64,000 nucleotides of DNA from Clostridiales bacterium Firm_16 (GTDB lineage: Bacteria > Bacillota > Clostridia > Saccharofermentanales > Saccharofermentanaceae), in the NCBI GenBank assembly GCA_001604185.1, contig LVAV01000110.1, forward strand, positions 62,001 through 126,000, read 5' to 3'. Of the stretch, positions 1 through 64,000 are shown piece by piece. The translations under genes and the position numbers were made by a program. The stretch's first letter is position 1. Every line of letters starts with the position of its first letter. The notes under the pieces were generated by a model. It worked only from the letters and a program-made list of their open reading frames with translations. It had not been told where the DNA came from and searched no databases.

Positions 1-2
1 AG

Positions 3-2375
3 GAACTCGTCTGCAGCGATAACAAATTGAAGACTCTTGATCTTAGCGTGTGTTCGAACCTGGATACCCTGGGATGTTCGAATAATGTGCTTACTTCACT
101 GATTCTCCCGTCCAGTTCATCAGTCTCGATAATCGCCTGCGATCAGAACCAGCTTACGTCTTTGAATGTCAACAGCAGTATCTTCCTGCAATACCTTGAT
201 TGCTCGAATAATCAGATCTCAGATCTGAATATCAATTCATCCTTTGCACTGGTCGGCCTCTGGTGTTCGAACAATCAAATTACGAGTCTGAACCTGAAAG
301 GTCGCCAGTCTTTGGAGAAGTTGATCTGCAATAAGAATGCTCTTACCAGCCTGAATGTTGAGGACTGTATTTCGTTGACAGAGATCAACTGTAACGAGAA
401 TAAACTTCCTTCTCTGGATGTAAGTGGTTGTGAGAAACTCAAGGTACTGACGTGCAACGATAACCTGTTAACTTCCCTGAAGTTTGGTTCTCACTCTAAA
501 CTGTACAGTCTTTCCTGCAAGAATAACAAGCTGTCTTCGCTTAGTATTACGGCTCTGTATGAACTGCAATCCGTGGATTGTTCCGGCAATCGCCTCAGTT
601 CACTTAATGTCGATGGCCTGTCGCATCTTGAATCCCTTGCATGCAATGATAACAAGTTGACGTCGATCGACGTGACAAAGACGGGCATGAAATGGCTATA
701 TTGTGCCGGCAACGAGATCTCAACTATCGTACTTGCAGATCCTTCGGGAGATTACGGTGTGAGAGTTCTGCAATGCGATAATAACAAGCTGGCTTCGATC
801 GACCTGAGTAAACAAGTACTGATGGAAACATTCACCTGTAGTGGAAATCAGTTGACGGACGTCAAGTTCGGTAAAAATGCCAAGATCGAATATCTGGATG
901 TTTCCGATAACCTTCTGAAGACCCTTAGTGTCGGAAACTACGCGAAGCTTGAGTTCCTGGTCTGCTATGGTAACCAGCTCAAGAAACTGGATCTTTCCAA
1001 GAACGAAATTCTTCTTGGTCACATCAAAAAGTATGGTCTGAAGCATGATGTTGAGACGGATCACTATATTTGCAAGAAGGATGTCTCTGAATCCGAAAAG
1101 AATGAAAGCGGTGTGCTTGGAAACATGGCGCCATATCTGGAGATCGATGTGACAACGAAGCTGCAGCCGGATTCGATCGCGCCGACACCTACTCCGACAT
1201 CGACCCCGACACCTAAGTCGACACCGACGCCTACATCGACTCCGACTCCCAAGTCCACGCCGACGCCGACTCCTACGAGAAAACCAGGTACAACGCCGAC
1301 TCCAACCTGCACTCCGAAGCCGAATCCGACGCAGGGACCTACACCAACAAAAGGTGTGGAACCTACACCGCTTCCGCCGGTAAATATGCCGGATGTGTTT
1401 GGTATGAACTATGAAGAAGCTCAAGAGAAGATCACGAAGACTGTGAAACCGCATGGTATCAAGAACGTGAATTTCACGATCGAGTGGGTCGATAACGACG
1501 ATTCGGAGAAGAATCTGACAGTTCAGGAGCAGGATCCGAAAGCGGGAGTAGTCTTGTATGAATGTGACACGCTTGATGTTACTTTGTACGTGGCCAAGGA
1601 GGCGGCCGATCCGGGCAAGGATCCGACATTTGAGGATTTCGTGGAACGACTCTACACCGTTGCACTGAACCGTGCTTCCGAACCGGAAGGAAAAGCCTTC
1701 TGGGTGAAGCAGGTGGTGGAAGAAGGCAAGACCGGTGCAGACTGCGCACGATTCTTCCTGTTGGATGCAGATGAATTTATGAAGCGGAATCTCTCGGTAG
1801 AAGACTTTGTCGAAACACTTTATGCGACCTTCTTCGACCGTGAATCGGATCCGGCCGGCAAACAGGGCTGGGTAGATGCGATCAAGAGTGGCAAAATGAG
1901 CCGCGCCGATGTGGTGAATAACTTCATTGAGTCCACCGAATGGTGCGATGTCTGTGCGACGTATGGTGTAAAATCCGGTGCATTGTACCATAAGGCCACC
2001 AAGGCTTCCAAGAACTCGATCAACTTTGCCACACGTCTTTACACCTGCTGTCTGAAGCGTGATCCTGAGGAAGACGGAATCAAGTACTGGTCACTTGCTC
2101 TGACGAATCTTGAGCAGACCGGTGCCAGTGCAGCTCAGTTCTTCTTCGAAGGTCCGGAATTCATCGGGTTCAATACGACCGAAAGAGAGTATCTCTTGAG
2201 ACTCTATACGACGTTCATGGACAGAGAACCCTCTGAAGAAGAAATAAACTTCTGGATCGGTGAGATTGCCGGAGGCAGACAGACACGTCACAGCATTCTG
2301 GCATTCTTCGCACAGTCTCCGGAGTTTACCGGAATCTGTAAGCAGTACGGTATTGACCGTGGCGAGATCGTATGA
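3..2375 (+). CDS. LRR-PASTA-DUF4214 surface protein, 5' end outside window
   Basis: The frame is open from the first bases of the window and the leucine-rich repeat pattern is already running, so the true start and any signal peptide lie upstream; the TTG at 27 is internal. About 16 LRR units of roughly 21 residues are visible, each with a core like CSNNQLTSL; 15 of 16 carry Cys at the same position. After the LRRs comes a Thr/Pro linker (about 1170-1375), then one PASTA-like domain (about 1385-1595, MPDVFGMNYEEA to VTLYVAKE), then four DUF4214-type units (FVERLY, FVETLY, FATRLY, YLLRLY) to the C-terminus. Probably an exported adhesin or polysaccharide-associated protein; no LPXTG or SLH anchor is seen. 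The C-terminal third is a close paralogue of the protein ending at 40035. Function is inferred from domain types only. Confidence 0.85.
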   Translation, partial: ELVCSDNKLKTLDLSVCSNLDTLGCSNNVLTSLILPSSSSVSIIACDQNQLTSLNVNSSIFLQYLDCSNNQISDLNINSSFALVGLWCSNNQITSLNLKGRQSLEKLICNKNALTSLNVEDCISLTEINCNENKLPSLDVSGCEKLKVLTCNDNLLTSLKFGSHSKLYSLSCKNNKLSSLSITALYELQSVDCSGNRLSSLNVDGLSHLESLACNDNKLTSIDVTKTGMKWLYCAGNEISTIVLADPSGDYGVRVLQCDNNKLASIDLSKQVLMETFTCSGNQLTDVKFGKNAKIEYLDVSDNLLKTLSVGNYAKLEFLVCYGNQLKKLDLSKNEILLGHIKKYGLKHDVETDHYICKKDVSESEKNESGVLGNMAPYLEIDVTTKLQPDSIAPTPTPTSTPTPKSTPTPTSTPTPKSTPTPTPTRKPGTTPTPTCTPKPNPTQGPTPTKGVEPTPLPPVNMPDVFGMNYEEAQEKITKTVKPHGIKNVNFTIEWVDNDDSEKNLTVQEQDPKAGVVLYECDTLDVTLYVAKEAADPGKDPTFEDFVERLYTVALNRASEPEGKAFWVKQVVEEGKTGADCARFFLLDADEFMKRNLSVEDFVETLYATFFDRESDPAGKQGWVDAIKSGKMSRADVVNNFIESTEWCDVCATYGVKSGALYHKATKASKNSINFATRLYTCCLKRDPEEDGIKYWSLALTNLEQTGASAAQFFFEGPEFIGFNTTEREYLLRLYTTFMDREPSEEEINFWIGEIAGGRQTRHSILAFFAQSPEFTGICKQYGIDRGEIV

Positions 2376-2418
2376 TCGGTGCGGCAGTGACCGCGGAACG
2401 AATGAGATAGCATGAAAA

Positions 2419-2457
2419 ACGGCCGAATCAGGAGAATACCTGGTTCGGCCGCTTTAT
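2419..2457. terminator. Bidirectional intrinsic terminator
   Basis: Stem CGGCCGAATCAGG (2420-2432) pairs with CCTGGTTCGGCCG (2439-2451) with one G-U pair and a 6-nt loop. T-rich sequence follows on the plus strand and a run of T lies on the other side for the minus strand. It sits between the convergent LRR protein and DUF4364 genes and can serve both. Confidence 0.85.
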
Positions 2458-2472
2458 TTGTTTGCACTAGGT

Positions 2473-3021
2473 TTATTTCTCAGACAGAAGCTTGATGATC
2501 TGCAGGTACATCTCGGCAGGGGAGTCCTTCCAGCGCTTACAGGTACGCTCGGCGACGGTCTCGCTGGGAGCGGCCCAGGTGAGGTCAAATGTGGCAGCAC
2601 CGTTTTCAACCAGACGAAGATGAACGTTCCAGGTGCCCTCATCGTTCGGGGCGTAATCAGCCTGGACGCTTTCCGAATCGGTAGCGGTCTGGCGCCAGGT
2701 CTTGGAGGCATCGCTCAGATAGGAACGGATGCCGGCTGGGACCTTCGGGAGAAGACTCTTCAGGATCTGGGTGCCTTCCGGCGTGATATCACATGAGAGG
2801 ATCGGCTTGCCGGAGGCGTCCTTACGAAGTTCGCCCTTGCGAACGGATTCGGTCATCATGTGCTGCTCGAGAAGCTCGGTCTTGGCCTGAGAGAACAGAA
2901 AATAGTCCATGTAGAGGGAATCGATGGCACATCCCATCAGCTGTTCGGAAGGGATACTGTCGACCTTGGACAGAATGAACAAAATGATGATTTTTGCATT
3001 GGCAAGGTTGGTATTGGCCAT
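2473..3021 (-). CDS. DUF4364 family winged-helix protein
   Basis: 182 residues. The N-terminal half (ANAKIIILFILSKVDSIPSEQL, then a helix-rich stretch) is the winged-helix type DNA-binding fold expected of DUF4364 proteins, which are common and uncharacterised in Clostridia. The C-terminal half, about residues 100-180, has alternating beta-type segments and may be a sensor or dimerisation domain. The start is supported by AAAAAGGAG seven bases upstream. It is divergent from pgi. An inverted repeat over its probable promoter (3097-3115) fits autoregulation. The family call is from N-terminal and overall pattern; the ligand and targets are unknown. Confidence 0.75.
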   Translation of the reverse strand: MANTNLANAKIIILFILSKVDSIPSEQLMGCAIDSLYMDYFLFSQAKTELLEQHMMTESVRKGELRKDASGKPILSCDITPEGTQILKSLLPKVPAGIRSYLSDASKTWRQTATDSESVQADYAPNDEGTWNVHLRLVENGAATFDLTWAAPSETVAERTCKRWKDSPAEMYLQIIKLLSEK

Positions 3022-3096
3022 TTTTTGCTCCTTTTTGCGGACTTTTTTGCCGATTTTTTTAGTCAGAGACCATTTTTGGTGGTTTTACTTAATCGG

Positions 3097-3115
3097 TATC
3101 GTTAATTATACGATA
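3097..3115. promoter_or_regulatory. Inverted repeat over the DUF4364 gene promoter
   Basis: TATCGT and ACGATA flank a 7-base AT-rich centre. Read on the minus strand, the centre contains TATAAT (3110 to 3105), a perfect -10 box for the DUF4364 gene; the matching -35 is weak. A symmetric site over a -10 is a typical repressor placement. Confidence 0.4.
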
Positions 3116-3201
3116 TAATCATTTCCGATGCTACGGCGATTTGTGGGTTTTAAAAATCAAAAAATAAATGAAATCTTACTATAATCTGTAAGTATGCTTT
3201 C

Positions 3202-3229
3202 TTTCACATTAAAGAAATAATGGTATACT
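3202..3229 (+). promoter_or_regulatory. pgi promoter, extended -10
   Basis: TGGTATACT (3221-3229) is an extended -10 box (TGn plus TATACT); TTTCAC at 3202-3207 is a weak -35 with 16-base spacing. It lies about 50 bases before the pgi start. Confidence 0.6.
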
Positions 3230-3280
3230 AGTTGCGATGCGAAGGAGCATCGAAATTCATAAAAGATGAGGAGTATTTTT

Positions 3281-4630
3281 ATGATTAAAGTTGATACATC
3301 CAATATTTTGCCTTTCCTTGGTGAAAATGAGATGGAGAAAATGATCCCGCAGGTTGAACTGGCTCACAACATGCTTCACAAGAAAAATGGCCCGGGCAGC
3401 GATTTCCTTGGCTGGCTGGAACTCCCGAGCAAGTATGACAAGAATGAATTTATGCGCATCCGTAAGGCTGCGACACGTATCCGTAAGGATTCCGATGTGC
3501 TTCTGGTCATCGGTATCGGCGGTTCTTATCTGGGCGCCAGAGCTGCCATCGAGCTTCTTTCCCATTCTTTCGCAAACTGTGCGAATAAGAAAGTCAGAAA
3601 AGCTCCGCAGATCTTCTTCTGCGGTAATTCCATCAGCGCTACCTACCTTGCTGACCTGATGGACATGCTCGAGGGCAAGCGTGTTTCTGTTAACGTTATT
3701 TCCAAGTCCGGTACTACCACAGAGCCGGCCATCGCTTTCCGTATCATCCGTGCCTACATGGAAGAGAAGTACGGTAAGGAAGAAGCAAGACAGCGTATCT
3801 ACGCTACAACTGACAAGGAGCGTGGCGCTCTGAAGACACTGGCTAAGAAGGAAGGTTACGAGACCTTCGTTGTACCGGATGATGTCGGAGGACGTTTTTC
3901 CGTTCTGACTGCAGTAGGTCTTCTGCCGATCGCTGTTGCCGGTATCGACATCCGTCAATTGATGACCGGTGCCCGTGACGCCAGCAGAGACAGCAAGAAT
4001 GTTTCTATGGACAATGAGTGCTACAAGTACGCTATCGCCAGAAACTGCCTGCTCCGTCGTGGCTATACTACTGAGGTAATGGTCAACTATGAGCCTTCTT
4101 TCCACTTCATGACAGAATGGTGGAAGCAGCTCTACGGTGAGTCCGAGGGAAAGGACGGCCGTGGTATTTTCCCGGCAGGTGTAGACAACACCACAGACCT
4201 GCATTCCATGGGCCAGTACATCCAGGACGGTAAGAGAATGCTCTTCGAGACAGTTGTTCAGATCGACAAGGCTCGTCGTTCTTTCACGATCCCGAATGAC
4301 AAGGAGAACCTGGACGGACTGAACTTCCTGTCCGGTATGGATATGAACGAGGTTAACCTCAAGGCTATGCAGGGCACGGTTCTGGCTCACGTTGACGGTA
4401 AGGTACCGAACATGGTCATCCATGTTCCGGAACTGAACGAGTACTGGCTCGGACAGCTGATCTACTTCTTCGAGAAGGCCTGCGGTATCTCCGGATATCT
4501 CAACGCTGTCAATCCTTTCAACCAGCCTGGTGTTGAAGCTTATAAGAAGAACATGTTCGCTCTTCTGGGTAAGCCGGGCTACGAGAAAGAGAAGAAGGCT
4601 CTTGAGGCTCGTCTGAAAGAAAAGAAATAA
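3281..4630 (+). CDS. pgi: Glucose-6-phosphate isomerase
   Basis: 449 residues, the usual length in Bacillota. It interconverts glucose 6-phosphate and fructose 6-phosphate in cytosolic glycolysis and gluconeogenesis. [11 protein letters not shown] (about 76), the sugar-phosphate motif [10 protein letters not shown] (about 144), and [15 protein letters not shown] (about 205) are visible, and the C-terminal [20 protein letters not shown] is characteristic. The start at 3281 is preferred over an in-frame ATG at 3266 because GAGGAG (3268-3273) is ideally spaced for it and would lie inside the longer form. It has its own promoter and is followed after 33 bases by the radical SAM gene, so read-through is possible. 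A long antisense frame across it is a shadow. Confidence 0.97.
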
Positions 4631-4663
4631 TTAGCTGACCGATTCGGGAAGCGGGGAGTAGAC

Positions 4664-6562
4664 ATGAGAGAATTTCCTTTACCGCTGAGCAAGGCGGACT
4701 TAATGAAAGTTGAAAGTCCGGCCAGATATGTCGGCGGAGAGTTTAATGCAGTGATCAAGGAAGATATGCTGGATGAACTCGAGGCTAAAGGGACGACCTC
4801 GTATGTGCGTTTTGCTTTCTGTTTCCCGGATATCTATGAGATCGGCATGAGCAATCTGGCTCTGCAGATCCTGTACCACGTATTGAATGAAAGCCCGTTT
4901 GTCGCCTGCGAACGGGCTTTCTCTCCGTGGAAAGATATGGATGCCATCCTTCGAGAGAAGAACGTGACATTATATTCCATGGAGACCAAGACCCCGCTTT
5001 GCGACTTCGATGTGCTGGGATTCTCCCTCGGATATGAGATGTGTTATACCAATGTCCTGCAGATGCTGGATCTTTCGAAGATCCCGCTTCTTGCCAGGGA
5101 CCGTGGAGAAGAGGATCCCATTATCTGCTGCGGCGGACCGGTGGCATATAACATTGAACCGATGGCGGATTTCTTCGATCTGGTCATGATGGGTGAAGGC
5201 GAGGAGATGATCCTGGAACTCTGCGAGAAAATCCGGGAGTATAAGCATTCCAAGAATACCGACCATCCTATGACTCGTGAAGAACTGTTCCTTGCATGTG
5301 ACAGCATAGAGGGCGTTTATGTTCCGTCACTTTACGATGTTTCCTACGATCCCGAGAAGGGCGCGACCATCACGCCGAAGAAAGAAGGAGTCAAGAAGAC
5401 GATCCTTAAGCGGATCATAAAGGACCTGGACACGTGCCTGTATCCGGTAAAACCGGTCGTTTCCAATATGCGTGTGGTCCATGACCGTTCTTATCTGGAA
5501 GTGTTCCGAGGATGCATCCGTGGATGCCGCTTCTGCCAGGCCGGTTTCATCTATCGTCCGGTCCGTGAAAAGTCCGTAGAAGTGCTCTGTGAACAGGGCC
5601 GCCAGCTTGAGAAAAACACCGGCTACGATGAGATGGGACTTCTGAGTCTGTCGACCAGTGACTATACCCAGTTCCCGAAGCTTGCCGAGACTTTGCTGGA
5701 TACCTTCGAAGGTCACCATACCAGTCTTTCGCTTCCGTCTTTGCGTCTCGATTCCTTCTCTCTGGACCTGATGGAGAAGGTGCAGAGTACGAGAAAATCC
5801 GGCCTGACCTTCGCACCGGAAGCCGGAACCCAGAGACTTCGTGATGTCATCAACAAGAACATCCGGGAAGAAGATATTTTTTCTTCTCTGGAACTGGCTT
5901 TCCAGGGAGGCTGGAGCACGGTGAAACTGTACTTCATGCTGGGTCTTCCTACCGAGACAGATGAAGATGTTCTGGGCATTGCAGACCTGGCCAGAAGGAT
6001 CGAACAGCTCTACTACGATGTGGGAAGAAGGACCGGCCAGAAAATGCGTAAGCCGGACATTACGGTATCTACATCCCTTTTTATTCCGAAGCCTTTCACG
6101 CCTTTCCAGTGGGAAAAGCAGGATACGAAGGAAGAACTGATCCGAAAGCAAAGACTTCTGAAAGACAATATCCGAAGCAGAAATATCCATTATGCCTGGC
6201 ACGATTTCGATTCTTCCGTATGGGAAGTGGTGCTGGCACGAGGAGACAGAAGATTGTCTCCTGTTCTTCTGGAAGGATATCGTTCCGGGCTGTTCTTCGA
6301 TGCCTGGGATGACCAGTTCAAACTGGAAAAATGGCTGGAGATCCTGGGTAAGCACGGCCTTCGTGTAGAAGATTTCTCGCGAGAATATAACGAAGAAGAG
6401 ACCCTTGCCTGGGAACATGTAGATGTGGGTGTGAAGAAGAGATTCCTTCTTTCCGAAAGACACAAAGCCCACGCAGAGACGACGACACCTTCCTGCCGGG
6501 AGCACTGTTCCGGCTGTGGTGCGACTTGTTTCGGAGTAGGAGAGTGCTATGCTGCAAAGTGA
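4664..6562 (+). CDS. TIGR03960 family B12-binding-like radical SAM protein
   Basis: 632 residues. The N-terminal third resembles a cobalamin-binding-like domain, without the diagnostic histidine motif that I can see. The radical SAM cluster motif CIRGCRFC (CxxxCxxC, about residues 284-291) is followed by a TIM-barrel type region with LRLDSF and GLTFAPEAGTQRLRD. The C-terminus has extra cysteines (SCREHCSGCGATC), possibly an auxiliary cluster. GGGGAG precedes the ATG. Its partner is the DUF2344 gene, which starts 14 bases before this one ends; the pair is widely conserved in Clostridia, often beside RNase G and ribosomal L21/L27 genes, which are absent here. Substrate unknown; a tRNA or ribosome-related modification is the usual guess. 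Confidence 0.88.
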   Translation: MREFPLPLSKADLMKVESPARYVGGEFNAVIKEDMLDELEAKGTTSYVRFAFCFPDIYEIGMSNLALQILYHVLNESPFVACERAFSPWKDMDAILREKNVTLYSMETKTPLCDFDVLGFSLGYEMCYTNVLQMLDLSKIPLLARDRGEEDPIICCGGPVAYNIEPMADFFDLVMMGEGEEMILELCEKIREYKHSKNTDHPMTREELFLACDSIEGVYVPSLYDVSYDPEKGATITPKKEGVKKTILKRIIKDLDTCLYPVKPVVSNMRVVHDRSYLEVFRGCIRGCRFCQAGFIYRPVREKSVEVLCEQGRQLEKNTGYDEMGLLSLSTSDYTQFPKLAETLLDTFEGHHTSLSLPSLRLDSFSLDLMEKVQSTRKSGLTFAPEAGTQRLRDVINKNIREEDIFSSLELAFQGGWSTVKLYFMLGLPTETDEDVLGIADLARRIEQLYYDVGRRTGQKMRKPDITVSTSLFIPKPFTPFQWEKQDTKEELIRKQRLLKDNIRSRNIHYAWHDFDSSVWEVVLARGDRRLSPVLLEGYRSGLFFDAWDDQFKLEKWLEILGKHGLRVEDFSREYNEEETLAWEHVDVGVKKRFLLSERHKAHAETTTPSCREHCSGCGATCFGVGECYAAK

Positions 6563-7283
6563 ACGTGAAAAGATGATGACCATGCAGCCGCACCAGACGG
6601 CCTATGTCCAGCGCTGCATTTTCCAAAGAGGCGGACCGACAGTGTTCCTGGGCCATCTGGACCTGATGACCTGTTTCGAACGTGCGGCTCGAAGAGCAGA
6701 ACTGCCGATCCTCTATTCGCAGGGTTATAACCCCCGTCCGGAGATGGTTTTCGCCTTGCCTCTGGCAGTCGGAATCGAGACCCGGAAGGACTATCTGGAC
6801 GTGTCTTTGTCCTGTCCCTACGATGCCGAGAAATTCGTAAACGAGATGAATACCTATCTGCCAAGCGGTCTTCAGATCTTGAAGTCCAATGCGATTCCGG
6901 AACCGAAAGACAGCATTATGTCCATCGTTTCGGTAGCGTCCTACCGACTGGAGGCCAAGGGCATCCGCAAAGCCATGGAAGATGCTTTTGCCAGGGAGAC
7001 CTTGATCGTGGAGAAATTTGCCAAGGGCAAGACAAAGGAAGTGGACATCCGTCCGCTTCTGATTGCGCCATTCCAGGCCTCTTCGGATGATCCGGATGCG
7101 GCGGAGTTCTATTGTGGCGCCGGTTCCGAGAAGAATGTCCGTCCGGACCTGATACTGGCAAGTCTGCAGAAATACTGCGGAATGGAGCCACGCACCGCGG
7201 ACAATACACGCGTTATCCGTCTGGGCCTTTTTGCCGGAGAATATCCTCGGATCATACCTCTTGAAGACGTAAAAGTGACGTAA
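6549..7283 (+). CDS. TIGR03936/DUF2344 radical SAM-linked protein
   Basis: 244 residues. The start of the conserved region (QRCIFQRGGPTVFLGHLDLMTCFERAARRA) and the following PILYSQGYNPRPEM are hallmarks of DUF2344, a family almost always encoded next to, or fused to, the TIGR03960 radical SAM protein. It overlaps the preceding gene by 14 bases and has GGAGAG ahead of its ATG, indicating translational coupling and a probable physical partnership. It has no cluster-binding cysteine motif of its own. The downstream gene belongs to a separate unit with its own promoter. Confidence 0.88.
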   Translation: MLQSEREKMMTMQPHQTAYVQRCIFQRGGPTVFLGHLDLMTCFERAARRAELPILYSQGYNPRPEMVFALPLAVGIETRKDYLDVSLSCPYDAEKFVNEMNTYLPSGLQILKSNAIPEPKDSIMSIVSVASYRLEAKGIRKAMEDAFARETLIVEKFAKGKTKEVDIRPLLIAPFQASSDDPDAAEFYCGAGSEKNVRPDLILASLQKYCGMEPRTADNTRVIRLGLFAGEYPRIIPLEDVKVT

Positions 7284-7412
7284 AACGACTCCGCGTTTAC
7301 ACACTCTTTATTGGCGTCAACCAAGTGACGGCGGTCTTTCAGCCTGAAAATCGATTCCTCTACGATCTTTGAGTATTCGACAGGGCTGATTTTTCAGTGT
7401 TTTTCACAAATG

Positions 7413-7448
7413 AATTTGATTGAGTTTTGTTATGACTTCGTGTAGAAT
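7413..7448 (+). promoter_or_regulatory. Promoter of the MarR-ACP unit with a FabT-like half site
   Basis: TTGAGT (7420-7425), a 17-base spacer and TAGAAT (7443-7448) form a good sigma-A promoter. AATTTGATT (7413-7421) overlaps the -35 and matches the left nine positions of the FabT box (ANTTTGATTATCAAATT); the right half does not match. It could be a weak autoregulatory site. Confidence 0.5.
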
Positions 7449-7479
7449 TGCTTTAGCGTGAGGCGAAAGGGGAAAGAAT

Positions 7480-7977
7480 ATGGAGTCTAACGAACAGGAT
7501 TTTGCAGAAAGTCTGCTTCGGATATTTGATAATGTGCTTTTGACTGAGGGCATGGCACTTTCCAAGGGTTATTTTTCCGACCTTTCTATTGCTGAACTGC
7601 ATACTTTGAATGCCATCGGACCCTACGATGCGCGAACCATGACGGAGACCGCCAATATCCTGGGTATTACTATCGGTACCCTGACAGTGGCCATCGACAG
7701 ACTGGTGAAGAAGAAGTATGTCGAGAGACAGCGTGACACCAAGGACAGACGTATCGTACGCATTTCGCTTACAAGACAGGGAAAGCTCGCCTACCGCATG
7801 CATTCTAAGTTCCACAGAGTGCTGGTCAAGAGGATCATGGATCCGCTGACTGAAGAAGAGAGAAAGATCCTGACGCGTACCGTGGCCGAGATCGATTCTT
7901 TCGTGGACGAACAGTACAAGAAGTACAGTAATGGTCAACAGTATAAGAAGATCATTCGGGACAATACAGAGGTATGA
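7480..7977 (+). CDS. MarR-family regulator, FabT-like
   Basis: 165 residues with the MarR winged helix: LHTLNAIGPYDARTMTETANILGITIGTLTVAIDRLVKKKYVERQ carries the recognition helix, and DTKDRRIVRISLT is the wing. AAAGGGG precedes the ATG. The stop is directly followed by an acyl carrier protein gene, the arrangement of FabT, the MarR-type repressor of fatty acid synthesis that uses acyl-ACP as corepressor in streptococci and relatives. A FabT-like palindrome occurs nearby at 10127-10139. The MarR call is firm; the fatty acid role is inferred from context and operator similarity. Confidence 0.88.
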   Translation: MESNEQDFAESLLRIFDNVLLTEGMALSKGYFSDLSIAELHTLNAIGPYDARTMTETANILGITIGTLTVAIDRLVKKKYVERQRDTKDRRIVRISLTRQGKLAYRMHSKFHRVLVKRIMDPLTEEERKILTRTVAEIDSFVDEQYKKYSNGQQYKKIIRDNTEV

Positions 7978-7979
7978 CT

Positions 7980-8297
7980 ATGGCAGGGCAGAAGAAGAGA
8001 CCTGAGGAGAACGAAGGTCAGGCACCGGAGCAGAACGGACAGACAGGTGCAGGTCTATCGAAAGATGGCATTTTCGATACATTGACCAGCATGCTGGCCG
8101 AGCTTCTGGATATGCATAAGGAAGAATTCCAGCCGGAGACAGCGATCTTCGCGGAACTTCCGCTGGATTCACTGCAGCTTTATGAGCTGGTAGTGGATCT
8201 GGAAACACGTTACTCGATCCATATTTCCGATGAAGCGATCGAGAAGGTGGAGACCATCGATGATGTGGTCGAGATGATCTTTACCGCAAAACAGTAA
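7980..8297 (+). CDS. Acyl carrier protein with N-terminal extension
   Basis: 105 residues from the ATG at 7980, chosen over 7974 because AGAGG (7968-7972) is seven bases away from it but only one base from the earlier ATG. The phosphopantetheine-accepting serine is in LPLDSLQLYELVVDLE (equivalent to the GxDSL motif). About 27 residues ahead of the ACP fold are hydrophilic and rich in Glu, Gln and Gly, longer than standard 75-80 residue ACPs. It carries acyl chains on a 4'-phosphopantetheine arm. The neighbours are a MarR regulator, lipid kinase, PlsC and acyl ligase, so it may serve fatty acid uptake or phospholipid synthesis rather than the main FASII cycle, whose genes are not in the window. 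Confidence 0.9.
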   Translation: MAGQKKRPEENEGQAPEQNGQTGAGLSKDGIFDTLTSMLAELLDMHKEEFQPETAIFAELPLDSLQLYELVVDLETRYSIHISDEAIEKVETIDDVVEMIFTAKQ

Positions 8298-8315
8298 GAG
8301 GCATAATATATTTAT

Positions 8316-9299
8316 TTGGGGTTGAACAATTTGCAATACGTTTTTATCGTAAACGCGAACATACACAGAAAGCGTAAGAAGGCTTTCGAGAAGGCGATCG
8401 CGAACCTGCCTTACGATGTTAAGTCGAAGACAGTCGTCGCCTATACTGAATATGAGAATCACGCGGAAACGCTGGCAGTTACGTACTCGGAGAGATTCGG
8501 TTCCGAGTGCATCATCTTCGCCTGTGGCGGAGACGGTACGGTCCATGAAGTGGCCAATGCTCTGGCATTCCGTACCTCTCCCATGGGGATCATTGCGCTG
8601 GGTACTTGTAATGACTTTGCAAGATCCGTGTATCCGCCGGAATTCGTCAAGAATCCGCTTCTGATCCTGAAATGTCTGGAGAATCCGAACATCCAGCCTA
8701 TCGATCTTTTGCGTATCGACAGTTACGATGCGCTGGGTAACCATCTTCCGATCTGGAGCCACTATAGTCTCAACATTGCCTCCATGGGTCTGGATACGCT
8801 TGTCCAGGCTAAGGCAAAAGCTCTTGTGGCGAAGCATCCTAAGAGCATGTTCCTCAGGAGCAACGCGTATACTATCGCCGCGATTTCCTGTCTGCTTTCG
8901 GGCTGGCGGTACAAGATGGACTTCTCCATCGAGCTGGAAAGCGGTGAGATCGTGGAGCGTAAGAACATGAAGTATTCGCTGATCAGTATCTGCAACGGAA
9001 GATATTACGGCGGAGGATTCTGCCCGGCGCCTTCGGCATCCATCGAAGACGGTGTGCTGGATGTGTGTCTTGTTGACGACATGAGCAAGGGCAAGGCTTT
9101 ATCTCAGCTTCTGAAATATAAGAAGGGCCGGCACATCGGCCAGCCCGGATTTACTACATATCGATCCACCAGTGGAATTCTTTCTTCCCTGGACAGCAAT
9201 TTCCAGCTTCAGGGTAACTATGACGGAGAAGACTTCTTCGGTCACAAGATCCGCTATGAGATCGTGCCGAGAGCGATCCGATTTGCGTCATTTTCTTAA
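8316..9299 (+). CDS. Diacylglycerol kinase-family lipid kinase (YegS/BmrU type)
   Basis: Up to 327 residues. VFIVNANIHRKRKKAFEKA opens the catalytic domain, and FACGGDGTVHEVANAL is the GGDGT nucleotide-binding motif; PMGIIALGTCNDFARSV follows as in all members. CNGRYYGGGFCPAPSASIEDGVLDV is the conserved C-domain motif. The enzyme phosphorylates diacylglycerol or a related lipid at the membrane. The start is uncertain: TTG at 8316, 8322 or 8331; the last gives the usual short lead-in and has GGGG nine bases ahead. Its 3' end overlaps the convergent plsC by 12 bases. Recycling of diacylglycerol to phosphatidate would feed the neighbouring phospholipid genes. Confidence 0.9.
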   Translation: MGLNNLQYVFIVNANIHRKRKKAFEKAIANLPYDVKSKTVVAYTEYENHAETLAVTYSERFGSECIIFACGGDGTVHEVANALAFRTSPMGIIALGTCNDFARSVYPPEFVKNPLLILKCLENPNIQPIDLLRIDSYDALGNHLPIWSHYSLNIASMGLDTLVQAKAKALVAKHPKSMFLRSNAYTIAAISCLLSGWRYKMDFSIELESGEIVERKNMKYSLISICNGRYYGGGFCPAPSASIEDGVLDVCLVDDMSKGKALSQLLKYKKGRHIGQPGFTTYRSTSGILSSLDSNFQLQGNYDGEDFFGHKIRYEIVPRAIRFASFS

Positions 9300-10022
9300 G
9301 TTGACGTCATTCTTCTCCATTTCCTTCATCCAGTCATACACGGCAGCTGTGAGCTTATGTGCGTCTCTGTCGTATTCTTCCGGCATGAACGGCTTTCCGA
9401 AATGAATGGTGATCTTCTTTCTGCAATGGTTCTTCTTGTCCCAGGTCTGTGGCTTGGACATATGTCGTGACCAGGCCTGATATCCGCCTTCGATATAGAC
9501 GGGAAGAAGCGGTACGTCTGCCTTCACGGAAAGATAAGCGGCACCGTCCTTGAACTCCGCCACCAGTCCGTCACTTGTACGGGTTCCTTCCGGATGGACC
9601 AAAATGATATTTCCTTTCTCTACTTCCTTCTTGGCCTTGATAAGACCACGGACCGGATTACCGAAACGGTCTACGGCGATACCACGGCCGACGTGCATCA
9701 TGACGCGGCCCAGACGGCCATAGTTGGTCTCCAGATCCGAAGCCGCAAGAGAACAGAAGTACTTCCGGTGCTTTCTCGGAAGGAAACTCATGATCCACAT
9801 GCCGTCAGCATAGGTCTGGTGATTGGAGCATACGATGTATGGATTATCGACCGGGATGTTCTCCTTGCCTGCAGAACGAAGCTTGACAAGAATCTTGGTG
9901 ATCCGCATAGAGACATGGTACCAGAAGAAACCGGTAAATCCCCTAGGTGTCGGATACTTGTTGTTCAGGTCCTCGGTCGAGACCGGAGCACTTTTTGCCG
10001 TATCGTTAGATTTCGTATCCAC
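9288..10022 (-). CDS. plsC: 1-acyl-sn-glycerol-3-phosphate acyltransferase
   Basis: 244 residues. Acyltransferase motif I is SNHQTYAD (HX4D, about residues 91-97) and motif III is HPEGTRTSDG; FGKPF near the C-terminus is also typical of PlsC-like LPLAT proteins. It transfers an acyl chain to lysophosphatidate to make phosphatidate at the cytoplasmic membrane face. The Thr/Ser-rich first 20 residues precede a single hydrophobic stretch (GFTGFFWYHVSMRITKILV). It is divergent from the acyl ligase gene, with a shared control region that includes a FabT-like operator. Confidence 0.9.
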   Translation of the reverse strand: MDTKSNDTAKSAPVSTEDLNNKYPTPRGFTGFFWYHVSMRITKILVKLRSAGKENIPVDNPYIVCSNHQTYADGMWIMSFLPRKHRKYFCSLAASDLETNYGRLGRVMMHVGRGIAVDRFGNPVRGLIKAKKEVEKGNIILVHPEGTRTSDGLVAEFKDGAAYLSVKADVPLLPVYIEGGYQAWSRHMSKPQTWDKKNHCRKKITIHFGKPFMPEEYDRDAHKLTAAVYDWMKEMEKNDVNLRK

Positions 10023-10058
10023 AAAAATATCCCCTTATATTTATATAACACTGAAGAT

Positions 10059-10087
10059 ATGCTAGACTAGTTTTTGGGTCTTGTCAA
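10059..10087 (-). promoter_or_regulatory. plsC promoter
   Basis: On the minus strand TTGACA (10087 to 10082), a 17-base spacer and TAGCAT (10064 to 10059) form a promoter with a perfect -35 and a 4/6 -10, about 40 bases before the plsC start. Confidence 0.55.
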
Positions 10088-10126
10088 ATGGGATATCACG
10101 AATCTTGATGCCATTTGAGAAAATCT

Positions 10127-10139
10127 TTTGATTATCAAA
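10127..10139. promoter_or_regulatory. FabT-like operator palindrome
   Basis: TTTGATTATCAAA is a near-perfect palindrome identical to the core of the published FabT box. It lies between the plsC and acyl ligase promoters, upstream of both -35 boxes, and the window encodes a FabT-like MarR protein 2.6 kb away. The regulator-operator pairing is inferred. Confidence 0.55.
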
Positions 10140-10157
10140 CTATTTTCTGCTGAAGAA

Positions 10158-10186
10158 TAGACGAAGCAGATAGAAAGTGGTATCAT
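10158..10186 (+). promoter_or_regulatory. Acyl ligase promoter, extended -10
   Basis: TGGTATCAT (10178-10186) is an extended -10, with TAGACG (10158-10163) as a 4/6 -35 at 17-base spacing. It starts about 20 bases downstream of the FabT-like palindrome. Confidence 0.5.
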
Positions 10187-10255
10187 TTGTGGGTATGACT
10201 GGCACGGTTTGAAGTGGGAATAGGTTGGAGAACAGGGTGCCATCACGGAGGTAAT

Positions 10256-12097
10256 ATGCCGAGCGTTATCGGAAAAGCACTGCACGATGCCCAGCGTTAT
10301 GAGACGATGAGGGATCTGATTTTGGATGTCCGGGAGAAATACAGTTCCCGGGATGCTTTTATTTTTCGAAGAAAACCTAATGAGGCAGAGATCCATAAGA
10401 CATATCACGATTTCGGTACCGATATCGAGTATCTGGCCCAGGCCATCAAGATCCACGGATACCAGGGAGAACACCTGGGTGTCGTAGGCGAGAATGCCTA
10501 TGAGTGGGTCGTATCTTATTCCGCTATTCTTTCCAGTGGTTCCATAGGTCTTCCGCTGGACCGGCTCCTTCCGGAGCACGAACTGGTCAACCTGCTGGTG
10601 CGCGGTAAGGTGAAAGTGCTTTTTTATCATCAGAAACATCACGAGATGATCCTGGATATTGCCAAGAACCAGGAAGAAACGGGTGTTAGTGTGCAGAAGT
10701 ATGTCTGCATGTGCAAGGAATACATTGCTCCGAGCCTTGCCTGGCCGGAGGATGACGAGCGTTTCACCGACGTACAGACCTGGATCGCAGACGGTAAAGA
10801 TGCTGTGGAGAAGGGCGAGAGCATCATGAAGACGGTGACCATCGATCCGGAAGAGACGAAGATCATTCTGTTTACGTCCGGTACCACGGCCATGAGTAAA
10901 GGCGTCATGCTTTCCCATAAGAACATCATGAGCAATGTCTATGCCATTGCTTCCACGTTGACGTTGAACCCGGGGGAGAGAACTTTCTCGATCCTGCCGC
11001 TTCACCATACTTTCGAGAATACCTGTGAGTACTTCATGTTCGCACGAGGCTGCTGTATCTGCTTCTGCGACGGACTGCGTTATATCGTTAAGAATCTGAA
11101 CGAGTGGCACTGTGAAGCATGTATTTCGGTACCGCTTCTGTTCGAGAATATCCACGGAAAGATAAAGGCCGGTATCAAGGAATCCGGTAAGGAGTCCCTG
11201 ATCTCTGTCATGATTCCGGTGTCTAATTTCCTTCGCAAGTTGAAGATCGATCTGCGGCGTGTACTCTTCGCATCGATCATCAAGAAACTGGGCGGACATC
11301 TGCGTCTGGTCGTAATCGGCGGTGCGGGCATCGCGAAGAATTATATCGAAGATTTCAATAACTGGGGAATCGAGTTCCTGATGGGCTACGGCCTGACGGA
11401 GACAAGCCCGGTTATTTCAGTTACTACCTCCAAGTGCAATGTCTATGGAAGCGTAGGACGACCGATCACGGAAGTCGAAGTGAAGATCGACGATGAAAGT
11501 ACCAAATTTGGTACAGTGGGTGAGATATTATCTAAGAGTAATTGCATTATGCAGGGTTATTACGAGAATCCGGAAGCCACAGCCGAAGTGCTCGAGGAGG
11601 ACGGATGGTTCCATACAGGCGATATGGGATATCTCGATAAGAAGGGATGTCTGCATATCACGGGACGTGTGAAGTCGATGATCGTTCTCACCAACGGAAA
11701 GAAAGCTTTCCCGGAGGAGATGGAATCCCTTCTGAACAATATCCCGGGTGTTAAGGAAGCATTCGTATGGGGCGCGAAGGATGAAGATGACGCAGTGGAT
11801 ATCTGCGCCAAGCTTCTGATCGACCGTACGGTGATCGGTGAGAACCTTCCTATCCCGGATACGACAGCCGGTGATAACGCGGTGCGTGAGTATCTGACCG
11901 CGAAGATGAAGGAAGTCAACCATCAGATGCCGTCTTATAAAGCCATCCATTACTTTGTCTTCTCGGAGACGGAGATGGTGAAGACGACGACGCTGAAGAT
12001 AAGACGTCCGCAGGAGCAGAAAGCGGTAGAGGACCGTCTGGCTGAAGCGGGCACGACAATGAAAGCTGCGAACGGACAGAATCTCGATACCCTCTAA
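10256..12097 (+). CDS. AMP-dependent long-chain fatty acid ligase
   Basis: 613 residues from the ATG at 10256, chosen because GGAGG lies just ahead; an in-frame ATG at 10214 lacks a ribosome site. Adenylate-forming motifs are complete: ILFTSGTTAMSKGVMLSH (P-loop type), MGYGLTETSP, GWFHTGDMGYLD, and GRVKSMIVLTNGKKAFPEE. The C-terminal lysine region is VKTTTLKIRR. It activates a fatty acid as acyl-AMP and transfers it to CoA or, given the ACP gene and PlsC nearby, possibly to ACP. That acceptor choice is inference. An insertion of about 60 residues after the P-loop (FLRKLKIDLRR region) is typical of long-chain ligases. It is followed after 17 bases by addB. Confidence 0.9.
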   Translation: MPSVIGKALHDAQRYETMRDLILDVREKYSSRDAFIFRRKPNEAEIHKTYHDFGTDIEYLAQAIKIHGYQGEHLGVVGENAYEWVVSYSAILSSGSIGLPLDRLLPEHELVNLLVRGKVKVLFYHQKHHEMILDIAKNQEETGVSVQKYVCMCKEYIAPSLAWPEDDERFTDVQTWIADGKDAVEKGESIMKTVTIDPEETKIILFTSGTTAMSKGVMLSHKNIMSNVYAIASTLTLNPGERTFSILPLHHTFENTCEYFMFARGCCICFCDGLRYIVKNLNEWHCEACISVPLLFENIHGKIKAGIKESGKESLISVMIPVSNFLRKLKIDLRRVLFASIIKKLGGHLRLVVIGGAGIAKNYIEDFNNWGIEFLMGYGLTETSPVISVTTSKCNVYGSVGRPITEVEVKIDDESTKFGTVGEILSKSNCIMQGYYENPEATAEVLEEDGWFHTGDMGYLDKKGCLHITGRVKSMIVLTNGKKAFPEEMESLLNNIPGVKEAFVWGAKDEDDAVDICAKLLIDRTVIGENLPIPDTTAGDNAVREYLTAKMKEVNHQMPSYKAIHYFVFSETEMVKTTTLKIRRPQEQKAVEDRLAEAGTTMKAANGQNLDTL

Positions 12098-12114
12098 TAA
12101 AGGAGGTATTTGTC

Positions 12115-15100
12115 ATGGCGTTTCATCTGTTATATGGTGAACATCCCGGTTCACTGATCGATGCATGCCTTTCGCGGATCTGTGAAGAAGCCGTCATGTG
12201 GCCGACCCGTCGCGGATATATTATTGTTCCCGAGAAGATGAAGGCGGAGATCGAACGCCGCTATATCGAGATCCTGACGCAGAAGAAGAGCGGAGATGTG
12301 GCCGATTCGGCTTTCATGATGATCGATGTAGTCAGCTTCTCTCGTTTTGCCTACCGAATTCTCAGTGAAGTCGGCGGTGCATCCGGCATGAACCTCAAGC
12401 CTGTCACAAGAACGATCCTGATCCATCGCATCCTGCAGCAGGATAAGGATGAATTCTCCGTTTTATCCCATTTTGCCGATCGCGTGGGCTTCGTGTCCGA
12501 ACTCGATGAAGTCCTGGGAGATTTCTACCGTTATGGGATCACGGGACAGGATCTTCTTAATATGGATCTTTCGAAAGAAAGTGATTCCACCAGAAGAAAG
12601 ATACAGGACTTCGGGCGGTTGCTGGAGAAGCTGGCCGAGATGGAGGAGACACTTGGCTTTGCGCCGGAACGTTTCTCCATGAAGAAGCTTTCTGAGATAT
12701 TGGAGAAGTATGCGGCCAACGATCCGGAGGTAGCGAAGTGGCCGCTGAAGCGTCTGTCGTTTTTGCGGGACGCATCGATATGGATCATGGGCTTCGGAGA
12801 GAAACGAAACTTCACTCCGGAAGAGTTGAACATTGTTACACTCCTAGAGCGCGTAACATCTAAGCTGACATTGACGGCGGTTGCCGATTACCTGGATGAA
12901 GACGAGGACAGGAAGGATATCTGCCATTTCGGAAACCATACCGTGGAATCTCTGCTGGAGCATTTCTCGCTCTCTTCCAGTGAGAAGGTCCCTTCTCGTG
13001 CGGAGAGAAATCCGGTGCTGTGTCAGCTTTCGGAAGATTATGCCAACCGTTCATGTGAGGTGCGTAAAGACCTGGATATTCCCGCGGAGATCAAGGTATT
13101 CCACCAGATCAACGACGAATTGGAATATGTAGCGGCGAAGATCAAGGAGCTGGTGCAGTTCCATGGATACCGCTATCGGGATATCACGGTGGTCCTGTGT
13201 AATGAAGCGGACTACGGGAACAGCCTGCACGCCGCTTTCGCCAAGTACGGACTAGATGTGTTCCTGGATTCCAAGAGCCGTCTCATCGGAACCATCTGGA
13301 TGCAGTATATCAGCGCGATCCTGGAGATCGGAGTCTATAACTGGAAGCTTCCTTCTGTCATTGCCTATCTGAAGTCGGGATTTGTGTCGCTGGATCCGGT
13401 CTGCATCCAGCGATTTGAGAACTTCTGTCTGGCACATGGACTGAAGAATAAGAAGCGACTCTTCCGTGCGGCCGAGTACGTGAAGAACGAAGAAGAGAAA
13501 CGAGTGGTCGAGAAGGTTCTTCCTGTACTGGTGGACCTGAAGGACAGAATCCAGGCTTTACTTTGCGCGACGACCTGCCGGGAGCGGGCCGTGGCGCTCC
13601 ACGATCTGGTGGCATCCGACCATAAGATGGTGGAATACTATGTAGACGAGTGGACGAAGGGCGGCAATCAGGAGGCAGCCCTGGCGCTGGCGGCGTCCTA
13701 TAACACGGCAGACGATACTCTTCTGGCACTGGCCGGGGAGATCGGTGCATTCCCGATCTCGCTTGCCAATTTCAGTGATGCTGTGATCTCTGCCATTGCT
13801 TCCCAGAGTCTGGCAAAGATTCCGTCTTTCGTTGATCAGGTGACGATCACGACACCGCAGAACGGATATCGCCGTCCTTGCCGTGCCATGTTTATTGTGG
13901 GACCACAGAGAAAGAATTTCCCGTACACTTCACCTTCTGAAGGTTATCTGAAGAACCGGGAAAGAGAGACGATCTCCGAGAAGCTTTCGGTCGAGTTCCC
14001 TAACCATGCGAAGGATCAGGCCTATGCGGATTTCTTTACCGCTTATGCACTTCTGGATGCACCATCCGAAGCGATCTATTTTACCGTGCAGAATTCTGAA
14101 GAGCCTTCTTCGGTGATCTTGTTCCTGAAGGAATCGTATCCGAAGGTCTCCACAATGATACTGGATCATCTGACCCTTTCCGATCCCCGTGTACTGGAGA
14201 AGGAGCGGATGGAAGAATACCTCCGAAATGTGATCACAGGAAAGCAGTCCGCCAGTGCGGAAGAAATGAATAAAGCTGTCTATATCTGGAAAAGATATTT
14301 TGAGGCGAAGGATCTTTCCCGTGAGGAGGATCCGGATCTGGATCTGACGATGCCGGATGACCTGATGAAGCAGCGATATAGTGATCATATGAGCATGAGC
14401 GTTTCCTCTATCGAGAATTATGTGAAGTGCCCCTATAACTACTTCTGCGATAAAATCGTGAAGCTGAAAGAACGAGAGATCATGAAGCTTCAGATGAACG
14501 AGATGGGTACATTAGGTCATACCATTATGGAGCTGGCCATGACCGAGTTCCGTGATGCCTTCCAGAAAGCATCAAGCGACGAAGAACGTCAGCAGATCGT
14601 AGAAGAATACAAGGCCAAGGATAAGCGGGCCTGGTCGGAGGCATTGCTTCCCATTGCGCAGGAGAAGGATCATTTCGCATACAGCGAAGATCTGGCCATG
14701 AAGATCGAGGGAGACAGTAAGCTTTTGCGTTCTTCGACGGAAACCTTGAAGTATATGTTCGATAAGATAGAAGCGAAGGGCTTCGTGCCGATGCTGTTCG
14801 AGTGGAAGTTCGGCTCGGATGACCAGGATGGAGCCAAGATCACATTGAAAGATGGACGAACCGTGACATTCCACGGAACCATCGACCGTGTAGATGTGGA
14901 TCCGGATACCGGAGAATTCCGAATCCTGGATTATAAGACAGGCGCTAAGGAAATCAACTATCACGAACTGTTCGCCGGAGAGAACGTCCAGCTTTCGGCT
15001 TATATGCATGTATATGCCAAGTCCCATCCGGATCTGAATCCTGCGGGCGTAGGGTATATTCCGTTGAGATCATTGAAGTGTTCAACTAACAATCTGGGTT

Positions 15101-15471
15101 CTTCTTTCTCGGAAGAGGCGGTCCGTGAGGCATATCAGACGGCTGTGAAGGAAACGTATGCAGCGAGTAATCTATCCATGTCTTTCCCGCCGGAAGATAT
15201 GCGTCGTATCGGGGAGTTCGTGTTCGGCAAGATCCGTGACAATTGTGAAGATCTCTTCTCCGGTAAATTCCCTTCCAAGCCGGCAAGGATCGGAAAGGAT
15301 GCTGCATTTGACTGTCAGAAGTGTAAGTTCGCTTCCGTGTGCAGCGGGGATAATTTCTCGCCGATGTACCGATTTATGGATAAGGTTCCGAAAAGAAAGA
15401 CCGAGAAGGGAACCGATATGAAATCGAAGGACGCCTTCGTGAAAGTTCTGAAGGAGGGTGATGAAGGATGA
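12115..15471 (+). CDS. addB: ATP-dependent nuclease subunit B
   Basis: 1118 residues, the usual length. AddB is the helicase-like, Chi-recognising and nuclease subunit of the AddAB complex, which resects double-strand breaks for RecA. The N-terminus (FHLLYGEHPGS) is weakly helicase-like without a good Walker A, which fits the degenerate clostridial AddB type. The C-terminal RecB-family nuclease shows GTIDRVDVD and LDYKTGAKE (about residue 939). The [4Fe-4S] ligands are Cys in CPYNYFC (about 770) plus CQKCKFASVC (about 1067-1076). AGGAGG precedes the ATG. It overlaps addA by four bases. Confidence 0.95.
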   Translation: MAFHLLYGEHPGSLIDACLSRICEEAVMWPTRRGYIIVPEKMKAEIERRYIEILTQKKSGDVADSAFMMIDVVSFSRFAYRILSEVGGASGMNLKPVTRTILIHRILQQDKDEFSVLSHFADRVGFVSELDEVLGDFYRYGITGQDLLNMDLSKESDSTRRKIQDFGRLLEKLAEMEETLGFAPERFSMKKLSEILEKYAANDPEVAKWPLKRLSFLRDASIWIMGFGEKRNFTPEELNIVTLLERVTSKLTLTAVADYLDEDEDRKDICHFGNHTVESLLEHFSLSSSEKVPSRAERNPVLCQLSEDYANRSCEVRKDLDIPAEIKVFHQINDELEYVAAKIKELVQFHGYRYRDITVVLCNEADYGNSLHAAFAKYGLDVFLDSKSRLIGTIWMQYISAILEIGVYNWKLPSVIAYLKSGFVSLDPVCIQRFENFCLAHGLKNKKRLFRAAEYVKNEEEKRVVEKVLPVLVDLKDRIQALLCATTCRERAVALHDLVASDHKMVEYYVDEWTKGGNQEAALALAASYNTADDTLLALAGEIGAFPISLANFSDAVISAIASQSLAKIPSFVDQVTITTPQNGYRRPCRAMFIVGPQRKNFPYTSPSEGYLKNRERETISEKLSVEFPNHAKDQAYADFFTAYALLDAPSEAIYFTVQNSEEPSSVILFLKESYPKVSTMILDHLTLSDPRVLEKERMEEYLRNVITGKQSASAEEMNKAVYIWKRYFEAKDLSREEDPDLDLTMPDDLMKQRYSDHMSMSVSSIENYVKCPYNYFCDKIVKLKEREIMKLQMNEMGTLGHTIMELAMTEFRDAFQKASSDEERQQIVEEYKAKDKRAWSEALLPIAQEKDHFAYSEDLAMKIEGDSKLLRSSTETLKYMFDKIEAKGFVPMLFEWKFGSDDQDGAKITLKDGRTVTFHGTIDRVDVDPDTGEFRILDYKTGAKEINYHELFAGENVQLSAYMHVYAKSHPDLNPAGVGYIPLRSLKCSTNNLGSSFSEEAVREAYQTAVKETYAASNLSMSFPPEDMRRIGEFVFGKIRDNCEDLFSGKFPSKPARIGKDAAFDCQKCKFASVCSGDNFSPMYRFMDKVPKRKTEKGTDMKSKDAFVKVLKEGDEG

Positions 15472-18400
15472 AAGCAACACCTGAACAAGAAAGAATCATC
15501 AGTGCTCCTTCCGGCAATATCCTTGTCAGTGCCGCCGCTGGATCGGGTAAGACAAGTGTCATGACAGAGCGTATCGTAACACGTATTCTGAATCGTGAAT
15601 TATCGGTAGACCGTGTGCTGGTCATGACCTTTACCAATGCGGCCGCCGCCAATATGAGTGCAAAACTGGAGAAGAAGCTTCGAGAGAGGCTTTCTACGGA
15701 AAAGGATAAGAGTGTACGGAAATATCTGAGTGAACAGATCGCGGCTTTGCCGACGGCATATATCTCGACGATCAACGCATTCTGCAGCCGCGTGATCAGC
15801 AGTTTCTCTGCTCAGGGCAAGGATGCGGACGGAGAACCATTGCTTGAACCGGGCAGCATGATCCTGGAGGAGACCCACGCCAAGCGTCTCCTGGCAGAAG
15901 CTTTTGACGATGCGTTTTCCGAAGCATATCAGCTGGCTTATCAGGTGAAAGAGGATGCATCTTTTAATGCGGAGGAAGAGATCGGCGATCTGCAAGACAA
16001 TGTCTGGCCGGGTAAGATGCTTTCTCACGGTCTGACCAAGCGTGAGTGGGCGGAGTCTTTCGTGAGAATGGTCGAGTCCTTCGGAAACGGAAGGAATGAC
16101 CAGGCCCTGAAGGAAGATATGGCTGATAAACTGGCCTATCTGCGAAGCCTGCCGGATTATCGCAAATGGATCACTGAGCAGGTTGAAAGAAAGTGCTCGG
16201 AGGCAGGGGATTTCCTGTCTACACCGACATGCAGACGGATCCTTGAACAGATGAGAAGCGCGATACGTGAACTGCTTCCCTACATACCGGAGATCCTGAG
16301 CAAAGTGGATTCCGTGATCTTTGCCAAGACGAAGAAAACGCAGGAAGAAAAGCAGAATATGTTCAAGGAATGGTGCGTGTTCCTTATCGAGAGCGCAGAG
16401 AAGATCCTGGATGAGAACACTTCCTGGAATGAGATCGTTTCAACCCTGAAACGCCGGCCGGAAGGGGAAAAGGCGCCGGCTTTTAAAAAGCCTAGTGGCT
16501 GCGATCCGTCTCTGGACGAATTCAGTGAAATGCTGTCACCGTTCTACGAGATGGTGTTCATAATGACCGGGCTTTACAAGAACAAGGATGCCTTGGCGGA
16601 ATTGTCCAAGACATATCGTTTCTACTTCGGAAAATCCGAGGAAGAACTTAACGAAGAAAGTGAATCGATGGCGCCTCTGTTCGAAAGGTATTTCGAAGTG
16701 GTGCTGGCGGCGGATACTTTCTATGCCCGAAAGAAGAAACAAGAGGCGGCGCTGGATTTCCAGGACCAGGAACAGATGGCTCTGAAGCTGCTCTCCAATG
16801 AAGAAGTAGCGAAGTATTATCAAGAGCTTTTCGATGAGATCTATATCGATGAGTATCAGGACAACAGTGGAGTACAGGATGCGATCGTACAATGTTTCAG
16901 CCGGGACAATGTTTTCTTTGTGGGTGACGTGAAGCAGAGTATTTACCGGTTCCGTCACGCGAAGCCCCAGATGTTCCTGGACCGTGCGGAAGCATACCGC
17001 AAGGAAGAGGGCGGAAAACTATACGAATTGAATGCCAACTTCCGAAGTGTGCCGGGGATCCTGGATGAAGTGAATAAGATCTTCCGGTCCATTATGGGAA
17101 GCGAGTATGCGGATATTGAGTACGATTCTTCCCACCAGCTGAATGCAGGCCTTCCGTCTTACGAAGAGACGTCCGGAGCCAGAGTAACGCTGATCTTCTC
17201 GGAGGAGAAGGCGAAGGAGAATCCGGATGAGGATTCAGAGGAAGAAGAGCCGGAGAATCCTACTACGAAAGTCGTCGATGAAGATGATGCGGCGCGGGTA
17301 CAGAAAGAAGCATTGGTGGTGGCCGGAAAGATCATGGAACTTTCCTCACTGCCCGGTTTTACCTGCGACAATTGTGTGGTACTGACCAAGTCGAACCGAG
17401 AAGCCATGGCGGCGGCAGAAGTGCTGAACAGCTGTGGCATACCGGCGCAGGGACCGTTCCTGGGCAACATTCTTCAGCATCAGGATCTGCGTGTGATCCT
17501 GGATCTGGTTCGAATCACGGATAATTCCCTTCAGGATATTCCGCTGGCCAGTGTCATGAAGTCCGGACTCCGGCAGGCCGGATTTACAGATGAGGATCTG
17601 TTCCGAATCTATCTTTTTGCCCAGTCAGAAGGCAAGAAGGATCTTCCGTTCTGCGAGAAGGTGGTATTTTATGCGCAGAAGGAAGAGACGGAACTGGGTG
17701 AGAAGGTCAGACGATTCCTTTCCTTCGTCAATGATTTGCGCACCCTGGCCATGCAGATGTCGGTTTCCAAATGGCTGGAACATGTGTATTCCGTTACCGG
17801 ATATCCGCGTTACGTGCTGACCCAGAAAAACGGTAATGCAAGATACTATGCTCTGATGTCTTTTGCTGCCTGGGCATCCCGGTTCGATCAGACGAGAAGA
17901 CAGGGCCTGAGGGCATTTGTGGAATATATTGAGGAACTGGATTCGCAGAAGGATGCATCCACAGAGATCGACCTTTCTGAACCGCTGGAGAACGTGGTGC
18001 GGTGCATGACGATCCATAAGAGTAAGGGTCTGGAGTTCCCATATGTTTTCCTGTGTGGTATCCAGTCGGGAAATCAGGACAGCAATACACCGGTCCTGCT
18101 TAACGAGAGCGGTGAAATGGCTGCCAAGAGATATTGTCCGCAGTGGGGTTCCGTATATGAGCCGCATGACTTCTTTATCCTCAAGCAGGAGGAGAAAAGA
18201 GAGCTGGAAGCAGAGAAGATCCGTCTTCTGTATGTTGCGTTGACGCGTGCGGAGAAGAAGGTCTTTGTTGTTGCACACATTAAGAGAAACGCAGATGGGC
18301 AGATGACCGGTTCCGATCTCTTCGAAAAGATCCGGGAGATCCGGGACGAGAAACTGCCGGTCTCGGTCATGAAACTTCTGGATACTCCGTTTAAGAAGAC

Positions 18401-19376
18401 TATGGCGGGTCTGCTCCGAGATTCCTCCTATCCGTTGATGGGAATAGTAAGAAGTGCAGATGTGGTGTACTTTGGTGATGTGGATTTCACGAGTACACAG
18501 GCAAGTCCGGAGAACTCCAGGGTCGGACTGATCTGCGATTCTCTGGAAAACTTGGGTTATAATCCTTTCGTCAGAAATGTCGATGCACAAAATGCCTATG
18601 AAGATGCGCGCAAGCTTCAAGTTCTGGATACGCTATCTGAAGAAGAAGGAGCGCGGGCAGAGGTGCTGTCTGCAGAGATCGGCGACTGGGCTCCGCTGGA
18701 CCTGGTTCCGGCCAAGACGACGGTCAGCGAGATGAAGCGTCTTCTGGCAGAAGAAGAGAAGGGCCCGGATGAAGAAGATGAACTGGATGCCCGTGCTATC
18801 AACATGCGGTTGAAAGAAAGCCCGGACAAGTGGAAGGATAAAGGTTACAGTGCTTCTCAGATGGGTACACTTCTGCACAGCGCATGGCAGTATATCGATT
18901 TTGCCGGTCTTCTTGCTTCGGAAGAAACAGTGGACTGGGAACGTGAACTGCTGAAACTTGAAGAATACGGAATGATCACGAAAGAACAGGCGGAGAGACT
19001 TTTGCCTTTTACGAAGAACATGCAGATGTTCCTGGAAAGTGATCTTTGTAGAGGGATGGCGGAAGCGGAAACGCGGGCAGAGAACGGTCCTTATCGGGAG
19101 ATTCCTTTCGCTCTGGCGCTGCCGAATGAGAAGGACTTCTCGTTGATCCAAGGTATGATCGACTGCTGGTTTGTGGACGCCGACGGTGACGCGGTACTGA
19201 TCGATTATAAGTCCGACCGTATTTCCGGAACGTCGGAAGAGAAGGAAGCGGTCCTGAAGGACAGATATGCCTTCCAGCTGGAGATGTACGAGAAAGCCAT
19301 CGTGGCGGCAACGGGAAAGAAAGTAAAAAGAAGAGTTATTTGGCTGATCCGGGACGGTCTTTCTTTTGAGATCTGA
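15468..19376 (+). CDS. addA: ATP-dependent helicase/nuclease subunit A
   Basis: 1302 residues. UvrD/RecB-type superfamily 1 helicase: Walker A SAAAGSGKTSVM (about 22-33), DEIYIDEYQDNS (Walker B, about 460), GDVKQSIYRFR (motif III), and MTIHKSKGLEFPYVF (motif V). The RecB-family nuclease at the C-terminus has AVLIDYKSDRI (about 1243). With AddB it unwinds and degrades DNA ends and then loads RecA at recombination hotspots. The ATG overlaps the addB stop, indicating coupled translation. An acidic insert (EDSEEEEPENPTT, about 590) is unusual but looks like a surface loop. Its 3' end overlaps the convergent tadA by 41 bases. Confidence 0.96.
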   Translation: MKATPEQERIISAPSGNILVSAAAGSGKTSVMTERIVTRILNRELSVDRVLVMTFTNAAAANMSAKLEKKLRERLSTEKDKSVRKYLSEQIAALPTAYISTINAFCSRVISSFSAQGKDADGEPLLEPGSMILEETHAKRLLAEAFDDAFSEAYQLAYQVKEDASFNAEEEIGDLQDNVWPGKMLSHGLTKREWAESFVRMVESFGNGRNDQALKEDMADKLAYLRSLPDYRKWITEQVERKCSEAGDFLSTPTCRRILEQMRSAIRELLPYIPEILSKVDSVIFAKTKKTQEEKQNMFKEWCVFLIESAEKILDENTSWNEIVSTLKRRPEGEKAPAFKKPSGCDPSLDEFSEMLSPFYEMVFIMTGLYKNKDALAELSKTYRFYFGKSEEELNEESESMAPLFERYFEVVLAADTFYARKKKQEAALDFQDQEQMALKLLSNEEVAKYYQELFDEIYIDEYQDNSGVQDAIVQCFSRDNVFFVGDVKQSIYRFRHAKPQMFLDRAEAYRKEEGGKLYELNANFRSVPGILDEVNKIFRSIMGSEYADIEYDSSHQLNAGLPSYEETSGARVTLIFSEEKAKENPDEDSEEEEPENPTTKVVDEDDAARVQKEALVVAGKIMELSSLPGFTCDNCVVLTKSNREAMAAAEVLNSCGIPAQGPFLGNILQHQDLRVILDLVRITDNSLQDIPLASVMKSGLRQAGFTDEDLFRIYLFAQSEGKKDLPFCEKVVFYAQKEETELGEKVRRFLSFVNDLRTLAMQMSVSKWLEHVYSVTGYPRYVLTQKNGNARYYALMSFAAWASRFDQTRRQGLRAFVEYIEELDSQKDASTEIDLSEPLENVVRCMTIHKSKGLEFPYVFLCGIQSGNQDSNTPVLLNESGEMAAKRYCPQWGSVYEPHDFFILKQEEKRELEAEKIRLLYVALTRAEKKVFVVAHIKRNADGQMTGSDLFEKIREIRDEKLPVSVMKLLDTPFKKTMAGLLRDSSYPLMGIVRSADVVYFGDVDFTSTQASPENSRVGLICDSLENLGYNPFVRNVDAQNAYEDARKLQVLDTLSEEEGARAEVLSAEIGDWAPLDLVPAKTTVSEMKRLLAEEEKGPDEEDELDARAINMRLKESPDKWKDKGYSASQMGTLLHSAWQYIDFAGLLASEETVDWERELLKLEEYGMITKEQAERLLPFTKNMQMFLESDLCRGMAEAETRAENGPYREIPFALALPNEKDFSLIQGMIDCWFVDADGDAVLIDYKSDRISGTSEEKEAVLKDRYAFQLEMYEKAIVAATGKKVKRRVIWLIRDGLSFEI

Positions 19377-19842
19377 GTTCGCGGAAGAAACTCTTCAGAA
19401 GCTGGCTGCATTCGTCTTCCAGTATGCCGCCGGTGGATTCCACATGGTGATTGTGGGGAAGATCGAAGAGGTGGTTCTGTGAACACACAGCCCCGCCTTT
19501 CGGATCGGAGGCACCGAAATAGACATGACGGATATGGGACTGAATGATGGCACCGGCACACATATAGCATGGCTCTAAGGTCACATACAGATCACAGTCG
19601 AAAAGGTGCCAGGCCGAAAGCTTTCTGCAGGCTTTGGAAATACCGACCATTTCGGCGTGGAGGGTCGCATCCTGCTTTGTCTGGCGAAGGTTGTGGGCAC
19701 GGGCAATGACTTTTCCGTCTTTGACGATTACACAGCCGATAGGAGATTCGCCCAGATCGTAGGCTTTCCGGGCTTCGGAAAGGGCGGCACGCATGAATTT
19801 CTCGTGCTGCTTCTGTGTAATTTCGATGTCTGGAACGGGCAT
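19336..19842 (-). CDS. tadA: tRNA-specific adenosine deaminase
   Basis: 168 residues from the ATG at 19842; AAAGGAG eight bases upstream supports it over a longer frame beginning at 19878. Zinc site: LHAEMVG (His62, Glu64) and PCYMCAGA (Cys92, Cys95), as in the CMP/dCMP deaminase fold. It converts the wobble adenosine 34 of tRNA-Arg(ACG) to inosine. The N-terminal part has GESPIGCVIVKDGKVIARAHN, the typical TadA strand. The last 14 codons overlap addA on the other strand, an unusually long convergent overlap. Confidence 0.95.
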   Translation of the reverse strand: MPVPDIEITQKQHEKFMRAALSEARKAYDLGESPIGCVIVKDGKVIARAHNLRQTKQDATLHAEMVGISKACRKLSAWHLFDCDLYVTLEPCYMCAGAIIQSHIRHVYFGASDPKGGAVCSQNHLFDLPHNHHVESTGGILEDECSQLLKSFFRELRSQKKDRPGSAK

Positions 19843-19924
19843 TCCGGGGTCTCCTTTGGATATGTTGCACAAGTGCATCTATAGTACAAGTTATAATATG
19901 TGCAGAATTACATTGAAATTTTCC

Positions 19925-19953
19925 TTGTGCTCATGCGAAGTTTCGCATATAAT
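19925..19953 (+). promoter_or_regulatory. Promoter of the zinc-ribbon protein gene with palindromic spacer
   Basis: TTGTGC (19925-19930), a 17-base spacer and TATAAT (19948-19953). The spacer holds ATGCGAA-GT-TTCGCAT (19933-19948), seven-base arms overlapping the first base of the -10, a classical position for a repressor operator. Confidence 0.6.
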
Positions 19954-20014
19954 GTAATTTGCCTATTTGTGGAATTATACCATCTTGTAGGTGAACGTGT
20001 AAAGGACAAGGAAA

Positions 20015-20800
20015 ATGGCAACTAGACAAGGTATTTGTAAGAACTGTGGGTCCCTGATCACAGTGGACACCAACGATGAATTGTGTGAATGTTTATTTTG
20101 CGACTGTGTCTTCCCGACAACAGAAGCCATCAGCATATATGAGAATCCGGACGGCGTAGAATTCCCGAATCTGCCACAGCCGAAGCGCGAGACGAAGAAC
20201 GTGCGTCATACTGCGACGCCGGTCTTTGATAATGTGGTCGAGAAAGCCGTTAAGGTGGATAAGGCGACGAACAAGGAGACGAAGGTCGAGAAGCTTTTCG
20301 AGATCTCTCCTGACGATATCCAGACCCCGAAGAACGTAAAGAGAAATGTCTGGCTGATCACGGCGATCTGCATCGTGATCGTGCTTGGTATTTCCATTCC
20401 GCTTTTTGTTGTTCGTCATGGCCATCAGATGAATATCGATGAGAAGATCCGTACCGTGATCTCTTCCGGTCAGTTCACTGTTTCCACAGAGCGTGATGAC
20501 GGATATGCTACAGGCTATAAGATCTCCGGTCTTTCGAATAACAAGATCTCGATCGTGACTGAATACGATACGGACGCGTCGAAGGTTTTCAATGCTTTCA
20601 AGTCCTATTGTGCGATCCGTGGTGAAGAATACGGATACGATTCAAGTGATATTGCTCATTACTACGACGACGTCGTACTTACTGTATATGCTCCGAATGG
20701 AAGATTTACGTTGACAGGCGACAAGAACGGTGCCACCGAGGATATGGTGGAAGTCTTAGTGCCGGAAGAAGAAGCGGAGACAACGACAGCAGAGTCCTGA
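20015..20800 (+). CDS. Zinc-ribbon, single-pass membrane protein of unknown function
   Basis: 261 residues, not recognised as a named family. The N-terminus has a Cys-rich ribbon: ICKNCG (Cys8, Cys11), then CECLFCDC (Cys24, 26, 29, 31), probably one zinc site. Residues about 50-110 are hydrophilic and charged. A single transmembrane helix follows at about 111-133 (VWLITAICIVIVLGISIPLF), and the last 125 residues look like a small alpha/beta extracytoplasmic domain with an acidic Thr-rich tail. Topology is thus a zinc-ribbon inside and a sensor-like domain outside. It precedes rpoD by 70 bases and has its own promoter with an operator-like palindrome. Role unknown. Confidence 0.75.
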   Translation: MATRQGICKNCGSLITVDTNDELCECLFCDCVFPTTEAISIYENPDGVEFPNLPQPKRETKNVRHTATPVFDNVVEKAVKVDKATNKETKVEKLFEISPDDIQTPKNVKRNVWLITAICIVIVLGISIPLFVVRHGHQMNIDEKIRTVISSGQFTVSTERDDGYATGYKISGLSNNKISIVTEYDTDASKVFNAFKSYCAIRGEEYGYDSSDIAHYYDDVVLTVYAPNGRFTLTGDKNGATEDMVEVLVPEEEAETTTAES

Positions 20801-20870
20801 TTTCGGGTAGCGATGAGAAAGTCCCTTGAGCCCTTTCCCGGGCATTCCATTTCTGGGAGGATGAATTTGA

Positions 20871-21938
20871 ATGGCAAGTGATTTTTCAAACATTTTGCAA
20901 AAACTGGAGAACCTGGCCAGCGCCAACAATAACAGCATTTCGTCTCTGGACGTCATGAACGTTATTGAGGAGCAGGACGGCGATCCGGATATGGTCGATA
21001 AGCTCTTCGATGAGCTTGAGGCAAAAGGTATTGCGATCCTCGCGGAGACAAGTATCGAAGACGATGCGATCCGCGATCTGAATCTGGATGCAGGCGTGAC
21101 AGATGGTGCCGGTATGGATGATCCGGTCCGCATGTATCTGAAAGAAATCGGTAAAGTTCCGCTTCTTACTGCAGAGCAGGAACAGGATCTGGCCCAGCGT
21201 ATGCTGGAAGGCGACGAAGAGGCCAAGTCTCAGTTGATCGAGGCGAACCTTCGTCTTGTTGTTTCTATCGCGAAGCGTTATCTCGGTCGTGGCATGCAGT
21301 TCCTTGACCTGATCCAGGAAGGTAACCTGGGCTTGATCAAGGCCGTAGATAAGTTTGACCACTCGAAAGGTTTTAAGTTCAGTACATATGCGACATGGTG
21401 GATCCGTCAGGCTATCACCCGTGCCATCGCCGATCAGGCTCGTACGATCCGTATTCCGGTACACATGGTCGAGACCATCAACCGTCTGGTACGTGAGCAG
21501 CGTGCTCTGATCCAGGAACTGGGTCGTGAACCTACCGTAGAAGAAATCGCAGAGCGCATGCAGCTTCCTGTTGAGAAGGTCCGTGAGATCCAGAAGATCT
21601 CCCAGGAGCCGGTATCTCTGGAGAAGCCGATCGGTGAGGAAGAAGACAGCCATCTGGGTGACTTCATTCCGGATGACGATGCCATGTCTCCTGCGGATCA
21701 GGTAGCCTATACACTCCTGAAGGAGCAGCTGCTGGATGCCATGAAGAGCCTGACCGCCCGTGAGGAGAAAGTTCTCCGTCTGCGTTTCGGTCTGGACGAT
21801 GGACGTCAGCGCACTCTGGAAGAAGTCGGACGTGAGTTCAACGTTACCCGTGAGCGTATCCGTCAGATCGAAGCGAAGGCGCTCCGTAAGCTTCGTCACC
21901 CCAGCCGTAGCAAGAAACTGAAGGATTATATCGATTAA
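20871..21938 (+). CDS. rpoD: Primary sigma factor RpoD/SigA
   Basis: 355 residues. Region 1.2 ([18 protein letters not shown]), region 2 ([32 protein letters not shown]), region 3 ([22 protein letters not shown]) and region 4 ([41 protein letters not shown]) are all intact, so it should recognise TTGACA/TATAAT-type promoters like those noted here. GGGAGG precedes the ATG. In most Bacillota dnaG lies directly upstream; here the neighbour is the zinc-ribbon membrane protein, and dnaG is not in the window. Confidence 0.97.
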
Positions 21939-21965
21939 TTCGCTTCCTGTGCGGAAGGATAGCAC

Positions 21966-23303
21966 ATGAAGAAAGCAACTTTCAAAAACGGAATCATGCC
22001 CAAGGATGGTCTGGACTTCGTCCGTCAGCGTAAGTATATGCGGGAAGCCCTTCTTGAGGTGTGTTCTCCACGTGAAGTGATCCTGCCCATGCAGCAACAT
22101 CGCGGCACACCGTGTGATCCGGTGGTTACCGTTGGCGATTCCGTCGCCATGGGTGACCTGGTCGGTGCGCCCGCAGATATGCTGGGTGTTCCGGTCCATG
22201 CCAGTGTTTCCGGTGAAGTGACCAAGATCGGCACCATTCGTCTTCCGAACAAAGTCAGCTGTAAAGCAGTATGGATCAAGAACGACCTTCGAAGAAGAAT
22301 GTCGTCGAAGATCCAGGTTCGGAAAGATATTGCGAATCTTTCTCTTACTGAATTAAGTAAACTTCTGTGGGCTTCCGGCATCTGCGGAATGGGCGGAGAA
22401 GGAATTCCGACTTACCATAAATGCATAAAGGCCGAGAAAGCCGGTGTGGATACACTCCTTGTCAATGCGACACAGAGTGAACCTTTTGTTGCCTGTGACC
22501 TGCACCATATCCGCGTGAACGCAGCCAAGGTACTGCAGGGGGCGATGGCCCTGAGCGGTATCTGCCGCGTAAAGCGAATTGTCTTTTGTATCGAAGACAT
22601 GTGGGTAGATGAGATCGATGCATTGAATCAGGCTGTTGCCCAGTATAGCCGTCAGTACCTCGACAGAAAGATCGAGGTCAAGCTATTCAAGACACGTTTC
22701 CCGCAGGGATGTCAGCAGTTGATCATTAAGGCGCTGTACGGCGTGGAGCTTCCTATCGGCAAAGACCCGGAAGAAGAAGTCAAGGCCGTACTTTTTAACG
22801 CATCGACCTGCTATTCTTTCTACGAAATGATTGAGAAAAACCAGCCCTTGATCTCCCGTGTGGTCACCATCTCCGGAGATACCATCACCGGACACAATGT
22901 ACTGGTACCGATCGGAACCAGTGTCTCAGAATTGCTGGAACGTGTACCGGGAGCCCATACGGCCCAGAGGATCGCCTGGGGCGGCGCCATGACCGGCGTT
23001 GCCATTACGGACTTGAATGTTCCGATCATCAAGACCACGACCGCGATCACCATAATACGTAAATTCGAGCCACCGAGAATGAACTGCATTCATTGCGGTG
23101 CCTGTGTAAGTGCCTGCCCGGTAGGCCTTGCGCCTTATCTTCTGAACCGACTTATTGAGCGGGGAGATACGACGGCAGCGATCCGTGAATCCGTGGAGCA
23201 GTGTATCGCCTGCGGCGCATGTTCTTACGTGTGCCCGGCGGGTATCGAGTTGTCGACGAATATTGCCAGAGCGGCACATCGGGCAAGGAGGGGCAAGCTA
23301 TGA
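21966..23303 (+). CDS. rnfC: RnfC-like electron transport subunit
   Basis: 445 residues. RnfC is the peripheral subunit that normally takes or gives electrons to NAD(H) in the Rnf complex. Two ferredoxin-type motifs are intact: CIHCGACVSACP and CIACGACSYVCP (about 375-425). The Nqo1-like domain is recognisable (GMGGEGIPTYHK, FPQGCQQLIIKA, IGTSVSELL), but the FMN-region motif usually written NGAECEP reads NATQSEP and GGAGFPTHVK reads GGEGIPTYHK. So the flavin/NADH site is divergent. It overlaps the rnfD start by four bases (ATGA). It lies in a C-D-G-E/A cluster with no RnfB. Confidence 0.88.
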   Translation: MKKATFKNGIMPKDGLDFVRQRKYMREALLEVCSPREVILPMQQHRGTPCDPVVTVGDSVAMGDLVGAPADMLGVPVHASVSGEVTKIGTIRLPNKVSCKAVWIKNDLRRRMSSKIQVRKDIANLSLTELSKLLWASGICGMGGEGIPTYHKCIKAEKAGVDTLLVNATQSEPFVACDLHHIRVNAAKVLQGAMALSGICRVKRIVFCIEDMWVDEIDALNQAVAQYSRQYLDRKIEVKLFKTRFPQGCQQLIIKALYGVELPIGKDPEEEVKAVLFNASTCYSFYEMIEKNQPLISRVVTISGDTITGHNVLVPIGTSVSELLERVPGAHTAQRIAWGGAMTGVAITDLNVPIIKTTTAITIIRKFEPPRMNCIHCGACVSACPVGLAPYLLNRLIERGDTTAAIRESVEQCIACGACSYVCPAGIELSTNIARAAHRARRGKL

Positions 23304-24265
23304 AGAGAAAACAGCTCGCGCCCCATATCCATGCGAACCAGCCGGCTTCTGAACGGTATATGTATGTGCTTCTGGCGATGCTGCCTGCCTTGGTTGGCGG
23401 TGTGTTCTATAACGGCATACGGGTGCTGGTACTTCTTGCCGTTTCCTGTATCGTATTCTTTTTCTCGGATTTTCTTTCGGCCCAGACTTTATATCCGGAC
23501 CATGTTTCCCATGTGGACTATAGTTCGCTGGTCAGCGGAACAATGCTTGCGCTTCTGGTGCCCGCATCGGCCTCGATCTGGGCCGTTGCCATTGCTGCGC
23601 TCTTCGGATCTCTTCTGGTGAAGCAGGCTTTCGGAGGAGCCGGAACAAATGTCTTTAATCCCGCTTTCGCGGCGAGAGCTTTTCTACAGGTCGCATTTCC
23701 GGCCCAGATGGCCGCGTCGGAACTGCCCCAGGAACACTTCTGGGACTGGTTGTCGCTTCTGACCGGCAAGTCGGCGGGAAATACGGTGTTTGCCAGTGAA
23801 AGCGTGGAATTACTGGATGTCTTTTCCGGAAGACTTACGGGCATGATCGGAACGACGTCCCTTGTTCTACTTACCATGGGAGCTCTGATCCTGGCGGAGA
23901 GAAAACTGTTCCGTTTCGAGGCTCCGCTTACTTATATGGCCGTGATCGTAGTCGGCTATGTACCTTTCTTCTGGTCTAGTGCCGGACTGTCGGCATTCCT
24001 GCTTTGGCTGGTACAGGGCGGCATTCCTTTTGTTGCGATTTTTGCATTGAATGATTGTACGACCACCCCTCTGGGACAGAAAGCCAGACTGGTATTCGGC
24101 GGTGTAACGGGTTTCCTGACACTGATCCTTTATCGTTTCGGCAACGGTACCATGGCCATGATCTGCCCGATCCTTATGATGAACCTGATGACGCCGATCT
24201 TCGATTATTATTTCCGGCCGCGGGCCTTCTCCAAATCCCATTGGTTTAAGGAGGTGGAGAAATGA
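23300..24265 (+). CDS. rnfD: RnfD-like membrane subunit lacking the covalent-FMN motif
   Basis: 321 residues from the ATG at 23300, which overlaps the rnfC stop; an upstream in-frame start at 23201 would lie inside rnfC. NQR2/RnfD family: APHIHANQPASERYMYVLLAM, VKQAFGGAGTNVFNPAFAARAFLQ, GMIGTTS, and LNDCTTTPLGQKARLVFGG match the family in order, with several transmembrane helices. Where RnfD normally has SGATPL, whose Thr carries FMN, this protein reads through KSAGNTVFASESVELLDVF with no such motif. Loss of the covalent flavin is inferred from that gap. Confidence 0.85.
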   Translation: MKRKQLAPHIHANQPASERYMYVLLAMLPALVGGVFYNGIRVLVLLAVSCIVFFFSDFLSAQTLYPDHVSHVDYSSLVSGTMLALLVPASASIWAVAIAALFGSLLVKQAFGGAGTNVFNPAFAARAFLQVAFPAQMAASELPQEHFWDWLSLLTGKSAGNTVFASESVELLDVFSGRLTGMIGTTSLVLLTMGALILAERKLFRFEAPLTYMAVIVVGYVPFFWSSAGLSAFLLWLVQGGIPFVAIFALNDCTTTPLGQKARLVFGGVTGFLTLILYRFGNGTMAMICPILMMNLMTPIFDYYFRPRAFSKSHWFKEVEK

Positions 24266-25530
24266 CGCGTTCCTTCTTCAAAGGTCTTACGATACGTGCA
24301 GTCATTGCCTTGATCCTGAGTCTGGGTTTTCTCTTCATATGCCTTTTCAATACCAATGCAGCTAAAGGAAGAAGAGAGCAGGCGCAGTACCAGAAAGAGT
24401 ATGGAGAACTGCTCCTTGCATCGGAATACCGGATGCTGGATACCGAGGTCCTGAAGAACTTCCAGGATATCCGAGGCGTGCTGAGTGCTTACGATGAGAC
24501 CGGCAAACTTCTGGGATACATCCTCGACGTGGATACCCAGACCACGACCGGACGGATCCATACGCAGATGAGCATTAGTGAGAACGGTGAAAATCTTCTG
24601 AATCTTCGTATCATCCATGATAAGGAAGATTCCATCTCCATGTCTAAAGATGAGATGGAGGAGCTGCTGCGTCAGCTGAAGGGGTCCCGTATCCCGATCG
24701 CAGTTCAGCAGCAGACGGCTATCGATGTACCGTATCAGATGGAATACGATCCGCTTCTGGGTCTGCATGACGGTGTGTATTATGCCGAAGCGAAAGAAGC
24801 AGGCAAAGACGGATATCTCGACTACTGTGAGATTGAAGTGCGAGGCGGACGTATCGTGCGTGCCAACTGGGACGGAGTGAATAAGACCAGCCAGCACAGC
24901 CGTTCGGAAGATTCCATCAACGGAGATTATAAGGTCAGTGGCAAGATCTGGGCCGAGCAGGCGTATCGCCTCTGCAACCGGCTTGTGGTGGTACAAGATC
25001 CAATGAAACTTGCCATGAAATCCGATGGAACGACATCGATCATTGACGGTGTTACCATGAAGATCTCGATGTTCGTGGACCTGGTGAATGAATGTATCGA
25101 CAATTCCAGAAGTCGTCTGACTAAGGAGCAATATCTGGCGAACAAGACTGCGTCAGATGATCCGGATAAGAAAGAGAACGATGCTTCCGAAACGACTGCA
25201 GATACGACGCCGGAAACAACCCTGACGTCGGATCAGGACGGAGCTTCTGCTTTAGATGTGGGGAATACGCCGGCTGAAACAACGGCAGTGACGTATACGC
25301 CGACCCCGACCAAGGTGCCGTCCGAAATCGGCGTCATCGGTGGTGAAGACGGTATCGTACAGGGAAATTCAGAGAATATCCTGTCGGAGAGTGTAGACGG
25401 AATCCCGCTCAGCGAGATCCGTACCTTTATCGACGGAATTCCTACCGCGGAGTCTGAAGTGGCGGCTACGCTGGGTACCGTCAATCTGGCATATAAGTTT
25501 ATGCGCGAATATCTGAAGTGGGTGGGCTGA
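24262..25530 (+). CDS. rnfG: RnfG-like FMN-binding membrane protein with Thr-rich tail
   Basis: 422 residues, about twice usual RnfG. A single N-terminal membrane helix (VIALILSLGFLFICLF) is followed by an RnfG-like core (GKLLGYILDVDTQTTTGRIH, then LNLRIIHDKED) and a second FMN-bind-like domain beginning DGVYYAEAKEAGKDGYLDY, the pattern of extracellular flavin-binding domains. The flavinylation motif is degenerate: DGTTSIIDGV aligns with SGATVTSxGV and keeps the acceptor-position Thr but not Ser-Gly-Ala. The C-terminal 130 residues are Thr/Pro/Asp-rich and extracellular, ending in an amphipathic segment. It overlaps rnfD by four bases. Confidence 0.78.
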   Translation: MTRSFFKGLTIRAVIALILSLGFLFICLFNTNAAKGRREQAQYQKEYGELLLASEYRMLDTEVLKNFQDIRGVLSAYDETGKLLGYILDVDTQTTTGRIHTQMSISENGENLLNLRIIHDKEDSISMSKDEMEELLRQLKGSRIPIAVQQQTAIDVPYQMEYDPLLGLHDGVYYAEAKEAGKDGYLDYCEIEVRGGRIVRANWDGVNKTSQHSRSEDSINGDYKVSGKIWAEQAYRLCNRLVVVQDPMKLAMKSDGTTSIIDGVTMKISMFVDLVNECIDNSRSRLTKEQYLANKTASDDPDKKENDASETTADTTPETTLTSDQDGASALDVGNTPAETTAVTYTPTPTKVPSEIGVIGGEDGIVQGNSENILSESVDGIPLSEIRTFIDGIPTAESEVAATLGTVNLAYKFMREYLKWVG

Positions 25531-25531
25531 T

Positions 25532-26662
25532 ATGCAAGAGAGAAGATATATATCGAAAAGACAATATCGCTTCCTTCTGGCAAGTTCGCTGATGCTGGTG
25601 TTTACTACACCGGGTATCCCGGCTTTCCTCAGTTCTTGCGTGCAGCTGGTCCTGTTTTTCCTGATCAACCAGGCAATCTTTCGAAAAGTCAGTAACAAGC
25701 GGGTCTGCTGGGGTGTTTTTGCCTTTTCTGCAGCGTTCTTAGGCGAGGTGGTCGGACTTCTTTCGAGACTGTTGATGATCTCGATTCCGACTCCGTCCAT
25801 GCTGCTGTTGCCGTGTTCTTCTTTTCTGTTTTTGTCGGCACCGGTATTCCAGGAGTGTGCAGATTCGGATGATGACGGCCTGATGAAGGCCGGCGGTAAT
25901 GCCTTCCTGTTCTATTTTGTTGACGGACTTCTGATCTCCCTGATCCGAGAAGCCTTCGGTGCCGGAACGATCGCCGGATTTAAGGTGGATTTTCTGTCTT
26001 CGGTACAGTTCCCGTGGCTGAGCCAGGCTTCCGGTGCGGCTTTGCTGGTTCTGGTGAGCCTGCTTCTGGTATCCCTTATGAAGCGCCGCGATACGGAGAT
26101 CCGGTGGAGTCTGCGGGTGCAAGAAGACGAAGAAGAAAGTTACCCCGGTATTTCTCTGCCCCGTGAGAAGAAGACACTCAGCATGATGCTGGGACTTCTG
26201 GTATTTGCCCTGGTATCCGGCGGGGTCGGATCGGTTCTTCTGCTTTATGCGCCGTCAGAGATCCGAAGACCGGAACATATCGTTGTTTTTGCCACGGTCA
26301 TTACGATCCTGGTATTCACGCTGATCGTCAAAGTCTTCCATCTGGCTGATCTTATTGATGAGCAGAGGTTCCTTCCGTTGGCGGCCATTATTATGGTCGC
26401 CCTTCCGATGGAGTTCTATCTAGCCCGGCTCGGTGAGACAGGTGTCACCGATATCCGGACGATCCTTGTCTGGTGGATCAGCATGGTCGTGGGCGTGTGG
26501 CTTACCTTCGCGATCTGCCTTCTCTATGTTCATGTCATCCATAGCCGCCTGATGTTCGGTAAACAACCCCGTTGTCTGGAAGGCGTGCCCTTCGTGATAT
26601 TGCATATCCTTTTGGTGCTGATTGTACTGATGCCCTGGCTGGATGTGCTGCAAAATGTGTAA
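25532..26662 (+). CDS. RnfE-RnfA fused membrane protein, cofactor cysteines lost
   Basis: 376 residues, highly hydrophobic. Residues about 10-190 align with RnfE: the conserved segment ISLIREAFGAGTIAGFKVDF corresponds to IREILGAGTIFGF of RnfE, followed by a hydrophobic helix and a basic end. Residues about 210-376 align with RnfA: ADLIDEQRFLPLAAIIM matches the ALGIFLPLITTNC region, and HSRLMFGKQPRCLEGVPFVI matches the RnfA C-terminus (RERL, P, GFP). RnfA and RnfE are paired in the complex and normally bind a [2Fe-2S] cluster through Cys in GxCPxLGV and NC. Both motifs are replaced (GIPAFLSS; IIMVALPM), so that cluster cannot be bound in the usual way. GGTGGG at the rnfG end serves as ribosome site. 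Fusion call inferred from pattern alignment. Confidence 0.72.
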   Translation: MQERRYISKRQYRFLLASSLMLVFTTPGIPAFLSSCVQLVLFFLINQAIFRKVSNKRVCWGVFAFSAAFLGEVVGLLSRLLMISIPTPSMLLLPCSSFLFLSAPVFQECADSDDDGLMKAGGNAFLFYFVDGLLISLIREAFGAGTIAGFKVDFLSSVQFPWLSQASGAALLVLVSLLLVSLMKRRDTEIRWSLRVQEDEEESYPGISLPREKKTLSMMLGLLVFALVSGGVGSVLLLYAPSEIRRPEHIVVFATVITILVFTLIVKVFHLADLIDEQRFLPLAAIIMVALPMEFYLARLGETGVTDIRTILVWWISMVVGVWLTFAICLLYVHVIHSRLMFGKQPRCLEGVPFVILHILLVLIVLMPWLDVLQNV

Positions 26663-26677
26663 GTTGAGGTAAGCAAT

Positions 26678-27892
26678 ATGAAGATCGTGATCACCTGCCT
26701 TTTCGGGCTGGAACATTTCTGTGTGGAAGACCTGGAGAATATCGGATATACCAAAGACCGGATCGAGGTCTCGGACGGCCAGCTTCTGGTATCGACGACT
26801 CCGGAGAAAATGCGAAGAGATGCGGCGCGGATCTGCCTTTGGTGCAGAAGGGGAGAGCGGGTCCTGCTTTCCATAAGTGAGTTCGACGCCGTGACCTTTG
26901 AAGAGTTTTTCGACGGATTCGAGAAGATCCGCTGGGGAGACTGGATCTTCGACGGTGCGGCTTTCCATGTGAACGGATATTCCCGTGATTCCAAGCTTTT
27001 CGGTATTCCCGCCTGTCAGAGCCTGGCGAAGAAGGCCATGGTCAAGGCACTTCTTTTCGAAAAACACTTGCCGGAGGGCAGTGTGCTTCCGGAAGATGAG
27101 AAGAAGGGCCTCATTAAAGTCTCCTTCGGTATTGTGAAGGATCACGTCCGTGTCATGATCGATCTGACGGGAGATGGTCTGCATAAGAGAGGATATCGTC
27201 CGTTGATGCATGAGGCGCCGATCAAGGAGACGCTGGCCGCCGGTATGGTCAGTGCGGCCCAGTATCGTTTCTTCGGAGAAGAAGCGCTGGTGGATCCTTT
27301 CTGCGGTTCCGGTACCATCGTGATCGAAGCGGCCATGATGGCCTTGAATATCGCACCGGGTCTGAACCGGGAATTTGCTGCAGAGAAACTGCCTTTCATC
27401 GGCAAAGAAGCCTTCGACCGGGCTCGGGAAGAGGCGAGAGATATGTGCGATCTTTCACCTATGGATGATATCTATTTCTATGGTTCGGACATCGATCCGA
27501 AAGCCGTAGAGACAGCCAGACGCAATGCTGAGGCAGCAGGGGTCTCGGATTTCACTCGTTTTCGTGTTGCGGATTATCGAAAGCAGGATCCGGAGGAACT
27601 GAAGAAATGGACCCGCATGGACCGCCAGTTGATCCTTTGCAATCCACCCTACGGCGGTCGACTTCTGACTCCGGAAAAGGCGGAAGAGATCTACCGTGGC
27701 ATTGCCCGGACCTATCTGGATCCGAAGGGCTACTGCAAGAAGGGGATCCGTCTTTCGGTGATCACCCCGGACGATTCTTTTGAAAACCAGGTGGTACGAA
27801 AAGCAGATAAAAGACGAAAACTGTATAACGGATCGATTCGCTGCCAATTGACAAATTACTTTCGTTTGCCACCGAAGAAAACGGAGAGATAA
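26678..27892 (+). CDS. THUMP-domain class I SAM-dependent RNA methyltransferase
   Basis: 404 residues, of the YpsC/RlmL-N type. The N-terminus (VITCLFGLEHFCVEDLENIGY) leads into a THUMP RNA-binding domain (to about 155). The methyltransferase shows DPFCGSGTIVIEAA (SAM binding, about 207-220), YGSDIDPKAVETARRNA, and the catalytic LILCNPPYGGRL (NPPY, about 325). It is expected to methylate a guanine N2 in 23S rRNA. GAGGTAA precedes the ATG. It directly follows the Rnf-like genes, where RnfB would be expected, and may be transcribed with them. Confidence 0.9.
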   Translation: MKIVITCLFGLEHFCVEDLENIGYTKDRIEVSDGQLLVSTTPEKMRRDAARICLWCRRGERVLLSISEFDAVTFEEFFDGFEKIRWGDWIFDGAAFHVNGYSRDSKLFGIPACQSLAKKAMVKALLFEKHLPEGSVLPEDEKKGLIKVSFGIVKDHVRVMIDLTGDGLHKRGYRPLMHEAPIKETLAAGMVSAAQYRFFGEEALVDPFCGSGTIVIEAAMMALNIAPGLNREFAAEKLPFIGKEAFDRAREEARDMCDLSPMDDIYFYGSDIDPKAVETARRNAEAAGVSDFTRFRVADYRKQDPEELKKWTRMDRQLILCNPPYGGRLLTPEKAEEIYRGIARTYLDPKGYCKKGIRLSVITPDDSFENQVVRKADKRRKLYNGSIRCQLTNYFRLPPKKTER

Positions 27893-28037
27893 ATGTCCTC
27901 GTATGGTGGACAGGCAAAATGTCAAATCGCACTTGCGAGTGATAGAAATACCGTAATTTCAGTGGCTAGAGGAATAAAAAGGTTTTCAAACGTTTTCTCG
28001 AAAAACACTTGACAAAAAATACGCTACGCAATTTCAG

Positions 28038-28075
28038 GGCTTTGAATCATGCAGTTTGCACAAAGCCTTGTTTTA
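28038..28075 (+). terminator. Possible terminator of the Rnf-like/methyltransferase unit
   Basis: GGCTTTG (28039-28045) and CAAAGCC (28061-28067) flank a 15-base loop, followed by TTGTTTTAT. It lies about 150 bases after the methyltransferase stop and just before the DnaA boxes. The stem is short and the T-run is interrupted. Confidence 0.35.
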
Positions 28076-28078
28076 TAG

Positions 28079-28165
28079 TTATCCACAGACTTTTCCACTT
28101 TTTCCACAGGAGTTTTTCTCTTTTCAATTGGCAAACTGTGGAAAACTTTTTCTTTTAGTGGAAAA
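28079..28165. promoter_or_regulatory. Cluster of five DnaA-box sequences
   Basis: TTATCCACA (28079-28087, perfect), TTTTCCACT (28091-28099) and TTTTCCACA (28100-28108) lie on the plus strand; TGTGGAAAA (28137-28145) and AGTGGAAAA (28157-28165) are the same box inverted. The 385-base gap 27893-28277 is otherwise AT-rich and holds the proA promoter and little else. Three boxes face two others head-to-head around a 28-base centre. No dnaA, dnaN or rpmH is nearby and there is no strand switch of genes, so this may be a DnaA-controlled site rather than the origin. Confidence 0.6.
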
Positions 28166-28211
28166 TCATTTTCTTTCAGTTCTTTTCAGATTGAAAATCT
28201 AAGGAAGAATT

Positions 28212-28240
28212 GCGTCAAGAAGTATGTAATCTGTTATAAT
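28212..28240 (+). promoter_or_regulatory. proA promoter, extended -10
   Basis: TGTTATAAT (28232-28240) is a consensus extended -10. TTGCGT (28210-28215) is a -35 at a long 19-base spacing, or GCGTCA at 17 bases. Because this box covers an ATG at 28239, that ATG cannot be the proA start. Confidence 0.65.
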
Positions 28241-28277
28241 GTATGGAATGAATCAGGAAGTGAAGGTTATTCATCTT

Positions 28278-29558
28278 ATGACAGATTTTGAACAACGCGC
28301 ATACGAGGCGAAACAGGCTTCTTTTGCAACGGCTGTGCTGGATACTCAGACGAAGAATCAGGCACTGCTTCGTATTGCGGATGCCCTGCTGGAGAATCAG
28401 GAAGCGATCATTGCGGAAAACCGTAAGGACATGGAGGAAGCAGTCAAGACTGATCTGCCCATGCCGCTTCAGAAGAGACTTCTTTTCGACGAGAAGAAAA
28501 TCAAGGATGTTGTGGAAGGCTTAAAGAGCCTGACCAAGCTCGATGACCCGGTAGGCCGTGTTCTTCTTAAGACGGAAATGGATGATGATCTGGTACTGAC
28601 ACGTGTGTCCTGCCCGATCGGTGTTCTTGGTATTATCTTCGAGTCCAGACCGGACGCGCTGGTGCAGATCGCATCGCTGGCACTGAAATCCGGTAATGCC
28701 TGCTGCCTGAAGGGCGGAAGTGAGGCAAGACATACCAACCGTATCCTGACGGATGTCATCGAGAAGGCTTCTTTAGAAGCCGGCATGCCGAAGGGATGGA
28801 TCACACTCATGGAGAGCCGCAACGATGTGGCGGAGATGCTCCTGCTGGATCAGTATATCGACCTGATCATCCCGCGCGGTTCCAATGCTTTTGTACAGTA
28901 CATCATGCAGCACTCGTCGATCCCCGTCATGGGACATGCGGATGGTGTCTGCCATCTTTATATCCATGAGAAAGCAGATCAGGACATGGCACTGAAACTT
29001 GCCTTCGACAGCAAGACCCAGTATGTAGCCGTATGTAATGCCTGTGAGACGATGCTGGTGGATGAATCCATCGCGGCGGAATTCCTGCCGAAACTTGCTC
29101 AGAAGCTTTCTGAGAAGAACGTGGTGATCCACGGCTGCGAGAAGACCCGGGCGATCCTGAAGGATGCTCTGGAAGTGGAGGAATGGCATCACGAATATCT
29201 GGATTACGAAGTGTCCATCAAGATCGTGTCCGGTGAGGAAGAAGCCATCGCGCATATCAATAAGTACGGTTCCGGACATACGGATGCCATCGTAACGGCA
29301 GACAAGGACGCGGCAGAGGAATTCCTCAACCGTGTGGATTCCGGAAATACTTTCTGGAACTGCTCCACCCGTTTCTCAGACGGATTCAAGTACGGATTCG
29401 GTGCAGAGGTGGGCATCAGCACATCGAAACTGCACGCCCGTGGACCGGTGGGCCTGGAGGGACTGGTCACATATAAGTACAAGATCGTGGGCAATGGCAA
29501 TATCGTAGCGGACTATGCGTCCGGACAGAAGTCATTTACACATAAACACATTATTTGA
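28278..29558 (+). CDS. proA: Glutamate-5-semialdehyde dehydrogenase (gamma-glutamyl phosphate reductase)
   Basis: 426 residues from the ATG at 28278; in-frame ATGs at 28239 and 28248 lie in or next to the -10 box. ProA reduces gamma-glutamyl phosphate to glutamate semialdehyde with NADPH in proline synthesis. IGVLGIIFESRPDALVQI, RGSNAFVQYI and the catalytic cysteine in VAVCNACETMLVD are present, with the C-terminal GPVGLEGLVTYKY. Its partner proB is not adjacent or in the window. It is followed after 19 bases by rpiB with GTGAGGGG as ribosome site. Confidence 0.95.
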   Translation: MTDFEQRAYEAKQASFATAVLDTQTKNQALLRIADALLENQEAIIAENRKDMEEAVKTDLPMPLQKRLLFDEKKIKDVVEGLKSLTKLDDPVGRVLLKTEMDDDLVLTRVSCPIGVLGIIFESRPDALVQIASLALKSGNACCLKGGSEARHTNRILTDVIEKASLEAGMPKGWITLMESRNDVAEMLLLDQYIDLIIPRGSNAFVQYIMQHSSIPVMGHADGVCHLYIHEKADQDMALKLAFDSKTQYVAVCNACETMLVDESIAAEFLPKLAQKLSEKNVVIHGCEKTRAILKDALEVEEWHHEYLDYEVSIKIVSGEEEAIAHINKYGSGHTDAIVTADKDAAEEFLNRVDSGNTFWNCSTRFSDGFKYGFGAEVGISTSKLHARGPVGLEGLVTYKYKIVGNGNIVADYASGQKSFTHKHII

Positions 29559-29577
29559 TTGAAGTGAGGGGTACATT

Positions 29578-30030
29578 ATGATTATTTCAATTGCATCTGA
29601 CCATGCCGGATATCCGCTGAGAAAGATCGTCGCTGACTATCTGATCAAGCAGGGACACACAGTGATCGAGGGCGGTGCCACCGCTGCTGATGTTCCGTAC
29701 AGCTATGTACTGGCCGGACAGAAAGTGGCCAAGGAAGTTCTCGATGGTACATCAGACAGAGGTATCGTCATCTGTGGTACCGGTATCGGTATCTCTATGG
29801 TAGCCAATAAGTTCCCGGGTATCCGCTGTGCACTCTGCACCAATGAGTATATGGCCCGGATGTCCCGTCAGCATAACGACGCCAATGTTCTTGCCATGGG
29901 TGCCCGTGTAGTCGGCAGTTCCCTGGCACTGGGCATCGTAGATGCCTACATGAATGAGCCTTTCGACGGCGGTCGCCACCAGACTCGTGTCAATGACATG
30001 AAGGAACAGGAGAAAGAGCTTTTCAAGTAA
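29578..30030 (+). CDS. rpiB: Ribose-5-phosphate isomerase B (RpiB/LacAB family)
   Basis: 150 residues. ISIASDHAGYPLRKIV at the N-terminus, GIVICGTGIGISMVANKFPGIRCALC with the catalytic cysteine, and the NDANVLAMGARVVG motif are signature RpiB features. It interconverts ribose 5-phosphate and ribulose 5-phosphate in the cytosol. The LacA/LacB galactose-6-phosphate isomerases share the fold, but no lactose genes are nearby and the following gene is upp, so a pentose phosphate/nucleotide role is preferred. Confidence 0.95.
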   Translation: MIISIASDHAGYPLRKIVADYLIKQGHTVIEGGATAADVPYSYVLAGQKVAKEVLDGTSDRGIVICGTGIGISMVANKFPGIRCALCTNEYMARMSRQHNDANVLAMGARVVGSSLALGIVDAYMNEPFDGGRHQTRVNDMKEQEKELFK

Positions 30031-30042
30031 TAGAAAAAGTAA

Positions 30043-30711
<669 letters not shown>

Positions 30712-30717
30712 GTTTCG

Positions 30718-30745
30718 TTGAGTCAGGGGATAATAGTAGCATAAC
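30718..30745 (+). promoter_or_regulatory. Possible atp operon promoter
   Basis: TTGAGT (30718-30723), 16 bases, then CATAAC (30740-30745). The -35 is good and the -10 is 4/6. Confidence 0.3.
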
Positions 30746-30758
30746 TAGTTGAATTTAT

Positions 30759-30795
30759 GGGACCCGGTGCGGATGAAGGTCCATAGCGGGTCTCA
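30759..30795 (+). other. Leader hairpin of the atp operon
   Basis: GGGACCCG (30759-30766) pairs with CGGGTCTC (30787-30794) with one G-U pair. It is followed by A/G-rich sequence, not T, so it is not an intrinsic terminator. It may protect the transcript or affect atpB translation, whose own ribosome site (GAAGAG) is weak. Confidence 0.4.
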
Positions 30796-30813
30796 AGAAA
30801 GAAGAAGAGTACT

Positions 30814-31665
30814 ATGAGAGTCATACTTGCCACCTCATGGTGGGCAGAGTTCTGGGACGCTTTCAAGGAAGAACTGGGAAGCGCTTTCGGAGGGAAAAAC
30901 ATCGGAGAAGAGATCCGTCACGGCATCATGCAGTGGAAGGGTTATTTCCAGCTCGGCGATGACAAGGTTCCGATCACGGATGCTATCATTGTCATGTGGA
31001 TCGCCATGCTGATCGGTATTCTGTTTTTCTGGTGGCTGGGAAGAAAGCGTGAGATGGTTCCGGGTGGCAGACAGTCCATCATGGAATCGCTCATCGGGAT
31101 TCTTTTCGGTGTGTGCAAAGACTACGGACTCAATGAAGAGCAGTCGGAGAAGGTCATTCCGATGGTCGGTACGATCGGTATCGTCCTGATCAGTTGTAAC
31201 GTGATCTCAATCTTTAAAGTACCGCCGCCGGCGAAGAATATTGCTTTCCCGTTTGCGTTGGGCATATTTGCGATCCTTTATGTAATCGTGATGTCGATCC
31301 GTTTTGTCGGATTCAAGGGATTTGCACGGGCATTTGTCGACCCGAAGCCCTTTATGCTTCCATTTAAGATCATTGACTTCTTCGTAAAGCCGGTTTCCTT
31401 GGCTTTGCGTCTTTTCGGTAACGTTTTCGGAGCATTTATCCTGATGGAGTTCCTGAGCATCATCGTTCCGGTCATTGTGCCGGGCGTGTTCAGTCTGTGG
31501 TTCGACCTGATGGATGGTATCCTGCAGGCTATCGTATTCTGCTATCTGACGATATCCTATGTCGGTGAAGTCGTCGAGAGTGCGCATGCCGTCGCGGAGA
31601 GAAAAGAAGAGAAGTTAAAAGAGAAAGAAGAAAAAGCTGCCGAGGCTGCAGCAAAAGCAGCCTGA
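30814..31665 (+). CDS. atpB: ATP synthase Fo subunit a
   Basis: 283 residues, multi-pass membrane protein forming the ion half-channels against the c-ring. The essential arginine is in SLALRLFGNVFGAFILMEF (about 195-213). A 50-residue N-terminal lead (SWWAEFWDAFKEELGSAF and on) precedes the first helix. The C-terminus has an unusual soluble tail of about 25 residues made almost only of Lys, Glu and Ala (ERKEEKLKEKEEKAAEAA), beyond the normal last helix. It starts the operon; no atpI or atpZ is upstream. Confidence 0.95.
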   Translation: MRVILATSWWAEFWDAFKEELGSAFGGKNIGEEIRHGIMQWKGYFQLGDDKVPITDAIIVMWIAMLIGILFFWWLGRKREMVPGGRQSIMESLIGILFGVCKDYGLNEEQSEKVIPMVGTIGIVLISCNVISIFKVPPPAKNIAFPFALGIFAILYVIVMSIRFVGFKGFARAFVDPKPFMLPFKIIDFFVKPVSLALRLFGNVFGAFILMEFLSIIVPVIVPGVFSLWFDLMDGILQAIVFCYLTISYVGEVVESAHAVAERKEEKLKEKEEKAAEAAAKAA

Positions 31666-31694
31666 TGGGTTGTAAATAGCAGGAGGATGAAAAA

Positions 31695-31964
31695 ATGATG
31701 AATCTAACACGAGTTTTACTGGATGTTGCCGCTGCGGATCCGAAGGGTCTTGCCGGTTTCGGTGCCGGTCTTGCCATTGGTCTTGCCGCATTAGGAACCA
31801 CGATCGGTATCGGTCTTGCTGCAGGACGAGCTCTGGAAGGTGCTTCCCGTCAGCCGGAAATGTACAGTAAACTGCAGACTTTGCTGCTCATCTCCATCGT
31901 ATTCATGGAGTCCATCGCAATCTACGCGTTGGTAGTCAGCTTGTTGCTGATCTTTACTTTCTGA
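31695..31964 (+). CDS. atpE: ATP synthase Fo subunit c
   Basis: 89 residues, two helices joined by the polar loop GASRQPE. The ion-binding carboxylate is Glu in [11 protein letters not shown]. Na+-type rings of Ilyobacter and relatives need a Gln in helix 1 (GVGQGYAAG); the same position here is Ile (IGIGLAAG), which favours H+ although the Ser after Glu is kept. GGAGG precedes the ATG; an ATG three bases downstream is also possible. Confidence 0.95.
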
Positions 31965-31984
31965 TGATCATGAGGTGACAAAAG

Positions 31985-32587
31985 ATGAATCTGCTTTCTA
32001 TTGCAACCATGAATAAGATTGCGATCGTAGCATTGGATGTCGTTGCGAATGCCGAGGAAGAAAGTTCACTGCTTTCCCCGGATCAGATGGCGCACTATGC
32101 GGTCACGGCGATATTTACGATCATCAATGTACTGATCGCGTATGTGATTTTGAAGCTGGTTCTTTTCAAACCCTTAATGAAGGTCATTAAGAAGAGAAAA
32201 GAAGCCATCGGCGCGCAGATCACCAATGCGGAAGAGCGTGAGAAGAGTGCCGGTGAGAAGTTGGACGAGGCCGTCCGTCGTGTGGATGCGTCCCATGAGG
32301 AAGCGATGCAGATCATTGCCGACGCCCGTTCCCAGGCAGAAAAACAATCCGAGACGATTATCGAAGCCGCCCGTCGTGAGGCACAGGAGATCCGTGACCG
32401 TGCGGAGGAAGATGCCAAGCGTACACGTAAGGCTATGCTGGAAGAAATGAAGGATGAAGTGGCAGATCTGGCTGTATCGATTGCCGGACATGTCGTTGGT
32501 ACCTGCAATGCATCCACGACCCAGGAAGAGATCCGGGAGAAGGTGGAGGCAGAATTGAAGTCGGCAGAGGTGAAGACCGGTGATTAA
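31985..32587 (+). CDS. atpF: ATP synthase subunit b
   Basis: 200 residues, longer than the usual 160-170 because of an N-terminal lead of about 35 residues before the membrane helix ([19 protein letters not shown]). The cytoplasmic part is a long Glu/Arg/Ala-rich coiled coil forming the peripheral stalk. The C-terminal end ([14 protein letters not shown]) is the usual b terminus and has no delta-type fusion. Its last eight bases overlap the next gene. GAGGTGA precedes the ATG. Confidence 0.93.
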
Positions 32588-34493
32588 TGAAAGTGGTTTT
32601 GAAGTTATCCGGATCGTCACGGCTTCCGATGAAATGCCACCGGAGAAGATCGCGCTGATCGCGCGTCGTTTCGCCGAGCATCTGCATATTGCCGGTTACA
32701 CCATCCAGCAGGAGACAGACCGTTCCTTGCTCGGTGGTTATGTGATCTATGCCCAGGGAACCAAGTACGATTACAGCTTCGCCGGCCAGTTGTCCCGTAT
32801 CGGACGACACCTGAAGACGGATCGAGATGATGCTGCTCCGGACTTCGACGATAAAGAGGATAAAGGCGCTGTGGCGGAGATCCACAGATCCCTGGCGGAA
32901 GCATTGAAGGACTTCGATGAGAGCCCGTCCATGCTTTTCGAGAATGACGAATTGTGGGAAGGCGAAGATAAAGCTCAGGAAGAGAAGCGCGAGAAGCTCC
33001 TCGATGACTTTGCCCAGGCTTCTCAGGTGGAGCAGGTCGGTCAGGTTATGTCCGTTTCTGACGGAGTTGCGATGGTCAGCGGCCTGGAAAACTGCGTAGC
33101 CAGTGAATTGATCATGTTCTCGGAGGCTTCTTACGGTATTGCCATGAACCTGGAGACCGACCGTGTCGGTGTTGTTCTTCTGGGCGAATGCAAGGATGTA
33201 GTAGAAGGTGTCATGTGCCATCGAACCGGCCGTACTGTTTCGGTGCCGGTAGGCCGTGGTCTTCTCGGACGTGTCGTAGACCCGTTGGGAAACCCGATCG
33301 ACGGCAAGGGTATCATCCGTTCTACAGATAAGAGACCAATCGAGTATCCGGCTCCTACGATTATTGAAAGATCCCCGATCTGCGAACCTTTGCAGACCGG
33401 TATTACTGCTATCGATGCCATGACGCCTATCGGACGTGGTCAGCGTGAGTTGATCATCGGTGACCGCCAGACCGGTAAGACAGCCATCGCTATCGATACG
33501 ATTATCAACCAGCGTGGCAAGAACGTACTGTGTGTATATGTTGCCATCGGTCAGAAGATGGCTAACATTGTTCAGGTGGCCAAGACTCTGGAACAGCATA
33601 ATGCTCTGGAATATACGGTAATTGTTGCTTCCAGTGCTTCTCAGCCAGCGGCCCTTCAGTACATCGCGCCATATGCAGGCTGCGCCATTGCCGAAGGTTT
33701 CATGTATGACGATCACGATGACGTCCTGATCGTATACGATGACCTTTCCAAGCATGCGCAGGCATATCGTGCTATCTCGTTACTGCTTCGTCGTCCGCCG
33801 GGACGTGAAGCGTATCCTGGAGATGTTTTCTATCTGCATTCCAGACTTCTGGAGCGTTCTGCGAAACTCAGCGACGCTCTGGGTGGCGGATCTTTGACGG
33901 CGTTGCCGATTATTGAGACTTTAAGCGGAGATATTTCTGCTTACATTCCGACTAACGTTATTTCGATCACAGACGGTCAGATCTATCTGGAATCCGAGTT
34001 GTTCTTCTCCGGTCAGAGACCGGCCATCAACGTGGGTCTTTCTGTATCCCGTGTAGGTGGTGCCGCTCAGACCAAGGCGATGAAGAAAGTGGCCGGACCA
34101 CTTCGTATCAGTCTTGCTCAGGCCCGTGAGATGGCGGCTTTCGCCCAGTTCGGTTCTGACCTTGATGTGAATACCCAGAAGCAGTTGAAACGTGGCGTCA
34201 TCCTGAACGAGATCCTCAAGCAGGAACAGTTCTCTGCGCTGCAGATGGATGAACAGGTCGTCATGCTGTATCTGGCAACCAACGAGAAGCTTACTTTCCT
34301 GGATAAGGAAGATGCGAAAGAATATGTTAATGAATTCCTGCAGAGATTAAGTGTCCTGCATCCGGATATCATGAAGAAGATCATGGATACCCGCGTGCTG
34401 GATGATGATGTCAAGAAAGAGATCGATGAGATCGAAGCAGAATACCATATGCTTTACGTAGCAGAACATAAGCAATATCAGCATGAGGCATAA
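32580..34493 (+). CDS. atpA: ATP synthase delta(C-domain)-alpha fusion
   Basis: 637 residues, about 135 longer than a normal alpha. Residues 1-75 match the C-terminal domain of delta (AtpH): [19 protein letters not shown], then [22 protein letters not shown] and LSRIGRHL, the family's D-x-S-L-x-G-G and D-x-S pattern. A charged linker (about 76-135, rich in Asp, Glu and Lys) leads into a complete alpha from about residue 140: [16 protein letters not shown], Walker [12 protein letters not shown], and [15 protein letters not shown] with the arginine that reaches the catalytic site. GTG start at 32580, with AGAGGTGA upstream, overlapping atpF by eight bases. No separate atpH exists between atpF and atpG, and the delta N-terminal six-helix domain is absent from the window. 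The sequence is continuous in one frame without a stop, so this is not two genes. Confidence 0.9.
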
Positions 34494-34498
34494 GGATC

Positions 34499-35431
34499 AT
34501 GGAGAGCCTGAACGACATTAAAAAGCGCATAAAGAGTGTTAACGACATTTCCCAGTTGACCCGCGCCATGCAGCTTGTCAGTGCAGCCAAGATGCGTAAG
34601 TCCAAGGTTCAGCATGAGATGGTCACCCCGTTCTTTACACTTTGTGCCGAGAGCATGATGGAAGTGTATAACAATGCAGGTGATATCGATAATCCTTACC
34701 TGACCATGCGTGAGAAGGTTCCGGGTGAGACCTGGAAGATCGGATACTTTATCCTTACCGGTGACCAGGGACTGGCGGGTGCGTATAACAATAATATCGT
34801 GAAGATCTCTGAAGAGCATATCCAGAAGAAGATCCTGGAGAATGCTAAGAAAAACATCCGCACGGAATATAAGCTATACGTATTCGGACAGATGGGCAGC
34901 GATAAGCTCTCCAGAGACGGATATCTGGTAGACCCGGAGTTCTCCTTCCCGATTTCGGAACCGACCTACTATCAGGCGAGAAATGTGGCCAATATTATCC
35001 GGGCCAAATACTTAAGCGGAGAGTTCGATCTGGTATATCTGATCTACACCAAGATGGAGTCGGCGGTCAGCATGAAGCCGATCATCAACCGTGTACTGCC
35101 GATCAACACTACTTCGCTTCAGATGACGATCAAAGAAGGGGTCGATGACGCAGGCCTTGCTAAAGAAGCAGAGGGCAGTCTGGATTATCATCCGAATGCC
35201 AGTGAGGTGTTCTCGTTCCTTATCGATACCTATCTGAACTCCGCACTGTACGGAGCCATGGTTGAGGCGTTTGCCTGTGAACAGACCGCGCGAATGACGG
35301 CGATGGATAATGCGAATAAGAATGCAGATGAAATGATGAAGAAACTGACTATGCAGAGTAACCGTGCACGTCAGGCCCGTATCACCAACGAGCTGAATGA
35401 GATCGTGAACGGTGCCAATCAGGTGGAATAG
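34499..35431 (+). CDS. atpG: ATP synthase gamma subunit
   Basis: 310 residues. N-terminal helix IKKRIKSVNDISQLTRAMQLVSAAKMRK and C-terminal helix EQTARMTAMDNANKNADEM form the rotor coiled coil; GDQGLAGAYNNNI is the conserved central motif. It turns inside the alpha-beta hexamer. AAGGA precedes the ATG, five bases after the alpha stop. Confidence 0.95.
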   Translation: MESLNDIKKRIKSVNDISQLTRAMQLVSAAKMRKSKVQHEMVTPFFTLCAESMMEVYNNAGDIDNPYLTMREKVPGETWKIGYFILTGDQGLAGAYNNNIVKISEEHIQKKILENAKKNIRTEYKLYVFGQMGSDKLSRDGYLVDPEFSFPISEPTYYQARNVANIIRAKYLSGEFDLVYLIYTKMESAVSMKPIINRVLPINTTSLQMTIKEGVDDAGLAKEAEGSLDYHPNASEVFSFLIDTYLNSALYGAMVEAFACEQTARMTAMDNANKNADEMMKKLTMQSNRARQARITNELNEIVNGANQVE

Positions 35432-36835
<1,404 letters not shown>

Positions 36836-36842
36836 GTAGAAC

Positions 36843-37295
36843 ATGGCAGCAGAGGAACAGAAAAAGAAGATGATGCTGGAGGTGGTCACACCGTATCAGG
36901 TCTTCTATGAAGGCCAGATCGAGAAGATCGTCCTTCCTGCTCTCGATGGAAGTCTGGGTATCCTTCCCGGACATTCTCCTCTGGTCGTGGCGATCACTCC
37001 GGGAATCGCTCGTTTCGAGGCGGATGGAGAGAGCCGCAGTTTCTCTTTGTCCGAAGGATTTGCAGAGATCGCGCATCATGTTGTAGTGATCGTAAGTAAC
37101 GCCGCAGAGTGGCCGGAACAGATCGATGAAGCCCGTGCCAATGCAGCTCTGGAACGTGCCAACGCGAAGTTGAATAATCCCGCAAATACAGATGAACAGC
37201 GTATTTATGCCCGCCATGCGATCCGTCGTGCCAAGACAAGACTAAAACTTGCACAGGAGCAGGGCAAGAAGAAAAATCCTCGTTTTATGGAATAA
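36843..37295 (+). CDS. atpC: ATP synthase epsilon subunit
   Basis: 150 residues, two domains. The beta-sandwich has GSLGILPGHSPLV, and the C-terminal helical hairpin contains IDEARA, matching the I/L-D-x-x-R-A ATP-binding motif of bacterial epsilon that governs inhibition. A basic tail (GKKKNPRF) ends the protein. It is the last gene of the operon; no clear hairpin terminator follows. Confidence 0.93.
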   Translation: MAAEEQKKKMMLEVVTPYQVFYEGQIEKIVLPALDGSLGILPGHSPLVVAITPGIARFEADGESRSFSLSEGFAEIAHHVVVIVSNAAEWPEQIDEARANAALERANAKLNNPANTDEQRIYARHAIRRAKTRLKLAQEQGKKKNPRFME

Positions 37296-37327
37296 AAAAA
37301 TCCAGATTTGATATTTATACAATTCTA

Positions 37328-37356
37328 TTTACAATGTGAAAATCATATGCTACACT
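37328..37356 (+). promoter_or_regulatory. Promoter of the surface-protein operon
   Basis: TTTACA (37328-37333), a 17-base spacer and TGC-TACACT (-10 at 37351-37356, extended). It is about 70 bases before the first start. Confidence 0.6.
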
Positions 37357-37428
37357 CTGCGTATTGAGTTTGTGTTTTGACAATTGAAGAATACGGGGGG
37401 ATTTGAAGAAGGGATTAAGGTTTCTACT

Positions 37429-40035
37429 ATGAAGAAATTCAGACCTGGTTCTTTTCCTGGTCCGTCTCGTGTTATGGTAGTGATGTTACTGAGCTCTCTG
37501 ATTCTGCTCGGGACATCATATTTTTTTATTCAGGCACAAACTACGGCGAAAGAAGATGAACTATCTATCAGTGACTTTGCTGACGAAGATTTAATCGCCA
37601 GCTGGGAAAAAGGTGATGGGGAGTATATGCTCCCTGCAGATACCGGATCGAAAGTTACATTGCATGGTTTCGACGATCCGAATGATCCAATCTGCGATGA
37701 CTGCGGCCTTGTCCGCTTGCTGCAGATAGCTGATCTTGAGGCTCCGGTTACCGGATCTTCTCTTGATAAAGCCATCACGCTCTCTGCATCTAAAGGAGTT
37801 TCGAGCTCCGTTTCTTGGTCTCCAAGTGATTCTAAAGCCCAGGAGAATACCGCTTACACGGTAACAATCACATTTACACCAAAATCTGGCTATCATTTTG
37901 ATGCGAACACAACTGCAACGATCGACGGCGTTGCGGTTACTGCAACTCGCGTCAATTCTAGAATCACGGTTTCCAAGACTTTTGGAAAGACCGGACCTGC
38001 TCCGTCTGTTGTGACTTATGGTGACTGGGAATATGAACCGGCAACAGGAAAGATCACAAAGTACATCGGAACAAAGACAGAAGTGTCTGTTCCTACGAGA
38101 GTGAATGGAACGAAGATCACCGCAATCGGGGATCGTGCATTCTCAGGGAACACTACGATCACTTCCGTGACGATTCCGGGAGCAATTACTTCCGTCGGGG
38201 AGCGAGCGTTTGCCTACTGTACTGCTTTGCAGAAAGTCTCCTTCAATGATGGCTTGAAAGAACTTGGTAATTACGCGTTCGCTTCTTGCACGAGTCTTAA
38301 GGATGTTTCTTTCCCCGATTCGCTTACCAAGATTCCTTTCGCCGCTTTCTGGAAGTGCAGCGCGCTTAAGGACGTGACTTTCGGAAAGAACATCCAGACT
38401 CTTGCGGCAAGTTCCTTTGTGGAGTGCGGTTTGACGCATGTCTGCATGCCGAGTGATGTATTCGAAGCCGGCGTTAAGTCCGGTGCCTTTGATTCGAAAG
38501 TTACACTCCATCTTTATGATGATGATTCTGATCCGGCCTGCGATGACTGTGGTTATATCCGCTTCTTGAATGTGGCTGATCTGGATGCACCATCTACCGG
38601 AAAGCAGATGGATAAGTCTTTCTCCTTTGCGGCATCGAGCGTTGCCGGATCGTCCATTACCTGGTCACCTGCAGATCGTACTGCTAAGCCATCAACAGTT
38701 TATACAGTAACGATCACGTTCTCATCTAACTATGGTTATCATTTCGATGAGAAGACCACGGCCTCTATCAACGGAACATCTGTAGCAACAGAACTGGTAT
38801 CGGAAAGAAAGATCGTAGTGACTAAGACATATCCGTCTACTGCGGCTGCAACTCCGACGCCGACACCGACAAAGAAGGCAACACCTTCTCCGAAGAATAC
38901 ACCGTCTCCGAGACCGACCAAGGGTGCCAATACTCCGGCTCCGACAGTCAGTCCGACACCGACGAGAGTCCCGGATATTCCGATCGTTTCACCGACTGTT
39001 TCGCCGACTCCGACGAATACTCCGAGACCGACGCGTTCTCCGGTTCTCCCGACGATCACGCCGACCAATACACCTACACCGACTAATACACCTAAGCCGA
39101 CAAATACTCCGGTACCGACAGTAAGTCCGACACCTACAGCAACACCTGTACCGGGTAAGCCGACCCCGACTCTCGCTCCGGGTCAGCCTTCTCCGACACC
39201 GGCACCCGGTCAGCCGACGCCGACCGTAACTCCTGCTCCGGAACAACCGACACCGACTCCGGATCCGGAAGAAGAGTGGCCGACATTCGAAGATTTTGTT
39301 GAGCGTCTTTATACGATCGCACTGAATCGTGCATCTGAACCGGAAGGTAAGGAATTCTGGGTGAAGCAGGTAGTAGAAGAAGGATTTACCGGTGCAGATT
39401 GTGCCCGTTACTTCCTGCTGGAAGCTCCGGAATTCATGAACCGCGGCCTCAGTGATGATGCTTTCGTTGAAACTCTTTATATGACTTTCTTCGATCGCGA
39501 ATCCGAGCCGGAAGGAAAGGCCTTCTATCTTAAAGAACTGAAGAATGGTACACCTCGTACTAAGGTAGTGGAGTACTTCATTGAGTCAACCGAGTGGTGC
39601 AATGTCTGCGCTACCTACGGTGTTAAGTCCGGATCCTTGTATTACAAGGCAACGATTCCTTCACGGAATGCGTTGAAATTCGCAGAGCGCCTGTACACAT
39701 GCTGTCTGGGACGTGAAGCGGAGGAGGAAGGTCTGCAGTTCTGGGCACTCCGTCTGACCAATCTGGAGGAGTCCGGTTACAGTGCAGCCAAGGAGTTCTT
39801 CGAGAGTGATGAATTCGAAGGCTTCCACACGACCAATGAGGAATTCCTGGAACGTCTGTATCTCACATTCATGGATCGTGAATCAGACGAAGAGGGTATC
39901 AAATTCTGGCTGGAGCGCATGAAGGATGGTGAAAGCCGCAGTGGAGTCATCTATGACTTTGCCGATTCTCCTGAATTCCTGCAGATCTGCCGTTCCTACG
40001 GTATCGATACCGGTCTGGAAAAAGTAGAGGAATGA
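37429..40035 (+). CDS. BspA-like LRR/DUF4214 exported surface protein
   Basis: 868 residues from the ATG at 37429 (AAGG eight bases ahead); the in-frame TTG at 37384 is rejected. A membrane-anchoring or signal helix covers about 14-37 (VMVVMLLSSLILLGTSYFFI). Two copies of a roughly 110-residue module (DDPNDPICDDCG... and DDDSDPACDDCG..., each ending in TVTITF...GYHFD) flank a BspA-type leucine-rich region (GDRAFSGNTTITSVTIPG, ...YAFASCTSLKDVSFPDSL). Then a Thr/Pro linker (about 490-615) and four DUF4214-type units (FVERLY, FVETLY, FAERLY, FLERLY). The tail closely matches the protein ending at 2375. First of three exported proteins in a row; adhesion or polysaccharide binding is a guess from the domains. 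Confidence 0.85.
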   Translation: MKKFRPGSFPGPSRVMVVMLLSSLILLGTSYFFIQAQTTAKEDELSISDFADEDLIASWEKGDGEYMLPADTGSKVTLHGFDDPNDPICDDCGLVRLLQIADLEAPVTGSSLDKAITLSASKGVSSSVSWSPSDSKAQENTAYTVTITFTPKSGYHFDANTTATIDGVAVTATRVNSRITVSKTFGKTGPAPSVVTYGDWEYEPATGKITKYIGTKTEVSVPTRVNGTKITAIGDRAFSGNTTITSVTIPGAITSVGERAFAYCTALQKVSFNDGLKELGNYAFASCTSLKDVSFPDSLTKIPFAAFWKCSALKDVTFGKNIQTLAASSFVECGLTHVCMPSDVFEAGVKSGAFDSKVTLHLYDDDSDPACDDCGYIRFLNVADLDAPSTGKQMDKSFSFAASSVAGSSITWSPADRTAKPSTVYTVTITFSSNYGYHFDEKTTASINGTSVATELVSERKIVVTKTYPSTAAATPTPTPTKKATPSPKNTPSPRPTKGANTPAPTVSPTPTRVPDIPIVSPTVSPTPTNTPRPTRSPVLPTITPTNTPTPTNTPKPTNTPVPTVSPTPTATPVPGKPTPTLAPGQPSPTPAPGQPTPTVTPAPEQPTPTPDPEEEWPTFEDFVERLYTIALNRASEPEGKEFWVKQVVEEGFTGADCARYFLLEAPEFMNRGLSDDAFVETLYMTFFDRESEPEGKAFYLKELKNGTPRTKVVEYFIESTEWCNVCATYGVKSGSLYYKATIPSRNALKFAERLYTCCLGREAEEEGLQFWALRLTNLEESGYSAAKEFFESDEFEGFHTTNEEFLERLYLTFMDRESDEEGIKFWLERMKDGESRSGVIYDFADSPEFLQICRSYGIDTGLEKVEE

Positions 40036-40045
40036 GGCATGTAAT

Positions 40046-43000
40046 ATGCGATTGAGTGTTACTAGAAAAATCCAATACATTGCCTTATCTATGGTTCTGT
40101 CACTGGTGCTGTCTTTGCCATTCCTGGCGGAGACAGCCCGGGCAGCGGCCATGGACGTCACTTTGACTCATGAAGTCGAACTCTGCAATGATCTGGGCAT
40201 TACCTTCAGGGCTAAGATCAATGGAGTATCCGATCCTTCCAATGTATTCCTTCGTGTTAACCGCCAGGTGTATACCGGTTCGAATTATACCTGGGAAACA
40301 GAGGACATCATCGACTATGAGTTGAGTAACGGTATGTATGTTTTCCATTACTACGGTCTCGCTGTTACGGAAATGACAAATGTTGTACAAGCGACACTCT
40401 ATGCGGAGAAGAATGGTGCATCTTTCTACAGCGCTGTGGATGAATTCTCAGTGCAGTCTTACTGTACTGCGCTTCTCAGCAAATATGAATCCAGTAAGAT
40501 CCTGAAGGATCAGCTTCTTTGTACCACTTTGGTCGATATGCTGAACTTCGGTGCACTGGCGCAGCAGGTAATGAATGTCAATCCGAATAATCTGGCAAAT
40601 TCTAAGCTGACTTCCTCTCAGAAGAAACTGGCTTCGGAACTGCCATCCACCTTTACTTCTTGTGAAGCTTACAAGCAGCTTTATGGAAGTGTATGCTATG
40701 TGGATCACTACGAGATCGGACTTGGTGAGAATGGGACTGATTTTTCTGCATTTCTGCGATTCTCCGAAACTCCGGGTAATCAGGTGAATGTAGAAGTGAC
40801 CTATGAGTCTGTCGTAAGCGGCAGAAAGACGGTCAATGTTCCTTTCTCCAAGTTTGTATATGATATGCAGACCGGCCTATATAAAGTCGAACTGCCCATG
40901 ATCAAGGTGCCAAACTATAAAACACCGTTCCAGTTGGTCGTGAAGAAGGGAACAACTGCAATCAGTGGTACTCACACGTACAGTGTGGAAAGTTTGATGA
41001 AGGTCTATTCTGAGCATGTTGATGAGATGGCGCCGATCCTTTGGACAATGTGCCGCACATCTATTACCTGGGCGGAATCTGCAAAAGAGTATTTCAGTTG
41101 TCCGGCGAATGTGACACCGACTCCGACCAAGAAGCCGACAAACACGCCGACCAAGAAGCCGACGAATACGCCGACCAAGAAGCCGACGAATACACCGACA
41201 AATAAGCCGACGAACACGCCGACCAAAAAGCCGACGAACACGCCGACAAATAAGCCGACGAACACGCCGACCAAAAAGCCGACGAACACGCCGACTAAAA
41301 AGCCGACAAATACGCCGACCAAGAAACCAACGAACACGCCGACCAAAAAGCCGACGAATACGCCGACCAAGAAAGCGACGAATACACCGACGAACAAACC
41401 AACGAATACACCGACAAAGAAAACAACTCCTACTCCTACAGTAAGTGGATCGATATCCACATATAAAAACAGTAAGTATTCGAAGGACATGCCTCAGGCG
41501 GTGATCGTTATCCCTGCAAGTGCTTCTGCAGAAGAGAAGTATGCGGCAAATATGCTCCAGCTCTACATCAGCAGAGAGGATGGGTATAAACCGAGTATTA
41601 TTACTGACAGTACTTCGCAAGGATCCAAGGGATTCGAGATTTCTGTCGGTAAGACGAACCGTCCACATGGTACGGCAGCATACTCTTCTGATGGCTCTTA
41701 TTCCATCAAGTCCTATACAAATGGTATTTCCATCCTTGGTGTAGGACAGCGTGGAACCATCGATGGCGCTGCGAAGTTCCTTTCGGTGTGCGGTGGCTAT
41801 TTCTGGCTGTCGTTTGAAGACGGTTATCTTACTAACCAGACACACTTCAAGTATGACACGAACATCAGTATCGATTACAAGCGTCCGTTCATGTTTTCTG
41901 ATATCGATGTCTGCTATGGTAAATTCGCCGATGGTGAGAACCGTATGTTTACACTGGCGAACGGGCTGAACGGTTACTTTGCCAACGCGGTAACCAAGAA
42001 TCAGGCCGGTGGTCAGAACTGGTATCTTTATGATCCGGAAACATCTCACTATCCGGGTGACCTGCACGAAGGTCAGGTACACACATTGCTGAGTGAATAC
42101 TTTAGCAAGAATGATTTTAATCAGCATAAGGATTGGTTCTGCCTGTGGAAGGGTGAACGTGTGTTTAAGCAGGTTTGCCTCAGTAATAAGGAAGTGTGGG
42201 AGCACATCAAAGAGCATGTGTTTAAGATCCTGAAGGGTAATCAGTATGATCCGAAGGCTCCGATGCAGATCATTTGTCTCGGACAGGCAGATAACAGCTA
42301 TTACTGCCAGTGTGATGCATGTCAGACTTATAACATCAACCACGAGTTCCCGGATATTAATGGCGGCACTTGTGGCATGTATGAATCTGCCCATTATGTA
42401 GAACTCTGCAACTATATTTCTAAGGCGGTTAAAGATGCCGGATACAAGAACGTGTACATCGATATGCTGGCGTACACCTGGAACTACAGACCGCCGAAGA
42501 ATGTCAAGATCGACGATCATGTCATCGTACGCTTTGCAGCGATCAACCGTTGTTATGCACATGGCTGCAATGATTCGGAATGTGTACGCAATAATGAACA
42601 CGGCATCTTCCTCAATGAGTGGGCAAGACTCTGTAAAGAGGGTGGAGCAAATCTCTGGATCTGGGATTACAATGCGAACTGGTATTCAACTATCGCTCCG
42701 TATCCGAACATTGAAGCTCTGACACATGATATTGCTTACTATAAGTCTATCGGTGTGACCGGAATCTATCTGCAGAGTAACGACAGACACAGTGACTGCA
42801 ATACGGAGTTTGGTGATCTGAGAAACTATCTGGGTGCAGTGCTTCTGGAGAATCCGAATGCAGATGTACAGAAGGAAATCGATTTCTTCATGCAACAGTT
42901 CTATGGAGCCAGTGCACCATACATGAAGGAATATGTTCAGCTCATGGTCACACAGGCAAAGAATCACCAGTGTGGTGAGCATTATAAGGCGAATCCGTAT

Positions 43001-43465
43001 TATTTCCGTGACAAGATCATGGACTACGCGACAAGACCGATGATGCTGTTTGCTAATGATTATGGTACTTCATACATCTGGTATAACGGAAGAGAACAGC
43101 TAGTGGATGCTACCGAATTTATGGATGCACATAACCGCTTGCCGGATTCTTCAATCGCAAGGTGCAACAAACTATATGATCTTGCGATGGCAGCTGTGGC
43201 TAATGATCCGGAGCACCTGTACAAGACGGAACGAACGCTCCTGAGCTGGCGAATCGTCAAGTCGTGTCTCCGAGTAAATGAATTCGCTGATTCGTCGAAG
43301 TACATCGCAGAAAACAGGAAACTCTACGAAGATATTGTACAGAAATTCGGAACAGGTACATTCAGCTTGATCTATCGAGGTATCCCGGCAGATACCGACA
43401 CAATAATGGCGAGAAATCCAGGCGAATGGCCGATCGATCTCGTACCTCCCCAAGATGGGGAATAA
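40046..43465 (+). CDS. Exported DUF4838 glycoside hydrolase-like protein
   Basis: 1139 residues. A signal peptide is at about 9-36 (IALSMVLSLVLSLPFLAETARA). Residues about 37-355 are a module of unknown function shared with the next protein. A Thr/Lys/Pro linker of 13 eight-residue units (TKKPTNTP) covers about 358-465. A GH20-N-like domain follows (QAVIVIPASASAEEKYAANML... to GYFWLSF), then a DUF4838 domain to the end (CQCDACQTYN, NLWIWDYNANW). DUF4838 resembles alpha-glucuronidase/hexosaminidase folds, so a polysaccharide-degrading role is likely but the substrate is unknown. The ATG follows the previous stop by ten bases, with GAGG upstream. Confidence 0.82.
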   Translation: MRLSVTRKIQYIALSMVLSLVLSLPFLAETARAAAMDVTLTHEVELCNDLGITFRAKINGVSDPSNVFLRVNRQVYTGSNYTWETEDIIDYELSNGMYVFHYYGLAVTEMTNVVQATLYAEKNGASFYSAVDEFSVQSYCTALLSKYESSKILKDQLLCTTLVDMLNFGALAQQVMNVNPNNLANSKLTSSQKKLASELPSTFTSCEAYKQLYGSVCYVDHYEIGLGENGTDFSAFLRFSETPGNQVNVEVTYESVVSGRKTVNVPFSKFVYDMQTGLYKVELPMIKVPNYKTPFQLVVKKGTTAISGTHTYSVESLMKVYSEHVDEMAPILWTMCRTSITWAESAKEYFSCPANVTPTPTKKPTNTPTKKPTNTPTKKPTNTPTNKPTNTPTKKPTNTPTNKPTNTPTKKPTNTPTKKPTNTPTKKPTNTPTKKPTNTPTKKATNTPTNKPTNTPTKKTTPTPTVSGSISTYKNSKYSKDMPQAVIVIPASASAEEKYAANMLQLYISREDGYKPSIITDSTSQGSKGFEISVGKTNRPHGTAAYSSDGSYSIKSYTNGISILGVGQRGTIDGAAKFLSVCGGYFWLSFEDGYLTNQTHFKYDTNISIDYKRPFMFSDIDVCYGKFADGENRMFTLANGLNGYFANAVTKNQAGGQNWYLYDPETSHYPGDLHEGQVHTLLSEYFSKNDFNQHKDWFCLWKGERVFKQVCLSNKEVWEHIKEHVFKILKGNQYDPKAPMQIICLGQADNSYYCQCDACQTYNINHEFPDINGGTCGMYESAHYVELCNYISKAVKDAGYKNVYIDMLAYTWNYRPPKNVKIDDHVIVRFAAINRCYAHGCNDSECVRNNEHGIFLNEWARLCKEGGANLWIWDYNANWYSTIAPYPNIEALTHDIAYYKSIGVTGIYLQSNDRHSDCNTEFGDLRNYLGAVLLENPNADVQKEIDFFMQQFYGASAPYMKEYVQLMVTQAKNHQCGEHYKANPYYFRDKIMDYATRPMMLFANDYGTSYIWYNGREQLVDATEFMDAHNRLPDSSIARCNKLYDLAMAAVANDPEHLYKTERTLLSWRIVKSCLRVNEFADSSKYIAENRKLYEDIVQKFGTGTFSLIYRGIPADTDTIMARNPGEWPIDLVPPQDGE
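41116..41432 (+). repeat. 24-bp in-frame repeat array encoding a TKKPTNTP linker
   Basis: Thirteen imperfect units of 24 bases encode TKKPTNTP with TN for TK in three units. Synonymous third-base changes (CCGACC, CCGACA, CCGACG) vary between units. It is a coding linker, not a CRISPR array. Confidence 0.9.
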
Positions 43466-43500
43466 CAGAAAAGAACAAAGTAAAATATCTCCCGAAAGAG

Positions 43501-43531
43501 CGGCTGAGGTTAGTAGCCCTGACCTCAGCCG
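43501..43531 (+). other. Hairpin between surface-protein genes
   Basis: CGGCTGAGGT (43501-43510) pairs perfectly with ACCTCAGCCG (43522-43531) around an 11-base loop, 20 bases before GGAGGAA of the next gene. No T-run follows, so it is a transcript-internal structure, perhaps affecting stability or translation. Confidence 0.6.
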
Positions 43532-43563
43532 GACAGGGGAGATACCTGATGGAGGAATGAATA

Positions 43564-46500
43564 GTGATCAGGAAGATTAAACAAGCAATTAGAATCGCCG
43601 TGCTGATTCTGGCAATGGTGATGATGGTCATCGTTCTTACAGGACAGCAGCAACAATTGAATGCTGCCAATCCTCTTAACGTGACAGTCACACATGCTTG
43701 CTCTTTGCAGGGTAATATGGGTGTGTTGTTCAGTGTTAAACCCAGTTTGAATGAGACGTTTTCAGATGTGAAACTCCATGTTGAAAAACAGAAGTTCTAT
43801 GGTGAGTCTGCGGCTTATTCTTGGGAAAAGTACGACATTACCGACTACACGATCAAGGATGGAAATTATCTGTTCGCCTTCGATGGTGTAGATTCAGTAG
43901 AAATGAACAGTATTGTCAGAGCGACTTTCTATGCTAATAAGGGTGCCGCTCAATACTATAGTGAAACAGATGAGTTTACGGTATCTGAATATGTATACGG
44001 TGTCCTGAAGGACCATCAGTACGGAAAGACTGAGAAAGACAAGTTGCTTCGTACTTTGTGTGTGGATCTTCTGAATTACGGAGCAGATGCTCAGACATTT
44101 TTCAAGATCAATACAGCTAATCTTCCGAACAGTTCTTTGACTGCAACACAGAAGGGATATGCTTCTGAATTGACTTCAGATTTCCAGTCCCGGTATTCAT
44201 TTACTGCTCGTACGGGAGCTACATGTTTTATCGATGGATTCTCACTGGGTGAAGGCTATTCTGCGGATATCAATGCTTTTGTGAGATTCGCAAATGTACC
44301 TACTGATGATACGGTTCTGGAGGTTACTTATAAATCTGTTTCTAAAGAGAACAAGAAAATAACTGTTCCGGTTAAGGACTTTACTTACGATAGTGCAAAC
44401 AGATATTACATAGCATGTATCCGCGGAGTGGCTTCTGCAGATTTCAGAGCACCTCTTTCAGTTAGAGTGAAAGTAGGTTCCACTGTGATCAGCGGAGAGT
44501 ATACGACAAGCGTAGAAACATGTATTAAAGATCTGTATGCTTATGGCGACAAATCACTCAATGCTATGCTCAGTCAGGCTATGGCATTAAGCAAATCAGC
44601 CGAGCTTTATTTTGGCTATGTTGAGCCTACAGCTACTCCGACACCGACAAATACGCCTACTCCGACAAAGAAACCGACAAATACACCGACGACGAAGCCG
44701 ACTCCGACTAAGAAGGTTACAAATACACCAACAACGAAGCCGACTCCGACTAAGAAGGTGACCAATACACCTACGCCGACGAAGAAGGCAACAAATACGC
44801 CTACTCCGACGAAGAAGGCGACCAATACACCAACAAAGAAGGCGACCAATACACCGACAAAGAAGGCAACGAATACACCAACACCGACAAAGAAGGCAAC
44901 GAATACGCCTACCAAAAAGCCTACACCGACGAAGAGCGTTACCAACACTCCGGTTCCGACGGCAATCCATCAGGATGGATATGTTACATATAGAGAGATG
45001 GGTGCAAAGGGCGACGGCGTGACGGATGACTATGATGCTATCGTTGCAACGCATGAATACGCGAATAAGAATAACCTTCGTGTAAAGGCTGATAAGGGTG
45101 CGACCTACTACATCGGGCATATGGATCCGAATAACAAGAAGGGTGCTGTTATCATGACAGATACCGATTGGACCGGAGCCACATTCAAGATCGATGACAA
45201 GAAGATCCCGTGGTATTACGAAGACGTTGAAGTGAAACAGAAAGACGGCTCGATCAAGATAGAAAAAGTCGTAAGAACGGATGAGGGAGACTGCTATCTC
45301 TTTACTGTTTCGTCGAGAACTCCGATGTCCCATGTATATCTTAACCCGGCTAATGGTACTTTGGGCTTGGATGCGAGATTCTCTTCCAGCACAGATGCAG
45401 CAGCAGCTAAGAATTTCCAGAATAAAACATTCTCTAAGAATACGACTTTGTTGGATGGACAGTTCCAGGAAACCGCTCTGTATGTATTAAGAACAAGCTC
45501 GAAATACAGATGGGCCAGAAACGGTTCCGCTACTTCTTCCGCTGAACCACGTGATCAAATGGAAGTCGTGATCGTAGATAAGTATGATGCGAACGATGCG
45601 AAGAACCATCCGAATAAGAGCCGCATCGACGAGTGCACACCTCTTCAGTGGGATTGGCAAGAGATCCATACCATAGATAAGTGGCCGGTTGACGAGACAC
45701 TGCTTACGATCACGGGTGGTACGTTCTATACAAACGTAAACAACTTGAATTCGCATACTTACCTGCACAGAGGAATCAATATTCAGCGTTCCAATGTATT
45801 GATGAAAGGTGTCAAGCATTATCTCGAGGGAGAACGTGGAGCAGACGGTCAGGTGAATGAAAGCTGCAAGTACACGTATCCTGCGCCGACTCAGCATCCT
45901 GTAACTTTCGAAAAAGTATATGAAGTATACTACCCGAGATGGGGTGCTCCGTATCAGGGCTTCTTCCGTCTGGATCATTGTGCGCATGTTACTCTGTCAG
46001 AGTGTGTTTTCTCGAATCACCTGCGTGTATATAACTATGGCGATCAGACAAACAGCACCGCACCATATGACTATTATGCGGAATACTGTGCGGATCTTGT
46101 GATTGACGCTTGTACATGTGCAGCAGATGAAGACGACGAGACCGGACCTGCTGATAGTACAGGTATCATGGACAGATCCAGATGGGGTACGACAGGAACT
46201 AATTTCTGCAAAAAGATCACAGTACAAAATAATAGCTCGATTAGTAGAATCGACGCACACAAGGGTACGTATGATCTGACAGTTGTGAATTCCACAATTG
46301 GCGCATGGGGAATTGCTGCAGTTGGTTTTGGTGATTTGTATGTTGCAAACTCCACGATCAAGTCCAGAGAGTATCTTGTCAAACTCAGAACCGATTTCGG
46401 TAGTGCATGGTTTGGAGACATTACGATCAATAACTGTAGATGGGAAATCGGTACATATTATTCGGCAGCGCTCATTTTCGCACAATATCAGCCGACGTAT

Positions 46501-46944
46501 GACTATATGTATGACCTGATGTATGAAGACGGTTGGGAATACCACAGTATGCTGCCGGAGAATATCACTATAACCGGGCTGACGATCGATGCCAGCAAGG
46601 AGACGAGTGGTGTCTTTATGCGAGATGGTCTCCCGGTCTACACGACGCTTTTACCGCTTGTTAAAGTGCCTGGTATGGAAGATGTGAAGCCACCGGTATA
46701 TGTCCAGGTAGATGATGACTATTTCAAAAATCCGACGTTCTATAAATATCCGCTTCGCTGTACGAAGAACTTTACTCTTTCGGGTTTGACGATCATCAAG
46801 GCCAAGGGCGTGAAATATACTACGATGGATGTGATTCCGCAAAGACCGAGCAATAATAATCATAGTGAATACTATTTCAAGAAATTCAGTCCGAACATGA
46901 TACATTACAAAGAAGAACCAAAAATAATAGAATCGGCTAGTTAA
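43564..46944 (+). CDS. Exported beta-helix (pectate lyase/GH28-like) protein
   Basis: 1126 residues with a GTG start, GGAGGAA five bases ahead. The signal peptide is at about 5-38 ([18 protein letters not shown]). Residues about 39-355 repeat the unknown module of the preceding protein (paralogous pattern LNVTVTH, then AXRATFYA, then [12 protein letters not shown]). A Thr/Lys/Pro linker covers about 355-465. The C-terminal domain begins [19 protein letters not shown], the GAxGDGxxDDxxAI motif of Pectate_lyase_3/GH28 beta-helix proteins, and continues to the end in short repeating strands. Polysaccharide binding or cleavage is expected; catalytic residues could not be assigned. Confidence 0.82.
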
Positions 46945-47013
46945 GTCGTATGGAAGATATGTAAGGAACTCGCAAATTCATACGCGTTGTTCAAGACATA
47001 TAACGTCTCCCGT

Positions 47014-47050
47014 GAAAAGGACTGAGACCAGTGAGGTCTCAGTCCTTTTC
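47014..47050. terminator. Strong bidirectional terminator
   Basis: A perfect 16-bp stem, GAAAAGGACTGAGACC (47014-47029) with GGTCTCAGTCCTTTTC (47035-47050), around a 5-base loop. The T-runs are part of the stem on both strands. It separates the plus-strand surface genes from the minus-strand Tad locus. Confidence 0.9.
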
Positions 47051-47062
47051 CATTTGGTACAA

Positions 47063-48277
47063 TCATACGATTCCGTGAACATATTTAACTCGGAATTCTG
47101 CATCGCCGAATCCGAGAATGTCTCCGTCTTCGAGATAGACTTTCTCATTTTTCAGTAAACGTCTGCGATTAACAAACGTGCCGCTTTGAGAATTAAGATC
47201 CTGTACAAAGATGCCTGTGGCGTCCTTGATCAGACGCGCATGACGTAGGGATAAATGCTTATGCTCGATACTATAGTCGCATATATCTGAGTCCTCTCCG
47301 ATCAGAAACTCATTGGTCCAGAAGGTGAACCGTTTCCCGATTCCGTTCGAGTTGTTTCCCGGGGTAATTTCTTCAAAAAGAACAGGATGGATCAACAGTC
47401 CGGTGGAAGGATCCTCCCATTCGTTTTTAGTTTCATTTTGGGGAAAGAGCATCTGGGCATTCCGCGTTTTACGACGCTGCTCCTTGCTGGAAAATATTGC
47501 GTTTTTCGAGCGTTGGTTTTTCTTCGTAAACTGAAGCAGGGAACACAATGCGAAAACAGATGAAATAAGAAACAAAATCCATGGAGCAAAGCGAATCATA
47601 TTTTCTGCAAATACAGTCTCTATAACAACAGAGAAGAATGTAAATACAAAAAGGAATAATGCATAGACGATCGTTACCTTTAGAATAGAAGAAGGAATCC
47701 TTCGGGATGATTCCCAGAATCGCCTGGACAAAAAAGCAGTCGCTCCGTTCTCATCATCTTCTCGGAAAAAACGATACAGTTCCTCGGTTGAGTTGGACAG
47801 GATCCACTTTTTCTCGAAGGGAAGGCGTAATAGTTCGTCTATGGCGTTTTCATCGAAGTCGGAAAGCCGTGCACTGTGTCCGTTCAATTTGCTCCTGAGC
47901 GGAAGATAGATGCAGACCAGCTTTCTGGAGTAGAGATTATAGTACAGGTGTTCTTCCAGACAGCAGATTCCACTTAGTGGAAGAATATGGTTTAGTGATC
48001 GAATGAGTTCAGAAAGAAAATCCGTCAGAAGCTTTCTATAATGGGATCGGACATATTGCTTCGTTTTCCCTTTAAGTTCAGAGAGAGGCGCGCACCCTGT
48101 GATGTCTATTATCAGGTTATTCTCTGCACTGTTCAGATATACGGGAAGAAAGCAGTTGATGAGATCAGCCTGCAGAGTGGTAAGCGCGTGCAGACAGACC
48201 TCATCGTCTTCCAGAGGATGGATAATATAACGCTGTCCAAGTGGCCCTTTCTCATAGTAATGGTTTTCTGTACTCAT
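47063..48277 (-). CDS. DUF6382-like FHA-domain membrane protein of the Tad locus
   Basis: 404 residues. The N-terminal half (to about 185) matches the DUF6382 pattern found with FHA domains in clostridial Tad loci. Two transmembrane helices follow at about 199-250 (VTIVYALFLFVFTFFSVV and APWILFLISSVFALCSLL). The C-terminal FHA domain (about 315-400) has LIGEDSDICDYSI, SLRHARL and NSQSGTFVNRRRL, the conserved phosphothreonine-binding positions. It suggests phospho-dependent control of the pilus machine; the partner kinase is not in the window. AAGGAG precedes the ATG. Last gene of the minus-strand unit. Confidence 0.8.
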   Translation of the reverse strand: MSTENHYYEKGPLGQRYIIHPLEDDEVCLHALTTLQADLINCFLPVYLNSAENNLIIDITGCAPLSELKGKTKQYVRSHYRKLLTDFLSELIRSLNHILPLSGICCLEEHLYYNLYSRKLVCIYLPLRSKLNGHSARLSDFDENAIDELLRLPFEKKWILSNSTEELYRFFREDDENGATAFLSRRFWESSRRIPSSILKVTIVYALFLFVFTFFSVVIETVFAENMIRFAPWILFLISSVFALCSLLQFTKKNQRSKNAIFSSKEQRRKTRNAQMLFPQNETKNEWEDPSTGLLIHPVLFEEITPGNNSNGIGKRFTFWTNEFLIGEDSDICDYSIEHKHLSLRHARLIKDATGIFVQDLNSQSGTFVNRRRLLKNEKVYLEDGDILGFGDAEFRVKYVHGIV

Positions 48278-48309
48278 TTTCTGCTCCTTACGGTTTACTT
48301 GTCAGGAAG

Positions 48310-48349
48310 CTCTTTCCGGATACGGGGGAAGAGGAGAGACCGGAAAGAG
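48310..48349 (-). other. Intergenic hairpin after the pilin gene
   Basis: CTCTTTCCGG (48310-48319) and CCGGAAAGAG (48340-48349) form a perfect 10-bp stem with a 20-base loop, just downstream of the pilin stop. No T-run follows. Such a structure could stabilise the pilin transcript or partly block read-through into the FHA gene, giving high pilin expression. Confidence 0.5.
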
Positions 48350-48359
48350 ACTTTACGTT

Positions 48360-48542
48360 TTAGAGCTGACTGATCAGCTTGCCTTCATCGAAAACGTGAG
48401 TCATAACGGATCCCGCGTAGCCGGTAAGTGCACTTCTAAAGGTAAGAGCAAGTGCTACCAGGATTGCAATGATGATGACCACCTCAACGGTGCCCATGCC
48501 ATGTGAGTTTGTTTTGACTGAATGTTTGTTCAATTGTTTCAT
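48360..48542 (-). CDS. Flp-type (type IVb) pilin
   Basis: 60 residues, typical of Flp pilins. The class III leader ends in SHG, followed by MGTVEVVIIIAILVALALTF: Gly at -1 and Glu at +5 of the mature protein, then the hydrophobic polymerisation helix. AGGAGG precedes its ATG nine bases after the TadB-TadC stop. It is the single structural pilin seen; the prepilin peptidase needed to cut it is not in the window. Confidence 0.88.
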   Translation of the reverse strand: MKQLNKHSVKTNSHGMGTVEVVIIIAILVALALTFRSALTGYAGSVMTHVFDEGKLISQL

Positions 48543-48551
48543 ATGTACCTC

Positions 48552-50138
48552 CTAGATCGACTGAAATGTGTGCAGTGCGGGAGCAATTGCCACTAATAGT
48601 ACAGAAACAAAATCAAGCATCATCGGGAGTATCATAGTGAATGCCACACGCTCGCGCTTTTTGCGTGAGGCATTCCGACAAAGTGCCCAACAAGAAGAGG
48701 CTTGTAGACGCAAAAGTCCGAGAACCTCATTTCCACCGGAACGCTCATATCTGGCAGCAAGAAGAAGTGCTGACTGTGCTTCCGGAATACTGACTCGATG
48801 AGAGAAGGCTTCCAGTGCATCGGCTGCGCTGACGCCACCCTCGATCATGGTAGTGATATTTGCCAGTTCCTGACTCAGACAACTTTGGTTGGAAAAGGCA
48901 TATCCACAAGTCTGCAAAGCTTTGGGAAGAAGGATGCCCGAGTCCAGTAGAGTGGACAACATTGAAATAAAAAGCGGAAGATCTTCCATGAGGATCAGAC
49001 GTCTTTTGCTGACTTGGGATTGTTGATCTACATGTAGAAGAATGAGTATGACAATATCTGCCAGTATTACGAACGGAAGTGGTATGGAAAGCATGAGTAA
49101 AAGAAGAACGAATAACGGTGTGGTGATGCAAAGAATCAGAAGACATTTGCTGACAAATGAAACGAAGGCTTCCGATATGGAAAACGAGATCTCATTGCAC
49201 CATTCATATACTCGTGTTGTATAGATCGAGGGAAGATTCGGAATCAGTTTTCTTGCAATCTTTCGGATCGGTTCCGGAGTGTTCTTGCCGAAGGATGAGA
49301 AGGCAAAATTGTTCTTTGACGGTTTCTCTCCGATAAGCGAGAAAAGATAAGTACAAGAGAAAACAGCAATAATGAATGCGATGGTCATAAGCAGTCTGCC
49401 AATTCCGGATTTCTGTGCCTGCGCAAGGTACTCGCTGCTGGTAACGGAGAGCATATACGTAATACCGAAAGGCATCATGGTGAGAAGCAGGGCTTCTGTA
49501 TTTTTACCCGCATTGTTAGCTTCCACTTCTGTAGCAACGGAGTGTAGTTCCGAAAGCATCTGGCAGCTGCTTCTGAGAATGGAAATGATCTGGCTGCCGA
49601 CAGTTCGCTGAAGTGAAAGTGCATGGAGTACAGGGAGTGTTTCATAGTAGTCCAGACGATGACAGAAACGGGTCACACATCGATCCAGTGATTCATGTGC
49701 ATTCAGCTGATGTTCCATCTCCTTGAGAGCTTTGGAAAACGAGGCACGTTTTCCAAATGCTTTCTCAATATCCACACGCGCGCAGAGAAAAGCTCGCTCG
49801 ATAGAATAGCCATCTGATACTGATGTGCAAAGCGATTGCATCAGTACCTTGTTCTGTGCGCGAAGTGTAGTCGATCTCTTTCCGTATAAAACACGTACGG
49901 CGGAAATGAAGGGAAAGATCCCCATCGGAAGAGAGATCAATAATCGCATCTTTGTTTCCGGAAGAAATGCCCGGGAAAGAATAAAAATCAGAAGAACGCA
50001 AATTGGAAATAGCGGAAGACAACGACTCATGAAAGCAAGGTATGTTTTTCTGCTGAGTTTCCTGATCTCAGTTTCTTCATTACGATCGAAAACAGATCGA
50101 ATATGGGTCTGTAATTCAGACAGTTCCAACTTTCTCAA
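48552..50138 (-). CDS. TadB-TadC fused Flp pilus assembly protein
   Basis: 528 residues, about twice a single TadB or TadC. The N-terminal half (to about 275) has two early membrane helices and a type II secretion F domain (CTSVSDGYSIERAFL, with the later helices MTIAFIIAVFSCTYLF). The C-terminal half repeats the arrangement: LLILCITTPLFVLLLLML helices, then EDLPLFISMLSTLLDSG, SCLSQELANITTMIEGG, and a final helix FTMILPMMLDFVSVLLVA. TadB and TadC normally are separate platform proteins. TTG start with AAGGAGGG eight bases ahead; it overlaps the ATPase gene by 23 bases. The frame is continuous, so the fusion is not an artefact of two frames. Confidence 0.82.
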   Translation of the reverse strand: MRKLELSELQTHIRSVFDRNEETEIRKLSRKTYLAFMSRCLPLFPICVLLIFILSRAFLPETKMRLLISLPMGIFPFISAVRVLYGKRSTTLRAQNKVLMQSLCTSVSDGYSIERAFLCARVDIEKAFGKRASFSKALKEMEHQLNAHESLDRCVTRFCHRLDYYETLPVLHALSLQRTVGSQIISILRSSCQMLSELHSVATEVEANNAGKNTEALLLTMMPFGITYMLSVTSSEYLAQAQKSGIGRLLMTIAFIIAVFSCTYLFSLIGEKPSKNNFAFSSFGKNTPEPIRKIARKLIPNLPSIYTTRVYEWCNEISFSISEAFVSFVSKCLLILCITTPLFVLLLLMLSIPLPFVILADIVILILLHVDQQSQVSKRRLILMEDLPLFISMLSTLLDSGILLPKALQTCGYAFSNQSCLSQELANITTMIEGGVSAADALEAFSHRVSIPEAQSALLLAARYERSGGNEVLGLLRLQASSCWALCRNASRKKRERVAFTMILPMMLDFVSVLLVAIAPALHTFQSI

Positions 50139-51282
50139 GTCCGGTTCCCTCCTTATATCTGAATACGGTTTTAGTACTGAAATGGTTGTCCACGATGGGA
50201 CATACTTCTACGATCTCGTCGATGTGACGAATACCGTTTCGTCCACGGCGTATGTGGATCAGAATATCGACTCCCATGGCGATCTGACGGATGACGGCAT
50301 CGTAGGGAAGTGTGGAGCCGGCCATGACCATCGTCACCAATCGTTCCAACATCTCAAAACAGGAATTAGCGTGTCCGGTACAAAGCGATCCGGGATGTCC
50401 GGTATGAAGCGCGTGAAGCATATCTGCTGCTTCACTGCCACGGACTTCCCCAACCACGATTCGATCCGGGCGCATGCGTAGGGCCGTGCGGATCAGAAGA
50501 CCGATGTCGATCCCGCCATGCCCGTCGGGGCCGGGAAGGCGGGATTCAAGACGAACCAGGTTTGCAATACCCTGCAAAGATAATTCTGCAGAGTCCTCAA
50601 TGGTGACAACACGTTCGTTCTTGGGGATGAAGGAGGACAGAACATTGAGAAAAGTCGTCTTGCCTGACCCGGTTCCTCCACAAAGGAAGATCGTCTTCTT
50701 ATCGACAACGGCGTGGGAAAGATATAGAGCCGCTTCTTTTGATAGAAATCCACTTTCGATCAGGGTGTGGATATCCGGATGGATACCCGTGAATTTTCGT
50801 ATGGTAAAGATCGGTCCATCCGGTGCAATCGGAGAAAGGACTGCATTGGCACGGGAGCCGTCCGGCAGACGAAGGTCAGCGATAGGGAAAGCTTCGTTCA
50901 ACGGACGGTTAGCTGTGGAAAAGAAATGCAGGATCATCTGCTCCAATGTAGCGCTGTCTTCAAAGTGAAGAGAAGAAGGATATAGTCTTCCCTCTTTCTC
51001 ATAGAAGATGTGGGATGGTCCGTTGACCATGATCTCTGTTACACTTTCGTCATCCATCAGCGGTTGAAGAATGTCCAGACGGCGCATACGGTTGAATAGT
51101 TTTACCGCAAGTTTCCTCTTGTCTTCGAGAGGAAGACGGCTGTATTTATCTGACTGGTTGATCAGGTCGGCGATGATCTCCTTGAATGTGTTGTCATCGA
51201 TCTCATCGTAGGGATGCATGGCCTGCAGGATCATGGTGGTCAGCTCACTCATGTCCGGTATGATCTTTTCTTCTGTTTTCAT
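50116..51282 (-). CDS. tadA: TadA/CpaF pilus assembly ATPase
   Basis: 388 residues. The secretion ATPase family is clear: Walker A CGGTGSGKTTFL (about 195-206), DSAELSL, and Walker B/His box VGEVRGSEAADMLHALHTGHPGS with CTGHANS. The N-terminal domain (to about 130) includes VTEIMVNGPSHIFYEKEGRLY, as in CpaF. It powers pilus assembly from the cytoplasm. The ATG overlaps the preceding gene stop by four bases, with GGAG upstream. The name tadA here is unrelated to the tRNA deaminase at 19336. Confidence 0.92.
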   Translation of the reverse strand: MKTEEKIIPDMSELTTMILQAMHPYDEIDDNTFKEIIADLINQSDKYSRLPLEDKRKLAVKLFNRMRRLDILQPLMDDESVTEIMVNGPSHIFYEKEGRLYPSSLHFEDSATLEQMILHFFSTANRPLNEAFPIADLRLPDGSRANAVLSPIAPDGPIFTIRKFTGIHPDIHTLIESGFLSKEAALYLSHAVVDKKTIFLCGGTGSGKTTFLNVLSSFIPKNERVVTIEDSAELSLQGIANLVRLESRLPGPDGHGGIDIGLLIRTALRMRPDRIVVGEVRGSEAADMLHALHTGHPGSLCTGHANSCFEMLERLVTMVMAGSTLPYDAVIRQIAMGVDILIHIRRGRNGIRHIDEIVEVCPIVDNHFSTKTVFRYKEGTGLEKVGTV

Positions 51283-52259
51283 AATGGGCTCCTGACAATA
51301 TTTCTTTTAGGACGGGGAAGTTCTCTTCTTGTCCCGGTGGAGTGGATGGAGAAGGGAAAATCGACATGTGAAGTGCCGTGATGGGCTTTCACGATATCAT
51401 CGATCTCCTGACAGAGAAGATAGTCCTTCTCCATGTTCAGCGGCGTCAGTACCTCAAGATGCGAAGCGTTACGGCTGAGCGTCTGTATACGCTTGAAACT
51501 GATCCCGTCTGCTACCAGAAGGAGAAGACCGGAGGTCTCCTGGGTCTGAAGATATCGTACGGTACGGCTCATGACCGAAAGCAATGTACGGGTATGGGCG
51601 GATATGATGTCATCGGAATGCAGTGGCTTGCCAAACCGAAGGTCACCATAAGGGTCCGGTTCCAGGTAGGCGGGGATGTCTTTATATGAAAAACCGCCTT
51701 TCCGGATCTGATCCAGAAGAACGGAGATCCCATTTACCGGAGCCGGGTTATGGACACCGGCCATCTCCGGATCAGGTTCCATTAAGATCCCGGGCATGAT
51801 GTCGAAGCGTATGATATGTGTGAAATCAAGCCTTGCGCTGGTAAGTAATTTCCGGATGTGCACTTCCCGCTCTTCGGGAGAAACGAAGGAAAGAACAAGG
51901 CAGGTTTGGATCCTTCCTTCCGCGGGAAGTGGGATGGTTCCCAGACCGATACAATCCTCAATCTCGTGAACTAGCATGAGTACATCCTTGGGGGGATAGG
52001 GTTTCTCATCCGAAAGAAGGGGAATCAATCGGGGCATCCTTTCCTTGGAACAATGGCGGAGTAACTCTTCCTTGGCGATCTCGTGTTGATTGAACAGAAC
52101 GTAGTCATTATCCAGGATGAGATCTCTTCGGGAGAGAAGCATCTCCATGTTCAGATGAAAAGCCAGAGTATCCGGAAGCTGCCTTTGCAGTCTCGTGATG
52201 AGAAGTGAAGAAAAGAACGGATCTTGATCCAGAATGCAGATGGTCTTGGTGATACCCAT
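51279..52259 (-). CDS. TadZ/CpaE-like protein, degenerate
   Basis: 326 residues from the ATG at 52259, chosen because GGAGGG is seven bases upstream; a longer form from 52298 lacks a ribosome site. The first 100 residues look like a receiver-type fold (TKTICILDQDPFFSSLLITRL), the rest like the MinD/ParA-type domain of CpaE, but the Walker A segment is lost (SFVSPEEREVH in place of a KGGxGKT motif). This is the position of TadZ, which places the Tad machine at a cell pole. Function is inferred from order and fold impression; sequence match is weak. Confidence 0.55.
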   Translation of the reverse strand: MGITKTICILDQDPFFSSLLITRLQRQLPDTLAFHLNMEMLLSRRDLILDNDYVLFNQHEIAKEELLRHCSKERMPRLIPLLSDEKPYPPKDVLMLVHEIEDCIGLGTIPLPAEGRIQTCLVLSFVSPEEREVHIRKLLTSARLDFTHIIRFDIMPGILMEPDPEMAGVHNPAPVNGISVLLDQIRKGGFSYKDIPAYLEPDPYGDLRFGKPLHSDDIISAHTRTLLSVMSRTVRYLQTQETSGLLLLVADGISFKRIQTLSRNASHLEVLTPLNMEKDYLLCQEIDDIVKAHHGTSHVDFPFSIHSTGTRRELPRPKRNIVRSPL

Positions 52260-52285
52260 TTCTAAACCCTCCTGATACTCGGTGT

Positions 52286-52308
52286 CCTCAAGTGGCACTG
52301 ACTTGAGG
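52286..52308 (-). promoter_or_regulatory. Inverted repeat in the Tad operon leader
   Basis: CCTCAAGT (52286-52293) and ACTTGAGG (52301-52308) are perfect 8-base arms with a 7-base centre, about 27 bases ahead of the first Tad gene. An operator or a leader hairpin is possible; the Tad promoter further upstream (52310-52420) is not clear. Confidence 0.4.
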
Positions 52309-52487
52309 TGAAATCATTAAAGCACGGATGAATGAAAGAAAAATCGACATTATTCGACAAAAGGACCAGATTTACGTACTTTCAGCCGTCGAAGCCTGAA
52401 AATACAGGAGTGAGAAAAATAGCAGAAAAACCGTATTGCATTGCTGAAAAAGAAATGGTATCATCTACGCGAATGGAATAAAAATTC

Positions 52488-52590
52488 ATCTCTTATCAAG
52501 AGTGACGGAGGGATCTGGCCCTATGAAGTCCGGCAACCGCGGAAAGCAGCGGTGCCAAGTCCAGCAGGTTTTACCTGAAAGATGAGGATT
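52488..52590 (+). ncRNA. SAM-I (S-box) riboswitch aptamer
   Basis: The P1 strands CATCTC and GATGAG enclose the S-box signature: CTTATCAAGAG, GACGGAGGGATCTGGCCC, GAAGTCCGGCAACC, GGTGCCAAGTCC, and AGCAGG. It controls metK just downstream by SAM-dependent termination. Most of the 425-base gap 52260-52683 is explained by this element, its terminator and the Tad leader. Confidence 0.95.
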
Positions 52591-52610
52591 CGATTATATG
52601 ATTTGATGTA

Positions 52611-52648
52611 AACCTTTCCTCTGACTTAATTCAGGAGAGGTTTTTTGT
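52611..52648 (+). terminator. SAM riboswitch expression-platform terminator
   Basis: AACCTTTCCT (52611-52620) pairs with AGGAGAGGTT (52633-52642), then six T. It would form when SAM is bound, stopping metK transcription. Confidence 0.85.
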
Positions 52649-52683
52649 TTCCGTATTATTTTTCTAAACCAGGAGGTTTTTTT

Positions 52684-53871
52684 ATGAACAGAACAGGAAA
52701 ATGGTTATTTACGTCTGAGTCCGTTACAGAGGGACATCCGGATAAGATCTGCGACCAGATCTCCGATGCGGTGCTGGATGCGATCCTGACTGAGGATCCG
52801 ATGGCACGTGTTGCCTGCGAAACAACTTGTACCACAGGAATGGTCTTCGTAATGGGTGAGATTTCTACTACGTCTTATGTTGACATCCCGTCGATCGCAA
52901 GAAAGACGATCCAGGAGATCGGTTACGATGGAAGTGATCTCGGCTTCGATTATAAGACCTGTGCGATCCTGACATCTATCGATGAGCAGTCTCCGGATAT
53001 TGCCCAGGGTGTAAACCAGTCTCTGGAATCCAGAGAGCATATCGATGACAGTGAACTGGATACCGGTGCTGGTGACCAGGGCATGATGTTCGGTTATGCC
53101 AATAACGATACTCCGGAACTGATGCCGCTTCCGATCTCTCTTGCTCACAAGCTGACACGCAGACTGACTCAGGTGAGAAAAGAAGGTCTCGTTAATTTCC
53201 TGCGTCCGGATGGAAAGAGCCAGGTAACCATCGAATATGACGGTCTGACACCGAAGCGTATCGAAGCTGTCGTTATCTCGACACAGCATTCTGACACGGT
53301 AAGCTACGAAGAGTTGGCTTCTAAGGTCAAGGAACTGGTTATTCTTCCGACGTTGCCGAAGGATCTGGTAGATGAAAAGACCAAGATCTTCATTAACCCG
53401 ACAGGACGTTTCGTTGTAGGCGGACCTCAGGGCGACAGCGGACTCACAGGAAGAAAGATCATCGTAGATACATATGGCGGATATGCTCGTCATGGTGGCG
53501 GAGCTTTCTCCGGTAAAGACCCGACGAAGGTAGACCGTTCTGCTGCTTATGCGGCAAGATACATTGCCAAGAATATCGTAGCGGCCGGCCTTGCTGATGA
53601 GTGCGAGATCCAGTTTGCTTATGCAATCGGTGTTGCTCGTCCGGTATCTGTCATGATCGATACTTTCGGAACCGGTAAGATCGCAGATGAGAAGATCACA
53701 GAACTGGTCAACGAAGTATTCGATCTGCGTCCGGCTGCCATCATCCGTGATCTGGATCTGCGTCGCCCGATCTATAAGGCAACCGCTGCCTATGGTCATT
53801 TCGGCCGGGATGAGTTCCCGTGGGAGAAGACCGATAAGGCAGAGATCCTGCGTGCGAAAGCAGGTATCTGA
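52684..53871 (+). CDS. metK: S-adenosylmethionine synthetase
   Basis: 395 residues. [29 protein letters not shown] and [22 protein letters not shown] are diagnostic. It makes SAM from methionine and ATP. The ATG at 52684 follows AGGAGG; an in-frame ATG at 52645 would begin in the riboswitch terminator. Its product is the likely ligand of the riboswitch, forming a feedback loop. Confidence 0.98.
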
Positions 53872-53965
53872 TCCTGGCGGATCCCGTCTGGTCAGGATGT
53901 GCACCTTTTGATAGGTGTTCTCCTGAAACTGTGCAAAATTGAAAACGCTTGAAAGAGGAAAGAGT

Positions 53966-55732
53966 ATGGACGGTTCTTGTCTGGAAAACTTGGTAAGTGA
54001 TTCATTGCTCCGTTCTTTCAGCGGTATTTTAGGAAAGAATGGTCACACTTACATGCGCCTTGAGGAATTCAAGCCCATCTGTGCGGGGATCCTCAAGCGT
54101 GCACTGGCGCAGTGTGACTTTTCTATTCCTTGCGAAGATTGTTCCTATAAGAATCTTCCTTCCTGTACCGAGTACAAGAAGAACTTTGTCCAGAGCATCG
54201 TGCCGGCCTGGTTTGCCGAGAAAATGGAGGCAAAAGAACTGGCGCTTTGTTACTGGGACAAGGAAGAATCGAAGCTGCATTTCTTTAAAAGTCTGGAACG
54301 GGCGGCCAAATCCAAGGAAGATGTTTGGGTGGCGGACTATAATGCCATTCGGGCGGAGGCGGACATTGCCCACCGGATCTTGAACCGGAACCGCGAGCAG
54401 ATGGAGGTGGACGACGATCTGCTGGAGCGTGTGCTGAAATGGTCCCAGATCAATGAGAAGTTCCAACTTTCCACCGAACAGAAAGCTGTGGTGAAACGAG
54501 CACTTTCGGAAAGATTTGTCGTGGTAGATGGCGGTCCTGGAACCGGAAAAACCACGATCCTGCGAGTGATCTACCAGTACTATGTGAACCGTTTTGGAAT
54601 CGATAATGTGTTCTGCGCAGCACCTACGGGCAAAGCGGCCAAGCGTCTTGACGATGTGACCCGTTCCGGGGCCCAGACCCTGCACCGTCTGCTGGGAGCA
54701 GAATATGTGGAAGAAGAGGACCAGACGATCTTCTTCTTCGATAAAGACAACCACCATCCCGGTGCGGTCTTCATTCTGGACGAAGCCAGCATGATCGATG
54801 CCAGAGTTTTTCAGGCATTTATGGAAGCCATCACGAAGAAAGCGATCCTGGTACTGGTGGGGGATTCTCACCAGCTTCCTTCAGTAGGTGAGGGACGGAT
54901 CCTGGCAGATCTGATCGGCTCCGGACTGATTCCGGTCTGTACGTTGGTTGAGAATTTCAGACAACTGGAAAACAGCCGTATCGTGAAGAATGCCTCGTCG
55001 ATCCTGCACGGACAGCCGGTGGAACTTTCTGAGGGCGAGGACTCCGATTGCCATCTGATTTCCTGTGGACCGAATGAATATCTGGACAAGATCAGTGAGT
55101 GGGTGCGAAAGGTCAATCCGGAGATGCATCTGGATGCCTGGCGCGACATGGTGATCCTCTGCCCGAAGAAGAACGGTAAGATCAGTACGAACGCCATCAA
55201 TGACTTCCTGCAGAAACAATACGCGACACTGCGCGGACGATCCAGACAAGTGATAAAAGTCAGCGAAGAATTGTCCCGGGTCTTCACCGAGGACGACCGG
55301 GTGATCCAGGTCAAGAACAATTACCGCCTGCCTTGCAGTGAAAGCGACGGAACCGAGCGGGAAGGCGTTTTTAACGGAGATATCGGAGCCGTGAGAAAGG
55401 TCTATAAATACTCGGATCTGGCGGTCGATGTCTGTTTCGATGACGGCCGGTATGCTACCTATCCGATCAAGAACGCAGCAGAGCTGGAACTGGCCTATGC
55501 GCTGACCGTTCATAAGGCCCAGGGCGCTGAGTGGAAGAATGTTCTTCTGGTTCTGCCGGACGAATATGGTTCGCTTTTTAACCGCAATCTTCTTTATACT
55601 GCGGTGACCCGTGCCAAGGAGAAACTGTGGATTCTTGGGAATATGGAAACGGTTTCCCGCATGATCCAGCGCCCCTATTCCGATGAGAGAAAAACCGCGC
55701 TGAAGATCTTCCTCGAAGACCGAAATGCCTGA
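53966..55732 (+). CDS. RecD-like ATP-dependent helicase
   Basis: 588 residues from the ATG at 53966, preferred over TTG at 53939. Superfamily 1B helicase: Walker A DGGPGTGKTTIL (about 190-201), FCAAPTGKAAKRL (motif Ia), FILDEASMIDA (Walker B), LVGDSHQLPSVG (motif III), LTVHKAQGAEW (motif V) and YTAVTRAKEKL (motif VI). The N-terminal 170 residues resemble the RecD1 type (HTYMRLEEF) rather than the HhH domains of RecD2, and contain a Cys cluster (CEDCSYKNLPSC). RecB and RecC are not in the window, which instead encodes AddAB, so its partner is unclear. Confidence 0.87.
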   Translation: MDGSCLENLVSDSLLRSFSGILGKNGHTYMRLEEFKPICAGILKRALAQCDFSIPCEDCSYKNLPSCTEYKKNFVQSIVPAWFAEKMEAKELALCYWDKEESKLHFFKSLERAAKSKEDVWVADYNAIRAEADIAHRILNRNREQMEVDDDLLERVLKWSQINEKFQLSTEQKAVVKRALSERFVVVDGGPGTGKTTILRVIYQYYVNRFGIDNVFCAAPTGKAAKRLDDVTRSGAQTLHRLLGAEYVEEEDQTIFFFDKDNHHPGAVFILDEASMIDARVFQAFMEAITKKAILVLVGDSHQLPSVGEGRILADLIGSGLIPVCTLVENFRQLENSRIVKNASSILHGQPVELSEGEDSDCHLISCGPNEYLDKISEWVRKVNPEMHLDAWRDMVILCPKKNGKISTNAINDFLQKQYATLRGRSRQVIKVSEELSRVFTEDDRVIQVKNNYRLPCSESDGTEREGVFNGDIGAVRKVYKYSDLAVDVCFDDGRYATYPIKNAAELELAYALTVHKAQGAEWKNVLLVLPDEYGSLFNRNLLYTAVTRAKEKLWILGNMETVSRMIQRPYSDERKTALKIFLEDRNA

Positions 55733-55759
55733 TTTTCAGGGCTCTGGAGGTGGTTTTTC

Positions 55760-56545
55760 TTGCCGCTTTTACGTTCATTCTCGAAAGATGAGATCCTTTC
55801 AGATATCCGAAAAGTGGTGCATTTCTGCTTTCCTCCGACCTGTATCGTCTGCAGGCGTGTTCTGGTGGAGGACGTGAACTGCAATACCTATCTGCAGGAA
55901 CTGGGGCTATGCCGGTCCTGTCTGTCCATGCTTCCGTTAAGGCTTGAGGAAGAGCGCTGGCATCCCTGCCTTTCGGATCCCTATGAGGAGGATCCGGTCT
56001 CGGATTTCCGGGTGTGGGTGATGTTTCACTACGACCAGGCTATTCCCGGACTTCTTCGACGACTGAAGTTTTCCCGGGCGCCTTATTGTGGTCACGCTTT
56101 GGGAAGCCTGATGGCCCGGGAGCTTCCGGAGGATCTTCCTTTCCGGCCCAATGCCGTGATCCCGATCCCTCTTTCGGCAAAAAGACTTCAGCAGCGTGGC
56201 TATAACCAGGCGGCGGTGCTGGGGGCTAAGATAGCACAGCGTCTCTCGGTGCCGCTTCTGGAGAACGTGCTGGTCCGCACACGCCATACGAAGCAGCAGA
56301 GCCGGTATATCGATCCCCGGCTTCGCGAAGAAAACGTGGAGGGTGCTTTTGCCGTGGCGGAAGATTGGGATATACGTGGATGGAATGTCCTGGTGGTGGA
56401 CGACATCCTGACATCCGGGGCGACCTTGCACGAAGCGGCCAGAGTTCTTCGCCAAAATCAGGCGGCCACCATAGCCGGCGCGGTCTGCGCTTCCCATCGT
56501 CAGGATTACCATGAAAAGGTACAAAAGATACGAAAAAAAGTATGA
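55760..56545 (+). CDS. ComF family phosphoribosyltransferase-like protein
   Basis: 261 residues with a TTG start; GGAGG is nine bases upstream. The N-terminal double zinc ribbon has CIVC and CRSC pairs, and the C-terminal PRTase motif is VLVVDDILTSGATLHEA. VIPIPLSAKRLQQRGYNQA is the ComF signature. ComF proteins act in DNA uptake and single-strand handling in competent bacteria; other competence genes are not in the window. It lies directly after the RecD-like helicase gene, a pairing that may point to DNA processing. Confidence 0.9.
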   Translation: MPLLRSFSKDEILSDIRKVVHFCFPPTCIVCRRVLVEDVNCNTYLQELGLCRSCLSMLPLRLEEERWHPCLSDPYEEDPVSDFRVWVMFHYDQAIPGLLRRLKFSRAPYCGHALGSLMARELPEDLPFRPNAVIPIPLSAKRLQQRGYNQAAVLGAKIAQRLSVPLLENVLVRTRHTKQQSRYIDPRLREENVEGAFAVAEDWDIRGWNVLVVDDILTSGATLHEAARVLRQNQAATIAGAVCASHRQDYHEKVQKIRKKV

Positions 56546-56574
56546 AATGTCACTAATTGGTAATAGAGTTTTTA

Positions 56575-56603
56575 TTCACAATCGGGTATATAATTGTTAT
56601 AAT
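56575..56603 (+). promoter_or_regulatory. 6S RNA promoter
   Basis: TTCACA (56575-56580), exactly 17 bases, then extended -10 TGTTATAAT (56595-56603, with TATAAT at 56598). Among the strongest promoter matches in the window. Confidence 0.75.
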
Positions 56604-56609
56604 TAAGAC

Positions 56610-56782
56610 AACCTAAAGCTGATGCTCATGTTTTTGAACCTTCATGACATAAACGGGAATCCGCGTCGAAGCAGAGACGATCAGGCCTAGTTTTTCCTTT
56701 AGGAAGATCTTAGACTGCCGCAGGGTACCCACCTGGCTGTAGCTAGGTGTCAAAAGTGGGTAGCGGTTTTGGGCTTTTATTT
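56610..56782 (+). ncRNA. ssrS: 6S RNA (SsrS), clostridial type
   Basis: About 170 nt. It has the motifs recalled for Bacillota 6S: GATGCTCATGTTTTTGAACC, AAACGGGAATCCGCG, AGACGATCAGGCC, then CCGCAGGGTACCCACCTGG and AGGTGTCAAAAGTGGGTAGCGG. The ends (CTAAAGC near 56613, GGGCTTTTAT near 56771) pair to close the long rod. 6S RNA mimics an open promoter and sequesters sigma-A RNA polymerase. Identified from motif memory, not a covariance search. Confidence 0.82.
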
Positions 56783-56839
56783 GTCTAGAAAAGAGCGGGG
56801 AGAAGAATGGGTCTTAGAAAAGATTCAAAACTAGTCGCC

Positions 56840-56878
56840 AAGCGTGAGCCTACCTTGATGGGCTCGCTTTTGTTTGTA
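56840..56878 (+). terminator. Terminator-like hairpin after the 6S RNA
   Basis: AAGC (56840-56843) plus GAGCC (56846-56850) pair with GGCTC and GCTT (56861-56869), then TTGTTTG. The two-base bulge weakens it. It lies inside a spurious 65-codon frame. Confidence 0.45.
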
Positions 56879-56880
56879 CT

Positions 56881-57060
56881 TTTTTACCCGGTTTTTCATG
56901 TTCTCAGAAATCACCAGTCCGGACAGTTCCTGTTCAGGATCGGCGCCAATGCGGCCGCTCCTGAGCGATGTTGTGCTGTCTGTACCTGCGTGTCGGGGTT
57001 GTGATCGCTGCCACGGCACAGATCCGGTCATGGGCCGGATGAATCACTTGATGAAATGAA
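56881..57060 (+). other. Unexplained leader of the cysS unit
   Basis: No gene was recognised here. One imperfect hairpin is visible (CAGGA/TCCTG arms with CGGC/GCCG, 56935-56963). A T-box would be usual before cysS in many Clostridia, but no TGGNACC-type antiterminator motif is seen. Confidence 0.3.
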
Positions 57061-57079
57061 AATACCGGAGGAATAAAGA

Positions 57080-58503
<1,424 letters not shown>

Positions 58504-58507
<4 letters not shown>

Positions 58508-58923
58508 TGATCCCGATCCCGCCTGAGGATATCCGTGAGGTACCGACCTCGGTACTGGCCTACGTGGGAGATGCAGTCTATGAACTGCACATCCGTATGC
58601 ATATTGCCGCCCGCTTTGGCGGTCAGTCCGGAGTCCTGCACAGAAAGGCGGTACGCTATGTCAGTGCCCCGGCTCAAGCCAACGCGGTGCGAGTTCTTTT
58701 CGATGAGCTTACGGAAGAAGAACAGAATGTGTTCCGCAGAGGTAAGAACGGACATCAGGGCAGCATGGCCAAGAATGCAAGCCCGGCCGACTATAAGTAT
58801 GCGACAGGTCTGGAGACCTTGATCGGGTATCTTTATCTGTCCAATAACGAAGAACGCCTGGATATCCTTCTGAACAAGATCACACGGATCTGTGAGACGG
58901 ATACCAAGGAAAAAGGAGAATAA
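58504..58923 (+). CDS. mrnC: Mini-ribonuclease 3
   Basis: 139 residues. VLAYVGDAVYELHIR holds the catalytic acidic residues of the RNase III fold, followed by RKAVRYVSAPAQA and the second acidic site in TGLETLIGYLYL. It lacks a double-stranded RNA-binding domain, as expected. Mini-III matures 23S rRNA ends. It starts inside the cysS stop (ATGA). Confidence 0.95.
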
Positions 58924-58924
58924 C

Positions 58925-59818
58925 ATGAGTCCGAGAAACCCGGGTCCCCGCCAGCCGAGAAAAGGCGGAGATTTCAGTAAGAGAAGAGAACCCCGTCCGG
59001 AACTGATGAATAGAATCGCCCGTGACACTTTCGACCGCGCCATGAAGGAGCGGGAGGAGAATAATGTGCCGACAGATGATCGTATCGAGGGAAGAAATCC
59101 GGTCATGGAGGCCCTTCGTGCCGGAAGAACGATCAACAAGCTTTATGTCCTGAAGCTTCAGGACGGCGGCAGACCGGATCCGGTTCTTTCGAGGATCATT
59201 AATCTGGCGAAGGAAAACCATGTTCCGATCATGGAGGTTCCCAGACAGAATCTGGATAATATGTCCCAGACTCACAATCATCAGGGCGTGATCGCTCAGG
59301 CGGCCAGCCATGAGTATACCGATATCGACGAGATCCTGAAGCGTGCGGAGGAAAAGGGTGAAGTTCCGCTCCTGCTGGCTCTGGATGAGTTGAAGGATGC
59401 CTATAACCTGGGTTCGATCCTGCGTATCGCGGATGCGGCCGGAGTCAGTGGTGTCATCATTCCACAGCACCGTTCCATCGGGCTGGATTCCATGGTGGCC
59501 AAGGCATCGGCCGGTGCCATCGAGTATGTACCGGTAGCAAGAGTGAATAATCTTTCCCGAACCCTTCTGGAACTGAAGGATAAGGGATTCTGGGTCGCCG
59601 GAACCGATGCGGAAGGTACGAATCAATACAGCGATGATGTCTGGAGCGGACCGATGGTAATCGTCATCGGAAGTGAAGGCGAAGGCATGAACAAGAACAT
59701 CAAGGACAAGTGTGATTTCCTGCTGTCCATTCCTATGGCCGGATCGGTCAACAGTCTGAACGCCGCTGTCGCAGCCGGAATCGTTGTTTTTGAGGCAGTG
59801 AAGCAGCGCAGAAAATGA
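58925..59818 (+). CDS. rlmB: 23S rRNA (guanosine-2'-O)-methyltransferase RlmB
   Basis: 297 residues from the ATG at 58925 (AAGGAG ahead). A basic Pro/Arg-rich N-terminal tail of about 50 residues leads into the substrate-binding domain (IEGRNPVMEALRAG), then the SPOUT methyltransferase with NLGSILRIADAAGVSGVIIP, VIGSEGEGMN and IPMAGSVNSLNAA. The trefoil-knot motifs are complete. It methylates the ribose of G2251 (E. coli number) in 23S rRNA. Confidence 0.95.
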   Translation: MSPRNPGPRQPRKGGDFSKRREPRPELMNRIARDTFDRAMKEREENNVPTDDRIEGRNPVMEALRAGRTINKLYVLKLQDGGRPDPVLSRIINLAKENHVPIMEVPRQNLDNMSQTHNHQGVIAQAASHEYTDIDEILKRAEEKGEVPLLLALDELKDAYNLGSILRIADAAGVSGVIIPQHRSIGLDSMVAKASAGAIEYVPVARVNNLSRTLLELKDKGFWVAGTDAEGTNQYSDDVWSGPMVIVIGSEGEGMNKNIKDKCDFLLSIPMAGSVNSLNAAVAAGIVVFEAVKQRRK

Positions 59819-59827
59819 AAAACGCGC

Positions 59828-59833
59828 TATAAT
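59828..59833 (+). promoter_or_regulatory. Possible -10 box for the lipoprotein gene
   Basis: A perfect TATAAT follows the rlmB stop, 47 bases before the lipoprotein start. No good -35 is seen at 16-18 bases. Confidence 0.4.
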
Positions 59834-59874
59834 AAGGGCTATAGAGATCTAATTTCGGAAGGAGAAGACGTGGC

Positions 59875-61233
59875 ATGAAGAAACAGGTACAGGCAAGTAA
59901 AAACGCAGGTAAGATGCGTTTTGCTGCGCTTATGACCAGTGTCGCACTTCTTTCGGCATCCGCAGGCGGATGCAAGCGGTCCGCTTTCTCCAGTAAAGAG
60001 ATCGACGTGCCGGAGATGGCCCGTATCGTCATCGATTCCATGCTGGACCAGACTGACGCGGAAACGAATTTCTATCAGATCCCGGAGGAACAGCGGGAAG
60101 GGATGAGCTACTCTTCTTTCTACGAATATGTCGGGATCCTCAATAAGATGCTGCCGGATAACAGCAGTTCTCTGTCTTTCGAGATCGTGACCGGAGAAGA
60201 GAAGGAGTCTCTCATCTGGAAGATCTCGGAAAATACGAAAGAAGATTACGATACCCTGACCCGTACCTGTATTCCGATCAAGGTTATTACTTCCGCCAAG
60301 CGTGTCTCGGATACGCCGGTGTATTTCTACCTGCAGTGTACCGAGGACGGCAAGGTCTATCTGGACAGTCAGTGGGTACAGAGTTGTATGGATCTGTATG
60401 CCTTTTCCGTCCACTATTTCGAAGTGTATAAGAACGACAGTGTCAGCGATGTTGTCTCGCTCCTGCCTTTCTCCAATGTAGATCCGACCATCTTGCGTTC
60501 TAAGGAAGTGCTGGAAGAGAAGGCAAAAGAGATGATGCGTTTCTACTCGGTAAACGTCAAGTCCGCGTTCTCGGATTATGAGTTATCTACCATCGATGCC
60601 ACGGGTCTTACCTACATCCAGCCGGAAGTACTGGACAACCATCTGCATGCAGAAGAACGCGTGGTTCGTTTTACCAGCGATGCTTCGAATAATATATCCG
60701 TCAGTGATTCCATCACCAGTGAGTTAAAAACTACGGAACTGTATCTTTCCTATAACGGTTATCGTTCGATCCGTATCGGCGATTCCGCCACGCCCGGCCA
60801 GGTGGTTGCGCTTTTCGGAAAGCCGGTTTCCGTATCCTGCGGTCCTGTATTGAAAGTGGAGACGCAGTACGACGGAACGGAGAAGGAGTTCCGCAATATC
60901 CTGGTACGTTATCGCGGTTTTACCATTACCGTATACGGAACATATGAGAGCGAAGATGACTGGGACGGCCGGTATACACGTTTCCGCCTGTGGAATACAA
61001 GCCGCGCGACTATCGGTCTGGCACTTTCTCCCAACAGTACGACCTGGGATGTGCTGAAGCTTTATCCTTTCGCAGATAACACGGATTATCTTTTAGAGGT
61101 GCGCGCTGATGGCGAAGATTATGAACTGAAGGTCAATCTGGAAGAGACCAATGAAACCGGAACGGGCGATACGATCGTCGAGCAGACCGGTACACCGATC
61201 TCGGAACTGATTCTGTCCTGGAAGCACAGATAA
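59875..61233 (+). CDS. Lipoprotein of unknown function
   Basis: 452 residues. Basic N-terminus, hydrophobic segment (MRFAALMTSVALLSASAGG) and Cys33 in a lipobox-like AGGC suggest a lipid-anchored exported protein. The rest is soluble and acidic: a segment with SFYEYVGILNKMLP, two beta-rich stretches, and a domain with IRIGDSATPGQVVALFGKP, a pattern seen in surface lipoproteins that bind a partner. No catalytic motif was recognised. GGAAGGAG precedes the ATG. It is not closely linked to any pathway in the window. Confidence 0.78.
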   Translation: MKKQVQASKNAGKMRFAALMTSVALLSASAGGCKRSAFSSKEIDVPEMARIVIDSMLDQTDAETNFYQIPEEQREGMSYSSFYEYVGILNKMLPDNSSSLSFEIVTGEEKESLIWKISENTKEDYDTLTRTCIPIKVITSAKRVSDTPVYFYLQCTEDGKVYLDSQWVQSCMDLYAFSVHYFEVYKNDSVSDVVSLLPFSNVDPTILRSKEVLEEKAKEMMRFYSVNVKSAFSDYELSTIDATGLTYIQPEVLDNHLHAEERVVRFTSDASNNISVSDSITSELKTTELYLSYNGYRSIRIGDSATPGQVVALFGKPVSVSCGPVLKVETQYDGTEKEFRNILVRYRGFTITVYGTYESEDDWDGRYTRFRLWNTSRATIGLALSPNSTTWDVLKLYPFADNTDYLLEVRADGEDYELKVNLEETNETGTGDTIVEQTGTPISELILSWKHR

Positions 61234-61292
61234 TTCCTATATAGGAAAAGAGAATACGAGAATCACAGAAGCCTGTTCCGCAGGCTTTCTAT
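61234..61292 (+). terminator. Palindrome and terminator after the lipoprotein gene
   Basis: TTCCTATATAGGAA (61234-61247) is a perfect 14-base palindrome just after the stop. AAGCCTG (61269-61275) and CAGGCTT (61281-61287) form a hairpin followed by TCTATTTCTTC; it lies inside the 3' end of the convergent phosphatase gene. Confidence 0.5.
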
Positions 61293-62000
61293 TTCTTCGT
61301 CCGTAAGACCCGCCGCCCGCAGAAAGACTCGGATATCACCGTCATATTTCTCGTCCAGATGGGCAAGCAGCTGCTCCATATTCGAGGCATCACTGTGGTA
61401 GATGTGGTGCACATGCGGCTCGGTATTGGCGATCAATGGCGCGACCAGTTTTTTTACCAAGTCATAGGAGACGGCATAGTTCTCGATGATGTTTTCCCGA
61501 GATACACCACATAGCAGATAGAATATGGCCGTGATCAGACCGGTACGGTCCTTGCCATGGGCACAATGGAAAAGCACTGCCCCGTCGGGTTCGTTGAGTA
61601 TCGTGCGCAGGACCTCTGCGAAGTAGTCTTTCGAGTGCTCGAAGATCCAGATGTACATATTTCCAAGGGAAGTGGCGATCACGTTACGGATGAAATCATC
61701 GGCGATATCGTCCGCATTGGCGCGGATCAGAGGAATGTTGTAGTAGTGGAAACGAGGATCTTTGGCCAGGACATCCGGATGGGACTCTGCTTCGAAGTCG
61801 GAGCGCAGGTCAATGACGGTGCGGATGGAATAGTCATATAGACGATCTACTTCGTCGGGCTCCAGGTGATCCAGTGCATCGGAACGCACGAGCCGGAATC
61901 CACGGGTCGTTCTCCCGTCGGCACAGGGCATTCCGCCCAGATCCCGGGCATTATAAAGGTGCGGGAGAGCCAGCGCCTCCGTCTGCTTGTTCGGCTGCAT
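61263..62000 (-). CDS. Tyrosine-specific protein phosphatase (Y_phosphatase3 type)
   Basis: 245 residues. The CX5R catalytic loop is HCAHGKDRTGL (about 146-156), with the general acid region in FEAESHPDVLAKDPRFHYYNIP. NARDLGGMPCADGRTTRGFRLVRSD at the N-terminus is typical of this family. It probably dephosphorylates a tyrosine or phosphoinositide substrate in the cytoplasm; the target is unknown. GAGGA precedes the ATG. Confidence 0.88.
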   Translation of the reverse strand: MQPNKQTEALALPHLYNARDLGGMPCADGRTTRGFRLVRSDALDHLEPDEVDRLYDYSIRTVIDLRSDFEAESHPDVLAKDPRFHYYNIPLIRANADDIADDFIRNVIATSLGNMYIWIFEHSKDYFAEVLRTILNEPDGAVLFHCAHGKDRTGLITAIFYLLCGVSRENIIENYAVSYDLVKKLVAPLIANTEPHVHHIYHSDASNMEQLLAHLDEKYDGDIRVFLRAAGLTDEEIESLRNRLL

Positions 62001-62039
62001 GAACAGTTTTCCTCGTTTCTTTTACGGTTTCTTCCTAAG

Positions 62040-62048
62040 AGTATACCA
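62040..62048 (-). promoter_or_regulatory. Phosphatase gene promoter, extended -10
   Basis: On the minus strand TGGTATACT (62048 to 62040) is an extended -10, the same sequence as at pgi, about 40 bases before the phosphatase start. The -35 is weak. Confidence 0.5.
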
Positions 62049-62065
62049 TCTCTTTGACAGATTAC

Positions 62066-62100
62066 ATCACAAAAAAGTAGAGGTCTGCACTTTTTGTGAT
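62066..62100. promoter_or_regulatory. Long inverted repeat upstream of the response regulator
   Basis: ATCACAAAAAAGT (62066-62078) and ACTTTTTGTGAT (62089-62100) form 12-base arms with one extra A and a 10-base centre. It lies between the divergent phosphatase and response regulator genes, just upstream of a GATAAT-type -10 (62103-62108). A dimeric regulator site, perhaps autoregulatory, is likely. Confidence 0.5.
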
Positions 62101-62129
62101 ATGATAATCTGGAGTGAGGTACGAAGATT

Positions 62130-62810
62130 ATGAAGAAGATTTTGATCGTAGAAGACAACACAGAGATAAACCACATGGTGGCCGACGCCTTGAAGAAGGC
62201 AGGGTATGAGTGCCAGCAGGCATTCTCCGGAACTGAAGCTCTTCTTTATTTCGAGAAAGATGAGTTCGATCTGGTGCTGATGGACATGATGCTGCCGGGA
62301 CTTTGCGGCGATGAGCTTTTCCCGAAACTGAAGGCGATCCGCAATACGCCGGTGATCGTAGTATCGGCTAAGGATGAGATGGATACGAAGGTAGATATGC
62401 TGACGGCCGGTGCCGAGGACTATATCACCAAGCCTTTCGAGATCCCGGAACTCCTGGCACGCGTTGCGGTACAGATCCGTCGTGGCGGCCAGAAAGTTGA
62501 AGAGACATCCGGATCGAAGATCACGTACAAAGAACTGACTCTGGACGAGCAGTCTTATACCATTATGGTCAACGACAATGAAGTCCAGCTGACCAAGCGT
62601 GAGTTCCAGATCCTGGCACTTCTGGTATCCCACCCCAAGCGTGTATTCACCAAGCAGGACATTTACGATTGTGCCTGGAATGAGATCTATATCGGCGAAG
62701 ATAAGACTATCAACGTACATATCAGTAATATCCGTAAGAAACTCAAGGAGTTTACCGATACCGAGTTCATCGAGACAGTATGGGGCATCGGTTACAAACT
62801 GGCAAAATAA
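62130..62810 (+). CDS. OmpR-family response regulator
   Basis: 226 residues. Receiver domain with VEDN (acidic pocket), the phosphorylation Asp52 in LVLMDMMLPG, Ser79 region VIVVSAKD and Lys101 in YITKPF. A winged-helix output domain (about 130-226) has LTKREFQILALLVSHP and IRKKLKEF. No histidine kinase is next to it; it is followed by an ABC transporter, a common pairing for peptide-antibiotic or membrane-stress response. GGAGTGAGG precedes the ATG. Confidence 0.93.
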   Translation: MKKILIVEDNTEINHMVADALKKAGYECQQAFSGTEALLYFEKDEFDLVLMDMMLPGLCGDELFPKLKAIRNTPVIVVSAKDEMDTKVDMLTAGAEDYITKPFEIPELLARVAVQIRRGGQKVEETSGSKITYKELTLDEQSYTIMVNDNEVQLTKREFQILALLVSHPKRVFTKQDIYDCAWNEIYIGEDKTINVHISNIRKKLKEFTDTEFIETVWGIGYKLAK

Positions 62811-62828
62811 GAAATCAGGTGAATGTTT

Positions 62829-63740
62829 ATGGACTATATTCTTACAACAGATAAGATCACCAAGAAGTTCAAGCATGTCACGGCAGTGGACGAAGTGTCC
62901 ATCCATGTTACCCGAGGAGAAGTCTATGGACTGATCGGAAGAAACGGTGCCGGCAAGACAACACTTCTTCGTATGCTGGCGACGCTTTCTTTCCCTACCA
63001 GCGGCACGTTCATGCTCTTCGGAACGAACGGTGAGACGAAGGCACAGATGCTTCCCCGTATCGGTGTACTGATCGAGGATCCGGGATTTTTCCAGAATAT
63101 GACGGCTTTCCAGAATCTGAAAGCCAAGGCTCTGGCCTTCGGCGTGAAGGATGACGCCTACCTGAACCAGCTGCTGGCAGATGTCGGTCTGGCCAACGTC
63201 GGCAAAAAGACTGTCAAGAATTTCTCTCTTGGTATGCGTCAGCGTCTGGGCATCGCACTGGCGATGGTCAATTCCCCGGAGATCCTGATCCTGGATGAAC
63301 CGATCAACGGTCTGGATCCGCAGGGTATCGCCGAGATCCGTCAGCTGATAAGAAACCTCTGTGTGAACAGAAAGATCACCATCATCATCTCCAGCCATAT
63401 CCTGGAGGAGTTGTCAAAAGTCGCCGACCGCTATGGCATCATCCATAAAGGTAAACTTCTTGACGAAGCGACCAACGATGAACTGATTGCCCGTTGTCAG
63501 TCCTATGCTTATATCCGCACGGATAATGTAGAGAAGACCAGCGCGGTCCTTACCGCTATGGGTATTACGAATTTCTCGTATAATCAGGATCACTTCGAGA
63601 TCCGGGAGCGTGTGGAAGAGATCGGTAAGATCTCCATGACTCTTGCCAAGGAAGATATCCAGACTTTGGAGATGCGTACGGAAGGTCAGTCTTTGGAAGA
63701 CTACTATTTCCGTCTGACAGGAGGCGAGGAAAATGTTTAA
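62829..63740 (+). CDS. ABC transporter ATP-binding protein (BcrA-like)
   Basis: 303 residues from the ATG at 62829, supported by AGGTGA seven bases upstream; the ATG at 62823 is too close to that site. Walker A is GRNGAGKTTLLRML, the signature NFSLGMRQRLGIALAM, Walker B ILILDEPINGLD, and the H-loop IISSHIL. The C-terminal 80 residues follow the antibiotic-exporter ATPase type. It powers export by the permease that follows and is probably controlled by the response regulator. Confidence 0.93.
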   Translation: MDYILTTDKITKKFKHVTAVDEVSIHVTRGEVYGLIGRNGAGKTTLLRMLATLSFPTSGTFMLFGTNGETKAQMLPRIGVLIEDPGFFQNMTAFQNLKAKALAFGVKDDAYLNQLLADVGLANVGKKTVKNFSLGMRQRLGIALAMVNSPEILILDEPINGLDPQGIAEIRQLIRNLCVNRKITIIISSHILEELSKVADRYGIIHKGKLLDEATNDELIARCQSYAYIRTDNVEKTSAVLTAMGITNFSYNQDHFEIRERVEEIGKISMTLAKEDIQTLEMRTEGQSLEDYYFRLTGGEENV

Positions 63741-64000
63741 TCTTTATACCATGCATATGTATCGAGCTTCCAAAGCCAAGTCGACATTGGTATTGGGGAT
63801 CCTTTTCGCCGTATTCATCATCATCGATCTGGTCCTGGCTTTGATCATTTATGATGACATCCTTAAAATTTCCATTGCAGGTGCACTGGTGGATGCCTCT
63901 GCGAGTCTGACTGATTTTTCACCGTCCGATGCTCATAACTATTATCTTACCAACAGCGATGCATTCAATATCGTGCTGGTGATCTTTGCCGTTATTTTCA
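63733..64000 (+). CDS. ABC transporter permease, 3' end outside window
   Basis: The ATG at 63733 overlaps the ATPase stop by eight bases, with GAGGCGAGG upstream. The first 89 codons read MFNLYTMHMYRASKAKS followed by a strong membrane helix (LGILFAVFIIIDLVLALII), an extracytoplasmic loop with SASLTDFSPSDAHNYY, and the start of a second helix at the window edge. An ABC-2 type permease subunit is the best reading. Confidence 0.75.
   Translation, partial: MFNLYTMHMYRASKAKSTLVLGILFAVFIIIDLVLALIIYDDILKISIAGALVDASASLTDFSPSDAHNYYLTNSDAFNIVLVIFAVIF

Follow-up and report, generated by a model that had tools for sequence, protein, structure and literature searches.

The ATP synthase operon and its fusion gene

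The 64,000-nucleotide stretch of Clostridiales bacterium Firm_16 analysed here (the window) carries the operon of an F-type ATP synthase, with its genes ordered a-c-b-(delta-alpha)-gamma-beta-epsilon. The place where atpH belongs is occupied by the ORF 32580-34493, one uninterrupted frame of 637 aa with a GTG start, whose 5' end overlaps the stop of atpF by 8 bases. Its product consists of the C-terminal domain (CTD) of delta/OSCP followed in frame by a complete F-type alpha, with about 60 residues between the two. The features of the operon are:

30814..31665, + strand: atpB, subunit a, 283 aa (PF00119; single copy found in the genome)
31695..31964, + strand: atpE, subunit c, 89 aa (PF00137; no Gln/Glu at the helix-1 ion-site position)
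31985..32587, + strand: atpF, subunit b, 200 aa, separate and unfused (PF00430; single copy found in the genome)
32580..32819, + strand: delta/OSCP CTD, fusion residues 1-80 (PF00213; predicted fold and Foldseek; colinear with 9jc1_I)
32820..33026, + strand: linker, fusion residues 81-149 (predicted helices 105-119, extra, and 131-149)
33027..34493, + strand: F-type alpha core, fusion residues 150-637 and stop (TIGR00962; Pfam N, nucleotide-binding and C domains)
34499..35431, + strand: atpG, subunit gamma, 310 aa (TIGR01146)
35444..36835, + strand: atpD, subunit beta, 463 aa (TIGR01039)
36843..37295, + strand: atpC, subunit epsilon, 150 aa (TIGR01216)

The Pfam profile for OSCP (PF00213) matches residues 12-78 of the fusion protein with 24.7 bits for the whole protein and 30.6 bits for its first 87 aa (cut-off 22.3). 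As the match is confined to profile positions 106-172, only the C-terminal half of delta is present; the N-terminal domain (NTD, positions 1-105) has no match anywhere in the fusion protein. The alpha part is matched by TIGR00962 (atpA) over residues 139-623 with 731 bits against a cut-off of 484.45. AlphaFold2 modelled residues 1-163 with pLDDT block means of 89-96 for residues 11-80, and the predicted delta part has the element order strand, helix, three strands, helix. All 23 Foldseek matches at E ≤ 0.001 lie in ATP synthase entries; chains named delta or OSCP, 6n2y_I and 6rd4_P, are among the matches, and the engineered fusion 9jc1_I follows at rank 32 (E 0.006). The full-length AlphaFold model has a mean pLDDT of 70.7, too weak for claims about domain contacts. 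The profile, fold and Foldseek results thus bear out the initial annotation, which had taken the N-terminus for the delta CTD and the delta NTD for lost. Its view that covalent linkage replaces the usual binding of delta to alpha is likewise supported, with the CTD in frame with a complete alpha and the NTD absent. The gene product is almost certainly a covalent dock for the peripheral stalk on alpha.

The genome assembly (3.72 Mb in 117 contigs, 97.6% complete, 5.4% contamination) was searched for further subunits. An OSCP profile search up to E 10 gave a single match, the fusion, and no second delta or atpH across the draft assembly, in agreement with the earlier statement that a separate atpH is missing. 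There is one gene for b (E up to 1e-4) and one for a (E up to 1e-3), both ordinary, with no sign of a raised dose of either. Six alpha/beta-type matches were found. Two are the alpha and beta of the fusion operon, two are the V/A-type A and B subunits on contig C92 (L226 and L227; TIGR01043 family with 921 bits, NF003235 with 794 bits), and the remaining two are weaker matches. The genome thus encodes a V/A-type ATPase as well. After atpC, at window positions 37384-40035, lies a gene for an 883-aa protein, probably surface-exposed, that contains a region of BspA-type leucine-rich repeats (LRR_5), stretches rich in P and T, and four matches to DUF4214.

Conservation and selection in the family

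The OSCP profile search covered 115 genomes of the window's family. A CTD-only match was found in 107 of them, with a long frame of 631-670 aa in 102 and a shorter one (219-457 aa) in 5, where it is probably cut by a contig end. The remaining eight comprise four genomes without an OSCP match, three with a complete delta only, and G058, which has a complete delta and a weak, indistinct second match. In all 23 family loci that were read the frame consists of delta plus alpha. The two nearest named relatives (87% and 84% identical) come from rumen 'Clostridia bacterium' assemblies.

Substitution rates were compared in the 21 pairs among seven genes, the window's own and those of the six relatives nearest to it. 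The median dN/dS was 0.070 for the delta part (19/21 pairs with finite dS), 0.057 for the alpha part (21/21) and 0.162 for the linker (11/21). Judged by these ratios, the delta part is under purifying selection about as strong as that on alpha.

An assembly or sequencing artefact, or a chance resemblance to delta, might be suspected from the whole-protein OSCP score, which lies just above the cut-off, and from the single-sequence PDB search with the N-terminus, which gave E 0.22 or worse, although its matches are delta/OSCP chains. Since the long frame recurs in 102/115 family genomes, a merging of two genes by sequencing error is excluded, and the fusion is real, as the initial annotation had it. 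The fusion is also found in single-contig genomes of other lineages (G164 and G585), and purifying selection, the fold match and the operon place likewise speak against an artefact, which we regard as refuted.

Occurrence outside the family

Within the window's order, 188 genomes were searched for OSCP. The fusion frame was present in 7/12 genomes of family f3 and 18/23 of family f4, and none was seen in 38 genomes of f2, where three weak matches were not counted in; these denominators rest partly on genome numbering and include 21 inferred match-less genomes. The fusion is thus nearly fixed in the window's family (f1) and present in two sister families. Outside the order only genomes with a weak best OSCP match were followed, and the counts are therefore lower bounds: at least 18 genomes from 13 further family codes in a class sample of 391, and at least 10 genomes from 6 further family codes in a phylum sample of 398. 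The delta and alpha profiles scored in one ORF for 27 of these 28 fusions; the other (L206), whose frame is cut by a contig end, was identified by eye, and the frame of L185 is truncated too. The fusion is further present in a Mogibacterium assembly (L122). Counting f1, f3 and f4, the fusion occurs in at least 22 family codes.

A second ATP synthase in one genus

A complete delta is also present in 53 of the 115 family genomes, all in genus g5 (85 genomes). Six such loci (L250-L255) were read by eye, and each has the full run a-c-b-delta-alpha-gamma-beta-epsilon. Pfam typing of one of them showed a complete operon whose epsilon has no match to the C-terminal helical domain. The c-subunits of these six operons carry a Glu at the helix-1 site together with E-T-T in helix 2, which we take to be a two-carboxylate Na+ signature. 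Gln or Glu at the helix-1 site was found in 0/26 scored rows of the window's clade (1/27 unscored). From these residues, cells of this kind seem to have two enzymes side by side, a canonical one, perhaps of Na+ type, and a fused one, probably of H+ type. Over all rows, Gln/Glu occurs at this site in 2/54 scored NTD-less rows against 18/42 canonical rows (3 and 11 unscored, respectively). Ion specificity was considered as a correlate of NTD loss and rejected, as there was no association over six independent pairs on the tree.

Related states of delta

Six loci have a free delta CTD of 77-94 aa, encoded by a separate gene ahead of alpha. The alpha is of ordinary length in five of them (L171, L176, L177, L178 and L219) and of 546 aa in the sixth (L133). 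Three such free CTDs, if functional, might bind to each F1 without fusion. Deltas with part of the NTD also occur (L172-L175 among others). In six genomes of family f20 (L158-L161, L164 and L165) a delta lacking approximately the first 38 profile positions is fused to alpha in a protein of 667 aa, which might be an intermediate. The MAG UBA3932 (L084:5359-7434, the same genome as L152) has an in-frame fusion of alpha with a complete delta (691 aa); this is one genome only, and a stop codon may have been lost in its assembly.

In two further genomes a CTD-like match without the NTD lies at the C-terminus of a b of 271-272 aa, scoring 23.7 bits in L220 (G903) and 19.8 bits, below the Pfam cut-off of 22.3, in L221 (G745).

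Delta proteins with two tandem C-terminal domains were seen in L145 (G119), L146 (G130) and L205 (G608) and, by profile only, in L243 (G432) and L244 (G545). Short delta frames of 104-127 aa by first start, with a match to the N-terminal half of the profile only, occur in L209, L210, L213, L214 and L216 (family f135, genus g372); by profile match these are the mirror image of the present finding.

Phylogeny of the alpha core

A maximum-likelihood tree was built from the alpha core with the delta part left out, using 80 rows chosen from 119; the other 39 were dropped by hand for a shorter run, with far rows removed. On this tree the CTD-alpha state requires 8 changes (7-8 over the bootstrap trees), and well supported branches make 6 of these unavoidable; a quick tree of all 119 rows gave the same 8 and 6. 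The state has thus changed about 6-8 times on the alpha tree. A single origin of the fusion was rejected, as the CTD-alpha state formed one group in 0% of 200 bootstrap trees. The counts do not separate gain from loss, and most changes are read as gains because a loss would require either that the NTD was regained or that the operon was transferred.

The window's clade (f1, f3 and f4) forms one group with support of 100/100 in the 80-row tree and of 100 in the quick tree (27 rows). Another fusion clade, L122 and nine others (99/98), spans eight family codes and includes L191 of the window's order, which suggests transfer between families. L191 comes from the single-contig genome G164, and its fusion alpha groups with this Mogibacterium-type clade and not with its own order; its operon was, by this placement, likely acquired by transfer. 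Five of the free-CTD rows group with four fusions (98/90) in the 80-row tree, and loss of the NTD may therefore precede fusion. The sixth, L133, is outside the 80-row tree and falls elsewhere in the quick tree.

The linker

Between the matched delta and alpha parts there are 61 residues in the window's protein and 19 in 9jc1_I by sequence comparison. The extra linker helix at residues 105-119 is predicted with lower pLDDT (61-76 by block), and its Phe112 and Glu114 are invariant in 21 aligned family sequences. The second predicted helix (131-149) lies near the site of the canonical alpha N-terminal helix. A profile of that helix found its best place in the normal register (-22) in 15/22 fusions outside the window's clade and was not significant on the window's protein alone (p 0.29). 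The N-terminal extensions of fusions from other lineages are mostly 102-130 residues long, compared with 150 in the window. Our guess is that the three extra linker helices might fill the central cavity vacated by the delta NTD.

In 21/23 distinct family loci the fusion frame has GTG or TTG as its furthest upstream start, a weak start that contrasts with the need for alpha in three copies. It may be inherited from atpH.

Comparison with known systems

The closest counterpart is the engineered Bacillus PS3 deltaDeltaN-alpha FoF1 (PDB 9jc1), in which the delta NTD is likewise gone, the CTD sits on the N-terminus of alpha, and there is no separate delta. Its chain 9jc1_I is colinear with the window's fusion: the delta part aligns 19-78 to 14-73 with 5.0 bits, weak by sequence, and the alpha part 140-618 to 93-572 with 587 bits. 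Apart from the shorter linker, the engineered enzyme differs in being without the epsilon C-terminal domain, which the window's epsilon retains (PF00401), and in that its stalk number is known.

Canonical bacterial F-type ATP synthases, including the second one of g5, have the remaining subunits in common with the window's operon and are likewise arranged as a-c-b-(delta)-alpha-gamma-beta-epsilon, but their two-domain delta is a separate gene (about 176 aa). In the mycobacterial b-delta fusion (NF009961; PDB 7nkd and others, found among the Foldseek matches) delta is also fused to a neighbouring subunit, and it is complete; it sits on b, whereas the b of the window is separate and without an OSCP match. 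The b-delta proteins of L220 and L221, unlike the mycobacterial fusion, carry the CTD only. Delta/b fusions have been described in Gordonia and some mycobacteria (PMC5709465), and among the 12 of 22 matches listed for that paper no delta-alpha protein fusion is named.

The initial annotation was mistaken in holding the delta-alpha fusion to be undescribed. This kind of fusion is already in print, as the engineered form and as named natural entries, in Ueno et al. (2025; PMC12229609). The natural fusions without the delta NTD given there (an Acidaminococcus fermentans operon; UniProt G4Q3K6 and A0A1I2C5T3) are like the window's gene by that paper's description. A literature search, with most subscription papers and preprints outside its scope, gave only Ueno et al. 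when a fuller account of natural delta-alpha fusions was sought, and yielded neither a structure nor a stoichiometry for any natural fusion enzyme. Nor did we find a literature account that covers this lineage, the spread over at least 22 family codes, the form with the long linker, repeated changes on a tree, or an NTD-less delta that is free or fused to b. New here are the near-fixation in the family, the two sister families, the long two-helix linker, the spread over at least 22 family codes, the 6-8 or so state changes, the relatives whose delta CTD is free, partial or fused to b, and the complete delta besides the fusion in 53 family genomes.

How many stalks?

Ueno et al. (2025; PMC12229609) traced the number of peripheral stalks to the delta NTD. 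They reasoned that this domain, placed at the pseudo-three-fold axis, limits the enzyme to a single stalk, and stated that every ATP synthase so far has one a-subunit. When the NTD of the Bacillus PS3 enzyme was deleted and the CTD fused to alpha, 0, 1, 2 and 3 stalks were seen in 15, 51, 26 and 8% of particles, with an a-subunit at every stalk and an H+/ATP ratio of 5.8. The authors blamed loss during preparation for the 66% of particles with no or one stalk, and they left natural multi-stalk enzymes to experimental verification (PMC12229609).

By analogy, we read the locus as encoding a putative natural multi-stalk-capable synthase. Delta no longer exists there as a single subunit: its NTD, which lies on the F1 three-fold axis in known enzymes, is lost and its CTD, the gripper of the b dimer, is built into alpha. 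Three docks per F1 follow from the alpha3beta3 stoichiometry. As in the engineered equivalent, two or more b dimers could then attach to one F1, each bringing an a-subunit. Ions per turn would equal the c-ring size times the number of a-subunits, and therefore ATP synthesis might be possible at a lower gradient. In our estimate the probability is roughly 55% that a substantial share of the native enzyme population has more than one stalk. Somewhat more tentatively, the ion/ATP ratio could evolve via stator number as well as c-ring size, some cells adding a canonical one-stalk F-ATPase.

Several observations weigh against multiple stalks: the engineered enzyme had no or one stalk in most particles (PMC12229609), a and b are single ordinary genes, and NTD loss is not associated with c-subunit ion type once kinship is considered. 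The fusion might instead simply substitute for the lost NTD contacts, as the initial annotation supposed, so that of the three delta domains only one would hold a b dimer, with a single a bound, either with a and b limiting or with the linker helices filling the F1 centre and breaking its symmetry. The single a and b genes are consistent with this arrangement, and one stalk was the commonest class even in the engineered enzyme (PMC12229609). The extra conserved helix in the 61-residue linker of the window's clade is unlike the 19-residue engineered linker and could occupy the central cavity. However, fusions of other lineages have shorter N-terminal extensions, and removal of the NTD together with fusion sufficed for two and three stalks with b and a unchanged (PMC12229609). 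The phrase 'three delta domains for one stalk' presumes a single stalk, where the engineered equivalent showed from none to three. We consider a one-stalk enzyme a serious rival, yet clearly the less probable of the two.

A mixture of fused and unfused alphas, arising from an internal start in the linker or from proteolysis and leaving about one dock per F1, would also undercut multiple stalks. The window's linker has two in-frame starts, an ATG at codon 118 whose 4-of-6 ribosome-binding match equals that of the real GTG start, and a GTG at codon 98 with a 5-of-6 match. The ATG near codon 118 recurs in 7 distinct close relatives, the window included, and some in-frame linker ATG is found in 48/69 fusion rows (a few of them duplicates). 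With its ATG at codon 118, the window's gene may yield some unfused alpha. Yet a linker ATG with a match of 5-of-6 or better occurs in only 3/69 rows, and the linker is still under constraint by its dN/dS. As there is no linker ATG in several g5 fusions (L042, L043, L044, L047 and L048), an internal start is not conserved in the family and was rejected as a general explanation. Mixed alphas are accordingly quite improbable.

Significance

A lineage with the altered architecture in 102 of 115 genomes makes the multi-stalk question directly testable, and the canonical F-ATPase (six loci read, of the 53 genomes that have a complete delta too) might act as a control within the same cells. If native enzymes do carry several stalks, evolution would have a second way of reaching a high ion/ATP ratio, and this would help to explain how gut anaerobes make ATP at low gradients.
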